From assembly GCA_029204225.1 (NCBI GenBank), contig CM055099.1, positions 68,193,084 through 68,257,083 of the forward strand: a DNA stretch of 64,000 nucleotides, read 5' to 3'. This DNA comes from Diphasiastrum complanatum. Its lineage: Eukaryota > Streptophyta > Lycopodiopsida > Lycopodiales > Lycopodiaceae. Positions 1-64,000 of this stretch are shown piece by piece (the first letter of the stretch is position 1; the number at the start of each line of letters is the position of its first letter). The notes under the pieces are model-generated. The model worked only from the letters and a program-made list of their open reading frames with translations. It had not been told where the DNA came from and did not search any database. The translations under genes were made by a program, and so were the position numbers.

Positions 1-243
1 CTTGTGATTACTAATGATTATAGGATTGAATGTAGGTCTGGTGTACAGTACTCAGACTGTGGGAGGCCGTACTTTCACACGTGTGAAGCCTTCTTCAAGG
101 ATTTGGGCCATTTAGTGAGGTTCAAGCATAGATTTTTGATGGATTTTGATGGTTCAACTTGTGCTAATCTTATGAAATCATAATCTATTGTTTCCCTCAT
201 CATTTCAAGTGTTTTAGGATCCTTATTTGCTGTAATTTTTACA
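1..243 (+). repeat. Copia-1 5' LTR, 3' part only
   Basis: It matches 5483-5725 base for base as far as I can read and ends in TTTTTACA directly before the primer-binding site. The first 439 bases of the 682-bp LTR lie upstream of the window. It contains the palindrome TTCACACGTGTGAA at 74-87. Confidence 0.93.
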
Positions 244-256
244 TGGTATCAGAGCC
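244..256 (+). other. Primer-binding site of Copia-1
   Basis: TGGTATCAGAGCC directly follows the LTR end. It is the standard plant copia site complementary to the 3' end of initiator tRNA-Met, where minus-strand cDNA synthesis starts. Confidence 0.93.
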
Positions 257-1054
257 TAAAGGCTGAAATGAGCTAAATCCTTGGTTTACATTCAATTTGC
301 TCACAATTTTTGATCTAAATCTTGTGTAGATTGGATCTTAGCATCTAGTATTGATTCTAGAACTCAAAGTGAGTCAAATACATTGGAGATTGGTGTTGTG
401 TGACTTCATTTGCAGGTGTTTAGGTGTCTAAAACCAGAGGCAAAGTTGAATTCAATTCACATTACCAAGATAGCAAGTTTTGCTTGCTCCAAGCATTGAT
501 TTCTAAGCGAGTTTTGGAGGTGATTTCATAGAGAAGGCTTTCTAGCATTCAAGGAGAGGGAAGATCAGAGTTTTGGGGACTCTTCAAGGCTGTTCTAAGG
601 TGTAGTAGGCACCTCATAAAGTGATTTAGGTTCAGTCCAACCATTCCTTGACTTATGCACCAAATTAGATCAATTTTTCATCAATTTTGATCATTTTTTG
701 CTTGTGATTGGATAGTAGATTGTGTTGCATCCTCATTAAGTTCCATTTAGATCTTTTACAAGTGATTTTGGAAGTATATTAGGTTTCTGAAATTCACTCT
801 TGATCAGATCATTTGGAAGCTTTAATGTTCTTTATAGAAAGAGGGGCAATTCTACTAGTATTGTCTACTTCAATCAAGCAAGTGCATTGTTTCTAGTATT
901 CTATGATTTGATTTTGTTAGAGATCATTCTTAGATCTTTATAGGAAGTCTATTACTGATCTTTTCAGGTCCCTAAGAAGTGGGATAAGGTAGACCTTCAA
1001 TCAAATCAATAGAAGTAACCTTCATTTGTGTCAAGTCCTTGATTAGGAGACTAG
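257..1054 (+). other. Copia-1 untranslated leader
   Basis: About 800 bases between the primer-binding site and the gag-pol start, without an ORF of note. A near-identical leader lies inverted at 36562-37359 in Copia-2. Packaging and translation signals would be expected here, but none can be assigned by eye. Confidence 0.7.
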
Positions 1055-4000
1055 ATGGCATCTATAAATGCATATCTTTTGGATACTAATGAAAGGCTCA
1101 ACAAAACTAACTATTCCATATGGAAAGTTAGAATGGAATCTATCATGATCATGCAAGATCTGATGGAAATTGTAAATGGTAAGGAGGGTGAACCTATTCA
1201 TCCTCAAGAAAAAGCCAAATACATCAAGAGGTGCAATGTTGCACTACATTGCATAAAAATGAATGTTGCAAATGAACTCTTAAGAGAGGTAGGAGATTGC
1301 ACTTCATCTCAAGATGCTTGGGAGACTTTGCAAAAGGTCTATGAATCCAAGAACCAAACTAGAATGTTAGCTTTGAAGAATGAAATCTATAGAAGCTATC
1401 AAAAGAAAGGAGAGAGTGCACATACTTTTGTCCTAAGAGTAAAAGAATTGAACAAAGAGCTAGCCTTTATAGGTGAACCTATCAAGGATGAAGAGCTTGT
1501 TCAACTCATATTGAATGGACTAAGCTTTGAATTTGACAATTTGGTTCAGGGATATGCAATTATGGGTAAGCTACCCATACTTGAAGAACTCCAAGGCACG
1601 CTCATGGCCGAGGAATCAAGAAGGAGCCAAATGCAAGAGAGGATGGATAGGCTTTCCATCCAAGGTGGAGATGACCAAGCTCTCTTCACCAAAGGCAAAG
1701 GCAAGTCCAAAGGCAAAGGATCAACATTCAAGAAGTCTACAAAGCTTGAGGATCAAGAAGGACCCCCAAAGGCATCTCCATCAACCACCAAAGTCAAGAA
1801 GGACAAATCAAAGGTGAAGTGCTACTATTGTAGCAAGATGGGGCATTATGCCTCGGAATGCTTCAAGAGGAAGCAAGATCAAAGCCAAGCCAACATGAGC
1901 AAAGAGGAGGAGGAGGAGGAGGAGAGTTCACATGAGGACTCTCTCATGATGTCCATATTTTCTTCAACAAGCTTCAAAGGAGAAGATCCTTGGTGGATTG
2001 ACTCGGGTGCTAGTTCACACATGACTAGTAAAAGGGAGTTTTTCTCTTCTCTCTTATCTTATGATGGACCTATAAAGTCTATCTATACAGCAAATGATGA
2101 AGCTTGTAAGATTGAAGGAGTTGGTAGCATTCCCCTTTGCTTAGGATCTTCCAAAAAGATCAACATAGAAGGTGTTTTGTACATTCCTACAATAACAAAG
2201 AATCTACTAAGTGTTGGCCAAATGGTAGACAATGGTTTCAATGTTGACTTTGCTTCAAATGAATGTTTCATCAAGAAGAAGGGTAAGATAGTGGCTAAGG
2301 GCACTAGACTTGGCAAACTTTATAAGCTGGATGCATTTGTGGATACTATTGTTGTCATGTTGGCCGAGAAGAGCAAGATATCTACCTTTACTTTATGGCA
2401 CAAAAGACTTGGACATGTCAACTCGGGTTCCATGGAGGCTATGATCAAGGAGGAGTATGCTTTAGGCCTACCAAGGTCTATTGGGAAGGAAGACAAGGTT
2501 TGTGAAGCTTGTGCCTTATCCAAGGCACATAAGAAGGTGTTTCCTAACTCCATCACAAAGTCATCTCATCCTCTTGAACTCATACACTCGGATGTGCACA
2601 TTGCTAGCACCAAATCTAATGGAGGTTCATCCATGTTTTTAACCTTCATTGATGACTACTCAAGATATTGTTGGGTGTTCTTACTTTCCTTCAAGTCTCA
2701 AGTATTTGATACTTTTGTAAAGTTCAAGTTGTTTGTGGAAAAGCATCATAATCATAGCATCAAGATTCTTAGAAGTGACAATGGTGGAGAATTCATCTCC
2801 AATGAGTTCAAGGCCTTTTGTGAGGAGGAAGGGATCAAGAAAGAGACTTCTTGTCCTTACACTCCTCAACAAAATGGAGTTGCTGAAAGAAGGAATAGAA
2901 CATTATGTGAATGTTCTAAGGCTTTAAGATTAGATGCTTGTTTGCCCAAATCCTTTTGGGGTGAGTCTCTTGTATGTGCAAACTACTTGATGAATAGGGT
3001 GTCTTGCAAAGCAATTGAAGGCAAAACTCCATATGAGATGTTGTATGGAAAGAAACCCAATCTTAATCACTTGAAAGTTTTTGGGTGTATATGTTATGTG
3101 CATGTGCCATTGGAAACAAGAACCAAGGAGGATCCATCTTCCACAAGAGGGATCATGCTTGGATATGCAAGCTCAAGCAAGGGCTACAAATTCTATCTCC
3201 CATCCTTGAACAAATTTGTTGTTTCAAGGGATGTCATCTTTGATGAACATCATATGCATATGCTTGAAGAAGGCTCAAGTGCTCCAACAATCAAGAAGAA
3301 GATGGCCGAGGAGCAAGATCTTGGTTTTGAGGAGGAGCTCATGGAGGAGCAAGCACCAAACCCACCTATCACACCAAGGAGATCTTCAAGGGCAAAAGTG
3401 GAGCCATCAAGGCTCACATATCAAGGCAAAGGACAGCAAGTTGAGGGTATATCATCCACTTCTTATGCTTTATCTAGTTTTGAAGAACCGTCTAATGTTG
3501 AAGATGCATTGAACTCCAAAGAATGGTATAAAGCTATGTTGGATGAGTATGATGCCTTGATTGAGAATGAAACTTGGTTGCTTGTTGAGAGACCTCAAAG
3601 GAATGTAATAGGATGCAAGTGGGTCTTCAAGCTTAAGTTGAATGCAAATGGGAGTGTTAAGAAACATAAAGCAAGATTAGTTGCAAAAGGTTATGCTCAA
3701 GAGAGAGGGATAGACTATGAGGAAACTTTTGCACCCGTGGCCAAGATGGTCACAATAAGACTAATCATTGCACTTGCATCACATTTTGGATGGATTCTAT
3801 GTCAAATGGATGTCTCTAATGCTTTCTTGAATGGTTTTTTGGAAGAGGATATCTATATGGAGCAGCCACAAGGGTTCATCAAGCATGGAATGGAGAACAA
3901 AGTATGCCATCTCCAAAGAAGCATCTATGGCTTGAAGCAAGCCTCGAGATCTTGGAATTCAAGACTACATTGCTATCTTATTTCACTTTCTTTTGTTCAA

Positions 4001-5029
4001 AGTGAATATGATCCCACTCTTTACATTAAGTTTGATGATGTTGGTATTGTACTTTTACTCATTTATGTAGATGACATCATCATTAGTGGAAATAGTGTTG
4101 ATGGTATTGAAAAAATCAAGATAGATCTATCCTTAGAGTTCAAGATGGTAGATCTAGGGTGTCTTCACTTCATCTTAGGCATAGAAGTACTTAGAGGGTC
4201 TGATTTTATCTTTATAAGTCAAGTAAACTATGCTCAAAGTCTTTTGAAGAAGTTTAAGATGGAAGTATGCAAAAGTGTTGACACACCAATGGAGCAAGAT
4301 GTAAAAGTGCCAAATGAAGATGATGAAAGATCCTTCATGGACATCACTTTGTTTAGGCAACTTATAGGTTCCTTAATGTGGATCACTATAACTAGACCAG
4401 ATCTTAGCTTTAGTGTATGTAGGTTGAGCCAATCCATGCAAAAGCCATTGAATATCCATTGGAAAAAGGCTAAGAGGATTCTAAGATACATCTCGGGTAC
4501 ATTGGATTTTGGGATTCTATATAGAGGAGATGTGATTAACCTTCATGCATTTAGTGATTCAGATTTTGCAGGGGACAAGAGGGATAGGAAATCAACAAGT
4601 GCCTATTCAACTTTCATAGGAGAAGGTGTGGTTTCATGGCTTTCAAAAAAGCAAGAAACTATATCTCTATCTTCAACCGAGGCCGAGTACAAAGCTTTGA
4701 CAACCACTACAAAGGAGGTACTTTGGATCAAGAGATTATTGGTGGAACTAAAGATCATGGATTCAGAGGAGGCACCAATCATCTACAATGACAATATATC
4801 AGCCCAACACCTTGCATCTAACCCAATCTTCCATGCAAGATCTAAGCACATTGAGATATGCCATCACTTTGTGAGAGAAATGGTGCAAGCCAAGGAGATT
4901 GCTTTGGAGCATGTTCCAAGCAATGAATGTGTAGCTGATCTACTTACTAAACCACTTCAAAAGACACCTTTTATGAAGTTCAGATCATCACTTGGAGTGA
5001 TTAGTAAAGCAATGATTGAACCAAGCTAG
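1055..5029 (+). CDS. Intact Ty1/copia gag-pol polyprotein (1324 aa)
   Basis: This polyprotein makes the particle, protease, integrase and reverse transcriptase/RNase H for retrotransposition. The N-terminus is a copia Gag domain. A CCHC zinc knuckle follows (C256, C259, H264, C269). The retropepsin active site is DSGA at 316-319. Integrase has its zinc-binding histidines at about 449 and 454 and a catalytic D513, D575, E611 triad with exactly 35 residues between the second Asp and the Glu. The RT catalytic YVDD is at 1004-1007, and copia RNase H signatures follow to the end. There is no stop or frameshift, and gag and pol are one frame without a recoding site. The stop is two bases before the polypurine tract. 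Length is normal for a plant copia element. Confidence 0.95.
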   Translation: MASINAYLLDTNERLNKTNYSIWKVRMESIMIMQDLMEIVNGKEGEPIHPQEKAKYIKRCNVALHCIKMNVANELLREVGDCTSSQDAWETLQKVYESKNQTRMLALKNEIYRSYQKKGESAHTFVLRVKELNKELAFIGEPIKDEELVQLILNGLSFEFDNLVQGYAIMGKLPILEELQGTLMAEESRRSQMQERMDRLSIQGGDDQALFTKGKGKSKGKGSTFKKSTKLEDQEGPPKASPSTTKVKKDKSKVKCYYCSKMGHYASECFKRKQDQSQANMSKEEEEEEESSHEDSLMMSIFSSTSFKGEDPWWIDSGASSHMTSKREFFSSLLSYDGPIKSIYTANDEACKIEGVGSIPLCLGSSKKINIEGVLYIPTITKNLLSVGQMVDNGFNVDFASNECFIKKKGKIVAKGTRLGKLYKLDAFVDTIVVMLAEKSKISTFTLWHKRLGHVNSGSMEAMIKEEYALGLPRSIGKEDKVCEACALSKAHKKVFPNSITKSSHPLELIHSDVHIASTKSNGGSSMFLTFIDDYSRYCWVFLLSFKSQVFDTFVKFKLFVEKHHNHSIKILRSDNGGEFISNEFKAFCEEEGIKKETSCPYTPQQNGVAERRNRTLCECSKALRLDACLPKSFWGESLVCANYLMNRVSCKAIEGKTPYEMLYGKKPNLNHLKVFGCICYVHVPLETRTKEDPSSTRGIMLGYASSSKGYKFYLPSLNKFVVSRDVIFDEHHMHMLEEGSSAPTIKKKMAEEQDLGFEEELMEEQAPNPPITPRRSSRAKVEPSRLTYQGKGQQVEGISSTSYALSSFEEPSNVEDALNSKEWYKAMLDEYDALIENETWLLVERPQRNVIGCKWVFKLKLNANGSVKKHKARLVAKGYAQERGIDYEETFAPVAKMVTIRLIIALASHFGWILCQMDVSNAFLNGFLEEDIYMEQPQGFIKHGMENKVCHLQRSIYGLKQASRSWNSRLHCYLISLSFVQSEYDPTLYIKFDDVGIVLLLIYVDDIIISGNSVDGIEKIKIDLSLEFKMVDLGCLHFILGIEVLRGSDFIFISQVNYAQSLLKKFKMEVCKSVDTPMEQDVKVPNEDDERSFMDITLFRQLIGSLMWITITRPDLSFSVCRLSQSMQKPLNIHWKKAKRILRYISGTLDFGILYRGDVINLHAFSDSDFAGDKRDRKSTSAYSTFIGEGVVSWLSKKQETISLSSTEAEYKALTTTTKEVLWIKRLLVELKIMDSEEAPIIYNDNISAQHLASNPIFHARSKHIEICHHFVREMVQAKEIALEHVPSNECVADLLTKPLQKTPFMKFRSSLGVISKAMIEPS

Positions 5030-5030
5030 A

Positions 5031-5043
5031 TAGTGAGGAGGAG
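5031..5043 (+). other. Polypurine tract of Copia-1
   Basis: The purine-rich stretch TAGTGAGGAGGAG lies immediately before the TGTTA start of the 3' LTR and is the expected plus-strand priming site. Confidence 0.88.
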
Positions 5044-5725
5044 TGTTAAAAATTCACAATTCTAGCTTGACTAGTTTTGGTCATATGACTTGTAAATAGT
5101 TAGATGGTCATGATGTGGCTTGTCACACGTGCCAAATAGCATAGGATTCCATTCATAAGGATGTTCTCAAGTAGACCTAAGTGTTAGAACCTTTGGAATG
5201 AGTCCAAATTATGCTTAGATACAAGGGAGAAAAAATAGGAGCTATTTTTGGTAATTTTTGCATTGTTGAGGGATCTCCAAGATTCCAACCCTAACTTGGT
5301 AGGGATGAAATATCCACCAAAATTAGCATTAGGGATAGGTTTAGGGCTACTCATACCTGCCCAAAACCGTGATGGATCATGTATATATAGGTGATGATAT
5401 CTCACCAAAATCAATCAAGCAATTTCATGTTTTTTCTCTCATAATGGTGCAATTGCTCTCTATGTTCATAATTGTTTGAGTACTTGTGATTACTAATGAT
5501 TATAGGATTGAATGTAGGTCTGGTGTACAGTACTCAGACTGTGGGAGGCCGTACTTTCACACGTGTGAAGCCTTCTTCAAGGATTTGGGCCATTTAGTGA
5601 GGTTCAAGCATAGATTTTTGATGGATTTTGATGGTTCAACTTGTGCTAATCTTATGAAATCATAATCTATTGTTTCCCTCATCATTTCAAGTGTTTTAGG
5701 ATCCTTATTTGCTGTAATTTTTACA
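5044..5725 (+). repeat. Copia-1 3' LTR (682 bp)
   Basis: It begins TGTTAAAAATTC and ends TTTTTACA, so the termini are TG and CA within a short inverted repeat. A TATA box lies at 5382-5389 and a G-box palindrome at 5556-5569. It differs from the Copia-2 LTRs at only a couple of positions that I can see, for example near 5308 and 5432. The small ORF that appears inside each copy of this LTR is chance. Confidence 0.95.
5382..5389 (+). promoter_or_regulatory. LTR TATA box
   Basis: TATATATA in the central part of the LTR, in the transcribed orientation, is a likely core promoter. The same motif occurs in the Copia-2 LTRs at 32243-32250 and 37709-37716. Confidence 0.6.
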
Positions 5726-8716
5726 ACATGTCCTTGCCGGTGTATCCAGAGTCCATCACAAGAATAACTGAGGAGGATCCTAATTTTAGGAGTTTTCTTG
5801 TGTGTGTACAAAGATTAGGAGATGATGCCCATCTGTGGATGTTGAGGCTATTGAACTTGATGTTAGGCAATCAACAACCTTATGACTTGCTTTTCAAATG
5901 ATGTTTTTTGGAATAAACTGTTTGAACTTCCAAGAGTGAAAGTAGCTTTGATAAATGATTATTGTTTTCATCAATGCTGCACATTTGTATGCTAGTTTTA
6001 TGTAACTTTGAACACAATTTTGTTGCTATTATTGAATTGGTTTATGGACACATTATGATTGTAGGCAAAGCACACAAACAAATTGATGTTATTATCCAAC
6101 AAGCATTATAGTCCTTGTTTATGTTTGAAACTAAATCATTTACTGTGAACACCAAAACACAAAGCTCTTGCATGATCTTTTGATAGAAAATGGTCATTTT
6201 TTTATGATGGTCTATCAAAGCTTTTGGACTTTGTGCTTCACATGAAAATTGATTATCTTAGCATGAAAAGCCATATTTTCCTTTACAATATCAAGAAACT
6301 ATAATGTTAGCTAGAAAAGATTTCGACTTTGGCACACCAAATGGATAAAATCCAATTCAAAACCAATAAAATTTTCATAAACCCTTATATGTTCTCCATT
6401 TTGTTGAACCACACTTGATTCACAATTGTTTCATTCTCTTGCATGGTCTTGTGATGCTACAAAGTTAAAGGGTCTTGCATTGAATGTCACTCTACATGAT
6501 CACACTAGTGGCAGCCATGTTCTTTTGGTGAATCAAATGTATCACATGATACATATGTAATTGGTTGAAAAGAAAATGAAAATATATAAAATAGCCTTGC
6601 ATTCTTGTATTTTGTGAGCAGATGTCACATATTTATATTAGCTAAAGCAATGTAACTTTAAGGATGTGGTATATTGAATTTCTATCGAGATTTTGGTAGT
6701 CGATAATATAATACCATCATGATTTATTTCTACTAGATTTTTTTTTCAATATGACAAATATTTGCTCTTATTATGCTGTAGCTTATTGTATAACCTTTTC
6801 TTTTGCACTATTTAGATTCTAGTTTGACATTGTTTCTCTCCATGTCATGTTTTCTTGACATGCCAACCCACGTTGTCAAACACTAATATCTTTATTGAGT
6901 ATTGTATCACACATGTCTATTACATTGATAGAATTGTAGATCATCAATGTTTATCGATGTGGGCGGATTTGTTTTTTATTTGTGCTAATGAAAATACTCT
7001 CATCAACAAGTTACACCTTTACACACACAATTTGTTGTTCCACTCAAACATTTTGCATGCAACGTTGAGTTTGTTGACACATTTGTACAATAATAGAAAC
7101 TGTGTTGTATTTGTTTACTTGAATGCTACAAATAGAACAGTATTGCAAAGAAAGCTACCAAATAGCAAAGAACCAATGAGTTTTGAAGAGAGATAAAGCC
7201 ATATTCAAGTGGGTCCATGTTGATAAGTTATATGTTATTAATGTTTTCATAATAAATAAATTTTACCATTTTTTCAATACTACACTAGATAATAATCATA
7301 TGCACTAATAAATCCATAGTTGCTTGTACTTTAGTTATGCAACATAATCTTTGCTTTTCCATGATTGCTTGCATGAATATTTGTTTGCTTTTTCATGCTT
7401 GCTAAAATCTATATTCACTCAAACTTAACAAAGCTACAATTATTTGCAACAAAAGTTCAATCTTCATAGGTTTTTTATTGAAATATTTCTATATGATGTT
7501 ATAGGGAAAAGAACGTACAATAGATGCTTAATAGATGCCCAATTGATGCTTATACATTATTGGTAAAAATACAACTTAGACTTGCGATTCTTGTTTCAAT
7601 GTCAAGACATAAAAATCTTAGATCAAGCATGTACATGTCCGTATGTAATTGATATGAAATTAAGATGATATCATTGCACATAAATACATACCTAAGCTTA
7701 TGTATCTCCAAAGCACAATTCAAGTCAAGCAGCCTCAAAATTATTTATAAAATTAAAAGCTATTTACCCAAGACAAGTAACATGACAAATACCACAATGA
7801 ACATAGACTATAGCTCACAAGAGACTCAAATATGATTGTTTATGATCCCATGTTGCTAAGAAAATAATGTGGTGGTATGAAGGATTGACGAATGAGTCTA
7901 TTTTTTTCCTTTAGACATTAATGGAAGTTTTATTGAACATTTTGTAAGAATGTAGGGTAGGTGCGATAGTTTGAAAAAAAAATCTTGGAACTCATAATGT
8001 TTTTCTAGCCTACCTATGTCTATACCATGTTTTTCTAGCCTACCTACATGTATACCATGTCTTAATGTAGATATTACAAAAACTTTGAGACTTCATGTTT
8101 TGGGTGTCTTTTAGAACGGTATGTAAAAGTGAAAAAGTATGGCAATGATGATTAAATTCTATAAAGTTTAAAATACAATTTCATAAACACTATGATAGGG
8201 TTAAGATTTATAAAGGACCATTGTTATGGATGAACTAGGATGGGTTGTGAAGAAATTGATGCTATGTATATATGAGGGTAATATAATTCTTATTTTTTCT
8301 CTTGATTGGTCATTGGAGTTGAACTCTTGAGGAGGAAAAAAGATGCCTTCACCAACATCCCATTCATTGAAGGATACTCGGTTTGTATGAAAGTTCTCTT
8401 AGGTTGGATTGAGTATTGTCCCAATACGTGTCAACTTTAATATTAGCTCACCTTCTACACAAAAATATACTTGGGCTTTTGTGATTTTATTAGTTCAACT
8501 AATATTGAAAAGACATACAAGAAAACTTATGAAAGGTACATGCTATAGCTCAAAATTTAATCTTTATATTTTTTGATGCACAATAACCATGGCATCAAAT
8601 AAGATGATTTTGTAAAATACATTGCAAGGTCTTGTTGTCTACTAGGATTATAGAATTATAAGACAAGTTGGTGGATTTCCAAATCATTCTCATAACTAGA
8701 GAAAGTCGTTCTTTTT
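5726..8716. other. AT-rich intergenic DNA, no supported gene
   Basis: No ORF here has recognisable domain content. The longest, 113 codons at 6855-7196, has low-complexity AT-driven composition and no motif I recognise. A 30-bp tandem duplication lies at 7997-8056. I see nothing else to annotate. Confidence 0.6.
7997..8056 (+). repeat. 30-bp tandem duplication
   Basis: Two adjacent copies of a 30-bp unit beginning ATGTTTTTCTAGCCTACCTA differ only in the last third. This looks like recent slippage. Confidence 0.75.
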
Positions 8717-9815
8717 TCATGGTGTCTTCCAGTCGTCGAAGGCGATGCCTACTGCGCCTTGTGGCATCATATAATCCACACGCCATTGTAATTCAATGCA
8801 AAATGCTTGTGGACACCACTTCCAGAATAGATCAGCAAATGCATTGAATATTTCAGCACATACCTTTGACTGGTTTTGACGTGGTTGCTTTGCCTGAGTA
8901 GCTACTATTGCCAAATCCTGAGTTTGTAACTTAGCAAGTAACTTCTGGTTTTCCAACAGCTGCTTGAGATCTGACAACTCCTGTTCGAGCTTGTTGATCT
9001 TCGCTACTGCCTCCAGATACTCTGGATGGTCAGTGACTCCCGAGCAGGCAGATACAACTTGAAGTTGTTGCGTCAGATCATCAATGTGTAGTAGGGCTTG
9101 GGCGTATTCTTTATGAGAATCGGGCCCGCTGCAAGTGTTAGTGGCTTCACTAGACGACTCCTTCAACTCAGCCAACTCTTCTTTGACAAGTGCCTTTGCA
9201 GCCTCAAGCGGTTGCAGGAACTGCACTAAAAAATTTTTGAGCATCTGGCCTTGGAGCTAGTTCAATTTTGAGAGGTTGATTGTGATAGAGCCTGCATTGC
9301 TGCATAGAGAAAGCATGGCTTCTGTCTTTATTCGTACCGCTCGCTCCTCTTGCAAATGTTTCTGGAGAGCGACATTGTGTTTGTTTGCATCCAACAATTG
9401 TTTTTTTAAAGAATCAATATTAGTCTGATAATAGACAGGCTTGGTCTCAATCGTCTTATTGATCTGCTTCAAAAAATCAGCTTTGTTGATTGCATTCTGA
9501 AGCTGTGTTTTGAGAGAACGATTTCGTTCAATCAGTTGGCTTTTATCTGATTCGAACGAGTCGATCTTCTCGTAAGACTCCTTCAGAGAGTCTTGAAACT
9601 TTCGCTCTGCTTCAATAAGGTCCAAAATGTTCTTCTGACTGTAGCGATCAAATTCATATATTTCAGCCACTAAATTCTTGGCTCTGCTGGTCATGGTGCA
9701 GAACCACTGGGCCTGGTTATCAGGTTAATCATCATCTTCATCAGATGCCCCAGTGTCACCTACTGTCACAGCTCGAGCTCTGGTTGAAGTGTCGGACTGA
9801 GTTGGATCTTCATAG
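8717..9815 (-). pseudogene. Broken coiled-coil protein ORF of unknown function
   Basis: One frame runs from about 9815 to 8717 and is interrupted by a TAA near 9725 and a TAG at 9257-9259. The N-terminal part is acidic, with GDTGASDEDDD. The middle (9694-8900) has long heptad-like runs rich in Leu, Glu, Lys and Gln that predict extended coiled coils. The C-terminus is globular, Trp-rich and ends DDWKTP. I do not recognise the family. The frame is joined at about 9815 to the end of the gypsy RT reading LRAFLGHVY, so the two may have been brought together by a rearrangement. It could be a structural ORF of another retroelement or a host coiled-coil gene fragment. Confidence 0.45.
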
Positions 9816-11880
9816 ACATGTCCTAAGAAAGCTCTTAGTTTATGTAGATTGGTTGGTATCTGGAGATTCTTTATAAGCTCAACTTTATCTTTATCGACTT
9901 CTATTCCTCTGTTTGATATTCTGTGTCAAAGTAAAAATTTTTCTTTCATACCGAAAAAATATTTTTCTGGATGAAGGGATAAATAAGTATCTCGACACCG
10001 TTAAATGTAAGTTTCAGCTTTTGTAGATGTGTCTTTATATCACTATATACACAAAAATCATCAATAAAGATTTCAAGAGAAGTTCTTAGGAAGGCAGCAA
10101 AAATTAACATCATAATTCGCTGAAAAGTCGCTGGTGTATTGCAAAGACCAAAGGGCATTTTGCTATAGGCATAAGTGCCCCAATCCATAGTAAACACGAT
10201 CTTTGAACGATCCTCCTTTCTCACTCCAACCTGATTATAACTAGAGAAGATAGAATCAATGAAGGGCAGAGGAAGATGATCCTTCCTTGTGGCAACATTG
10301 AGCTTGCGAAAATCCTAGCATCTTCGTATTTTGCCGATATTTTTCTTTGGAACAACAACAATAGGTGAAACCCATTCACTGCTTAAGACGGGATAGATAA
10401 TACCTGCCTTAAGGTGCTTGTTGAGTTCGTCCTTAACCATGAGGGAGTACTTTGGATTGAGACGATATTGTCTCTGTCAAACAGGTACAACGTCTTCTTT
10501 AAAATCAATACGGTGCTATGTGAATTCTGCAGGTATACCTTTCAAATCATCAAGCAACCAAACAAATTCATCTTGGTACTGCTTCAATAATTCTGTGAAT
10601 TTCGCTAATTTCGATTCTCCAAGTGACTTTGAAACATGCACAGATCTGCCAGGTGCAAGTTCAATTAGTTTAGTAGAATCTGGTAGAATGATACCTTCTG
10701 TCATACTGGCCTTGGTATGGCCATGAATTTCGCGCATGGTTGACTCCATAGATATATTCTTGTCGTCAGCTTGGTTCTTATTACCAAATTCGTGTTCAGA
10801 TTCGTCACTCGAATCATCATCAGACTCTTTAGAGTTCGTGTTTGCAACTTTAATTTCTTTATTGAAAACATCCCCTTCAGCATTACAGGCATCAAAAAAT
10901 TCTTCTTCGTCAGTATTCTCATAACATTCAAAAAATTGCACTTCGATGTCAGATGCATTGGAATAAATATTTAAGGCATAAGAAGAATCTTCTGAGGTAA
11001 AACTGGTGTCAGACAAAGGAGTTTCACCTTCATATTTGTCACGACTCCAAGTAATTATTTGTTCTGCTGGCTTACCTCGATTAGTGGTCTCACCAATTTG
11101 AAATCTCAACTCTCTAGATTTCCAATGAACATTTGCGTTTGATTGATAAAGCCAGGGCCGTCCAATTAGCACAAAATAAGATGACAAACCAAGTGGTTTG
11201 ATAACTATAAAATTCATTGTGAAAGGCTTGGCTTGAATGTAAACAGTAACATCCTTCAATTATCCAACAAGTTTTCATTGCGTCGAATCAGCTAACTTGA
11301 TATTTTGTTGTGTCGGTTGAATGTCAGTAAGCACCAAAGCATGAGCTGTGTCTTCTGTTATTATGCTCATGCTGGAATCAGAGTCTATCGGCACTTTTTC
11401 AATCAAACATCTTGCGATGGTAACATCAATTTCAGGTGCACCAAGATCTATAAATCAATAGACAATACAACAACATATGGCAAAGAAAACTTTTTTTTCT
11501 TTTTAGGGGCAAAAAGACCTTTCAGTTGCTTTCGGTAATAAGTGTTGAGTGATGTTTGGACTAAGAGATCCAATATCCATCACTATGTCATAGTCCTTCG
11601 TCTTTGATTTCGAGATTGGCTTGTCAATAACAACACTAGACAATTTAGTCTTTGGTATTTCGTCGTCCCCTTCCTCGAACATGACCACCTTCTTTGCAGT
11701 AGCTGACTGAAGTTCAATATTGATAATTTCTTTCGCTTTTGCTGAGATGTCTTTTGCAAATAAGTTTGCAGCATTGCGGTCATAGTTGGGGTCATTTTTA
11801 AGATCTTCTTTGGTTGTAGATTTGTTCGTTGACTTGCTAGAAGATTTCTTCTTCGAATCGCACGAAAAATCAGGCTAATA
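9816..11880 (-). pseudogene. Decayed Ty3/gypsy pol (protease to reverse transcriptase)
   Basis: Read from high to low coordinates. A gag/protease N-terminal region lies at about 11880-11510. A retropepsin-like segment follows with VPIDSDSS near 11380 where the family has D-S/T-G, then the IGRPWL flap-end motif near 11160. An acidic linker leads to the start of RT at about 10570, and the RT core at 10224-9946 carries MPFGLCNTPATFQR and IDDF at the catalytic loop. Palm residues between the LPLP motif and SSYNQVG (about 10250) are deleted. Stops and frameshifts break it throughout, and integrase and RNase H are absent. A Ty3/gypsy assignment is firm from the RT motifs; the clade is not. Confidence 0.8.
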
Positions 11881-11910
11881 TTGAAGTTTAAGTTCACAAT
11901 AATTGAAAAA

Positions 11911-12113
11911 ACCGGCATGTAAAGGCCGGTTATTAGAGAACATCGGCACAAATTTGTCTTAGATCTTGGTCCCAACCCGCCCCTAAAGTGGCTAGACACA
12001 GTTTAAGAGTAAGAAATTGACTTTTCAAAAAAATGGTCAAAAATATTTTGTGGTCAAGTTTTGTAAGATCTAGCCAAAAGTGCCGGTCCACCTAGAATTG
12101 GGTCCTAGCCCGC
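11911..12113 (-). repeat. Dispersed about 200-bp repeat, copy A
   Basis: Its reverse complement aligns collinearly with 47571-47770. Shared blocks include GCGGGCTRGGACCC, TGGACCGGCACTTTT, TCTAGCCACTTTAGGGG and TTTACATGCYG in the same order and spacing. It lies just upstream of the decayed gypsy pol, so it may be part of that element's LTR or leader. Confidence 0.7.
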
Positions 12114-12310
12114 TAATCTGTGCTTGGATGATCTATTTATAGACTTCATCCGTGTATAAATTACATTGAATACTTGTCACCTAATTAGGAAAGCTGTTGT
12201 ACTTGGAAGTATATGGCTTCTGTGACAACTATACACAGTATTTACGGTCAATAATTCAGCATCATTGACGTGGACGTGGACGTTGCTGGAATGTTCCTCG
12301 TTTATTTTAG

Positions 12311-12477
12311 ACGACCTTCAGGATTTTTCTCTCTCTTCGCATTTTTCGCAAGGAGCCGAAGGTGTCCTCAAAAAGACGGTGATGTCCTTAAAACAGTCTA
12401 ACGCATGAAAATAGATAACCTTCGAGATTTTCTCTCTCTTCTCATTTTTTGCAAAGAGCCGAAGGTGTGTTAAAAAT
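12311..12477 (+). repeat. Direct repeat, two about 60-bp units
   Basis: The units at about 12311-12376 and 12417-12477 share ACCTTC, TTTTCTCTCTCTTC and AGCCGAAGGTGT in order. A third partial unit with AAGCCGAAG lies near 12520-12535. The function is unknown; it could be LTR or leader repeat structure of a lost retroelement. Confidence 0.55.
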
Positions 12478-12875
12478 AGTTAAACTTTTGAACTATGCAA
12501 GTGTCACATTTCGGGGAAATGCGAAAAAGCCGAAGCTGTTGAAAACATAGTGTATTTCTGTAGATTGTTGAAAAAGCAATGTATTTCTGCAAATTGTTCT
12601 AAATGCAAGTTTTGTGAAAGTCCTTGAAGATGGCCAAGTCTTCAATTACTTCAAGTTATTAAACTTGACATCTGAACTTTGAAATTATGACATGATTGGT
12701 TACCCATTGCTGGAGATCAGCCAGAAGCCCATTGTAGACGTTCTTCAAATAAATTGGCTATCTAAGTTTGTGATTTCTGCAGGTATCAGATGAGCAGACA
12801 TAGAACCAAAGTTGGTTCCATCTGACCCTAGATCAATGATCAATTAACATGCAGGAAGAATCATGAAATAAAAAA

Positions 12876-13735
12876 TTAGTCATTCACCAAGGAGACAACT
12901 GTGGGCTTAATTTCCAACATGTATCTCTCTGGAGCCTTTCCTAATCTCTGTGATCTTCTTGGCTCCCTGATCATCTCCTCCAATGTTGGAAGTTCTAGCA
13001 TTTCTTCCTCTCTTGTTTCTCTGTCTCCTGCTCCTGCAACATCCTCTTGATTTAATGCAGGTTCATTGTCCAACATCATGTACTTTGCCTGTTTCTCACT
13101 CGTCCATGCTTCCTCCATCTCTTTATCTCTTCCTCGTCGAATACTACATTCCTGGACAATACTACCTTGGAGGTCTGGAAATTGAATACTTTGTACCCAT
13201 ATGCATTCTCCGGGTATCCCACGAATATGCAAGGAAAACCTCTTGGGTCTAGGTTCTTTTTCAACTTCTCCGGGATGTGAGCATACGCCTTGCTCCCAAA
13301 TATCTTCGTGTGCCCCACTGAGGGCTTTTCTCCTGACCACACAACCTCTAGTATTTTGTCCCTTAAGACTCTGCTCGGTACTCTGTTGGAAATAAGCAGT
13401 TGCGCTAACAACTTCCGCCCACAGGAATCTTGGTAATCCTTTGTCATACAACATGCTCCTGGCCATGTTAATAAGGGTCCGTTTTTTGCGCTCAACAATC
13501 CCGTTTTGCTGAGGGGAGTATGACATAGTGTGTTCCTGATGTATCCCCCATAAACTATCTTCCATTATCTGATTTGGCCCTTTTTACCCTCTTCCATGTC
13601 TGTGTTTCTGTCAGCGTGACAAATTCCTTGAACTTCTCTACCACTTGATCTTTGGTCTTCAACGTGTACAAGAAGGTCTTTCTGCTGAAATCATCTATGA
13701 AAGTAAGAAAGTACTTCGAATGTCCCAGGGATTCC
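12876..13735 (-). pseudogene. Ty1/copia integrase fragment
   Basis: Read right to left it gives KYFLTFIDDFSRK and then KSDNGR (second catalytic Asp region). It continues with SYSPQQNGIVERKKRTL (catalytic Glu region) and then, after frame changes, the integrase C-terminus and RT connector (KIFGSKAYAHIPEK, NVVFDEEE, RRSQRLGK). Gag, protease, RT and LTRs are missing here. At least two frameshifts are present. It is an old fragment of a different copia lineage from Copia-1. Confidence 0.85.
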
Positions 13736-14841
13736 GGATCTAGGACCCTTGGATCAAGTTGGGTCCAAGATGAATGGATAGGATTAGTGTACATATTAGC
13801 CAATAGTATTTTGGTGTCAATGCTCAATTGATCGTGTACAAAATAGGACAAGCAATCATAGACACACAATTATCAAAATTATCAAAGCGCAAATGAAAGC
13901 AATGAAGATACAGGTCAAATCAGACAAATCAGAATCACAAAAAGCGTATTAATCTTCTATTGATTACCCATCATATACAATAACCATGAGAACTACCAAG
14001 AAGCCATTTTTCCATATGTGTCCCTAAGCTTATCAAGAAAAGCATCATGTCTACGTGTACCTAGCTTAACTATTAGCCTAGTTTCCTAACTACCGACTGA
14101 GTCAGCTTCACTTGACTGTGAAGTGTCATTGCAAAGCGATGTATGACTTTTGTTTATTTACAACAATTACAAAATGGAGGGTGTGAGAGCCCTCCGTATT
14201 TAATTGCTTTGTGCATTGGGCATGTATTGTAAATGGGCAACACTCTAAACACCCATTATCTAGTTCATGATTCATTTAGAGAATCAAAGGAAACAATCCC
14301 TAGAAAAACATTTTCAGCCCATATGTTGCACAATTTAACAATTTTCATCATGCATGAATAGTTCCTCAAAGGTTGGCAATAAATGACAACAATATTAAAA
14401 CATATTGCTAGGTAGTCGAGTATGCTTTGATTGTAAGCTACCCAGTACAGTGCCCAGGTTTGTGGCTGAGCCTGCTGTCAGAGCTGCGTGCTCTCGCTCT
14501 CTCTCCCTCGACGGCGGACGGCCGTCCAGATCGTCCACAGATGCCTTTTTAGTGTTCACCTTTTGGGGCGTCCCAAACTGGACAATAATTCTCTCCGCTT
14601 GTATCATGGATCCATGAACCTCCAAGACGACAACTTTTTGTGCGTGTTTGGCCTTCAGCGATCATTTCCGCTTACCAACGGGCAATGGACCCAGTACCCA
14701 CCTCGTCTCTTACTTAATACTGCCCTCAGTGCCCTGGTTTTTTTTGCTTATCATCATTTTCAGCTGCAAGGTGGCTGTTACTGCGTTGCAATTGATTCTG
14801 TCCTAAATAGTGGGGATTGGACGACTTACTCACTTTGATTA
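13736..14841. other. Intergenic DNA, no supported gene
   Basis: No coding potential is recognisable. The part around 14480-14600 is more GC-rich and pyrimidine-rich than its surroundings and may belong to the distal promoter of the STOP1-like gene. Confidence 0.5.
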
Positions 14842-15387
14842 CTTTCGTGCACGTCTGTAACAAGTGATTGTCATGTTACTTGGTTAGGGTCGTGTATGAG
14901 GTACCTTATCATGGATTGGAGATACTGTGGATTGTAGGATTTGGAGTAAGAAGGTGAATGATTGTGACTGCGAAGAAACGTTTTGTTTACTATGCAATTT
15001 CATCTTGTTGACTTGGTTTTATGAGAACGAAACTATCCATGCATACTTTGTTCCTTTGTTTTCATGGACTTCTGTAGTACATGATTATCATTCTGCTTGG
15101 ATCCTGTGGATTGTAGGATTTAGAGGAAGAAGTATAGTCATGATTGCGAAGAGACCCTCTGTCTAGTATCTTTCACCTTGTTCGCTTGGTTCTATTAGAT
15201 CAAAACTATCCATGCATTCTTTCTTTCTTATGAATTCGTGGATGTCTGTAACAAATGATTAATATGCTGCTTGGATCCTTTAGCGTGGTGTTAGGGGGAT
15301 CATGAGGTTCCTTATCGTGGATCGGAACCTGTGATTCATAGGACTTGGAAGAAGAAGTATGGTCGTGACTGAAGTCTCTGATCTCGA
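14842..15387 (+). repeat. Three degenerate tandem units upstream of the STOP1-like gene
   Basis: Units start at about 14842, 15058 and 15233. Each carries the same ordered words: GTGGATGTCTGTAACA-like, TGCTTGGATCC, TGGATTGTAGGATTTRGA, GAAGAAGTATRGTC and CGAAGAGA, and the first two also share AACTATCCATGCAT. Unit length falls from about 216 to 155 bp. They lie 0.7-1.25 kb before the start codon. Confidence 0.7.
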
Positions 15388-16093
15388 ATCTAGATGGAGG
15401 GGCTTGAATGACTGGCTGTTGTAGCATTCTTGAGACCTGGTAAAGGTTCTTTTGGTTGTGACAGGATCCATTGAGACAACTTTTCCACCATATTGCGGAG
15501 GCCGTTTATTCATCATTGTCCATTCATGCCAGCTATGTAAGGTCAGTGGGTAGATAAGGAGGTGGGCTTTGTGATTTAGTCAGATTGGCTGATATTGTCT
15601 GTTTGTGCCAAAAACATACTCAAATCTGACCGCGAATCATTCTTAATCATAGAAATCCAGATCAAGGAAGAAAAAGACCCCTTAGATAATCTCTTCAGTC
15701 CTTTTTTCTAGTAGTATATGACCACAAGCTTAGAGGAAGCGCATGCTAATGTTTGTTTTCTAATCAAGTTTATCAGAGGGAAAAGAAATCTGACAATTAT
15801 TCCAGGGGTTGGTTTTCGCTACTTTTGCTCGTGGGATCTTTGCAAGCTAGCTAGTTCAATAATCTAAATTGTAAATCGTACTCCTCTTCGAAACTCTGTT
15901 ACAACTTGGATGCCTCTAACTTCCGTTTTACTGGCAATCAAGGCATTCATATGCTATTTCACATGTAGTAATCTCCAGATCTTGTTTCTGTGGTATCCGC
16001 CATTTCGCTGTACAAGGCCTCGCCCCCACTCGTTTGAAGTTTGAACTGCTGTGCGTGCGCAGTTACTTTGAAGAAACTCTCACGATTTGAAAG
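15388..16093 (+). promoter_or_regulatory. Probable promoter and 5' UTR region of the STOP1-like gene
   Basis: About 700 bases precede the start codon. Pyrimidine-rich stretches and several GT/AG pairs would allow a 5' UTR intron, but I cannot place a transcription start or TATA box with confidence. Confidence 0.4.
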
Positions 16094-17764
16094 ATGAATC
16101 CTTCTACCTCTAGATACTCTTCTGATGGCGGCGATGCCTCCAAGTTCTCCTTCTTGGGTGAGCAGCTTACGACTTATAGTTCCTTTCAGCATAACCAGCA
16201 ACCTTCTGATTCCACTGGCCTTAGTTTCAGTGGTGCATCTCTATCTCATTCTCATGCACAGGCTGCTGGTCAAAACCTTATCCCGCAATCCCGTCAACAG
16301 CCCCAAGGACTCGTAGGTTCAAATGCTGCTAGTAAACCGATAAGCCTTCACCAGCTCGTGGATTTTGGTATGGGCAGTTCCGGTCCCATTTTGAGTGCCC
16401 AATTGGTGCACGGGTTGCAGGAATCAGCAAGGGCCCCCTCACCGGTGGCTGATGCTTCCTCACAAGCACTCATGACGACACTCTTGCTTCTCCAGCAGAA
16501 AATAGGGCACTTGCAGACACTTGTGCAGCTCATTGCGCAAGGGGATATGTCCAATGCTTCTGCAACCCAACAGCAGATGACAACAGCCGCAGGAATTGCA
16601 ACAGTTATTTCTCAGTTGGTAACAGCAGCTGCAGGGTGGCTGCCACAAGTACATCAACAATTTCAGCATCCTCTGTCCGATCAGAGGAGTCACTTTGGAT
16701 CAACATCCTCACCAGACATGGCTTTCTTTCAGTACAATGGACCTCCGAGTTCACTTGGGACTGCTTTCGGAATCTCTGCTGGCAACGGTAGATTCAATTC
16801 CTCTGTAGATCGAGGAAGAGAAAACAACTCAGGGGTTGAATCCGTTGTAGTCAAGACTAGATTAGATGGATCACCAGAGATTGGTAGGCAGTTGTTTGAA
16901 GCACATGGAGGCCATGCTTCAAGCTGCACCATTCGAAGCTCGCTTGAAACTACTGCTGGCAACTCTCTTGTAGGTTCTTTTGCTGTCAGTTTAGGTACAA
17001 GTGGGGATGGGACTATCAACCTTGAGGAAGAAAATATAGCTCTATGTGTTGGAAATCCTTTCGTGTCGAGCATTTCAATGGAGATTAATTCATCTTCAAA
17101 AGATCAGGATTCTGGAGGTGTCTATAAGGAAGATGAAGATGATGGAGAAGCTGAGAATTTACCTCCTGGTTCTTATGAGTTGATTGAATTAGAAGCCATT
17201 GAGATTCTAGCAGAGCATACTCACTTTTGTGAAATATGTGGAAAAGGTTTCAAGAGGGACGCAAACTTGAGAATGCACATGAGGGGCCATGGAGATGAGT
17301 ATAAGACGGTTGCAGCTCTCACAAAACCAGATAAGTCCTCCCAGGACCCATCATTAAGAAAGCCAAGAAGATATTCTTGCCCATATCTTGGTTGCAAAAG
17401 GAACAAAAACCATAGAAAATTTCTTCCTTTGAAGACGATGCTGTGTGTGAAAAATCACTACAGAAGAAGTCATTGCCCAAAGATGCTCACATGTACCAAG
17501 TGCAGGACCAAAAAGTTTTCTGTGGCTGCAGATCTAAAGACGCATGAAAAACATTGTGGACGTGACAAATGGCAATGTTCATGTGGTACCACCTTCTCTA
17601 GGAAAGACAAGCTTCTAGGACATGTAGGGCTCTTTGTAGGGCATGCGCCTGCAACGCCTCTTCATGAAATTGATATGGGTGGAAGTGGAATGGAAAGAAC
17701 GGAAACTCAGAGTGCCTCTGGAAATGGGACTACTAATATCTGCAGTCAAGGCTTTACAAAGTGA
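16094..17764 (+). CDS. STOP1-like: STOP1-family C2H2 zinc-finger transcription factor (556 aa)
   Basis: STOP1 (SENSITIVE TO PROTON RHIZOTOXICITY 1) and rice ART1 are nuclear factors that switch on acid- and aluminium-tolerance genes. The N-terminal half is Ser/Gln-rich, with a conserved helical segment ([18 protein letters not shown]) at about 135-155. The C-terminal half has four zinc fingers in STOP1 order: C379/C382/H395/H399; C429/C434/H455/H460; C467/C470 with H484 and C488 or H487; and C495/C497/H510/H517. The linker [10 protein letters not shown] and [10 protein letters not shown] are characteristic. The start is the first ATG of the frame and the N-terminus is not truncated. The ORF end coincides with a strong splice donor (AAA|GTGAGT at 17761), so the true C-terminus may differ; see the candidate intron. 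Family assignment is firm; the role in acid or aluminium response is inferred from the family. Confidence 0.93.
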
Positions 17765-17887
17765 GTCAAGTGTGTCAACTGGCCAGCAGGGGATCAAACC
17801 ACGCTTGGGTCTGGCCCCTGGGTATTGCTTAAGTCTGTTTGAGCCAAAAGCCTGACAGTGTTTCTCTCTTGCTTTTGGAGGTTTCAG
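17761..17887 (+). other. Candidate last intron of the STOP1-like gene
   Basis: The donor GTGAGT starts at 17761. The acceptor is TTTCAG ending at 17887, preceded by a strong pyrimidine tract. Splicing removes the TGA at 17762-17764 and adds a short exon reading to TAG at 17910-17912, giving a C-terminus that is a few residues different and longer. Transcript data would decide. Confidence 0.5.
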
Positions 17888-18133
17888 TGGATCTTCATCC
17901 TTGGTGGAATAGTTCAGGAGGGAAATAATTAAGCCTCTGCTGGTTTTACTGGAACTCTATGCATTAGATGGAGCTAAAGAATGACAATTATACAGGCAGC
18001 TTTTCATAGAGAGCCTTTCACAGAGACAGGGTGAATTCTGTACTCCTTTTGCAGTCTGCAATTGTGTAAGCTGTAGTTCAATACTATTGTTTTCCGTATT
18101 CTGCTCTCAATATCCTGGCTTAAATTTTCTGTT

Positions 18134-18236
18134 CATTCTCTCATAATTATATCCAGATTGCTTCATTGATTATCTACTTATATATACTACATTCTCTCAT
18201 AATTGTATCCAGATTGCTTCATTGATTATCTACTTC
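18134..18236 (+). repeat. 56-bp tandem duplication
   Basis: Copies start at 18134 and 18190. Each begins CATTCTCTCATAATTRTATCC, and they are nearly identical over about 46 bases. It lies between the STOP1-like 3' region and the copia relic and may be in the LTR of that relic. Confidence 0.75.
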
Positions 18237-18249
18237 AATTATTTATGAT

Positions 18250-18815
18250 CAGACTGGCTTCAATTTGCTATAGGGTATCAAAGCAGGGTCGAAGTAATAG
18301 GAACTGTAGACAGCACAGAGTACATGCGTTCACTTTTCATGCAGATGGAAATTAGGTTCTCCTTTATAAATTTCATTGATAGAATCAATGGGGAAGATTT
18401 CCACTTGTTGAGATTTAAAATGAAGATGGTGTTGTTGAGAATGGATCTCCATGAAGTCCTGGGACAAAAACTACAAGCAGATTGTGTAGAAGTCACACTA
18501 GCATGACGAAAATCACATCTTTTCTCTTGTCCCTGAATCCGAAAGATTTACCTACACATATGTGAGTGAAGCTGACACAGGAAGCATGCCAGACATTGCA
18601 GTTGGTTTGTTTGAGACCAGAGATGTTACTATTAGGCTTTTCTTGAGGAAAAAACGTTTTTCGTTAAAATTGAATGAGACAGACATCAGTATGATCACAA
18701 TCTACAAATTTGAATCACTGCCTGGTCAACTTTCTGCAGCTGGATCATCAATTGACAATGCAGAATTTAGTGGGAACTTGAAAGTTTACTTAGCTCATAT
18801 GAGCATCTGGTAAAT
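18250..18815 (+). pseudogene. Ty1/copia gag relic
   Basis: GGGTATCAAAGCAGG at about 18272-18286 resembles a copia primer-binding site (TGGTATCAGAGC). Downstream, 18346-18470 reads INGEDFHLLRFKMKMVL, the copia Gag N-terminal pattern (DGxNFxxWKxKM). The part 18690-18800 reads YKFESLPGQLSAAGSSIDNA, the Gag segment that typically reads FxxLxxQLxxxGxxIDDE. Frames change between the parts, and nothing of protease or pol follows. A dead 5' fragment. Confidence 0.6.
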
Positions 18816-19333
18816 AAATAAGTTGTAGAATTACTAACAACACAAAGATCAGTTGCTATACTATTGCTTGAGCAGATGATGGATTACTAACAAAGCTAGG
18901 TATCAAGCATGTCACCAAAGGAAATAGCGCATATAACCATGGAATAAGCAAAACGCACACACACAGTATCAAATCCAAAATGTGTATGCAAAACAGGCAT
19001 CGCTGCTCAACACGCTGAATGATCATATATCGTGTTAAAGTACATTTCCAGAAGAACGCGTCTCAGACCTGCTTACATAAGTCTGTTTATGTGACCCAAT
19101 AACCGTTGCCTTTGGACCAATCAAAACGTCCGGTTTTGAACAACTAGCTTGAATTGCTATTGTAACCTTTCAACTAGAGACCCTCACTCAATTCAAACCA
19201 TACATGATACATGATATTTGCACTTCTAATTCCCAAGTTCCCAGCATATGGCTAAGGGACCTATATCTATCTATACCTAGTGTGAATCTATCTCTACCCA
19301 GTGCTTTGGTTAGTACGTAGCAACCATATGGGA
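18816..19333. other. No supported feature
   Basis: All frames contain many stops and no motif is recognised. It separates a copia relic from a gypsy RT relic. Confidence 0.5.
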
Positions 19334-20065
19334 CTAAAACGTACTATGGAAGGGGCTAGGCATAGGCCATTCTGCCTGGTAAGGATTTATAGAATTTTTT
19401 GGGCGAAGCCCAGAGGTTTTTGAGCCTAAATTCTTTTGGAAAGTTGAACTAGATATTGGTGTTGAGAGCAATGCATATTTACGCTTCTGGAAAGCCTGCA
19501 GGGCTTCCTCTGTCCAATGTGGTTCCATTGTGAGTTTGTAGATTGGTCGTGCTAACTCGGAACACATGTGTTGAAGAAATGTCGCGAAAATCAGATATCC
19601 TTGAATCCAGAAAAGTGTCCAGACATATAGTATCCAGACACGGGATCGCCATGGACCTGTCAAAGATAAGGATCATAGTCGATCTGCCACCACCAGGAAC
19701 GATCTCCAGAAATTTTTGCAAATATTCTTTGAATGCCGCTTGCATAACTCGTTGAAAGGTACTTGGGGCATTGCAAAGTCCAAACGACATCACCTTATAG
19801 GCATAGGTTCCCCATTCCGTGGTGAATGTTGTCTTGTGTTGATCTTGCGGTGCTATTTTCACCTGATTGTAGCCACTGAAACCATCCAGGAAACTGTAGG
19901 CTTCTGCTCCTGCTACTCTGTCTAGAACACTTTCCGTAAATGGTAAGGGAAAATGATCTTTCTTGGTGATTGCATTTAACGCTTTCAAGTTTACACAGAT
20001 GCGCATTTTGCCGTTCTTCTTGGTACTACGACTATTGGTGTAAAGACCACTGGGGACAAACTCCT
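19334..20065 (-). pseudogene. Ty3/gypsy reverse transcriptase fragment
   Basis: Read right to left: KKNGKMRICVNLKALN, HFPLPFTESVLDRVAG, SFLDGFSGYNQVKIAP and MSFGLCNAPSTFQRVM, the classical gypsy RT blocks. It then breaks at about 19700, where the catalytic F/YVDD segment and its surroundings are replaced by unrelated sequence. At about 19560-19480 gypsy sequence resumes in another frame (RPIYKLTMEPHWTEEALQAFQ, the RT connection to RNase H). An internal replacement or deletion plus a frameshift makes it non-functional. Confidence 0.85.
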
Positions 20066-20593
20066 AAGATGAGGATAGGAAAACACAAGAGAGACTGTGG
20101 AGCAAAACCACCCAACCAAACCTGGATCCCTCCTGGAGAATCCTCCTGGATCTAGCCCCCAAGCCATGCCAATGTGACATCAAGAGGAGAAGAGCTCATC
20201 AGGTAACCTAGACCAAGTCGTCAACGGAATAATCAGTACCTCAATATATGGAGAGTAGGATCGTGTGCATGAGCACATGCAATTCCCATGCAGGTCAACT
20301 ATAAATAGGTCACAACTCTTCATGCATACCTCCTGCCTATATCAGTCACACGTACATGCACTACTCCATATGTCTCAATTAGAGTGTCTGGGTCCTCTCA
20401 AGGTCATTAGTCCCCAACAACAGGCCACGATGTGGAATAAAATCCAGGCGTGACCAATAATCTCGAATACTGGAGGGCCGGACTACCATATTAGGATTAT
20501 TCTAGGTCCTTAACCGAATATGGCCGTAACATTCTTCCTCTCTTAAATAGGTTCTGTCCTCAGAACGGGAAAAAGAAAACATGAAATTATTCC
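20066..20593. other. No supported gene
   Basis: A TATA-like CTATAAATAG occurs near 20300 but has no associated ORF. It may be debris of an LTR. Nothing else can be supported. Confidence 0.4.
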
Positions 20594-20815
20594 TTCATTA
20601 CAGGAGTTCCAAGGCCCAAAAGGGCTGTTTAAGAAATGCCACGTAAGAGAGAAAAAATCGTCGGATTTTAAAACTCCGACCGAGTTTTTGGTTTGCCCAC
20701 ACAACTTCGATGACTTGACCTCACTAGTAACGTATGTAGTTAACTGGAAGTTGGGTAGCCGCAATGCGTGGGGTCCATACTTCAAGATTCTATTTTCTAC
20801 CATTAACTAACATAA
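20594..20815 (+). repeat. Possible left terminal inverted repeat
   Basis: Degenerate, collinear similarity to the reverse complement of 29845-30137, strongest over the first about 35 bases. It needs a proper alignment. Confidence 0.35.
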
Positions 20816-21285
20816 CTTCTCATGTAAATGCAAATCGTATTGCACATCAGAGTTTTCTTTTCATCTACTCAAAGCGTTCACATCAATGAAAAACAGTCTT
20901 ATCGATCTGAAAATCATGGTAAGAAACTTTGAATATTTTGGATCACAATGAGCGCCAACGTGAATCTAAATTTTTGCAATTTTGAAAATACGGAGTGTGT
21001 TGGATCAAATTGAGTGGTAAGGTTATTTCAAACTTTTGCAATTCAAAAATTTGCGATTTCAACACACATCTATTGAAAAAATATTTTGCTTATTTTGCTC
21101 ATAACTGCGAAGCATTGATTTTGCATATCAAGCAAGAAATATGGAGTGTGATGGATCAAAAAGAGCGCCAAGGTCATTTCAAACTTTTTCAATGAATTTT
21201 TTTTTTTTAATTAAGACGAGTTTTAATAGCTTACAAGATATATAACAAGTTGGTTTTCTACTAGATTAATCTATCGATTATTAAG

Positions 21286-23993
21286 ATGTCTAAATATCAT
21301 CTCCATATTGATCTTCCCACAGAATATGCTCCACTGTCGAGAAAAAATCTGAAAGGATCCACCTTTTCAGCTCACCAAAGGACGGAAGACAGGAAACATT
21401 GTGATCTATGGGTTGATGGAAGTTTGTATCCAATCGATCCAAGCTCAATGCAACATCCAAATTTTAGATCGGTCACACAACTCATACTGTTTTTGTGTGA
21501 AGGACACAATGGTCTATTGGGTTATTGTGAAAGATTGAAAAGTTATGGCATTAGAAATTCAATGAAAAAAATCCATTGTTTGGAAAATATGTTGAATGGT
21601 TTGCTTACTGACTACCGAGAAAGAGGAACTATTTTTTTGCAAACAAAAGAAGAGAATGAAATCTTGAAGATAGATAATTCTCGTTTGCAAGATATTATAT
21701 TAAACCTCAACCAACAATATGAAACTAATTGTACAAACATTGCGTACCTCATATTGTCAAATACATGTAGAAGTAAACACATTACGGAAGAAAATACTGA
21801 ACAATAAGCAAAAAAGAGTTATTTTAAAAAGTATTGATGAGCTTTCAACAAGTGGGGGCCAACGGAAAAAAAGAATATATGCTTTCAAGTAAGATTATGT
21901 TTTAAACTATTCATGTGTTTTGTTTCATCTAGCACTCAATGGTTGTGAATTGTTTTTTTTCTAAATCTTATTTTTCTTTTGTAGATTAGCTTTAGTCACC
22001 AATGAAAATCTGAAAGACAAGGACATGATTGGAAAGTCTTTGAGTGTAGTACTTACAGCCAAGTCAACAACGAGTCTACTTGGAAATCAACGATATTCTC
22101 AAATCAAGTCCAAGATTGCAGAGGCCCTTATGGGCGAAGTCGGCAAGATCATTGACCGAAAATTGATACAAGGGGCATGTGATTATTCTGGTATTAGCAG
22201 GGATGCATATGACACAATGTTTAAAATTATCAAAGAGGCATTTGGACAAGTACATATAAAAAAATTTCCTATTCCTCGGCCCTTTCAAATCAAATTAGAG
22301 AGGGATGTGTTAAACAAGGATTTGCAAAACATCATTGGTATTCCTTACCATATAAATGAAATTTATAACTCAAAACATGGCACTTTGTCATGTGATTATA
22401 CCAACAATATGTTTGTAGATCTGAATCATTTACTGAGATTTATTGTAAAGTTTTATGGAATCACAAATGAAAGTGTTGAAAAATTGATATTAGTTCTCAA
22501 GTTAGATGAATCAGAAGTAATAAAGGGACAAAAGCTGGAAAGGGTTAGTGTTACAATTATGAATGGAGCATTAAGCAATACGATAAACTCGGAGAGTCTT
22601 GATTTCAGTGTGCAGTCCGAAAATAATATTTGGTGGTTGGCAGCTTTCCAGGTTTAAATCTATTCTATTGAGTACTAGCAACTAATTCATTTCAAGAATT
22701 AATGGTTTTGTGTTTTAAGTTAATATTGTTCTGTTATTATAGGTCTGAGTTCAATTCTCCTAAATTAGTTCATGATTTTGCGTTTTAAAAGAAGATCAGG
22801 ACATTCTATTTTGGATTTTTAGTAAAACAGAATATCCAGAGATAATTAAGAATCATATGAGCGACACACCACTCAATGTTCTTGGAATAGGTGAATTTAA
22901 GGTGGAATGGCATTTGGCTGGAGACCTGAAGTCGTTGAAATGCTTGTTCCACGTCTCACATGGAGCAAATTCAAAAAATCCATGCCTCTATTGCATGAAA
23001 ATTACACATGACATGTCGAAGAGCACGAGAGTTTCAAGGGATATAGAAGATCCGACTTGGAAACCAGTATTACCGATTCTGCTTAAAAATGTTCACATTT
23101 GTACACTACATGGAGAGGTTAGAATATCGAAAAATTGATATAGCTTCATATTTGGTTTGCTTGGAATATTAAGCCAGAGTCATTAGCCAAAAAGGCAATA
23201 GCTCGATTGGAAGAAGTTTTATCAAAAGCGGGACTTCATAAAGGACACGCTAAAATACAAAAGGATGAGAAGCTTTAAGGAAAAACAGGAAACATCCCAT
23301 GCAAACCAAGTATAGGAGGATCCAAAGCTCGTCGTTTATTATCAAATCATTCTGGAAAACCAACTAAAGTCCAGTACTCAATTTGGATAGATGTACTCAA
23401 TGCCACAAAGGATTTTGAAGAAAAAGGAACAACGAGGATTAAAAAAGTTGAAGTCTGGACAAAGCTTGACAGCATGGTCAAATTGCTCAGAAAAAATAAA
23501 CTATCTGATACTGATGTCCTACTAATTGAGAAATCAACAATTTAGTTTGTGGATGCAGTTAAAGACGCCTGGGGTGAAGATCATATTATGCATTATATGG
23601 TAAATCTCTTTTCAATATAACTAACTCTTTGATTTATAATCTCATTGCACATATGCTAAATTTAAAATGATTAATATGACAATATTTGTATCTCTGATAT
23701 TGCAGCACATTTCACGACATCATGCATCATTTTTTGCAAAAGCTTATGGCAGTCTAAGTATTTGGTCATCACAAGGAATGGAAAAATCGCATTGGCAAGC
23801 CAGAGCAGCATTTCATCAAAATACACAACACGGTGGAACATCTCAAAAAAATAGTTACATCATCCAGCTATTTCAATGGTTCTACAAGCGTATTCAAATC
23901 CGATATAAAACTATATCAACAAATTATCAGAAATTCAGAAAGGCGTGCAAATTTGTAGACGAAAATAATATTGATGCAAGAGTCAACCCATAG
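21286..23993 (+). pseudogene. Broken multi-exon gene A, transposase-like, family unknown
   Basis: Exons, by GT/AG and frame: 21286-21888, 21985-22651, about 22790-23599 and 23706-23993. The product begins with basic and polar residues and a coiled-coil-like stretch ending in GGQRKKR (about 21860). Exon 2 is helical. Exon 3 holds WHLAGDLKSLKCLF, then HGANSKNPCLYC with a Cys-x2-Cys at 22983-22994, then LHGEVR. Exon 4 has SQGMEKSHWQARAAFHQNTQ followed by HGG. The order GGD-like Asp, CxxC, His/Glu-rich helix resembles uncharacterised transposase-like proteins that I recall from animals and fungi; that is memory, not a search. Breaks: a frame change near 21750, another near 23120, and in-frame stops near 23150, 23277 and 23545. 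It is convergent with gene B. Confidence 0.55.
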
Positions 23994-24066
23994 TAAATTT
24001 CATGATATCAGACGAAAAATGTATATGTATTATATCGCATCATGTGTAGTACAATGCAAGGCAAAA

Positions 24067-25198
24067 TCATTGTTTCTCTTTGTCTTTAATGATCAGCTTT
24101 GCTGTGTGGTCATGAAGAAATTTTTTTTTATCATATGGATCTAGAAAATCAATCGATCTTCTTTTGCTCAAGTCAATGTATCCAGAGAAAATAGCTAAGG
24201 AGGAAGACCTTTTCAGAACTTCCTCAGCTACATAGCCAAACACTTTTATGGCAATGTCTCTCTTCACAAAAATAATTTTATATGTATTCGGAGGGTATTT
24301 ATGCCCATTCGAGAAATAGGATAACACTTTAATTTCCATTATTATTGTCGCAGCATCTGAAGAAAATTTGCTATGATGAATGCAAATCTCTTTATTTACA
24401 AAGCACTTCAAATAATTGGACAGGGATGAATCCCTTTGTTGTGATCCCTGACCTTCTCTCAAATATCCTTGCCTTGTTGCAAAGGCATCCACCTCAACAG
24501 TAGCTTGTAAATATGAGCAAAGGTCACATGTCTTGTAAAACAAAATGACTATATTTGAATAAAAATCTCATTAAGATAAAACCAAATTTACCTACCAGAT
24601 CACGCTCATCAGCTTCAATAAGTGCAGCAGTATGTAGATCATGACCAGCAACAATGGTCGTCGAAGCACTGGATGGACTAGTTTCCAAAGACTGTGACAC
24701 ATATATGCTCTGGATTTTCAGAAATTCCTCCTCATTGGGCAAATTTGCCTGGTATGCCCTGCTTTCAAACATGATTGACTACAGTGCTTCAGTCCCATCC
24801 ATCCATTCATCTCCGTCTTTGTAATCAATAGAAGCACGTAGATCATCATCACCGTCGAGATTTGTGAAGTCCTCGAATTCTTTGACCACACGTTTAAAAT
24901 CACTCACGATTTTTGTGAATCGTTGGTCGTGGCTTTGCTTTGAAGATGGTTGGGCAAGTACTAGGTCATGGAAATGGATGAATCGTAGATTATCCATGAT
25001 CAACATAGACTGATTCAGACTTTCATAATACTCCTTATACAACACTGGAAAATATGATTTATGTTCTGATCCAAACCTCTCAATATCAAAAGACATATTG
25101 AAATACGTCTTATAGTGACCTATGTAGTTACCAACACCGGATTCAACGAGGAAGGCGTGCAAAGCAGAATCAAAAGTATTAGAGGATGACGCGGCCAT
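24067..25198 (-). pseudogene. Two-exon gene B of unknown function
   Basis: It starts with ATG at 25198 (MAASSSNTF). Exon 1 is 25198-24596, the intron 24595-24532 (GTAGGT to CAAG), and exon 2 is 24531-24067, with the reading frame maintained across the splice. A single TAG at 24779-24781 interrupts exon 1; the frame is otherwise open. The product would be about 350 residues: a helical N-terminus, an acidic DLDGDDD segment, TCDLCSYLQ (Cys-x2-Cys) right at the splice, and a mixed C-terminus ending in KDKEKQ. I do not recognise a family. It is divergent from gene C across the G-box/hairpin region, only 27 bases from the nearest hairpin module. Confidence 0.6.
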
Positions 25199-25224
25199 CT
25201 AGAAAGTATGACCAATATGGTTGA

Positions 25225-25375
25225 GTATCGCTACGACGCGGGGTGGCAGGGAGTTAAAAGACAATCAGGACTTCCTCGCGTGATGGCGATATTGGCGAAT
25301 GACCTGATATCGGAATGATGCGAGGGATCTTAGATCGTCTAGAATCTTTGAAAGATTCTCGCATGGTAGCGATAC
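25225..25375 (-). repeat. Two inverted-repeat modules on the gene B side
   Basis: Modules 25225-25293 and 25306-25375, each about 70 bp, start and end with related arms of the type GATATCGCYAYMACRCGAG in opposite orientation. They are spaced 12 bases apart. The same module occurs twice on the gene C side at 26017-26172. Confidence 0.75.
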
Positions 25376-25539
25376 TGCAAATAAAAAGAACTGTTCACAC
25401 ACTGTGAGATACAGGGAGTGAAAATCCAAAACTTAGCAAAATGTTTTAACTGATCAAACAAAATTTATTTAGCTAAAACCAAGAAAATCCAAGCCGTACA
25501 CTCGTCGATCCAACAACAGATCAGATCTATGGCGCGTAG

Positions 25540-25920
25540 TACAACCGTCCACACGTGTGAGATCACACGTGCTACAATACACGTCAATCTGCCATTCGCC
25601 CATGTGCCCATACGTGCAAGATCACACGTGCCAGAACACATGTCACTAAACCATTGGACCACGTGGACACACGTGCAAGTTTCACACGTGCGGATATAGA
25701 GGTGTAGGTCCCACACGTCAGGTACTGATTGGGCCACGTGACCACATGTGTGAGCCTATACGTGCAAGAACACATGTCACTGATCCATTTGGCCACGTGT
25801 CTCCACGTGGTTTCCCACACGTGTTGATCCAGACGTGCAGTTTCACACGTGCGTATACAGACGTGTAGTTCCACATGTCAGCTATTGACTGGGCCACATG
25901 TCACTGGTATTCACACGTGC
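25540..25920. promoter_or_regulatory. CACGTG (G-box) cluster in the divergent B/C promoter
   Basis: About 16 ACGTG cores, 12 of them the palindrome CACGTG and many within CACACGTG, plus ACATGT variants, lie within about 380 bp. They sit in a degenerate higher-order repeat of roughly 110-130 bp with phrases such as GGGCCACGTG and AACACATGTCACTGAT. CACGTG is the core site of plant bHLH and bZIP factors. ORFs called through this repeat are artefacts of its periodicity. Confidence 0.75.
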
Positions 25921-26016
25921 CAATTTTTCTCCCCTATAAGTCCATTCTCGGGGATTGTACAGGTTTTCGCATAATTTGCTAGCACGTTTGATTGCATCCA
26001 TACGAAATGCATTCGT

Positions 26017-26172
26017 GATATCGCCATCACACGAGCGACCTCCTCTCCATGCCCATTCCTTACACCCTCTCGTGTTGTAGCGATATCAGCTTGACTTCCT
26101 CAATATCGCCATCACGTGAGCCCCTGCCTCTCCCCGCCTGACTCTACCACTCTCTCACGTCGTAGCGATATC
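26017..26172 (+). repeat. Two inverted-repeat modules on the gene C side
   Basis: Modules 26017-26087 and 26103-26172 have arms GATATCGCCATCACACGAG and, at the far end, CTCGTGTTGTAGCGATATC. The latter is the inverse of a near-identical arm. They are spaced 15 bases apart and end about 70 bases before the gene C start codon. Confidence 0.8.
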
Positions 26173-26240
26173 ACGGTTAGAGTTCTCAGTGTCTCTTCTG
26201 TTGTGTCTCTATCCTCGCGTAGTATAGATATTCAGCCTCA

Positions 26241-28069
26241 ATGGCTTGGATGAAACAAACCGCTAGGCTTACCAGTTTCTTTCATCCGTCCCGTCCCCAG
26301 ACATCTAAACCCGTACGTTCGCAAAGATGCGGTAGACCTAGTTGTCCATGGTTGAGGGACATCAGGGCCTTGCAGAGGAGCAGCAAACTTCTGATCCCGA
26401 AAGCAGCCTTCTATTGGGCTATGAGAGAGGTTACACAAGACATGACCACCCATCTGCCCTATGCAGTGAGGTGGAATATCACTGCATTGGAGGCCCTCCA
26501 TACTGCATACGAGGATTTCTAGACAAAATTGTTTGAGGATTTGATGATGTGCTCCATTCATGGCAAGAGGGTGACACTGATGCCCAAGGACATGCTTCTT
26601 GTCATGAGGCTTTGAAACACCTATGACAGCATTTTTAAGTCAGGATTCACACAGAGGCAAGTTCCTCTTGAAAAAGGGCCTGTCCCACCCCGCAAAAAGA
26701 GAAAGCAAGCACAGCCCAAGCGTTCGCAACCCAAGCCCAGGTCTCCCAGCTCTTCACCCTCACCTCCTCCCATTAGAAAAGATCTGGCTAGTACATCCGC
26801 AATTCCACTAGTTGAGAGTCCTCCCGTAACCCCTGATCTTCAATAACACGATTCTCCTTCTATACATGAGGATGACCTAAATACAGTGGTAGACATGATT
26901 GTTTCTGATGTTGATGCAACTGATAAAGAGTTGCATATCAGACTTCCGAATGAACCTAAAGACACATTTTTTTATTCTGAGAGGTACATTGATTTTGACC
27001 TGTATATAGCCAAGAAAATAGATGATCTCGGAGGGGAGTTTATGTTCTGTATAGACGATATTAATTTTGCAATGCATATCAAAGACCCGCATTGTAGGGA
27101 GCTAAAAGAAAAGACCTCATATATCTCAGACACAGTAGTTGAATCTGCTTGTGCATACTATCTACATAAATATACATATACAGTCACGAAGGAGATTTTT
27201 GTTGTATCTCCATTTTTTGGGCATCTGTTGAATAAAGAGAGGAAAGCCAGAAGGCTCTTCAGGCACACCAGCAAAGAGGCATCAATGTTCATTATCCCAT
27301 ACTGTTCAAAGTAAGATAGTTTCTTCTTGTAATATCTGTTTTCTGTAAGATTTTTCTTTTGGAAACTCTTATAGATTCTAGTAATTCATTGCTTGTCTCT
27401 TTCTGGCAGCAAACATTGGAGTGTGCACATCATATCCATGAAAGTGGATTCGACTGGAAGCTGCACACTTGTGTGCATGACAATGAATTCTTTGCATGCC
27501 ACCCATTCCATGATTAAATCCATGTACAAAAGGATGGTGGGGCTATTGCCCAGGCCGGATGGGTTGGTTGTAAATACCAACATAGAGGTTGTTGATGCAA
27601 AGGTAAAAGGAATCTTTTTACGTATTTTATTTGCATGATGGCATGTAGTTTAGAAATATATTGAATTATACTTTAACAACTTTTCGTTGTGATTTTTTTT
27701 TATGCTTTTAGCTGCGGATGGTAAATCGTTCTTGGATTGGTATATGGTGCAACCTCCAGATGCTAGTATCCGTGAGGTATTTTTTTCAATGTTCCAGTAT
27801 TCTGATGATATATTGTTAACTTTGTGAATTTATATATTTTAAAACATTGGCTAATACATACATACACTCGATATTTTTTTTTGCAGTTCCAATATCCTGA
27901 GGTATCAACAAATGCGATTCATCAGTATCGGCATGAAATGCTGGAAATTTTACTATCATGTGCAAGGCTCTACAAGCATGAAGGTGCCTCGGATGAACCT
28001 GCCAGAGGATCCGTGGATGAGGTTACAGTGCTCGAGGATATGCCTCAGGCACCTTTGATTGAAATGTAA
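26241..28069 (+). pseudogene. Gene C: CENH3-like histone fold joined to a C48 (Ulp1-like) cysteine protease, broken
   Basis: Exons: 26241-27310, 27410-27602, 27712-27776 and 27887-28069. Exon 1 is one frame with three stops: TAG 26520, TGA 26613, TAA 26844. Codons 1-124 are an H3 fold: KQTAR at 5-9, LRDIR at 38-42, LLIP at 50-53, REVTQD, RW at 77-78, AYEDF, and LFED...CSIHGKRVTLMPKD at 97-117. LLIP, a loop 1 longer than in H3, and RW followed by ALxAL resemble CENH3. A Pro/basic linker with PPRKKRK follows. The protease has PYCSN then HW (catalytic His codon 27414), MNS (Asn 27486, where Ulp1 has Asp) and CGW (Cys 27713) in exon 3. Exon 3 has lost the Gln-containing stretch and about 16-18 bases, and is out of phase. 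Whether histone fold and protease were one protein or two is unproven. Confidence 0.75.
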
Positions 28070-28557
28070 ATATAGTTCTGACAGACACATAGAAATATAT
28101 CATCACATGATGATCCATAGATTAATAGATAGGCAAATAGAAAGTGGGCTATTACTGAATGCCACAAATATATTATAACGATTTCAAAAGCAATGTACAT
28201 TTTTCAAAATACTAAATACAAATTGCTTGATGAAATCTTGAAGTCATTTGAGACTTCTTTGTATTCTTTTTTTTTTTTTGAAAAACTACATTGATGTTGC
28301 TCGTCTATCATCCCAATGTTTATGTGGTTTCAACAATTTCTATGCTTCTATTTAAGTCCTTGCACTCTATGCGACTTTCTTGTCTTGGCCTTACCTGTAC
28401 ATCAAAGAAACTTGTTAAACAATATCAACATTGAGATTATGTCAAATGAAATATTGCAATACCGAAAACACTAAAACATGTTCAAATAAAATTATTGAAA
28501 GTCATTTCAAATGTGTACTGGAATAAATACACATACACCTACCAATCTCTCGTTGAC
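28070..28557. other. Convergent intergenic spacer between genes C and D
   Basis: AT-rich, with homopolymer T runs. It holds the 3' ends of two converging genes. No ORF and no recognisable site. Confidence 0.5.
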
Positions 28558-29717
28558 TCAAAAACAGAAGTGTTTAGGAATATCATATTGCAGCAATGTA
28601 AGCTCTGATCGAATGTGATCGAGTGTCCAATCTTCTTCCACCTCAATTGTTGTAAGAGTAGAATTATTTTTCCTCACTTGAATTTCTATTTGATCTTGAT
28701 GATTCACTGTAAAATCCTGATCCAATGCTTCCATCCGTTGCCAACTTTGGACCATCTTCTATAATAAAATGTTAAAGAAAGCACTTGTTTTTCTATAAGA
28801 TATCTAAATTTCATTGACGATCTATTAACTATGCACTCGATATTGCCATTCCTCTTTTTATCCCAATGATCATCAAGGAGGCTTGATAACATATTGTCTG
28901 TTAAATCACTACAAATAAACATTGTCACTGTTTTACGAATATTACATTCAACAAAAATTGCAATAGGCAAAAACCAGTGCAATCTATTATTTTTTGAACC
29001 TGTGCTATATTTCATACAGTTTTGAATGTCCATAAGAAACCTTGATCGGAAGCTCTCTGCTATGGGGGAATATGGAGGAATCCATTCTTCGCTTGAGAAA
29101 GAGGGTAATGATATCGTCTCTAATTTTCCTCCTAAACTGGATGGTGTGTAAAATGAATCATAGAAGAAAATACAAGAATCCAAAAGTGATCTCGTGGAGT
29201 GGTTCTTGTATTGCAGAAGATCAATATCAGAATGAATAATGTCCATGATGTCGACAAGGGATTGTATAGGTTGCCATTCGATTATGTTTGATGGATACAA
29301 ATCTGCACAAATCCATAAAACTATATGTCATTCAAATACTCAGATACACGTCTAAATGATTAATGCAAAGCTCAAAGCAAAAAATTCTCCAAAACTTACA
29401 ATTGTATTTGAGTCTGTCATTTGAACTTATGCCTTCCACTCTAATTTCCTTATGCATGTAGACATGTTAAATCAAGACCTCTGAAATGGATCGACCACCG
29501 GGTGAAACTTTGAAGTCTAAAATTCTACCTTTCCAAAAATTCCTATAACCATATTTGATTTTCTCTTTTTACCAAAAACACCTCTTGAGGAGGGATGCAT
29601 GAGAACCCAATGAAATTTTCTATAGATACGTGGTATCCAAGAGCCATCAGAGTCTTTTTCATTACAAACAGAAACTGATACAATATTGCTTCGTGGTCTA
29701 CGGCTTTCGGAAGCCAT
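28558..29717 (-). pseudogene. Broken gene D of unknown function, possible beta-grasp C-terminus
   Basis: It starts with ATG at 29717 (MASESRRPRS). Exon 1 is 29717-29400, the intron about 29399-29303 (GTAAGT to GTGCAG), and exon 2 is 29302-28558. Exon 1 has a one-base frame change near 29530 and a TAA near 29468; exon 2 has a frame change near 28757. The N-terminal part contains FHWVLMHPSSRG and FKVSPGGRS; the middle is a mixed alpha/beta segment with WFLPIAIF. The last about 45 residues (IEIQVRKNN, IEVEEDWTLDHIRSEL, YDIP) look like a ubiquitin-like beta-grasp, which is a structural guess. No family is recognised. It is convergent with gene C. Confidence 0.5.
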
Positions 29718-29844
29718 TGCAAAGCTAAAAGAAGATGAACAACAGAGTCTGAAACAAAATATAGTTAAATCAGTATGAAAATAAATTATCAAATTTGTAA
29801 TAAATGTTGGTGGTCTTTCGTAAATCATATATGTTAGTCTAACT

Positions 29845-30137
29845 ATGGTTAGATCAAAATAGATTTACTTTAACCACAAGTTTAGGTCCCAAGCACTTCG
29901 AAAACTCACGAGCAGCAATTACGGTCCAATCACAAGTCAGGACCCTACCCGACGGGAGTTTTGAATTGTATAGAAATATGACCGGAAAGTTCCAAAAAAG
30001 AAATCGACCGGCAACAACGTTACGGTCTTTCACAGGTGTAAATATATAACTGGGCCAATGTACGTCGAATAGTTGAAAAGTCAAAAACAGCATCTTGACA
30101 AAAGACCCTTTTGGTGCTCAAAACTCCTATAATGAAT
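29845..30137 (-). repeat. Possible right terminal inverted repeat
   Basis: Its reverse complement shows collinear blocks with 20594-20815, beginning TTCATTATAGGAGTT. See the candidate element entry for limits. Confidence 0.35.
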
Positions 30138-31906
30138 CTTGCAAATCTTATCTATGAATCATTATTTTTAGTCCGATCTTTCCATTTGAATAAGTACTCA
30201 AAGATGCAACAATATTTCAATTGCTTGCTCCTACTCTTGAATACTAACTCAAATTCCAAAAGATACACTGAACTATAAATCCTCCAAATGGGTTGATCTA
30301 CTCCAAAACAAAGTTCATCACCTTCATGTAATCCTAATTACATGAACCACTAGGTGAATTAACCTCTTTATTTCAGAGATCAAATCCAAAATTTAAAGAA
30401 ATTCCATTTCAATTTATTGTAGAAAATAATGCTTCTTGGTACAAATATTTTTTGAATATTCAAATATTCTAAAATACCACAATTCAGTCATCTAAGGAGA
30501 TCCATCAAGTCTCAGACAATCATAACTCAAACCAGAGTATTGCAGTTACTCTAATGAGTTAACAGCCCCATTTCTAGCATCATATGCAAGAAATCAGCAT
30601 CTATCCGTATCTTAATAGATTTATATGTCTCCTACAAAACTGGAGATTTAGACTGAACTTTGTACACAAGCACTTATAGACTACATTGTCAATCTGTAAA
30701 GAAAGCAATTCCTCATAAGTGAACAATTACTTAATGGAAAGGCCTGTGAGATTCATACAATCTCAAGTATGCATTGGAGTAAAGGAATTTAGAGTTCAAA
30801 TAACAGATCTAAATCCTTGACTCACCCATTTGATCAAGAATTACTCATTATCTTAAGAATCTTCACATTTTCTTATAATCTTCAAATGACCTTTAAGTAT
30901 CAATTTATGATCCGTCAATCATAAACATTTAGAATCTTATGATTCATCAATCATAATTCTCATGATTCTAATACCATACTTAATCACTAAAAGATATTGG
31001 AGTATATGTACAACATACAACTCAGGAAATATAAGAATCATTCTGAAATCTTTCCCACAAGGAAAAATACTGGATCTCAAGAATATTCTTCCAATCCGAT
31101 TCTCTACCAGATTATGAGTTCCAAATTCAACAATCAGCCAAGTAAATAAAGACTATTATAACATTCATCTCTAACAATATAAACTTTATACAATCTCCTA
31201 GAACAACGTCTAGAGATTACAAAGTTCTGCTGAATTCCCAAAATTCAGTTTAACATTCTTGGAACCATTAGGATCCGGTATCCAATTGAGCTTACTGGGA
31301 TACTATCACTAATGAATAACGTCTATTTCTCAACTGAGAAATACTTATCTAAGAAATAAGTATCCTATGCACACAATTTAATGAATCTGAATGACTCATA
31401 AATTATGTGTCTTATAATCAATACACACAAAACCAACAGTTTCGGTGAATGCTCTTTACACTGTCCGTTTTACCAATTAACTTCCACATGAGTAAATCAA
31501 CTACTCAAGTAAATTGCTCATGATTTAGAAATCTTAAATGTCTAGATGAAAAATTCAATTATACTAGTATAACACCACATTTAGATCCATATCCAAATCA
31601 CTTTTAAGCTAACCAATAGATCTATGAGAACAGATCTGTTAACTCTGCCAGTAATTGTCAAACACAATACTTGATTATATGTCTATGTTAATCACCTACT
31701 CTTAGCATGAATTCATATTACTTAAACAGTCTTTCAGAACCTAGTTCTACACTGGAAGGCATTATACGAATCTCAATCCAATTGTCTTGTATTTAAGAAA
31801 TTTCTAAAAAGTAGAGGTTTTAAAATAAAAGAGAAATAGTTCTTACGGGTTTCTGATTTGGAATTTATGAGATACCATTGAGGGATCCGGATCTATATCT
31901 CATAAC
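30138..31906. other. AT-rich non-coding DNA, probably an old retroelement relic
   Basis: No ORF of 60 codons or motif is visible. It continues at 38055 on the far side of Copia-2, where gypsy RT fragments appear, so this stretch may be the 3' part or LTR of that gypsy element. That link is inference. Confidence 0.4.
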
Positions 31907-32588
31907 TGTAAAAATTACAGCAAATAAGGATCCTAAAACACTTGAAATGATGAGGGAAACAATAGATTATGATTTCATAAGATTAGCACAAGTTGAACCA
32001 TCAAAATCCATCAAAAATCTATGCTTGAACCTCACTAAATGGCCCAAATCCTTGAAGAAGGCTTCACACGTGTGAAAGTACGGCCTCCCACAGTCTGAGT
32101 ACTGTACACCAGACCTACATTCAATCCTATAATCATTAGTAATCACAAGTACTCAAACAATTATGAACATAGAGAGCAATTGCACCATTATGAGAGAAAA
32201 ATCATGAAATTGCTTGATTGATTTTGGTGAGATATCATCACCTATATATACATGATCCATCACGGTTTTGGGCAGGTATGAGTAGCCCTAAACCTATCCC
32301 TAATGCTAATTTTGGTGGATCTTTCATCCCTACCAAGTTAGGGTTGGAATCTTGGAGATCCCTCAACAATGCAAAAATTACCAAAAATAGCTCCTATTTT
32401 TTCTCCCTTGTATCTAAGCATAATTTGGACTCATTCCAAAGGTTCTAACACTTAGGTCTACTTGAGAACATCCTTATGAATGGAATCCTATGCTATTTGG
32501 CACGTGTGACAAGCCACATCATGACCATCTAACTATTTACAAGTCATATGACCAAAACTAGTCAAGCTAGAATTGTGAATTTTTAACA
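31907..32588 (-). repeat. Copia-2 3' LTR (682 bp)
   Basis: In plus orientation it begins TGTAAAAATTAC and ends TTTTTAACA. I see no difference from 37373-38054. The TATA box is at 32243-32250 and the TTCACACGTGTGAA palindrome at 32063-32076. Confidence 0.96.
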
Positions 32589-32601
32589 CTCCTCCTCACT
32601 A
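32589..32601 (-). other. Polypurine tract of Copia-2
   Basis: CTCCTCCTCACTA on the plus strand is the purine tract on the element strand, next to the 3' LTR. Confidence 0.85.
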
Positions 32602-32602
32602 T

Positions 32603-35600
32603 CTAGCTTGGTTCAATCATTGCTTTACTAATCACTCCAAGTGATGATCTGAACTTCATAAAAGGTGTCTTTTGAAGTGGTTTAGTAAGTAGATCAGCTA
32701 CACATTCATTGCTTGGAACATGCTCCAAAGCAATCTCCTTGGCTTGCACCATTTAGTGATGGCATATCTCAATGTGCTTAGATCTTGCATGGAAGATTGG
32801 GTTAGATGCAAGGTGTTGGGCTGATATATTGTCATTGTAGATGATTGGTGCCTCCTCTGAATCCATGATCTTTAGTTCCACCAATAATCTCTTGATCCAA
32901 AGTACCTCCTTTGTAGTGGTTGTCAAAGCTTTGTACTCGGCCTCGGTTGAAGATAGAGATATAGTTTCTTGCTTTTTTGAAAGCCATGAAACCACACCTT
33001 CTCCTATGAAAATTGAATAGGCACTTGTTGATTTCCTATCCCTCTTGTCCCCTGCAAAATTTGAATCACTAAATGCATGAAGGTTAATCACATCTCCTCT
33101 ATATAGAATCCCAAAATCCAATGTATCCGAGATGTATCTTAGAATCCTCTTAGCCTTTTTCCAATGGATATTCAATGGCTTTTGCATGGATTGGCTCAAC
33201 CTACATACACTAAAGCTAAGATCTGGTCTAGTTATAGTGATCCACATTAAGGAACCTATAAGTTGCCTAAACAAAGTGATGTCCATGAAGGATCTTTCAT
33301 CATCTTCATTTGGCACTTTTACATCTTGCTCCATTGGTGTGTCAACACTTTTGCATAGTTCCATCTTAAATTCTTCAAAAGACTTTGAGCATAGTTTACT
33401 TGACTTATAAAGATAAAATCAGACCCTCTAAGTACTTCTATGCCTAAGATGAAGTGAAGACACCCTAGATCTACCATCTTGAACTCTAAGGATAGATCTA
33501 TCTTGACTTTTTCAATACCATCAACACTATTTCCACTAATGATGATGTCATCTACATAAATGAGTAAAAGTACAATACCAACATCATCAAACTTAATGTA
33601 AAGAGTGGGATCATATTCACTTTGAACAAAAGAAAGTGAAATAAGATAGCAATGTAGTCTTGAATTCCAAGATCTCGAGGCTTGCTTCAAGCCATAGATG
33701 CTTCTTTGGAGATGGCATACTTTGTTCTCCATTCCATGCTTGATGAACCCTTGTGGCTGCTCCATATAGATATCCTCTTCCAAAAAACCATTCAAGAAAG
33801 CATTAGAGACATCCATTTGACATAGAATCCATCCAAAATGTGATGCAAGTGCAATGATTAGTCTTATTGTGACCATCTTGGCCACGGGTGCAAAAGTTTC
33901 CTCATAGTCTATCCCTCTCTCTTGAGCATAACCTTTTGCAACTAATCTTGTTTTATGTTTGTTAACACTCCCATTTGCATTCAACTTAAGCTTGAAGACC
34001 CACTTGCATCCTATTACATTCCTTTGAGGTCTCTCAACAAGCAACCAAGTTTCATTCTCAATCAAGGCATCATACTCATCCAACATAGCTTTATACCATT
34101 CTTTGGAGTTCAATGCATCTTCAACATTAGACGGTTCTTCAAAACTAGATAAAGCATAAGAAGTGGATGAGATACCCTCAACTTGCTGTCCTTTGCCTTG
34201 ATATGTGAGCCTTGATGGCTCCACTTTTGCCCTTGAAGATCTCCTTGGTGTGATAGGTGGGTTTGGTGCTTGCTCCTCCATGAGCTCCTCCTCAAAACCA
34301 AGATCTTGCTCCTCGGCCATCTTCTTCTTGATTGTTGGAGCACTTGAGCCTTCTTCAAGCATATGCATATGATGTTCATCAAAGATGACATCCCTTGAAA
34401 CAACAAATTTGTTCAAGGATGGGAGATAGACTTTGTAGCCCTTGCTTGAGCTTGCATATCCAAGCATGATCCCTCTTGTGGAAGATGGATCCTCCTTGGC
34501 TCTTGTTTCCAATGGCACATGCACATAACATATACACCCAAAAACTTTCAAGTGATTAAGATTGGGTTTCTTTCCATACAACATCTCATAAGGAATTTTG
34601 CCTTCAATTGCTTTGCAAGACACCCTATTCATCAAGTAGTTTGCACATACAAGAGACTCACCCCAAAAGGATTTGGGCAAACAAGCATCTAATCTTAAAG
34701 CCTTAGAACATTCACATAATGTTCTATTCCTTCTTTCAGCAACTCCATTTTGTTGAGGAGTGTAAGGACAAGAAGTCTCTTTCTTGATCCCTTCCTCCTC
34801 ACAAAAGGCCTTGAACTCATTGGAGATGAATTCTCCACCATTGTCACTTCTAAGAATCTTGATGCTATGATTATGATGCTTTTCCACAAACAACTTGAAC
34901 TTTACAAAAGTATAAAATACTTGAGACTTGAAAGAAAGTAAGAACACCCAACAATATCTTGAGTAGTCATCAATGAAGGTTAAAAACATGGATGAACCTC
35001 CATTAGATTTGGTGCTAGCAATGTGCACATCCGAGTGTATGAGTTCAAGAGGATGAGATGACTTTGTGATGGAGTTAGGAAACACCTTCTTATGTGCCTT
35101 GGATAAGGCACAAGCTTCACAAACCTTGTCTTCCTTCCCAATAGACCTTGGTAGGCCTAAAGCATACTCCTCCTTGATCATAGCCTCCATGGAACCCGAG
35201 TTGACATGTCCAAGTCTTTTGTGCCATAAAGTAAAGGTAGATATCTTGCTCTTCTCGGCCAACATGACAACATTAGTATCCACAAATGCATCTAGCTTAT
35301 AAAGTTTGCCAAGTCTAGTGCCCTTAGCCACTATCTTACCCTTCTTCTTGATAAAACATTCATTTGAAGCAAAGTCAACATTGAAACCATTGTCTACCAT
35401 TTGGCCAACACTTAGTAGATTCTTTGTTATTGTAGGAATGTAGAAAACACCTTCTATGTTGATCTTTTTGGAAGATCCTAAGCAAAGGGGAATGCTACCA
35501 GCTCCTTCAATCTTACAAGCTTCATCATTTGCTATATAGATAGACTTTATAGGTCCATCATAAGATAAGAGAGAAGAGAAAAACTCCCTTTTACTAGTCA

Positions 35601-36561
35601 TGTGTGAACTAGCACCCGAGTCAATCCACCAAGGATCTTCTCCTTTGAAGCTTGTTGAAGAAAATATGGACATCATGAGAGAGTCCTCATGTGAACTCTC
35701 CTCCTCCTCCTCTTTGCTCATGTTGGCTTGGCTTTGATCTTGCTTCCTCTTGAAGCATTCCGAGGCATAATGCCCCATCTTGCTACAATAGTAGCACTTC
35801 ACCTTTGATTTGTCCTTCTTGACTTTGGTGGTTGATGGAGATGCCTTTGGGGGTCCTTCTTGATCCTCAAGCTTTGTAGACTTCTTGAATGTTGATCCTT
35901 TGCCTTTGGACTTGCCTTTGCCTTTGGTGAAGAGAGCTTGGTCATCTCCACCTTGGATGGAAAGCCTATCCATCCTCTCTTGCATTTGGCTCCTTCTTGA
36001 TTCCTCGGCCATGAGTGTGCCTTGGAGTTCTTCAAGTATGGGTAGCTTACCCATAATTGCATATCCCTGAACCAAATTGTCAAATTCAAAGCTTAGTCCA
36101 TTCAATATGAGTTGAACAAGCTCTTCATCCTTGATAGGGTCACCTATAAAGGCTAGCTCTTTGTTCAATTCCTTTACTCTTAGGACAAAAGTATGTGCAC
36201 TCTCTCCTTTCTTTTGATAGCTTCTATAGATTTGATTCTTCAAAGCTAACATTCTAGTTTGGTTCTTGGATTCATAGACCTTTTGCAAAGTCTCCCAAGC
36301 ATCTTGAGCTGAAGTGCAATCTCCTACCTCTCTTAAGAGTTCATTTGCAACATTCATTTTTATGCAATGTAGTGCAACATTGCACCTCTTGATGTATTTG
36401 GCTTTTTCTTGAGGATGAATAGGTTCACCCTCCTTACCATTTACAATTTCCATCAGATCTTGCATGATCATGATAGATTCCATTCTAACTTTCCATATGG
36501 AATAGTTAGTTTTGTTGAGCCTTTCATTAGTATCCAAAAGATATGCATTTATAGATGCCAT
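32603..36561 (-). pseudogene. Copia-2 gag-pol with a frameshift and a nonsense-creating deletion
   Basis: The domain order and motifs match Copia-1 almost residue for residue: Gag, CCHC knuckle, DSGA protease site, D,D(35)E integrase, YVDD RT and RNase H. Two breaks are visible against Copia-1. A one-base deletion near 33370, after the RT, shifts the frame. A nine-base deletion near 32753 in the RNase H C-terminus creates an in-frame TAA. An acidic run just after the knuckle is two Glu shorter. The first 1080 codons through the RT are open, so truncated Gag, protease, integrase and RT could still be made; a complete RNase H could not. Confidence 0.95.
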
Positions 36562-37359
36562 CTAGTCTCCTAATCAAGGACTTGACACAAATGAAGGTTA
36601 TTTCTATTGATTTGATTGAAGGTCTACCTTATCCCACTTCTTAGGGACCTGAAAAGATCAGTAATAGACTTCCTATAAAGATCTAAGAATGATCTCTAAC
36701 AAAATCAAATCACAGAATACTAGAAACAATGCACTTGCTTGATTGAAGTAGACAATACTAGTAGAATTGCCCCTCTTTCTATAAAGAACATTAAAGCTTC
36801 CAAATGATCTGATCAAGAGTGAATTTCAGCAACCTAATATACTTCCAAAATCACTTGTAAAAGATCTAAATGGAACTTAATGAGGATGCAACACAATCTA
36901 CTATCCAATCACAAGCAAAAAATGATCAAAATTGATGAAAAATTGATCTAATTTGGTGCATAAGTCAAGCAATGGTTGGACTGAACCTAAATCACTTTAG
37001 GAGGTGCCTACTACACCTTAGAACAGCCTTGAAGAGTCCCCAAAACTCTGATCTTCCCTCTCCTTGAATGCTAGAAAGCCTTCTCTATGAAATCACCTCC
37101 AAAACTCGCTTAGAAATCAATGCTTGGAGCAAGCAAAACTTGCTATCTTGGTAATGTGAATTGAATTCAACTTTGCCTCTGGTTTTAGACACCTAAACAC
37201 CTGCAAATTAAGTCACACAACACCAATCTCCAATGTATTTGACTCACTTTGAGTTCTAGAATCAATACTAGATGCTAAGATCCAATCTACACAAGATTTG
37301 GATCAAAAATTGTGATCAAATTGAATGCAAACCAAGGATTTAGCTCATTTCAGCCTTTA
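36562..37359 (-). other. Copia-2 untranslated leader
   Basis: Near-identical inverted copy of the Copia-1 leader at 257-1054. No ORF. Confidence 0.7.
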
Positions 37360-37372
37360 GGCTCTGATACCA
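37360..37372 (-). other. Primer-binding site of Copia-2
   Basis: GGCTCTGATACCA on the plus strand is the complement of TGGTATCAGAGCC, directly next to the 5' LTR. Confidence 0.92.
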
Positions 37373-38054
37373 TGTAAAAATTACAGCAAATAAGGATCCT
37401 AAAACACTTGAAATGATGAGGGAAACAATAGATTATGATTTCATAAGATTAGCACAAGTTGAACCATCAAAATCCATCAAAAATCTATGCTTGAACCTCA
37501 CTAAATGGCCCAAATCCTTGAAGAAGGCTTCACACGTGTGAAAGTACGGCCTCCCACAGTCTGAGTACTGTACACCAGACCTACATTCAATCCTATAATC
37601 ATTAGTAATCACAAGTACTCAAACAATTATGAACATAGAGAGCAATTGCACCATTATGAGAGAAAAATCATGAAATTGCTTGATTGATTTTGGTGAGATA
37701 TCATCACCTATATATACATGATCCATCACGGTTTTGGGCAGGTATGAGTAGCCCTAAACCTATCCCTAATGCTAATTTTGGTGGATCTTTCATCCCTACC
37801 AAGTTAGGGTTGGAATCTTGGAGATCCCTCAACAATGCAAAAATTACCAAAAATAGCTCCTATTTTTTCTCCCTTGTATCTAAGCATAATTTGGACTCAT
37901 TCCAAAGGTTCTAACACTTAGGTCTACTTGAGAACATCCTTATGAATGGAATCCTATGCTATTTGGCACGTGTGACAAGCCACATCATGACCATCTAACT
38001 ATTTACAAGTCATATGACCAAAACTAGTCAAGCTAGAATTGTGAATTTTTAACA
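37373..38054 (-). repeat. Copia-2 5' LTR (682 bp)
   Basis: Same sequence as 31907-32588 as far as I can read. TATA box at 37709-37716, palindrome TTCACACGTGTGAA at 37529-37542. Confidence 0.96.
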
Positions 38055-39971
38055 ATAACCTCTCCAAATATCCCAAACAAGTTTTTACCAATGGTTTCGA
38101 TTGTTAGCATTACATTAATGTAAATACTAACCACTAGCCTACAAATCATTCTCACACAAGAATTTTTTCTTTGAAATCACTGATGTCCCATACCACCAGT
38201 TTCCTCTCCAAGAAAGTCCTTTGCTTTTAGATCCGACCATCAGAAATTCAAAAAGACTATCTGACCATCCTCTATCCAATATAGGGCCCAATCTCCAACC
38301 ATTTTCCGGAAAGATACCTTCTCCATTTCCTTAAGTTTCACAGTAGATGACAATATCATCTAAGAATACCACTAGGCATTGACCCCAGTATGGACGAGAA
38401 ACCTCATTCATATATAGTCAAAATGACTTGAGTTTATACTTCAAAACCAAAAGGAAAAAATTCAATATAGTTGTAGTATACCAATAGATATCCAATATCT
38501 AAATCCGAAATGGTACAAGGAATTCAATTCCTTCAAGAAGGTCATTAAATTGCATTATCCGATAATCCAGAGATCTAAAACCTCTATCTGGATTTCCAAT
38601 ACTAGATATGCACATATCTATTCCACCAAATACCGGAGTACCCCAAAATTTGTTCCTAATGGATCGCAATAATCCGGTTCAAATTTGTGATTTAACAAGA
38701 ATCTGTACATGGCTATACCGTCACATAAACGACCCATCTGGTTGGTACTATCATTCCCGAGAGTTACAACTCTTAGGAATAAGGTTCTCATAGTACAAAT
38801 GTGAACCAAGTCTTGTTCTCATTGCATGTCACAATTTCCATTAACAAATAGGGTCAACTCATGGTCCTATAGATATTCAAAATAATTTCAACTTAATGAA
38901 TTCAAAATACCGGTGTTATGCAATTTCATTACGTAGATTATTAACCAATCCAAATTACACAACATTTCACATTTACCTACACACGTGTCTCATTTTCTTC
39001 CTCCCTTATATTTTTGGTCACTCGAAAATTCTTTTAGCGAAGGTCCTCGAAAGTTACTTAGACACAAGTAAATGCTAGGCTACTTTCCTTTTGACCACAC
39101 CAGCTCATTTTCATTACTTTGTTAAAGTCGTTGAATCAATGAAAAGTCCATAAAATTTGGTTTTCGGGTACTCTTTGACAATATTAGAAACCCGGATACA
39201 GAGCTACCTCTCAAAAATTATGAACTTATTCCATTGTTCCTTTAACGAGTATCTGAAAAACTAGAATTGTCCAATCCTAAAGATCAAAATCATTTAGGAC
39301 AAGCCTATCGGTGCATCACCAAGTCCAAAAGGAAGAACCGATAAAAAGCACAGTACCAAGAACCCATAATTCTTGAAGGTTTCTGGCATCTCGTGAACTG
39401 GCGTTTGGCGAGATTCCTCCTAAAACATATTGATCTTAGCCCAACTCATAATCTTTGGGTTATCAGTCATCTATGAAGAAGATGACACTGCATCTGGGTC
39501 CATTCGGACTAACTTCAAGGAGTCCAATGTCTTCTTTTTTCCTTTTCCTGCTCACATAGTTGGGTTCATCCTTGTTGTCTTTCTTTGAAACCGGTGCGAC
39601 ATTCACTTCATGATTGCGAATATCCACATCCACTATGGCTATGGCCTCCTCTGGCAGATTGCTCCATCAGGTCACTTGACTATAATGTTGTCTCAGTTGG
39701 TTCTTCTTGTTGGCAGGTGCCTTGGGTGGATCTATCTTGGAAACTTTAGCCATTGCGGATTTCTGTTGTTGCTGAACTGGTACTTTCTGTTAGGGATTTT
39801 TCCGACAGGGGGTTGGTCCTGCCATAAAGCCCTAGCGAGGAAAAGGGCCCACACTGCCCTTACGCAAATGACTAGGGTCAATTATCACTTCCAACCTTGG
39901 GGGTCATCCTAGTCACCCCGTATTCCCCAATCAATGAGAGTTTCCAAGCTCTCAGAAGTATGATTGCATGG
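38055..39971 (-). pseudogene. Heavily decayed Ty3/gypsy element (RT motif visible)
   Basis: On the minus strand 38372-38341 reads VVFLDDIVIY, the gypsy RT catalytic block. It is preceded (to about 38465) by FPFGF and MNEVSRPYWGQC, matching MPFGL...MNxVFRPY of this family. The upstream part, 38500-39800, has gypsy-like composition but no further motif I can defend. It is broken by stops in every frame. Copia-2 inserted into it, so it is the older of the two. Confidence 0.6.
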
Positions 39972-40796
39972 TGTCGCGAAAGCGAAACTTTCTCCCTTTT
40001 TGTTTTCTTCTTCGTATTCGCGAACGATATTATGTCTTTGAATTTTCTTTTTATGCGGAAGCTTTTACAGGATCCTAGACACTCGACTACACATCACAGA
40101 ACATATTTTATTCTACCAATCAAGACAGACAACACAAGACAAGGAGATGCACAAAAATAGAGCGACTGTATTATCAGTTTAATATTTAGAGCGAGATCGT
40201 CAGTGTCCTGTTCATTGGCGGAATGACAGTCTGCTCTTTCGCTGTGTTCTGCTCGTTGGCAGACTTTCATGCACAACTCTAGTATTTTTTCTTTTCTGCT
40301 CTATTCGCTACGTCTCTCTCTGTCTCTTACAGATCTCTCTATATGAATTTCTTCTTCACATTCTTTTATTTATGATCATGAGAGGATCGTTTATACCTCC
40401 ACAATGTGGAATTCACAAGACAGCTAAACGTAGAATCACAAGACTCGTTAACACTAATCAACTAGTTAGTTAGTCTCCGTCGTTGCCACTTGTTTCATCT
40501 TGGCGTGAAGTCTACGACTCCAAGCCCATTGAGCTGGCAGCTGGCAGCGTGAAAGATTTCTCTTTGTTTGTTTCGTAATCTTCCGTTTGCTTTCGTTTAT
40601 TTCGTTTCTTTCGTAGTTTTTCGTTTTGCATCCCTTTGCAGTTTGCAGTCCTGGAGGTGTGTTTATGATTCACAAATGATTCGCGAATTGTTCGTGCTTC
40701 GAGTCAAGGGACGTTGACTATCACGAATTGTTCTCGTTCGACTTTCGTTTCTTGTTCGTGCTGCGACAAAGTTGCAGGAGTTCACCATTTCTGACA
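39972..40796 (-). repeat. Copia-4 3' LTR (825 bp)
   Basis: In plus orientation it begins TGTCGCGAAAGCG and ends TTCTGACA, next to the purine tract complement CTCCCTCTTG. It matches 44922-45464 over its first about 545 bases with scattered substitutions. Confidence 0.9.
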
Positions 40797-43700
40797 CTCC
40801 CTCTTGAACCTTGCAGCTTTGTACGTTTAATCCAATTGCCCTTCTTTGCTTGGCAAAGAGTGGCTTGTCGAGCGGTTTCGTGAGCAGATCTGCAATCATG
40901 TTTTTTGATTTTATGTACTGGACCTGGAGCTCTCCCTTCGAGATTAAATCACGAATGTGATGGGACTTCAGAGGTATGTGCTTTGTCTTTGAATGGAAGA
41001 CATGATCCTGGGACAGATAGATGGCACTCTGGAAGTCCATCATCATCGTACTTGGCCCCTCTTGTGGTATCCCGATTGCCTCCAGCATCATCTGCAGCCA
41101 CACTACCTCATTCGCGACCTTTGAAGCTGCGACATATTCAGCTTCGCAAGAGGATTGAGCCACCAAGGTTTGCTTTTTGCATATCCAGCTGATTGCAGCT
41201 CCGCACGATATTGTACATCCTCCAATAATGGACTTGCTGTCATTTTTGCAGCTCGCCCAACTTGCATCATTTTAGTGCGGCAACTCGAATCTCTTTTCTT
41301 TGTCTTTAGTTCTGTAGGTTAATCCCATATTTTGGGTACCCTTCAGATACTGTAGGATTCGTTTGGCCATTTTCCAATGTGTCATGCCAAGATTTGAAGA
41401 GAATTGTCCATGCCAAGATTTGAAGAGAATTGTCTCAATGCGTAAACAGAGAAAGCCAGATCGGGTTTGGTACAAATTGTTAAGTACATCAGACTACCGA
41501 TTAAGTTCTTGTAGGGTATACCTGCCATCTTTTGTTCATTCTCTTCTGTTTTTGGGCAATCTTGCTTCGTGAGCGTGGCTCCAGCTATCATTGGTGTAGC
41601 CTTTTCCTTGCAGTCCATCATGTGCTACTGCCTTAGCACTTTCCTAGTATATTCTGACTGACTCAAGTGCATTGCGCCCTTTGTTCAATCTCTTCTGATC
41701 TCCAACCCTAGGCATTTCGTTGCTTCTCCAAGATCTGTGATTTTGTAGCTTTCAGAAATCTGACTCTTCGTGTCTTTGATCAACATCAAGGAATTTCCTA
41801 TGATCAGTGAATCATCCACAAAAATGGTCAGTATCACAAAATTCTTTCCTACTATTGTAATGTAGACATTGCAGTCTGGTTGAGTAGGATTGAAGTCTAG
41901 AGACTTCAGAAGACCATCAAGCTTTTTATACGAGGTTCGTGATGTCTGTTTTAGACCATAGATGCATCTCTTCAACCGACAGACATATTGTGGATTGTCG
42001 GGGTCTTCATAGCCTTCAGGCTGTTTCATGAAGATTTCCTCTTCTAGATCTCCGTGGAGATAGGCTGTTTTCACGTCAATCTGGTGAATTTCTAGATTGT
42101 ATTGTGTGGCGTATACAAGGAGTAGCCTTATGCTTGTCATCTTGACCAAGGGCAAATATGTGTCGAAATACTCAATACCATATCTCTGCGTGTAGCCCTT
42201 TGCGACAAGCCTTGCTTTGTAGCGGCCAATAGTGCCATTTGATTTCATCTTTTTCTTGTATAGCCACTTGCAGTCAACTATTTTTCTGTTTTCCAGGAAG
42301 TGGCTCTAATGTCCATGCATTGTTTCGCCTCATCGACTCGATCTCCTCTGACATAGCCTGCTTCCAGAATTCTCCCTCTGGACTCTGGATAGCTTCTTGG
42401 TATATTGATGGCTCTTCAGTGAAGCTGCAGTACTCGAACTGCGTGTCTTTGCTCCATTGAAGATTGTCAGAGTAGCAGTCTGGAGGTCTTCTTTGTCTCG
42501 TTGACCTTCGAGGTTCGTTTCGTCACTGCTCAAATATTTCTTGTTCATGGGGTCGATCCTCTGCTTCCTGCTACTCTGGAGTCTGGGGCACTGCATTTTG
42601 ATTTGATGTCTGTCCTCGATCTCCCTCTTGAATGGGCAACAATGTGAAAATCTCATGGCCTCTTTCATCTTTTAGTCCAGGGAATGTGGACTCGTCGAAC
42701 TTCACATCTCTGTTCGAAACAACCTTCTTCGTGGTTGGATTGTAGAGCCTGTACACATGTGTCCCATTTGAGTAGCCGACCATGATTGTTTGCTCAGATT
42801 TGTCATCGAGCTTGTCTCCTTTTTCTTTTGGAATGTGCTTGTATGCCGCACATCCGAACACTCGTACGTATGTCAGATCAGGTTTTTTGCCTATCCACAT
42901 TTCATATGGTGTTTTGTTTTCCAGCGTTGTCGTTGTAGATCTGTTCTGCAGGTGTACAGCTGCAACTATTGCCTCAGCCCAAAATTGACTTGGCAATTGA
43001 GCCTGTGCCATCATGCATCTGGCTCCTTCGACTAGCGTATGCGTTCTGTTTCTTCTCTCTGCAACACCATTGTATTCCGGTGTGTATGTAGGAGTGAACT
43101 GGTGTTCTATCCCCCGTTCTTCGCAGAATCTTGAGAATTATGTGCTTTTGTAATGACATCCATTGCCAGATCTAAGGGTCTGTATCTTTTTTGAGGTGTG
43201 TCGCTCTGCAAATGCCACGAACTTCTTGAAAGAATCAAACACTTTGGATTTCTTCTTTAGATAGTAGATCGTGGTCATTCGGCTGTAATCATCTATGAAC
43301 GTCAGAAAGTATTTCGAACCTGAGAGCGAATCCATCTTCATCGGTCCACAGACATCAGAGTGGACGAGCTCAAGAACTTCCTTGGCTCTTCTTCCCTCAT
43401 GCATGAATGGATTTCGATGTTGCTTGCCTTTCTGACAAGCTTCGCAGAACTCAGTTTTGGGCCTTGAAATTTTGAAACCTGTGACAATGCCTTTTCTGCT
43501 CATGTTGTAAAGGCTCCGCATGTTCAGATGATACATATTCCTATGCCAGAGCTAATCTTCATTTTCTGAAGCACTTAATATGCTATCAGAGTTGTTGATT
43601 ATTTTGGCCTGGTAGAGGTTTCCTTTTCTGAATTTGACCGTCAGCAACTTGATTGTTGTCGTCTCGAGCATGCGACATGTGTTGTCGTCGAACAAAACTC

Positions 43701-44868
43701 GAATGCCTAGATCTGCCATCTTGGAGACATATAGCAGATCTTTTCTGAGTGAGGGCACATAGAGTGCTCCTGGCAGCTCTGTTTGGCCTGACAGTGTTTG
43801 CAGCTGTAGAGTGCCGATGCCTTTGACATCGTGTCTGCTTCCATCGCCTAGAATCATTGCTCTGTCATTTTTTAGTTCACGAAAGTTGATTAAGATCTTC
43901 TTGTTGCAGGTTATGTGTGATGTTGCTCCTGAATCGATGACTACATCGTAGTCGTGTTCAGAGTAGCTTGTTGAAGCTTCATCGAGTATCGTGAAAGCTT
44001 CGTCACCTCTATCAACATCCTTTGATGACTCTGCAACATTAGCCTTTTCAGTTTTGTTTTTTCTTTTTGGGTTGAATCTGCAATCATATGAGGAATGCCC
44101 TTTCTTCTTGCAGTGCATGCGAGGTATTGCTGGATTGAAGCAGCATTTGTTGGTCGTATGGCCTGGTTTGTGGCAGTGATCACAGGAAGAAGATTGCTGA
44201 TTCAAGGACTTCGTCTTCTTGAATCTTGGCTTGTTCTTGTTCTTCTTCTTTCCTTTCGTGAAGAGAGCCTTCTCTTGATCATTGCTTCTCTCTCCTTCGT
44301 CTCTCATCAGTCTCTCATCAGCAACAAGACAAAGATCTTTGTTGAATGTCATATCTGGTAGACTCAGTATGAGCATTCTCAGCGGCTGATAGAACATTGG
44401 TAGAGATTTCATGAAGTACATCAGTTGCTGTGGTGCTGGGACCTGGTGCTCCTGTCCTGATGCAGCGAGCTGAGCGAAGATCATTCTGACCTTCTCAACG
44501 TGCTGATCCAACTGGTTGCCATCCCATCGTATGGATTGCAGCTGATTGTGAAGGTGCATGACTGAAGCTGCAGTCCTCACTTCACACTTCTATTTTAATC
44601 TTTCCCACGCTGCATGGCTGCTTTTGCAGTCTTCAATCTGCATGAGTACATCTTCATTTATGGACGAAATGATGATTGCCATTGCGCACTCATCTTTTTT
44701 AATCCATTCAGCTCTCCTCGGGTCTCCCTATAGAGGTTGCACCTCTGAGAATTCAATCACCAACTAGATGCCTTCGCCCTTCAGAAGCGTTTTGATTTTG
44801 AATTTCCAGATTCTGTAATTAGCTCCTTCAAGACTGATTGCCACTCTTGTTTGGATTGTTGTAGCCAT
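40797..44868 (-). pseudogene. Copia-4 gag-pol, multiply frameshifted
   Basis: The start codon would be at 44868. Recognisable parts, right to left: Gag (44868-44300); CDHCHKPGHTTNKC knuckle and a second knuckle lacking its first Cys (about 44180-44090); protease DSGA (about 43930); GAG-pre-integrase; integrase FLTFIDDYSR (about 43300); PSQFWAEA (about 43000); RT from KARLVAKGYTQ (about 42220) with FVDDSL near 41815; and the RNase H end with SSCEAEYVA (about 41150) and LLTKPLDKPL. The last frame has no stop before the purine tract and runs into the LTR to 40663. At least six frame breaks occur. Confidence 0.9.
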
Positions 44869-44921
44869 ATTGTGTTGTCTAGAAGAATCACTGTAGTGAT
44901 AACCAATTGGCTCTGATACCA

Positions 44922-45464
44922 TGTCACGGAAGCAAAACTTTCTCCCTTTTCGATTTCGTCTTCGTATTTGTGAACGATTTTTTGTCTTCGAGATTTCTTT
45001 TTACGCGGAAGCTTTTATAGGATCCTAGACACTCGACTACACATCACAGAACATACTTTATTCTAGCAATCAAGGCACACAGCACAAGACAAGGAGATGC
45101 ACAAAAATAGAGCGACTGTATAATCATTTGAATATTTAGAGCGAGATCGTCAGTGTCTCGCTCGTTGGCGGGATGACACTCTGCTCTTTCCCTGTGTTCT
45201 GCTCGTTGGCAGACTTTCATGCACAGCTCTAGTATTTTTTCTTTTATGCTCTATTCGCTACGTCTCTCTTTGTCTCTTACAGATCTCTCTATATGAATTT
45301 CTTCTTCACATTCTTTTATTTATGATCCAGAGAGGACCGTTTATACCTCCATAGTGTGGAGTTTACAAGACAACTAAACGTAGAATCACAAGACTAGTTA
45401 ACGCTAATCAACTAGTTAGTTAGTCTCTATCGTTGCCACTCGTTTCAGCTGGGCGTGAAGTCTA
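44922..45464 (-). repeat. Copia-4 5' LTR, truncated
   Basis: It begins TGTCACGGAAGC in plus orientation, directly after the primer-binding site complement GGCTCTGATACCA (44909-44921). Similarity to the 3' LTR stops abruptly at 45464, after GCGTGAAGTCTA. Confidence 0.9.
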
Positions 45465-47570
45465 AGAGATTGTGTTATTTCCGTGTATCGAGTGGAGGTG
45501 GCATCTGTAAAGTGCCAATACCTATCAATCACAAGCTCGTATACCTCTAGATATCTATGTTCTCCACAGTGCTGAACCCTAATCAAACTGTCACCAGGCA
45601 GTAGGTTATGATGGAATTCTGGGGTGTAGAAGTGGTATCATAATATTCCTCTTCTATACATTTGGAAAACATTGCCGAGTGACAACAAAGTTGATACTCA
45701 ACTCTATTACTATCCATTTTTGTTTCCTGTGGTTTTTCTTTACAAAGTATTACCCTTAGTGACTGCCCCTAATCCCATGTGTTTGGTGTCATGCTTTCTA
45801 GAGTAGTTTTGCTCTACTAGGGTGTGATTTATAGGTCCTCATTTGATGAATATATTTTTCTTTAGGGCCTATATAAGATTCGCTCGTTGATTCCATGCTT
45901 CGTGTCTGTGGGGTGCAAGTTATACATACCGCTCTGTTTGATGAGCGGCAGTATTTCGCCATCTGTCAGGTCTAGGTATTTCGCTAGACATTTTCGACAG
46001 TGAGTGTGACTAGTGAGACTTAACCAAAGTGGCGTATTTCGGCCACATTTGGTGGACTGCCCGCTCTTGTGTTTCAAAGAGATCGGGCCCAGTTGTCAAT
46101 TGAGCTACTTCATGTCACATTCATGTCACAGATTGACTACAATAGGAGGGTGAGCCAACGCTCCTTGAGTAGTTACACATACTGAAATTGCTTTGTGAAG
46201 ACTCGGCACTTGAGCTTGGATACCATACTATTTCCTTCCAGACTCATACTCAGAAATGTACTCCTCATCTTCCAAGAGATGGCGTTTTGCTTGACAACTG
46301 TCAATGAAGGTAGCGATGGAGCAGAGATTTTTCTTACACCTCTGTCAATAATTTCCCTCAAAGAGGGTTATGACTGCAACGATGGGTTTGAACAGCGATT
46401 CTGCTTGTGATGTGGCGCTGAGGTATTGGAGCTTCAGAGTGTTCTCTCTGATAAGCGAAGGAGTGTGTAGTTGAATACCATTGGCTCATAGATTTATAGC
46501 TGCTATCACTGATTAGTAGAACATTGGATAGACAGCAGAGGTCCAGAGATCTCTCTTCTGGCAATGATGGCGGTCTAGACCCATCGCAGATAGTGTACTC
46601 CAAGAAATTGATAATGAGCGGTTGGGCAACGTAGCTCAGTTGGTCAGCGATGCAGTAGAGTTGTATAACAATGTAGCTTTCTGGATTGCGATCAACAGCA
46701 GGTCCGTGACTTAGATAGACACCTGACTTCGGTGAGTAGGTAGCTCAAATAGCAATGAAGGAGGTCAGACACATCCATACTGTTCATTGCGTTGCTTGAA
46801 AACTTGATTATGAAAATGACGGTTGTTCCAGGCTTTCCCTTCAACGTGCTCAAAATAACTTTTGTCAACAGATGACATCGTTGGTCATCCTTTACATAAT
46901 GCTTATAAGCTCATTCTACCAATTGATTATGTCGATGAAGCGAGTATACTCAAGGTAGTAAATTCACCATTTATGCCCTCTCACTGTGTATGTGAAGTTC
47001 TTCCAAAATGCATGTGGCTCTCTCATAACCTTTCTCCAAAATGGTCTCAATAATGAAAAGAACCTCAACAAAATTAAAAAACCCCTCAGCTCATGGCATA
47101 GAACTAATGCTATACAACCATATGCATAGAAAAGAATTTCTAGTATTAGCAATCTCCTTCATTATGAACTTCACAAACTCCCACATTGTCAGATTCCTAT
47201 GTTGACGGCTTTTCTATATGTTCGTACTGTTTGGCCCGTTGGTTTGGTGCTCGAAATTATCTTGACCTTGTCGTTAGGATTTCCATGGTATTTTGAGCCT
47301 GTTATAATATTTTTGGTGACGAAATTTTCACTATATTTTTTCTTTGCCGATTCTTTCTTGAAACTGACTTCTGCAACATTCATGACTGGAGCTCTTCCGA
47401 CAGATTGGTTTTTCTACAAATACACTAGGTAAACATATATTAGCAAAATAGCTTTGTACATGGTGAAACTTTAGCACGGCTATGCCGGCTATTTTTACAA
47501 CTGGCTAAAAAGCCGCAAAACATTTTTACAGGCCATTTCCAAGGCCACAACTTTTCTCTAGCCTCATTAA
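45465..47570. other. Intergenic DNA, no supported gene
   Basis: Short ORFs only, none with a motif. A tRNA A-box-like word (TAGCTCAGTTGG) occurs at about 46636 without a matching B-box or cloverleaf. Confidence 0.5.
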
Positions 47571-47770
47571 GGGCGGGCTGGGACCCACTTCTAAGTGGAC
47601 CGGCACTTTTCGCTCAGCTTTACATATATCAAATATTTTTTACGGTTCTTGAGACTTTCACAAAACTACTATAACTTGTCTAGCCACTTTAGGGGTAGGC
47701 TGGGACCCTTTTATAGAGGCAACTATATGCCGATTTTGTTGCTAGTAACCGGGTTTTACATGCTGTTGGC
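47571..47770 (+). repeat. Dispersed about 200-bp repeat, copy B
   Basis: Inverse counterpart of 11911-12113. Shared ordered blocks: GGCGGGCTGGGACCC, GTGGACCGGCACTTTT, TCTAGCCACTTTAGGGG, GGGACC and TTTACATGC. Confidence 0.7.
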
Positions 47771-49381
47771 GGGGAAAAAGACCCCTTTTCAAGCTATTTT
47801 CGATGAAAAATCATCGCCGCGCGCTATTACGCTGACGCAGAACTGTTAAAAAATGACGAGTAAATGGCCCATAATGGCCGGTTGTACTGCTATTAAAATA
47901 CTGTTCATTTGCTAATTTACGTTGTATGAAAATTCTATTTATGCGGCCTATGCCCTTAGTTTCTAGGTTTGTCGGGACTAGGAGGTGCCAAGTATTTTCG
48001 TAATACAATTTTAGTAACTAAAAACTTGGTCGTGAGCCCATAAAAATTGAAATCGTAAATAGGGCCCAACTTGACTTTGAAATTGCAAGTTGAGGCCAAG
48101 TTAGGTGTTAAAAACGAATTTCGGCCAGTGCCCTACTTTTAGAGACAGTTTCTTGAGATGTCATAAGGAGGTGCCCCATTTTTTGAAGGGGTGCACTTCC
48201 AGCCCATTGAGCCCCTATGTATGACCAAGGAGGGGTGTGGGACAACATTCTCATTGTCATCTTCTTGGAGAAAGAGAGAGAGAGCTTGTGCAAGGAGTGT
48301 GTGGAGAAGAGGAGGAAAGGAGAAGAGGTTGTAGCCTGGTGCCTTCCACTCTCATCCATTTCCATTTTGTTGTCTGATTCATTCATTGCTATTGATCTAT
48401 AATTTGAATCATTAGCATTGTGTTACCACTATTTGTGGATTGTGAATTGTTTTTTCTGCTGTCTCTAACATTGTGGTTGCAGGCTGTGAGGATTTGAAAG
48501 ACTTCTAATACATTTGCTTGTAGGCTTTAAAGTGTGTACCAAATTTTGTTGCCATCTCCTTTTTGCAAGGATATGAGTGTGAAGATTTCTTAAGTTTGTG
48601 GTTTGATGCAAGAACAATATTCTTGTGTGCTCATTCACTCTTGCAAATACTGTTTTGATTGAATGCTCATTATAAATGATACCATTCATAGTCTGCCATC
48701 ATTCGTTAGACAATCCTCTCTTGTCCTGTTCATGCTCAAACACTCCATTCCAAAGGTTTTGTCTTGCTTGCAGCCTTGGCCATTTACTTCAAGTTGAGAG
48801 GCTGAATCTGCTACATCGAAGTTGCCATTGAATGGTGTTGCACTGACTTTCTATGCTCAATGAAGAAAGGTGAATGCATTGAAAGCATCGCTTTGTTTAT
48901 AAGGGCGTTGTTGGATGTCCTTGGAAGATAGCCCACGCCCCTCTCCTACTTGTCCCCCGGCTCAATCCCTGGCTGCCTGTGGGTTTGCTTCAACCCTACC
49001 TGCCCGTGGGTTTGCCACGGCCTTGCCTGCAGCCAAGTACCTGATCTGCTCATATTCTTTACCTATTTGTCTGCAGGTCTGATTAGATCTGTGTGTGTGA
49101 AGCACAACGAACCTGCTGATCTGCGCATACGATCAATTACTTTCCTCTTGTCAGCATTACAATTTTCAATCTCCCCTACTAAAATCAATCATACCCTGAC
49201 TGCACTAGACACAAGTGAAGTAGAAAATAGATAAATGTTACGTAGAAAATAGAGATAAAATGTTACGGGACGATCTAGGAGTGGGCTTGGTTTAGTATTT
49301 TCTAGAATTTCATCATACACCAATTTTGGTAGAATTAGAATTATTACCTATTCATTTTCTTAATAGTATTCATTATCCTCA
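47771..49381. other. Intergenic DNA, no supported gene
   Basis: Short ORFs without motifs. A direct repeat of about 16 bases (CTGCCYGTGGGTTTGC) occurs twice near 48965-49015. No gene call is justified. Confidence 0.5.
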
Positions 49382-50197
49382 ATTTAAAGAATCTTATGTG
49401 GATGGATACGTGGCAATTGTGAGAACGAGTGCACTTTTGACTATGGCTCCATACATATACAAGTAAGTAAACTTTTTGTTATTCAAAATTTGGCTACTGT
49501 TATAATACTTGAGTTTATATTGACTCACATGCTTATTTGTTATTGCAGTGGACATTGGAGTGTATATGTTTTTTGGCATTATATGTAAATAGCGACGGTA
49601 TATGCAACCCAGTGTGCATAAAAATGAATTCAATCTCACATATGCACAAGGCTGCAAAAAAACTTATACGGATGTTGATAGAATGTTTTCCAATGCCAGG
49701 TGCAACGACATACACAAAACCGGAGTGGATAGATGCAAAGGTGATTTATAATTTGACATATCGGTTCAGCACGCATTTTAATTTCTCGTTTATTACTAAA
49801 GCTCACGTTGCGCGTTGAAACGATATCTTATTTTTTTATTTTCTAATTTCTAATATCGATTGAATGCGCACTTGCAATCTTTTCTTATATTTCATTCATA
49901 TTCTCGCGCATTGAAATGATATCCCAGTATATTCTAGTGCATTAACACATTTTTCTATTTTTTTTAATTTTGCAGTCCTCCCAACAACAAGATACTGTTA
50001 GGTGTGGATGGTATACAGTCTTCAATTCAAGATCATTTTTTATGTGGCTCACTCAACATGACATGGATGACACACTGCTATTCAGCGACAATGTCGAACT
50101 AATAAAAGATGAGAAACTCAGAATTCGACATGACAGATGGGTGAAGCTCACTACTGTCTCGACATTCAAATTCAAAGACACAAAGAGCAAAGGTTGA
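49382..50197 (+). pseudogene. Second C48 (Ulp1-like) protease gene copy, frameshifted
   Basis: Exon 1 is partial and ends at 49462. Exon 2 is 49549-49740 and exon 3 is 49976-50197. The HW motif (His codon 49553) follows an intron at the same codon phase as in gene C. MNS (Asn codon 49627) stands where Ulp1 proteases have Asp. Exon 2 ends in GATGCAAAG as in gene C, and exon 3 reads QQQDTVRCGWY with the catalytic Cys codon at 50003 and a Gln six residues before it, the usual oxyanion-hole position. Exon 2 is one base shorter than in gene C (192 against 193), which breaks the frame between the His and the Asn. No histone-fold sequence was found upstream. Catalytic residues survive better here than in gene C. 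Confidence 0.7.
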
Positions 50198-53100
50198 TTC
50201 AAATTTTATTTCATGTTCTTTATAGTAACCTCAAGGGAGAGTGTTGATATTATTTTTATTCCTACTCACTTATTTTAATTCTCTAAGGACTTTTTTTGAT
50301 CTGGACATATTCATTCATTCACAAGCTACTTAAAAGATTATGGTTTAAATACAATTTGTAGAAATACAGAAAAATGATAATAGAGTAAAGGAGTGAAAGA
50401 GTCCAAACATTTTCAACCTAAAACAAAATTTGGACTTATTTAAAGCCATTGGAGAATGTTTGAACAAAGCTCAAATAGATTCAAAACTAATGAAACTTGG
50501 ACAATGTTTGATCACGTTCGAAAAAAATTTGGAGATATTCAACCAAATTTAGATTCATGGTTGTTATAGGCTTAATTTGCATTTTTCATGATACCACTTA
50601 AAATGCATCACTTCCTCTGACTAAATGTATGATCATGAATTCTATAGCAAAAAATAACCACTATCGGTTATCTTATTAAAACGTTGTACATAAAAAGTCT
50701 ATCTTTTTTCATGATTGATTAAACTTAAACTATTTCTTGTGAATGTTTTATTAAACACATTGTTTACAAGATTAGATTACTAATAAACTACCGGATTGCT
50801 ATTGAATATCAAATTTTTTTGACACTCAATATAGTACCAAATTTACGTCGTTAAATTACCATATAATTTCATAAACATAGTTTGTTTGAATGCTTGTGTT
50901 TTTAACTATCTTAGGATATACACAACAACTAAGAATTCCATTAGATTTTATTTGTACGATCATATGATAGTTCAAAAGTCTAAAAAACATTCACAAAAGG
51001 TTAAAATTTATGTTCACTGATTCAGTTAATGTGTGCATCATTTTGTTCACACCCTTGTAGCTTAAAAAGTTTAATCATCTAACTAGTGAGACAAACAAGT
51101 ATAATTACCAAACAAAAGGTACTAAACTATCTAGTTTAAACAAAAACTTTGGATTTTTTACAATATATTTAAAAAAAACATAGTAAATAAAGCACTAATC
51201 CCAATTTATCTAGCATATAGTGTTATGCACAAATTCTAAATTTGATAGAAATAACTAACAAAAGTTGTCACATACAAGAATGCAATATAACCAAGATCAT
51301 GGTGTATGCATGAAACTAAGAAAAAAATCTAAATCAAAAAGTATATTAGCTAAATATGATTTTAACTAACTGGAATGCATTTAGATCATCAAGGATTCCA
51401 CGAAAATTTCAACTACAAGTTTTGAAAAAAAAATGAAAAGCTTTCATTCACTTGGATTGATTTATGGATGAAGTGACTGCACAAACACATACACAACACA
51501 ATTTTAGATAAAGAGCATTTGTATTATAACCATGAATGGCAACTCAATTTTGATATTTTGAAATTTTATATCATCATTGTTTTTATCTCTTCTTTAAGTA
51601 GAAAATCGAGAAAATCATAATTTGACTTCTTTGGCATAATATATCTTATTTTATCCTTTCAAGTGATCATCATCCCAAAAATGTCTAAAAGAAATTGAAC
51701 AATCAGAGATTGGATATTCTAGTTTGTTTATATCTTAAATAGAAATCTGATCATTTCTTAAATATAATTTTCTACTTATGAATCTTTTATTTTAATAGCT
51801 AATTTGACATAACTCAAGATAACTTGATTAAGTTTTCATATAACATAGTCTCAACTATGTGGCAAGAATTGAAACTATATTGTATTTGAAATATTCAGCA
51901 AAATATCAAAATCTTGAAAAGAATACTTCTAAAAATTATACAAATGGATAAAAAACAAAAAAAAATTGTTTTCATCTATATTTCAAAAAATTTCATAATC
52001 CAAATTATTTCGCCTTCAAAATAAATCAAAACATGAAGTCATGTATGATTCCACTATGTAGATAGTAGGCTTTAAGGTAAGAAGAACAATTGCCTATAAT
52101 TGATATTAAAAATGAGAATATGATGATTTTTTTCTAAAACAAATGTTGTTGTTGGAATGGTAACAAAATCAATCTTTCAATTTTTGATAACAAAATTTAT
52201 CTCCAAAGGTTCATAGTGACCACTCTCAATCTAGACTATGTGGTTCTTAATACATACTTATTAAAGTATCATAAACTAGCACAACCACTCCATATTTTTA
52301 CTATGTATTTTTTCAATTAGCTACCACCATGTCAAACTCCATAAAGACTCTACAACCTATACAATTTCAAAATTTAAACATAATTATGAGCACATAGATC
52401 TGTATAAAGATCACTCTCACTTCACATTTATGAGGTTCTCAATACATACCTATATAGTAGATTTTAGTTTTATAAAATCACTCCTATTTGATTTGTCTTT
52501 GTTTTTTTAACTTTAGGTAGTGTCAATTATGATTTAATATCCTAAATTATAACCAATTGTGAAAGCTACAATTTAAACCACTACTTGAATGCTACCTCTT
52601 AACAAATTTTTATGTACTTCTTTCACTTTCTAATAAGGTACTCATTTGTTGGCTATTTAACTAACCACATGAGATCATTTATATCTCTATGATTTTTTTT
52701 TTCCCCCTCTTGATTGGGTCTTGCTTGTTCTGCAGTAAAGTTTGTGAGTAATCACTTATGTCTCGAAGAAAATGATCCTTGAAGCTAATTGACAAAATGG
52801 CTAACAATTTTACTAAGTGCTATTTGAGGTCCCTTTTTTTTTAAAGTTTAAGTTCACTATATCATTTGAGTTCCATATAATTAGACAAAAATTTGAATAT
52901 TCCATCCACCTCTACTACATGTAAGGACCACACACATATAAAAGCCAATGTTTTATATGTGAATTTATTTATGAATGTTTTAACCAATAACTTGAATGGA
53001 ATATGCTCTTGCATGGATCATTGAGATTATTCATATGTGTAATTAGATTAACCAAATATGAATCTTCCATTCACTAAAAAAAGGGATCAATATAATTCAC

Positions 53101-54934
53101 AAAAATGGAACCACATTTGTACTTATCTTGTTTTAGCTAAAGTATTGTATTTTAGATTGCTCAATCTCTACAGGTTTATGTGACTTTCGAATCAAAATCT
53201 GACTATAATGATACTCTATATCTCTATTAGAAAAAAAAATTGAAATAACTATGAAAAATATCTAACAAAGTTAGGTTTATATAAACTTAATCAATGTATA
53301 ATGTATGAGACTTATAAATACACATAGAAAGATATTTAATCTGTTTATTGTATGTGCAATACTCAAACCATATTTTTTTGTATATGCAATACTCAAACCA
53401 TTTTTCTTTCGTAAACAAGTTCAATCAAAATGAGTCATCATTACAATCAAGTACAATACAAAGCAAATTTAGAGTCTTAATTGATGTAACTTGTCGAACT
53501 TAACATGTGGCGCATTTCACCCAATACATTGTTTTAATTAATATTAATGTTGTCTTTGTCATTTGATAGGCTTAAGTACCATCTTGAAATACTTAGCCAA
53601 ATTTATTGCATAGATATTGACTTCTTAAAATATATTTGTACAAATTTTAGTACGTATATGTTATAATAAACTTGAATAGGTAAAGGTGATGTATTCATAC
53701 CAATTTCTATTTTGATTTTTATGGCATTTTAGAACACAATATTTACTTGATAACTATATCAAATCAAGGAAATAAATAATTAAGTGATATGATAAGCAAA
53801 TATCATTTTTATAAAAGATTCAACTAAGATTGAAGTATATACTCCAATACTTTTCTCTTCTTATATAAGTCAAAAATAGCAAATTTTAAAAATTTCCAAA
53901 TGATGATGATGTAGCCAATTATGAAAAAAAAACTCACTAATTTATTCATTGAAAGCAAATAGATAAGGACCAATCATTTTTTATTTCGCCATTGATAAGA
54001 TATCAATTACTTGATGAAATTCTTCTCGGAAATAGATTATAGTGATAGATTAAATCATATTTTATTTGCTAGGATATCCATTCTTTTCATCATTTTTTAT
54101 TTAGCATTTGTTCTATAACATTCACAATATATGTCGTACCATCATTTTTATGTAGGAAAATATGGTCTACCATGAAGAAATTGCAAATAACAGTTTGATG
54201 AATTCTCACTTTTATGTAAAGATGTCAATATCACATGTGTGGAGCATGTTACCATGTGTGAATAGTAGGCTTAGTTACTTTAGTTCATTCATGCCATAAA
54301 ATAGCTTGTTTCAAGAAGCAATGTGAAAGAAGACAAAAGCTAGTTAGGTAGTGGCATGCCAAATGCCATGATGAGGTTGGATGAAAAGAAAAGAAGCGAA
54401 AACAAGAGCTTGTGTAGAGGAGTGATATACCATAAAAATATGGAACCGAAACTACCATACTTATCGAGGATGCAAAGAGTTTGTTTAAACTCAGAAAGCA
54501 TAACTGAATAGTTGTAGACGTTGCTTCTTGAGAGACAGCCATGGTTGTTTTAAAAGAGGGGATTCTTTCTCTTTTAGATAATAAAAAAGCCAAATGTCAC
54601 ACTTTTTAGCATATAGCTACTTACAAAGCATTATAGAAAGAACGTTTACAAGACATAATCGGAGTACGATAGCTAACTTGCTTTGTGGATATTGGTGCCA
54701 TACCTTGAGATAACTGGTATTAGGTTTAGATATGAACCAAGACGTACCCTGGAGAAGCCGGAGCAATACGATGCAACTATAACATGAAATATCATTAGTT
54801 TCGTACTGTGAGACCAAAGATAAGTGAACACTTTAAAGAGAGTCAATATGTCATCAGTATTGAGCTTAACTGTATCCAACCATCAGAGGAGGATATCTAT
54901 GCAAACCATATCTGAAACGATAATTACAGTTTGT
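50198..54934. other. AT-rich ORF desert
   Basis: From 50198 to about 54280 no frame reaches 60 codons on either strand, and no repeat or retroelement motif is visible. ORFs at 54285-54879 have no motif. It may be old intergenic or heavily decayed repeat DNA. Confidence 0.55.
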
Positions 54935-55385
54935 AGTCCATCACCGGACAATCAGCCATTAATCATTATAAATTGTTAGAGCAAGAGAAAAAAGCCCCTC
55001 CTATCCATCGCTAGACATCAGGGTATATGAAGTCTATGATGGTGTGTTTACGTGCTTCCAACAAGGACGTGTAGTCCATCGCTGGTCAACACCTTACACT
55101 ATTCATTATCAACGATTTATATTGAGAAAGATGTCCGATTGGACAGCGGCTAGTTTCTTGATAAAGGAGTGAGCAATAAACCAGTAAATAGAGGAAGCCT
55201 CCATCGTTGTCTATCCAAACAAGATAGAGTAGTTGAGTATTTGGATGGGCAGTCAGTATGCCATCATTATCATCTGAACTCACAAAGAGTTTACATCATA
55301 ATAGAAGTTGTCCATCACTGCCTATAGAGGCAGGATGTGTAGTTTTACATATCAAAAATGACATTGAAGTCCATCATTGGACTAA
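54935..55385 (+). repeat. Degenerate about 60-bp array with a CCATCRYYGG word
   Basis: GTCCATCACCGGAC, ATCCATCGCTAGAC, GTCCATCGCTGGTC, CTCCATCGTTGTC, GCCATCATTATC, GTCCATCACTGCC and GTCCATCATTGGAC occur at about 54938, 54999, 55075, 55200, 55260, 55310 and 55368. Spacing is mostly 50-76 bases. Confidence 0.5.
55071..55287 (+). repeat. Left arm of a 217-bp inverted repeat
   Basis: The reverse complement of 63784-64000 matches over the full 217 bases with no length change and about 93% identity by eye. The pairing may extend further, but the window ends inside the right arm. Confidence 0.88.
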
Positions 55386-55910
55386 TCTCATACCTCTTAA
55401 CCCTACAAAGGCTCCTTCACACCTTTGTGTGATGAGCAACATATAGACAGAAGCTAAAGATTATCAGAGCACCATTATTATGAGAGTAGGGCATAAAGAG
55501 CGCAGTGCAAAAGCGGAAGATATGCATACCGTATGATAGCAAACAACCGATCCATGAACTAGTAGGGTGCACTTCTAGCATGTAGTAGAGGAGAGAACTT
55601 CTTCACTGGTATTGTGAAAACAAAGTGTCAAAAAAGCTTGCACTTATAGTGCCAAGTTCAGTAGCAACCAGGAAGGTCTGAGTGGGTGTAGAGAACTCAA
55701 CTTCCCTACAATGTTTTAAAAAAAAACAAAAACTTTATAGAGTATTAAATCAAATTTTTGAGTGAGAAATCCACTTAATAAAGAATAAGGCTTTATTATA
55801 TGCAAGAGTGGAAAGTTTTCAAGGACCTTGCAAGTTTGGAGGAGCGGTACGTCTGTATTTGCCCACTTTTTCGTTAGTGAAGTAGGGTAAAATTAAACAA
55901 AGGAGCATCC

Positions 55911-55912
<2 letters not shown>
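55288..55912. other. No supported gene
   Basis: The array continues to about 55385, then AT-rich DNA up to the microsatellite. No ORF of interest. Confidence 0.45.

Positions 55913-55981
<69 letters not shown>
55913..55981 (+). repeat. (GA)34 microsatellite
   Basis: An uninterrupted GA dinucleotide run of about 69 bases, likely polymorphic in length. GA tracts are GAGA-factor (BBR/BPC) binding sites in plants, but no gene is nearby to link it to. Confidence 0.95.
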
Positions 55982-55982
<1 letters not shown>

Positions 55983-56044
55983 CCACCAACCAACCCGCAG
56001 TTAGTGAATCCCTTCAGGGGCAGTTACCTCCCCATAAGGGATAG

Positions 56045-57054
56045 CTAACTACCCACCAGAAGACCATCAATGTCATGTGGTAAAGTGTATGACAAACTAG
56101 GAAATGATTTAGAAGTAAGCAACTTATTGATGATACGATAGAGCTTATCTCTCATAAATCCATTTTTTTTAAAAGCATCAACAAGAATTCCAACCTCATT
56201 AAAAAACGTCTCTTGCTTGTTACAACAATACATTGCAGCAATGACCTGTAAAACAATAACCTTAAATTGGTCTATTCAAAACCAAATGTATATAATGTAA
56301 GTATGGAAAGGGTAGTTCTCTTCTTTTGTCATATTTTGAAAGGCAAGTAAGACTGGATTCATTGTCAAAGGTAATAGATATATTTAGAAAGCTGATATTC
56401 TTTCCTTCAGTCACTTTTCTTTCTATTTATAGAAAGTCTAGGGGATAGATCCAAAAATGGTTTTCAAGGTTCCTTACCTGTGTATTGTCCATAAAAAGTT
56501 CGATGAAGCAAATGTCATCTATATACCTGAAAGAATGTCGAAAGTCATTCATGAAAGAGGTCAGGCCCAATTTAGCAAGTCTCTAAATAAATTATGCTTC
56601 AAAGAAGGATAGATACCAATTGCACCACGTAGGCAAACACCATCAGAATACCTCGTACCTGTCTCCAGGCTTTGTTCCCTAGTCTGACAATACAATTATC
56701 AATCAAGAAATCTTTTCATTGATAAAGTAAGTTTATATCAAGAGTGTGCCATTCTTGTGATTGTTTTTTATTCCATGACCAATTGAAAATTTTGCATAAG
56801 TGATTTCCTTTAAAGTACATAAGCTCATGTCTGGAATATTTAAAGGCATATTTTATTGCCTTCTTCATAACAGTTTTTAAACCTTCTGGGCCATCTAAGG
56901 GTATGTTCTCGTAACATTTTGAGATATTTGCAACCCACATACTAGTGATCAGAGATGGTAGGTTTAGATAGAAGTCCATAGATTGCCAATATAAAATCGT
57001 ATCAGCTCTAAGGATACTCTTGTATGTATTCACCTTAAGGCCTGCACCTTCCAT
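56045..57054 (-). pseudogene. Penelope-like reverse transcriptase fragment
   Basis: Read right to left. ANISKCYENIPLDGPEGL (about 56930-56880) is RT motif A with Asn where the catalytic Asp is expected. In the same frame after a TGA comes NKAWRQVRGILM (about 56690-56645, the motif B region). FRYIDDICFIE (about 56535-56500) is the catalytic loop. The tail FFNEVGILVDAFKKNGF (about 56210-56150) resembles the segment after the Penelope RT. There are several frame changes and stops, and no GIY-YIG endonuclease was seen. The RT is certainly neither copia nor gypsy. Penelope-like is the best fit from the motifs, but another non-LTR or cellular RT cannot be excluded. Confidence 0.6.
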
Positions 57055-57065
57055 GAGGAATATGT

Positions 57066-57610
57066 TGACAACTTTTCACACGTGTGAACCAGCTGCAAGT
57101 ACAAGGATCAAGGAAATGAATGTTTGCACACTAAACTAGCTTCTATTCCAAAAACAAAGAGATGGAAAACATTGGCAAGCTAGTTAGCAAAAAGGCAAGA
57201 GCATTCATCACAATCTAACTATCATTACACCTCCAATGGATCAAATGGAAGCTTTACTTGAAGAAGTGTATTTTGAGGTACAAAGCCACCTTATTTATAA
57301 TACAAGAGGCCTTCTAGAACTCGTGGAGAGAGAAAGCAACCTAGATGCCACATTGCCTCTACCTCTCTACTAGATGACAAAAAGAAAAATGGATAAGACT
57401 TGAGAATCTCTCTTTTTGAGAATCCTTGACCTACAAGAGTAGCCTCACATGCTTCTTGATAGGTTCTAGACCTACACATCACTATGGAGACTAGAAATCT
57501 ACCTTGACTCAACTTGGAAAGCTACTAGACTAGTCTTCCTCAAGTTTGGACAAACCCCAAAACTTGAATCTCTAAGTTAAATATTATTTTAATTTTACAA
57601 TATTTTCACA
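57066..57610 (-). repeat. Copia-3 3' LTR (545 bp)
   Basis: In plus orientation TGACAACTTTT to ATATTTTCACA. TATA-like TATTTATA at 57292-57299 (minus-strand TATAAATA). Palindrome TTCACACGTGTGAA at 57075-57088. Confidence 0.95.
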
Positions 57611-57633
57611 CTCCTCAAAAATGAAAATAATAT

Positions 57634-60600
57634 TTACAATACTAAGGACTTGGAGATCAAGCCAAGTTTTGATCTATGTTTTTCAGAGTCCTTCTTAGCT
57701 AGAGGCTTGGTGAGCAAATCTACATAACAATTTGAAGATACATGCTCAAGGAGAATCTCACCATCCATAACTTTTTCTCTTACATAGTGGTGTGCTACCT
57801 CTATGTGTTTACTTCTTACATGGAAGATTGGATTACTTGCAAGATATTGGGCCGAGATGCTATCACATTTGATGCAAGGTATTTCCTCCTCTTGAATGAT
57901 CCCGAGCTCCACTAGTAGTCTTTTGATCCATATGACTTCCTTTGTTGTGATAGTCAAAGCCTTGTACTCGGCTTCACATGAAGATAAAGAGATAGTGTCT
58001 TGCTTCTTAGATTGCCAAGAGACAAGATTACCTCCCAAAAATATTGTGTAAGCACTTGTGGACTTTCTATCCATCTTATCACCTGCAAAATCCGAATCTG
58101 AAAAAGCAATAAGACTTAGATCATGTCTTTTAAAACAAAGTCCATAGTCTTGAGTGGATGCAACATATCTTAAGATTCTCTTTCCCTTTTTCCAATCATG
58201 AATCTTTGGATTTTGCATGCTTTGACTAAGCTTGTGCACAATAAAACTAAGATCGGCCCTAGTGATAGTGAGCCATATTAAAGAGCCCATTAGACTTCTA
58301 AAAAGTGTGATGTCCTCAAAGGATGCTTCGTCACAAGTTTTAGTGTCTTTAACATTAGACTCCATAGGAGTATCTATGCTTTTACAATCTTGCATTTTAA
58401 ACTTCTTAAGCATAGATCTTACATAACTTTCTTGAGAAATGAAAGCTAAGTCTTTAGAGATCTTAATCTCTAATCCAAGTACATGATGTAAAAATCCAAG
58501 ATCTTGCATTTTGAATTCCTTTCCTAAGGAGATCTTGGTATCAACAAGTAAATCTATGTTGCTTCCACATAATAGAATGTCATGTACATAAATAAGCAAC
58601 ATGATTATATCATTACCAACATATTTAAGATATAATGATGGATCATATGAACTAATCTTGAAACCAATAGAAAGAAGATAAGTGTTCAACCTCTCATACC
58701 AAGCCCTTGGAGCTTGTTTCAAGCCATAAAGACTTTTCAAAAGTAAGCATACTTTTGATCCTTTTCCATTCACAACAAAACCTGGAGATTGATGCATATA
58801 TATTTCTTCTTCTAAGTAACCATTCAAGAAAGCATTGGAAACATCAAGTTGAAGCATTTTCCAATCATAAAAGCAACAAATAGTGATGAGAATTCTAATG
58901 GTTACCATCTTTGCCACGGGAGCAAAGGTTTCTTCATAATCTATGCCTTTGATTTGGGCATAGCCTTTAGAACAAAGCCTTGCTTTGAACTTATTGATTG
59001 ATCCATAATTGTTGAGCTTGATTCTATAGACCCACTTGCATCCAATGACATGCTTGTCATTAGGTGGATCTACAAGTTGCCAAGTCTCATTTTGCATCAA
59101 AGCTTCATACTCGGCCTCCATAGCTTTGATCCAATCCTTTGAATGAAGACCTTCCTCCACACTTGATGGTTCTTCAATGGAAGTGTGAAAAGCATGTAGA
59201 GAACTTGAATCCTCCACTTGTTTGCCTTTTTCCAAGTAGGTGAGTCTTCTAGGCTCGGATCTCTCTCGGGTTGATCTTCTTGGAGTCATTGGTAGACTCG
59301 GCTTCTCTTGTGATCTTGGCCCCAACAAGTCTTCATCTTGAACAATACTTGATGAAGAGACTCCTCCTTGATGAATAAGCTCTTGATATTCCTGCACATT
59401 GTCCTTCATGTACATTTGATCTTCATGGAAGATCACATTTCTACTTATCATAGTTTGATTAGTAGATGGAACAAAAATCCTATAGGCTTTACTTGAATAG
59501 CCTATCATAATGCCTTTAAGAGCATTAGCATCTTCTTTTTTTCTTGTTTCAAGAGGTACATGTACAAAGCATACACATCCAAATTTTCTAAGATGATTGA
59601 CCTCGGGTTTCCTTCCATACAACTTTTCATAAGGTGAAATATCTTCTATAGCATGATTTGGCAAAAAATTGCAAAGGTAGTTAGCACATCCTATTGCTTC
59701 TCCCTAAAAATCTTTAGAAAGAGAGGCTTCTAGTCTAAGTGCCTTTGCACATTCACATAGAGTTCTATTTTTTCTTTCGGCTACTCCATTAGATTGAGGA
59801 GAGTAGGAGCAAGTGAAATCTCTTCTAATGCCAAAATCATTACAAAAGTTTATGAACTTTGTGGAGATGTATTCACCTCCATTATCACTTCTCAAAGCTT
59901 TAATTTTACAAGATAGTTGATTCTCAACAAAAGCTTTGAACTGCACAAAAGTTTCATATGCTAATGCTTTAGAAGATAAAAGGTAAACCCAACAAAAACG
60001 TGAGTAATCATCAATAAATGTTATAAAACATGTAGCTCCACCCTTGCTCTTGGTGGATGAGAAATGGATGTCACTATGGATGAGTTCCAAAGGTGCTTTG
60101 GACTTGATGGTTGATCTTTGATGTGGCCTTGCATATGATTTGGCCAATGCACATGCATCACAAGGACTTGGCTCCTTGATCATGGATTTAGGAAAACCAT
60201 GAGCTAGCTCCAACTTGCACATAGATTGCATGGCCTTGGAGTTGGGATGGCCCAACCTCCTATGCCATAGATCTTCACTTGAGAGCTTTCCTTGTAGCAC
60301 AATATCCGAGCAATGATTAGCATTTTCATTTCCATCAAGCTTGAATAACCTTCCAAAACAAGAACATGATGCTATTATATCATCATCTTTTGTGATCAGG
60401 CAAGTACCATGTTTAAAATCTACTTATAGACCATCATCATTGAGTTGGCCTACACTTATTAGATTTTTGGTCAAACTAGGAACATAGAGCACATCAATGA
60501 GATCAAGCTTATCTAGAGATATGCTTCCTATGCCTTCTATCATGCATTCCTCATCATTTGCTGTATAGAAACAACTTCTAGATCCTTTGTATGGTACAAG

Positions 60601-61584
60601 ATTACAAAAAGAGTTTTTATCACTAGTCATGTGGGATGAGGCACCACTATCTAGCCACCATACATTAGAATGCTTGAAAGAGGAAGATGAAAAGTTAGAC
60701 ATCATAAGTGAATCTTCTTTGTCACAAGGAGATTCATCTTCACAAGTGATGTTGGCTTGCTTTTTCCTTTTGTAGCATTGAGAGGCAAAATGCCCCTTTT
60801 TGCCACATGAGAAACAAGTAACCTTGTACTTGTTCTTCTTCACATTGGATGAGCTTGGTTCCTCCTCGGATGTCTTCTCCATTGCTCTTGTGTTGTCCTT
60901 GAAGCTCTTGCCATTCTTCTTGTCTTTTCTCTTCTCCTTGGATTTGGTGAAGAGTGCTTGATCACTTCCTCCATCTTTGAGAGATAATCTCTCAAATCTT
61001 GCAATTCGAGTTTGATGCCTATACTCCTCGGCTATCAAGACTCCTTGCAAGGCTTCTAAAGAGGGTAAGTCCTCTTTAATTGCATAAGATTGCACAATGG
61101 TATCAAAATTTTCACTTAGTCCATTCAAGATAACTTGAACTATTTCCTTTGATTTGATAGAATCATCTATGCAACAAAGATCTTTATGGAAATCCTTAAC
61201 TCTAGAAACATAGGATGAAGCACTTTCATCCTTTCTTTGAAAACTTTGAAAGATCATATTTCTTAGAGTAAGGATTCTAGAAGTGCTTTTAGACTCGTAA
61301 ATAGATTAAAGAGTACTCCATGCTTCTTGAGCATTGACACAAGAACTAATCTCTCTTAGGACTTCATTGGAGACATTTAGCATCAAAACATGAAGAGCAA
61401 CTCGTGCTCTTTTCTTGAATTTGGGAATTTCTTGAGGACTATTTGGTTCCTCCTCATTCCCATTCGCTATATCTATTAGATCTTGAAGTACAAGAATTGA
61501 TTCTATCCTCACTTTCCATGTACTATAATTTGTAGAGGTGAGTCTTTCACCTTGTTCTAATAGATAAGATCCCATTGAAGTCAT
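57634..61584 (-). pseudogene. Copia-3 gag-pol, one frame with three nonsense codons
   Basis: ATG at 61584. The reading frame is the same from start to final stop at 57634, without a single net frameshift. Stops lie at 61306 (TAA, in Gag), 60424 (TAA, before the GAG-pre-integrase region) and 59704 (TAG, where the family has a Trp in the integrase). Domains: Gag; CFSCGKKGHFASQC knuckle (about 60820-60780); WWLDSGASSHMT protease (about 60655); WHRRLGHPNSK zinc region (about 60270); integrase FITFIDDYSR, LRSDNGGE and ERKNRTL; RT with YVHDI where YVDDI is expected (about 58580); and RNase H with SSCEAEYKAL. The His in the RT catalytic loop suggests a further inactivating change. Confidence 0.94.
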
Positions 61585-62327
61585 ATCTAGAGAATTGATT
61601 TTGGCTTTCTACATGAATGTTTTCAGAGGTTCAAAACTAATCAAATGTAGACTATTATTACTTGGAATCAAGTTAACAAATGATTGAGAACTCAAAGAAG
61701 GCCAAAAGTTCCAATTTCTAGGTGCTAGACAAAATTTGCACTAAATTTTTCAAAGCAAAAGTGGATGAAGTAAATCTGAGTTCACACGTGTGAAATAGCT
61801 TAAAAAAATCAGATTTATCATTTAGAAAGTTTCATCCATTCATAGGATCATAGATCCAAAAAATTCTTCTTGGATTGAAGAAACTTGAAAAATAGTCAAA
61901 ATTTGCTATTTTTGACTCCTACAATAAGGGATCTTAGATAGTACAGCCTTCAAGCAAGTAAAACTCTGTTTTTCTTCTTCAACATGCCTCACTTAAATTT
62001 CAAGAACTCTCCTTAGGGTCCACAAATCCTTTTGAGGTCACTTGCATCACAAACTAGCCTTGATTGGCTTCCTACTCATATGCTACATGAATGGAAGAGA
62101 TGAGAAGTAACATAGGCCCCACTCTATCTCGATTAGAGGCCTCACACGTGCTGCTACAGTAGGCCGTACAGCTCTAAAATCAGAGAAAAAGATATGTTAA
62201 TAAGTGATGATAAGAGTGGATCTAGTTATCTCAAAATCGAGTGCTAGTAAGAGGCAAAATTTCATCAACAATGATGAGAAGTCATTTCATTTGATAAAGC
62301 AATGATTAGATGTGTATTCTCCTATCA
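61585..62327 (-). other. Copia-3 untranslated leader
   Basis: Non-coding. It contains a further TTCACACGTGTGAA palindrome at 61781-61794 and a TCACACGTGC at about 62153. Confidence 0.65.
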
Positions 62328-62340
62328 AGATCTGATACCA
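62328..62340 (-). other. Primer-binding site of Copia-3
   Basis: AGATCTGATACCA on the plus strand is the complement of TGGTATCAGATCT, directly next to the 5' LTR. Confidence 0.9.
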
Positions 62341-62885
62341 TGAAAACTTTTCACACGTGTGAACCAGCTGCAAGTACAAGGATCAAGGAAATGAATGTTT
62401 GCACACTAAACTAGCTTCTATTCCAAAAACAAAGAGATGGAAAACATTGGCAAGCTAGTTAGCAAGAAGGCAAGAGCATTCATCACAATCTAACTATCAT
62501 TACACCTCCAATGGATCAAATGGAAGCTTTACTTGAAGAAGTGTATTTTGAGGTATAGAGCCACCTTATTTATAATACAAGAGGCCTTCTAGAACTCGTG
62601 GAGAGAGAAAGCAACCTAGATGCCACATTGACTCTACCTCTCTACTAGATGACAAAAAGAGAAATGGATAAGACTTGAGAATCTCTCTTTTTGAGAATCC
62701 TTGACCTACAAGAGTAGCCTCACATGCTTCTTGATAGTTTCTAGACCTACACATCACTATGGAGACTAAAAATCTACCTTGACTCAACCTGGAAAGTTAC
62801 TAGACTAGTCTTCCTCAAGTTTGGACAAACCCCAAAACTTGAATCTCTAAGTTAAATATTATTTTAATTCTACAATATTTTCACA
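62341..62885 (-). repeat. Copia-3 5' LTR (545 bp)
   Basis: In plus orientation TGAAAACTTTT to ATATTTTCACA. TATA-like site at 62567-62574 and palindrome at 62350-62363. Confidence 0.95.
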
Positions 62886-62888
62886 TAT

Positions 62889-62982
62889 GTTAGAAAGTGT
62901 CAATGTTATAGCCCTTGCACGAGTAGCTCAGGGGAAAATTGAGGGGGAGTGTTAGAAAGTGTCAAGGCTATAGCCCTTGCAC
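62889..62982 (+). repeat. Short direct repeat, possible relic of a retroelement 3' end
   Basis: GTTAGAAAGTGTCAA and TATAGCCCTTGCAC occur together twice, from 62889 and from 62951. The second copy is preceded by TTGAGGGGGAG, which looks like a polypurine tract before a TGTTAG LTR start. Confidence 0.5.
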
Positions 62983-63001
62983 AACACTCTAGGAACACAA
63001 A

Positions 63002-63075
63002 TGGATGGGTAGCTCAATGGTAGAGCACCCCACCAGAATGGGGGAGGTCCTGGGTTCAAATCCCTAGCCCGACCA
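63002..63075 (+). repeat. tRNA-like sequence, probable SINE head or tRNA pseudogene
   Basis: An A-box-like TAGCTCAATGG (63010-63020) with a perfect D-stem pair GCTC/GAGC, and a B-box GGGTTCAAATCCC (63052-63064), occur at normal tRNA spacing. The acceptor stem does not pair, the anticodon loop is 6 or 8 rather than 7, and the T-stem pairs only three bases, so it is not a working tRNA. Pol III promoter boxes suggest a tRNA-derived SINE. Confidence 0.5.
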
Positions 63076-63783
63076 CACACACCAAGTGTAAAAACTTTTC
63101 ACAGAATGGTGACAGCATACCAAGAGCTCCTATGAGAAATGTGGGAATTTTGGTAAAGCAGCAATCGTGAGCATTGGTAATCCATCTGAAAGAGTCCTTG
63201 TGGGTCTTAAAGGTGCAGAGAAGGTAAGGTAGAGAATTATTTCCCAAGAAAACCTTCGCAAGAGTACTTAAATTGAGAACTAACCTTCACAAGCTTCTCT
63301 ATGTCCTAGACTCACTAAGATGGAACTTCATGTTGAAATTGGAAAATAATCCATCTTGACTTTAGGCTTGCTACAACCTTTGTACTATGCAAGTATGTTG
63401 TTCCATAAATGCAAATGCCAAATTTGGCCTAGATAGAACTCGAGCTATATGGATTTGTCATATCTAGTTGGATGATTACAACTTGCATATAGATTGTAGA
63501 CTTAGAAATGGAAAAAATATGCTTGTAGAAACTCATGGCATATCACATGCATTTATTGTAAGTGATCCATAGTGACATGCAAGGCATGCACAAAGTGAAT
63601 TGAACACATGCATGATGATTTGTACAATTCTAGTTAGAACTAGGACACTTGGTAAAAGTAGGTAGAGATACATGCATGAAATGTGATAAATGTCACATAG
63701 ACTCTAGTTTTCACTTTAGATGTCATTGAAAGGTGGATGGATGTGGTTCTACCTCGAGCTACCTCAAACTCCATAAATATGTG
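63076..63783. other. No supported gene
   Basis: AT-rich DNA between the tRNA-like sequence and the right inverted arm. ORFs are short and without motifs. Confidence 0.45.
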
Positions 63784-64000
63784 CTTTGTGAGTTCAGATG
63801 ATAATGATGGGATAATGACCACCTATCCAAATACTCAACTACTCTATCTTGTTCGGATAGACAACGATGGAGGATTCCTCTATTTACTGGTTTATTGCTC
63901 ACTCCTTTATCAAGAAACTAGCCGTTGTCCTATTGGCCATCTTTCTCAATATAAATCACTGATAATGAATTATGTAAGGTGTTGACCAGCGATGGACTAC
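63784..64000 (-). repeat. Right arm of the 217-bp inverted repeat
   Basis: Inverse of 55071-55287 with the same length. It is cut by the window end, so the real arm may be longer. Confidence 0.88.

Follow-up and report, generated by a model that had tools for sequence, protein, structure and literature searches.

How does a histone fold come to lie in one reading frame with a protease? An earlier note on a 64,000-nucleotide stretch of contig CM055099.1 of the lycopod Diphasiastrum complanatum (hereafter the window) had described such a frame, read its first part as a centromeric H3 (CENH3) and its second as a Ulp1-like desumoylase, and proposed that a mobile element had joined the two. Following up this proposal, we find that the region is very probably the first of four exons of a gene carried by a decayed copy of a highly amplified multi-gene DNA transposon with terminal inverted repeats (TIRs), whose genes are a transposase, an accessory gene X, the histone-Ulp1 gene and a second accessory gene, Y. 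What the histone does for the element is a separate matter, and one on which our readings are considerably more tentative.

On re-reading, the frame at 26241-27314 has the same 358 codons and the same three in-frame stops, at 26520-26522, 26613-26615 and 26844-26846. Exon 1 itself ends at 27310, the frame's last codon, TAA, overlapping the GT donor of intron 1. Exon 1 of the putative fusion gene, which is open in two relatives, L067 and L073, occupies 26241-27310 on the plus strand, where the H3-type fold (26241-26615) is followed by a linker and by the N-terminal part of the protease region. Three further exons follow on the plus strand: exon 2 (27410..27602), with a protease His box that reads ..NKHWSVHIIS.. 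when joined and an Asn (..MNS..) where Ulp1 has Asp; a truncated remnant of exon 3, the catalytic Cys exon (27712..27776, its start being approximate), from whose shortened sequence the Q-box is missing when it is compared by eye with relatives; and exon 4 (27887..28069), the C-terminus of the fusion. The H3-type start and helix-3 block described earlier are present in 26241-26615, and a profile search of this interval gave Pfam Histone matches on either side of the first stop (26241-26522 at 1e-6, 26523-26615 at 2.1e-7), each exceeding the curated cut-off, so that the histone fold is far beyond chance. The pieces further downstream (26847-27314, 27375-27638 and 27809-28069) matched no Pfam family at E<=1, and the protease part can therefore be checked in relatives only.

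At least 42 matches to the window gene were found among those listed (40 of 1098 scored), mostly 91-94% identical to it. One copy of 26241-28069, 100% identical and inverted, lies at 68725069-68726897 (minus strand) of the same contig, about 0.5 Mb off; either the two arose by a recent duplication with inversion or the assembly is at fault here.

Among ten close relatives of the window copy, exon 1 is open in two (L067 and L073), with a Pfam Histone match of 1.8e-21 in L067 and a start that reads MAR(T/K)KQT(A/V)R in those relatives where it is kept. All ten have the His-box exon. At the Cys box, read in four of the ten and from frames of at least 55 aa, L069, L070 and L076 have QQDDAFSCGW and L071 an altered form. 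Intact copies with both domains, which the earlier note had asked for, are found in the same genome in a family that we call A. Of five family A elements assembled with exon limits taken from one copy, C7 and C2 encode uninterrupted 470-aa proteins over four exons with three GT-AG introns, histone and protease standing in one continuous frame; in L010 the exons for the protease are deleted, and the frame is broken in L011 and L012. The C7 protein matches PF00125 Histone at 1e-27 and PF02902 Peptidase_C48 at 1.1e-10 (42.2 bits, against a cut-off of 20.7), along with Ulp1-type PDB chains at 0.001 and 0.0015, and the joined exons of L076 reach 23.5 bits with PF02902. The suspected C48 domain, to which the window pieces alone gave no match, is thus recovered above cut-off once the exons of relatives are joined.

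These intact frames support a true fusion of the histone with the Ulp1-like domain, the exon joins being predicted from GT-AG boundaries and homology; the exons of the window's family are the same. Whether the protease works is less clear. The motifs in C7 read NDHWSL and QQNDSFNCGW, and the His, Gln and Cys of the catalytic set are kept in C7, C2 and L076, but the His-Asp-Gln-Cys set is incomplete: Asn replaces Asp both in family A and in the window's family, which makes protease activity uncertain. A probe made from the C7 protease exons matched eight of nine family A loci, the ninth being L010, and none of 14 loci of a further family, B. Comparison of the predicted genes thus shows two arrangements of the histone: joined to a Ulp1/C48-like domain in the window's family and in family A, and without such a partner in family B, as the last part of a proline-rich protein.

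Beyond this genome, a first protein search with exon 1 returned 37 matches spanning 26-48% of the query, of which 14 were examined. A second search, with an alignment of the fusion, scored the 7994 candidates sharing most words; Histone and C48 occurred together in none of the best 120 of its 678 protein-database matches. The only likely relative among these 120 was P0022, a distant protein (itself part of the query) that resembles exon 1, and exon 1 only, of the same kind of fusion.

The surroundings of the gene bear out the mobile-element setting that had been proposed for it, TIR-bounded, multi-copy elements containing the gene. As read from its termini and gene content, the window element is a decayed 9,539-bp TIR DNA transposon (20596-30134). 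Its 5' TIR (20596..20630, plus strand) begins CATTACAGGAGTT, matches the 3' end at 26 of 35 bases and is similar to the 35-bp TIR of family A; its 3' TIR occupies 30100..30134, where the minus strand reads CATTATAGGAGTT. The predicted transposase gene (21265..23602, plus) was located by tblastn with family A and B transposase exons, with match segments near 21265-21804, 21965-22654, 22776-23126 and 23126-23602. Gene X (24067..25210, minus) rests on tblastn for 24893-25210 and, for its last exon near 24067-24567, on comparison by eye with the family A element. X and the histone-Ulp1 gene are divergent, and the region between them (25211..26240) contains direct and inverted repeats. Gene Y (28519..29327, minus) is homologous in families A and B; neither X nor Y matches a Pfam family. 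The same order, transposase(+), X(-), histone-Ulp1(+), Y(-), is found in the family A element, for which a comparison of copies gives 8,681 bp with 35-bp TIRs CATTAGAGGAGTTCTCAATATCAAAAAGACCCTTT. Family B, with ends CATTAGGGCCC, also has this order in L017 and L020, with X and the histone gene reversed relative to the transposase, and is rearranged at the transposase in L016 and L019. The X genes of the two families show a weak likeness (hhalign probability 9.6%), and a comparison of Y with the transposase N-terminus was not significant (hhalign probability 0.6%).

Several features lie in or beside these elements. Directly downstream of the family B histone gene is a 137-bp inverted match (L018 5366-5502) common to L014, L017, L019 and L020. 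In the window, the element is flanked by two copia-type polyproteins, oppositely oriented and almost the same when compared by eye, at 1055-5026 (plus, a single 1324-aa open frame) and 33322-36561 (minus). A 557-aa open frame with C2H2 zinc fingers at 16091-17761 (plus) resembles what we take to be a STOP1-type host gene.

To which group does the transposon belong? By its motifs, the predicted transposase is a member of the CMCT clade (EnSpm-Mirage-Chapaev-Transib, with RAG1). Numbered on the homologue P0038, residues D404, D501, C521 and C524 are invariant in all 11 rows of an alignment of homologues P0038-P0048; H755, H760 and E779 lie where only P0038 and P0041 reach in full, and were also read in L017, L020 and C7. 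The transposase thus has the DDE triad and, in the stretch from its second D to its E, C(2)C and H(3-4)H, the motifs of the clade as described in the available portion of PMC12730594 (RAG1 counterpart residues are from PMC4914335), and it has the RAG1/Transib transposase core fold. Direct family matches are absent: five transposase homologues gave no RAG1 or Transib Pfam family at E<=1, a transposase profile found no RAG1 or Transib in PDB at E<=10, and the proteins tried had no Pfam match to KDZ, RAG1, Transposase_21 or MULE, a missing match excluding nothing. A viral origin was also considered and dropped, none of 64 pattern matches to the transposase in viral contigs being confirmed.

The termini of the window element, C7, C2 and family B (CATTA...TAATG) have the CA..TG of the CMCT clade. 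The ends read carry CATTA, not CACTA, the exceptions being CAATA at one end of L014 and CATAA in L041. Target-site duplications are inconsistent: among eight copies or end pairs, four of them matched up by spacing only, we found a 3-bp match in one, 2 bp (by eye) in L014 and 1 bp in two. None of the eight has a 5-bp duplication, the length typical of Transib/RAG1 in the excerpted text of PMC4411706. The flanks of eight further matches, guessed to be family A, contained ends in 3 of 16 stretches, several of the matches proving to be rearranged or to lie outside family A; a search of L043 and L044 for the ends that L010 and L011 lack did not find them.

How far have these genes spread? In a search of the 1.74-Gb genome (at least 23 chromosome-size contigs), Pfam Histone gave at least 153 matches, with 150 of 6325 first-look candidates scored; 13 of the 153 listed are canonical H3 genes by score. 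From the others we chose 26 for reading, mostly with long open frames. All 24 of these that score 95-110 bits sit in repeated elements, nine in family A and 14 in family B, the last (C13) being a diverged B-like copy that adjoins a diverged A-like one. Two partial matches at 82-84 bits (L025 and L026), entertained as CENH3, proved to be intron-bearing canonical H3 genes. We counted 398 near-identical 50-base histone sites (at most 3 mismatches) of family A and 203 of family B, with reversed-pattern controls at zero, and the family A TIR end occurs 2378 times genome-wide (1154+1224, at most 3 mismatches; reversed control 0).

Two loci show unusual arrangements. In L057 (5018-5410 and 7171-7653) a diverged B-like histone with an X-like gene stands beside a diverged A-like histone with an X-like gene of its own, so there are further subfamilies. 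In L056 two open frames for the family A histone stand in tandem, at 313 and 1464 of the reverse complement.

Is the histone an H3 or a CENH3? That it is H3-type can be said with some assurance. The Pfam Histone matches of C7, L067 and the window pieces agree with the fold claimed in the earlier note, and the predicted protein shows both the core fold and the H3 signature of loop 2 and helix 3: the window's family, family A and family B all retain K-R-V-T in loop 2, the His of the H3-H3' contact and Lys-Asp in helix 3. These residues matter for H3 pairing and DNA contact. The proposed better fit to CENH3 survives in part. In its favour, the window's family has an RW within a loop-1 region four residues longer than that of H3, together with LLIP; against it, loop 1 is longer than that of H3 by one residue in family A and by none in family B. 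The corresponding excess is eight residues in P0022 and one to two in CENH3/CENP-A reference sequences. Similarity scores are no more one-sided. The best PDB match of the window's family is Cnp1 (9.6e-19), essentially tied with H3-type chains (from 6e-18), and relatives of the window copy score about equally with host H3.1 (188-198) and Sesamum CENH3 (196-202). Family A scores 214 with H3.1 versus 210 with Sesamum CENH3, its top score among those compared being with a springtail histone, P0002 (235), and family B scores 240 versus 219. In phylogenies, element histones and P0022 group together with support of 64/87, which is not decisive, the bootstrap not having settled; a tree joining element histones with CENH3 is not rejected (p-AU 0.35); and most forks in the H3 trees are unresolved, the broken window sequence being unplaced in one of them. 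On these comparisons, a CENH3 ancestry of the element histones is neither shown nor rejected. As to the host's own histones, all eight H3.1-type genes inspected (L001-L008) have Tyr41; according to the available part of PMC5809374, Phe41 of H3.1 first appeared in ferns, and Tyr41 would accordingly place the host ahead of that lineage.

What might a transposon gain from a histone joined to a protease? The reading we favour, tentatively and as a quite possible one, is that the histone-Ulp1 gene serves as an anti-silencing module: a nucleosome-tethered SUMO protease that counters silencing. The histone part would pair with host H4 and enter nucleosomes; once nucleosome-bound, it would carry the tethered protease into chromatin; and the protease would there strip SUMO from silencing factors, keeping the element expressed. 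This would be the simplest use of such a fusion in a transposon. That loop 2 and helix 3 have kept their residues suggests a histone still able to pair and to contact DNA. A precedent exists in the Ulp1-bearing VANC genes of anti-silencing transposons (PMC13317346, in the portion available). Family B has no fused Ulp1, so whatever the histone does cannot hinge on the protease alone.

A further, rather doubtful possibility is that the transposon builds its own nucleosomes, a CENH3-like H3 variant (protease-tethered in one branch) giving the element's DNA a private chromatin that escapes or reshapes silencing. One search recognised no separate host CENH3 (150 of 5787 candidates scored), and it is even conceivable that the element histone mingled with the host's centromeric one or furnished it; this last suggestion carries little weight, since the search gave its non-canonical matches no individual reading and could miss a CENH3 split by introns.

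Imagine instead that the histone docks the transposase complex on nucleosomes, perhaps those with CENH3, so as to choose integration sites or scaffold donor DNA, the protease being secondary. In this scenario it would make sense that families with and without the fusion both retain the histone, next to a transposase of one kind, and that loop 1 is CENH3-like in the window's family. However, the ends read show no consistent target site, and the copies are dispersed. Top matches on ten contigs gave a Kolmogorov-Smirnov (KS) P of 0.057 and a within-contig SD P of 0.31 (n=60); exact-match sites, taken on contigs of known length with neighbours within 0.5 Mb merged, gave KS 0.37 and a borderline SD P of 0.052 for family A (n=39), and KS 0.39 and SD P of 0.84 for family B (n=57). 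Histone-bearing copies are thus dispersed and do not clearly gather at centromeres, family A alone giving a borderline hint of this. The centromere targeting that had been suggested is not supported by this pattern, and we regard docking of the transposase complex as unlikely.

The histone might also act on the host, as a decoy or dominant-negative H3 variant that takes up H3/CENH3 chaperones, or that alters chromatin or the cell cycle to favour transposition. In the alignment, helix-3 and loop-2 residues are H3-like whereas the N-helix and tail differ, as such a variant might; yet a toxic decoy at high copy number would cost the host dearly, and we consider interference of this kind improbable.

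If, on the other hand, fragments of a host histone and a host Ulp1 had simply been picked up and amplified without function, we would not expect the histone to have been conserved as it has. Between two family A subfamilies (20 pairs, which share sequences and so are not independent), dN/dS is 0.11-0.28 in the histone but 0.39-0.74 in the neighbouring linker; in the protease part it is 0.11-0.83, with 18 of the 20 pairs at 0.55 or below and the L010 pairs spanning only 103-116 codons. The family A histone is under purifying selection between subfamilies. A histone gene is, moreover, retained in families whose folds are only 38-55% identical, and intact frames exist. Plant transposons do often bear captured fragments (PMC13317346, available part), the window copy is broken, and constraint within young subfamilies is low: dN comes close to dS or exceeds it in several histone pairs of the younger family A subfamily, and pooled pN/pS for family B is 0.44 in the histone and 0.47, hardly more, in the rest of the exon. 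Such low constraint is expected of decaying copies, yet lends no support to function. On balance, functionless capture seems very improbable. That a host gene for a CENH3-like histone and protease is merely flanked by transposons, for which the CENH3-like sequence alone speaks, is scarcely credible when all 24 such matches that we read belong to element families, the gene lies within TIR-bounded copies and near-identical sites number in the hundreds; a single host gene is rejected by copy number and element context.

How does the proposed anti-silencing element compare with known systems? Its closest parallel in accessory genes is with the KIU/VANC genes of Vandal-type MULEs, also plant DNA transposons with a captured Ulp1-like domain, VANC directing hypomethylation of related elements (PMC13317346, available part). 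Those elements are described there as non-TIR MULEs, whereas the present one has TIRs, a CMCT-type transposase and a Ulp1-like domain fused to an H3 histone; no MULE family was matched in Pfam by the element proteins scanned, the transposase being CMCT-like. With the CMCT clade (EnSpm/CACTA, Mirage, Chapaev, Transib with RAG1, Plavaka, ESTA and Lanisha) it shares D-D-E, C(2)C and H(4)H, the CA..TG ends and a RAG1/Transib-like fold, but it differs in having mostly CATTA rather than CACTA, in showing no consistent target-site duplication, in matching no Pfam transposase family with the proteins tried and in carrying a histone gene. Fungal transposons with TET/JBP and oomycete transposons with SET likewise have an enzyme for chromatin or DNA marks aboard (PMC12730594, available portion), in their case a DNA dioxygenase or a histone methyltransferase and no histone. 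Plant CENH3 and yeast Cnp1/CENP-A resemble the element histone in their H3 fold and divergent N-terminal tail and, for the window's family, in LLIP and the RW of an extended loop 1; unlike them, the element histone is joined to a protease or a proline-rich domain, and its gene lies in transposons that run to hundreds of copies. Viral histones (Marseilleviridae doublets, bracovirus H4 and others) are also encoded by mobile genetic elements, but the carrier here is a transposon, not a virus. The available text of a viral-histone review (PMC9145170) names no transposon-encoded histone, that of a plant gene-capture review (PMC13317346) lacks the word histone, and titles, abstract openings and a phrase search of open-licence PMC papers yielded no description of one.

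Chromatin modifiers in transposons are already known; for a histone carried by one, we found no description among open-licence PMC papers. The element also adds a divergent RAG1/Transib/CACTA-group transposase, highly amplified in a plant genome and useful for tracing the clade. Should the fusion indeed be deposited in nucleosomes, a mobile element would have a direct means of writing the chromatin around itself, and the contest of transposons with SUMO-dependent silencing could be tested in a single protein.
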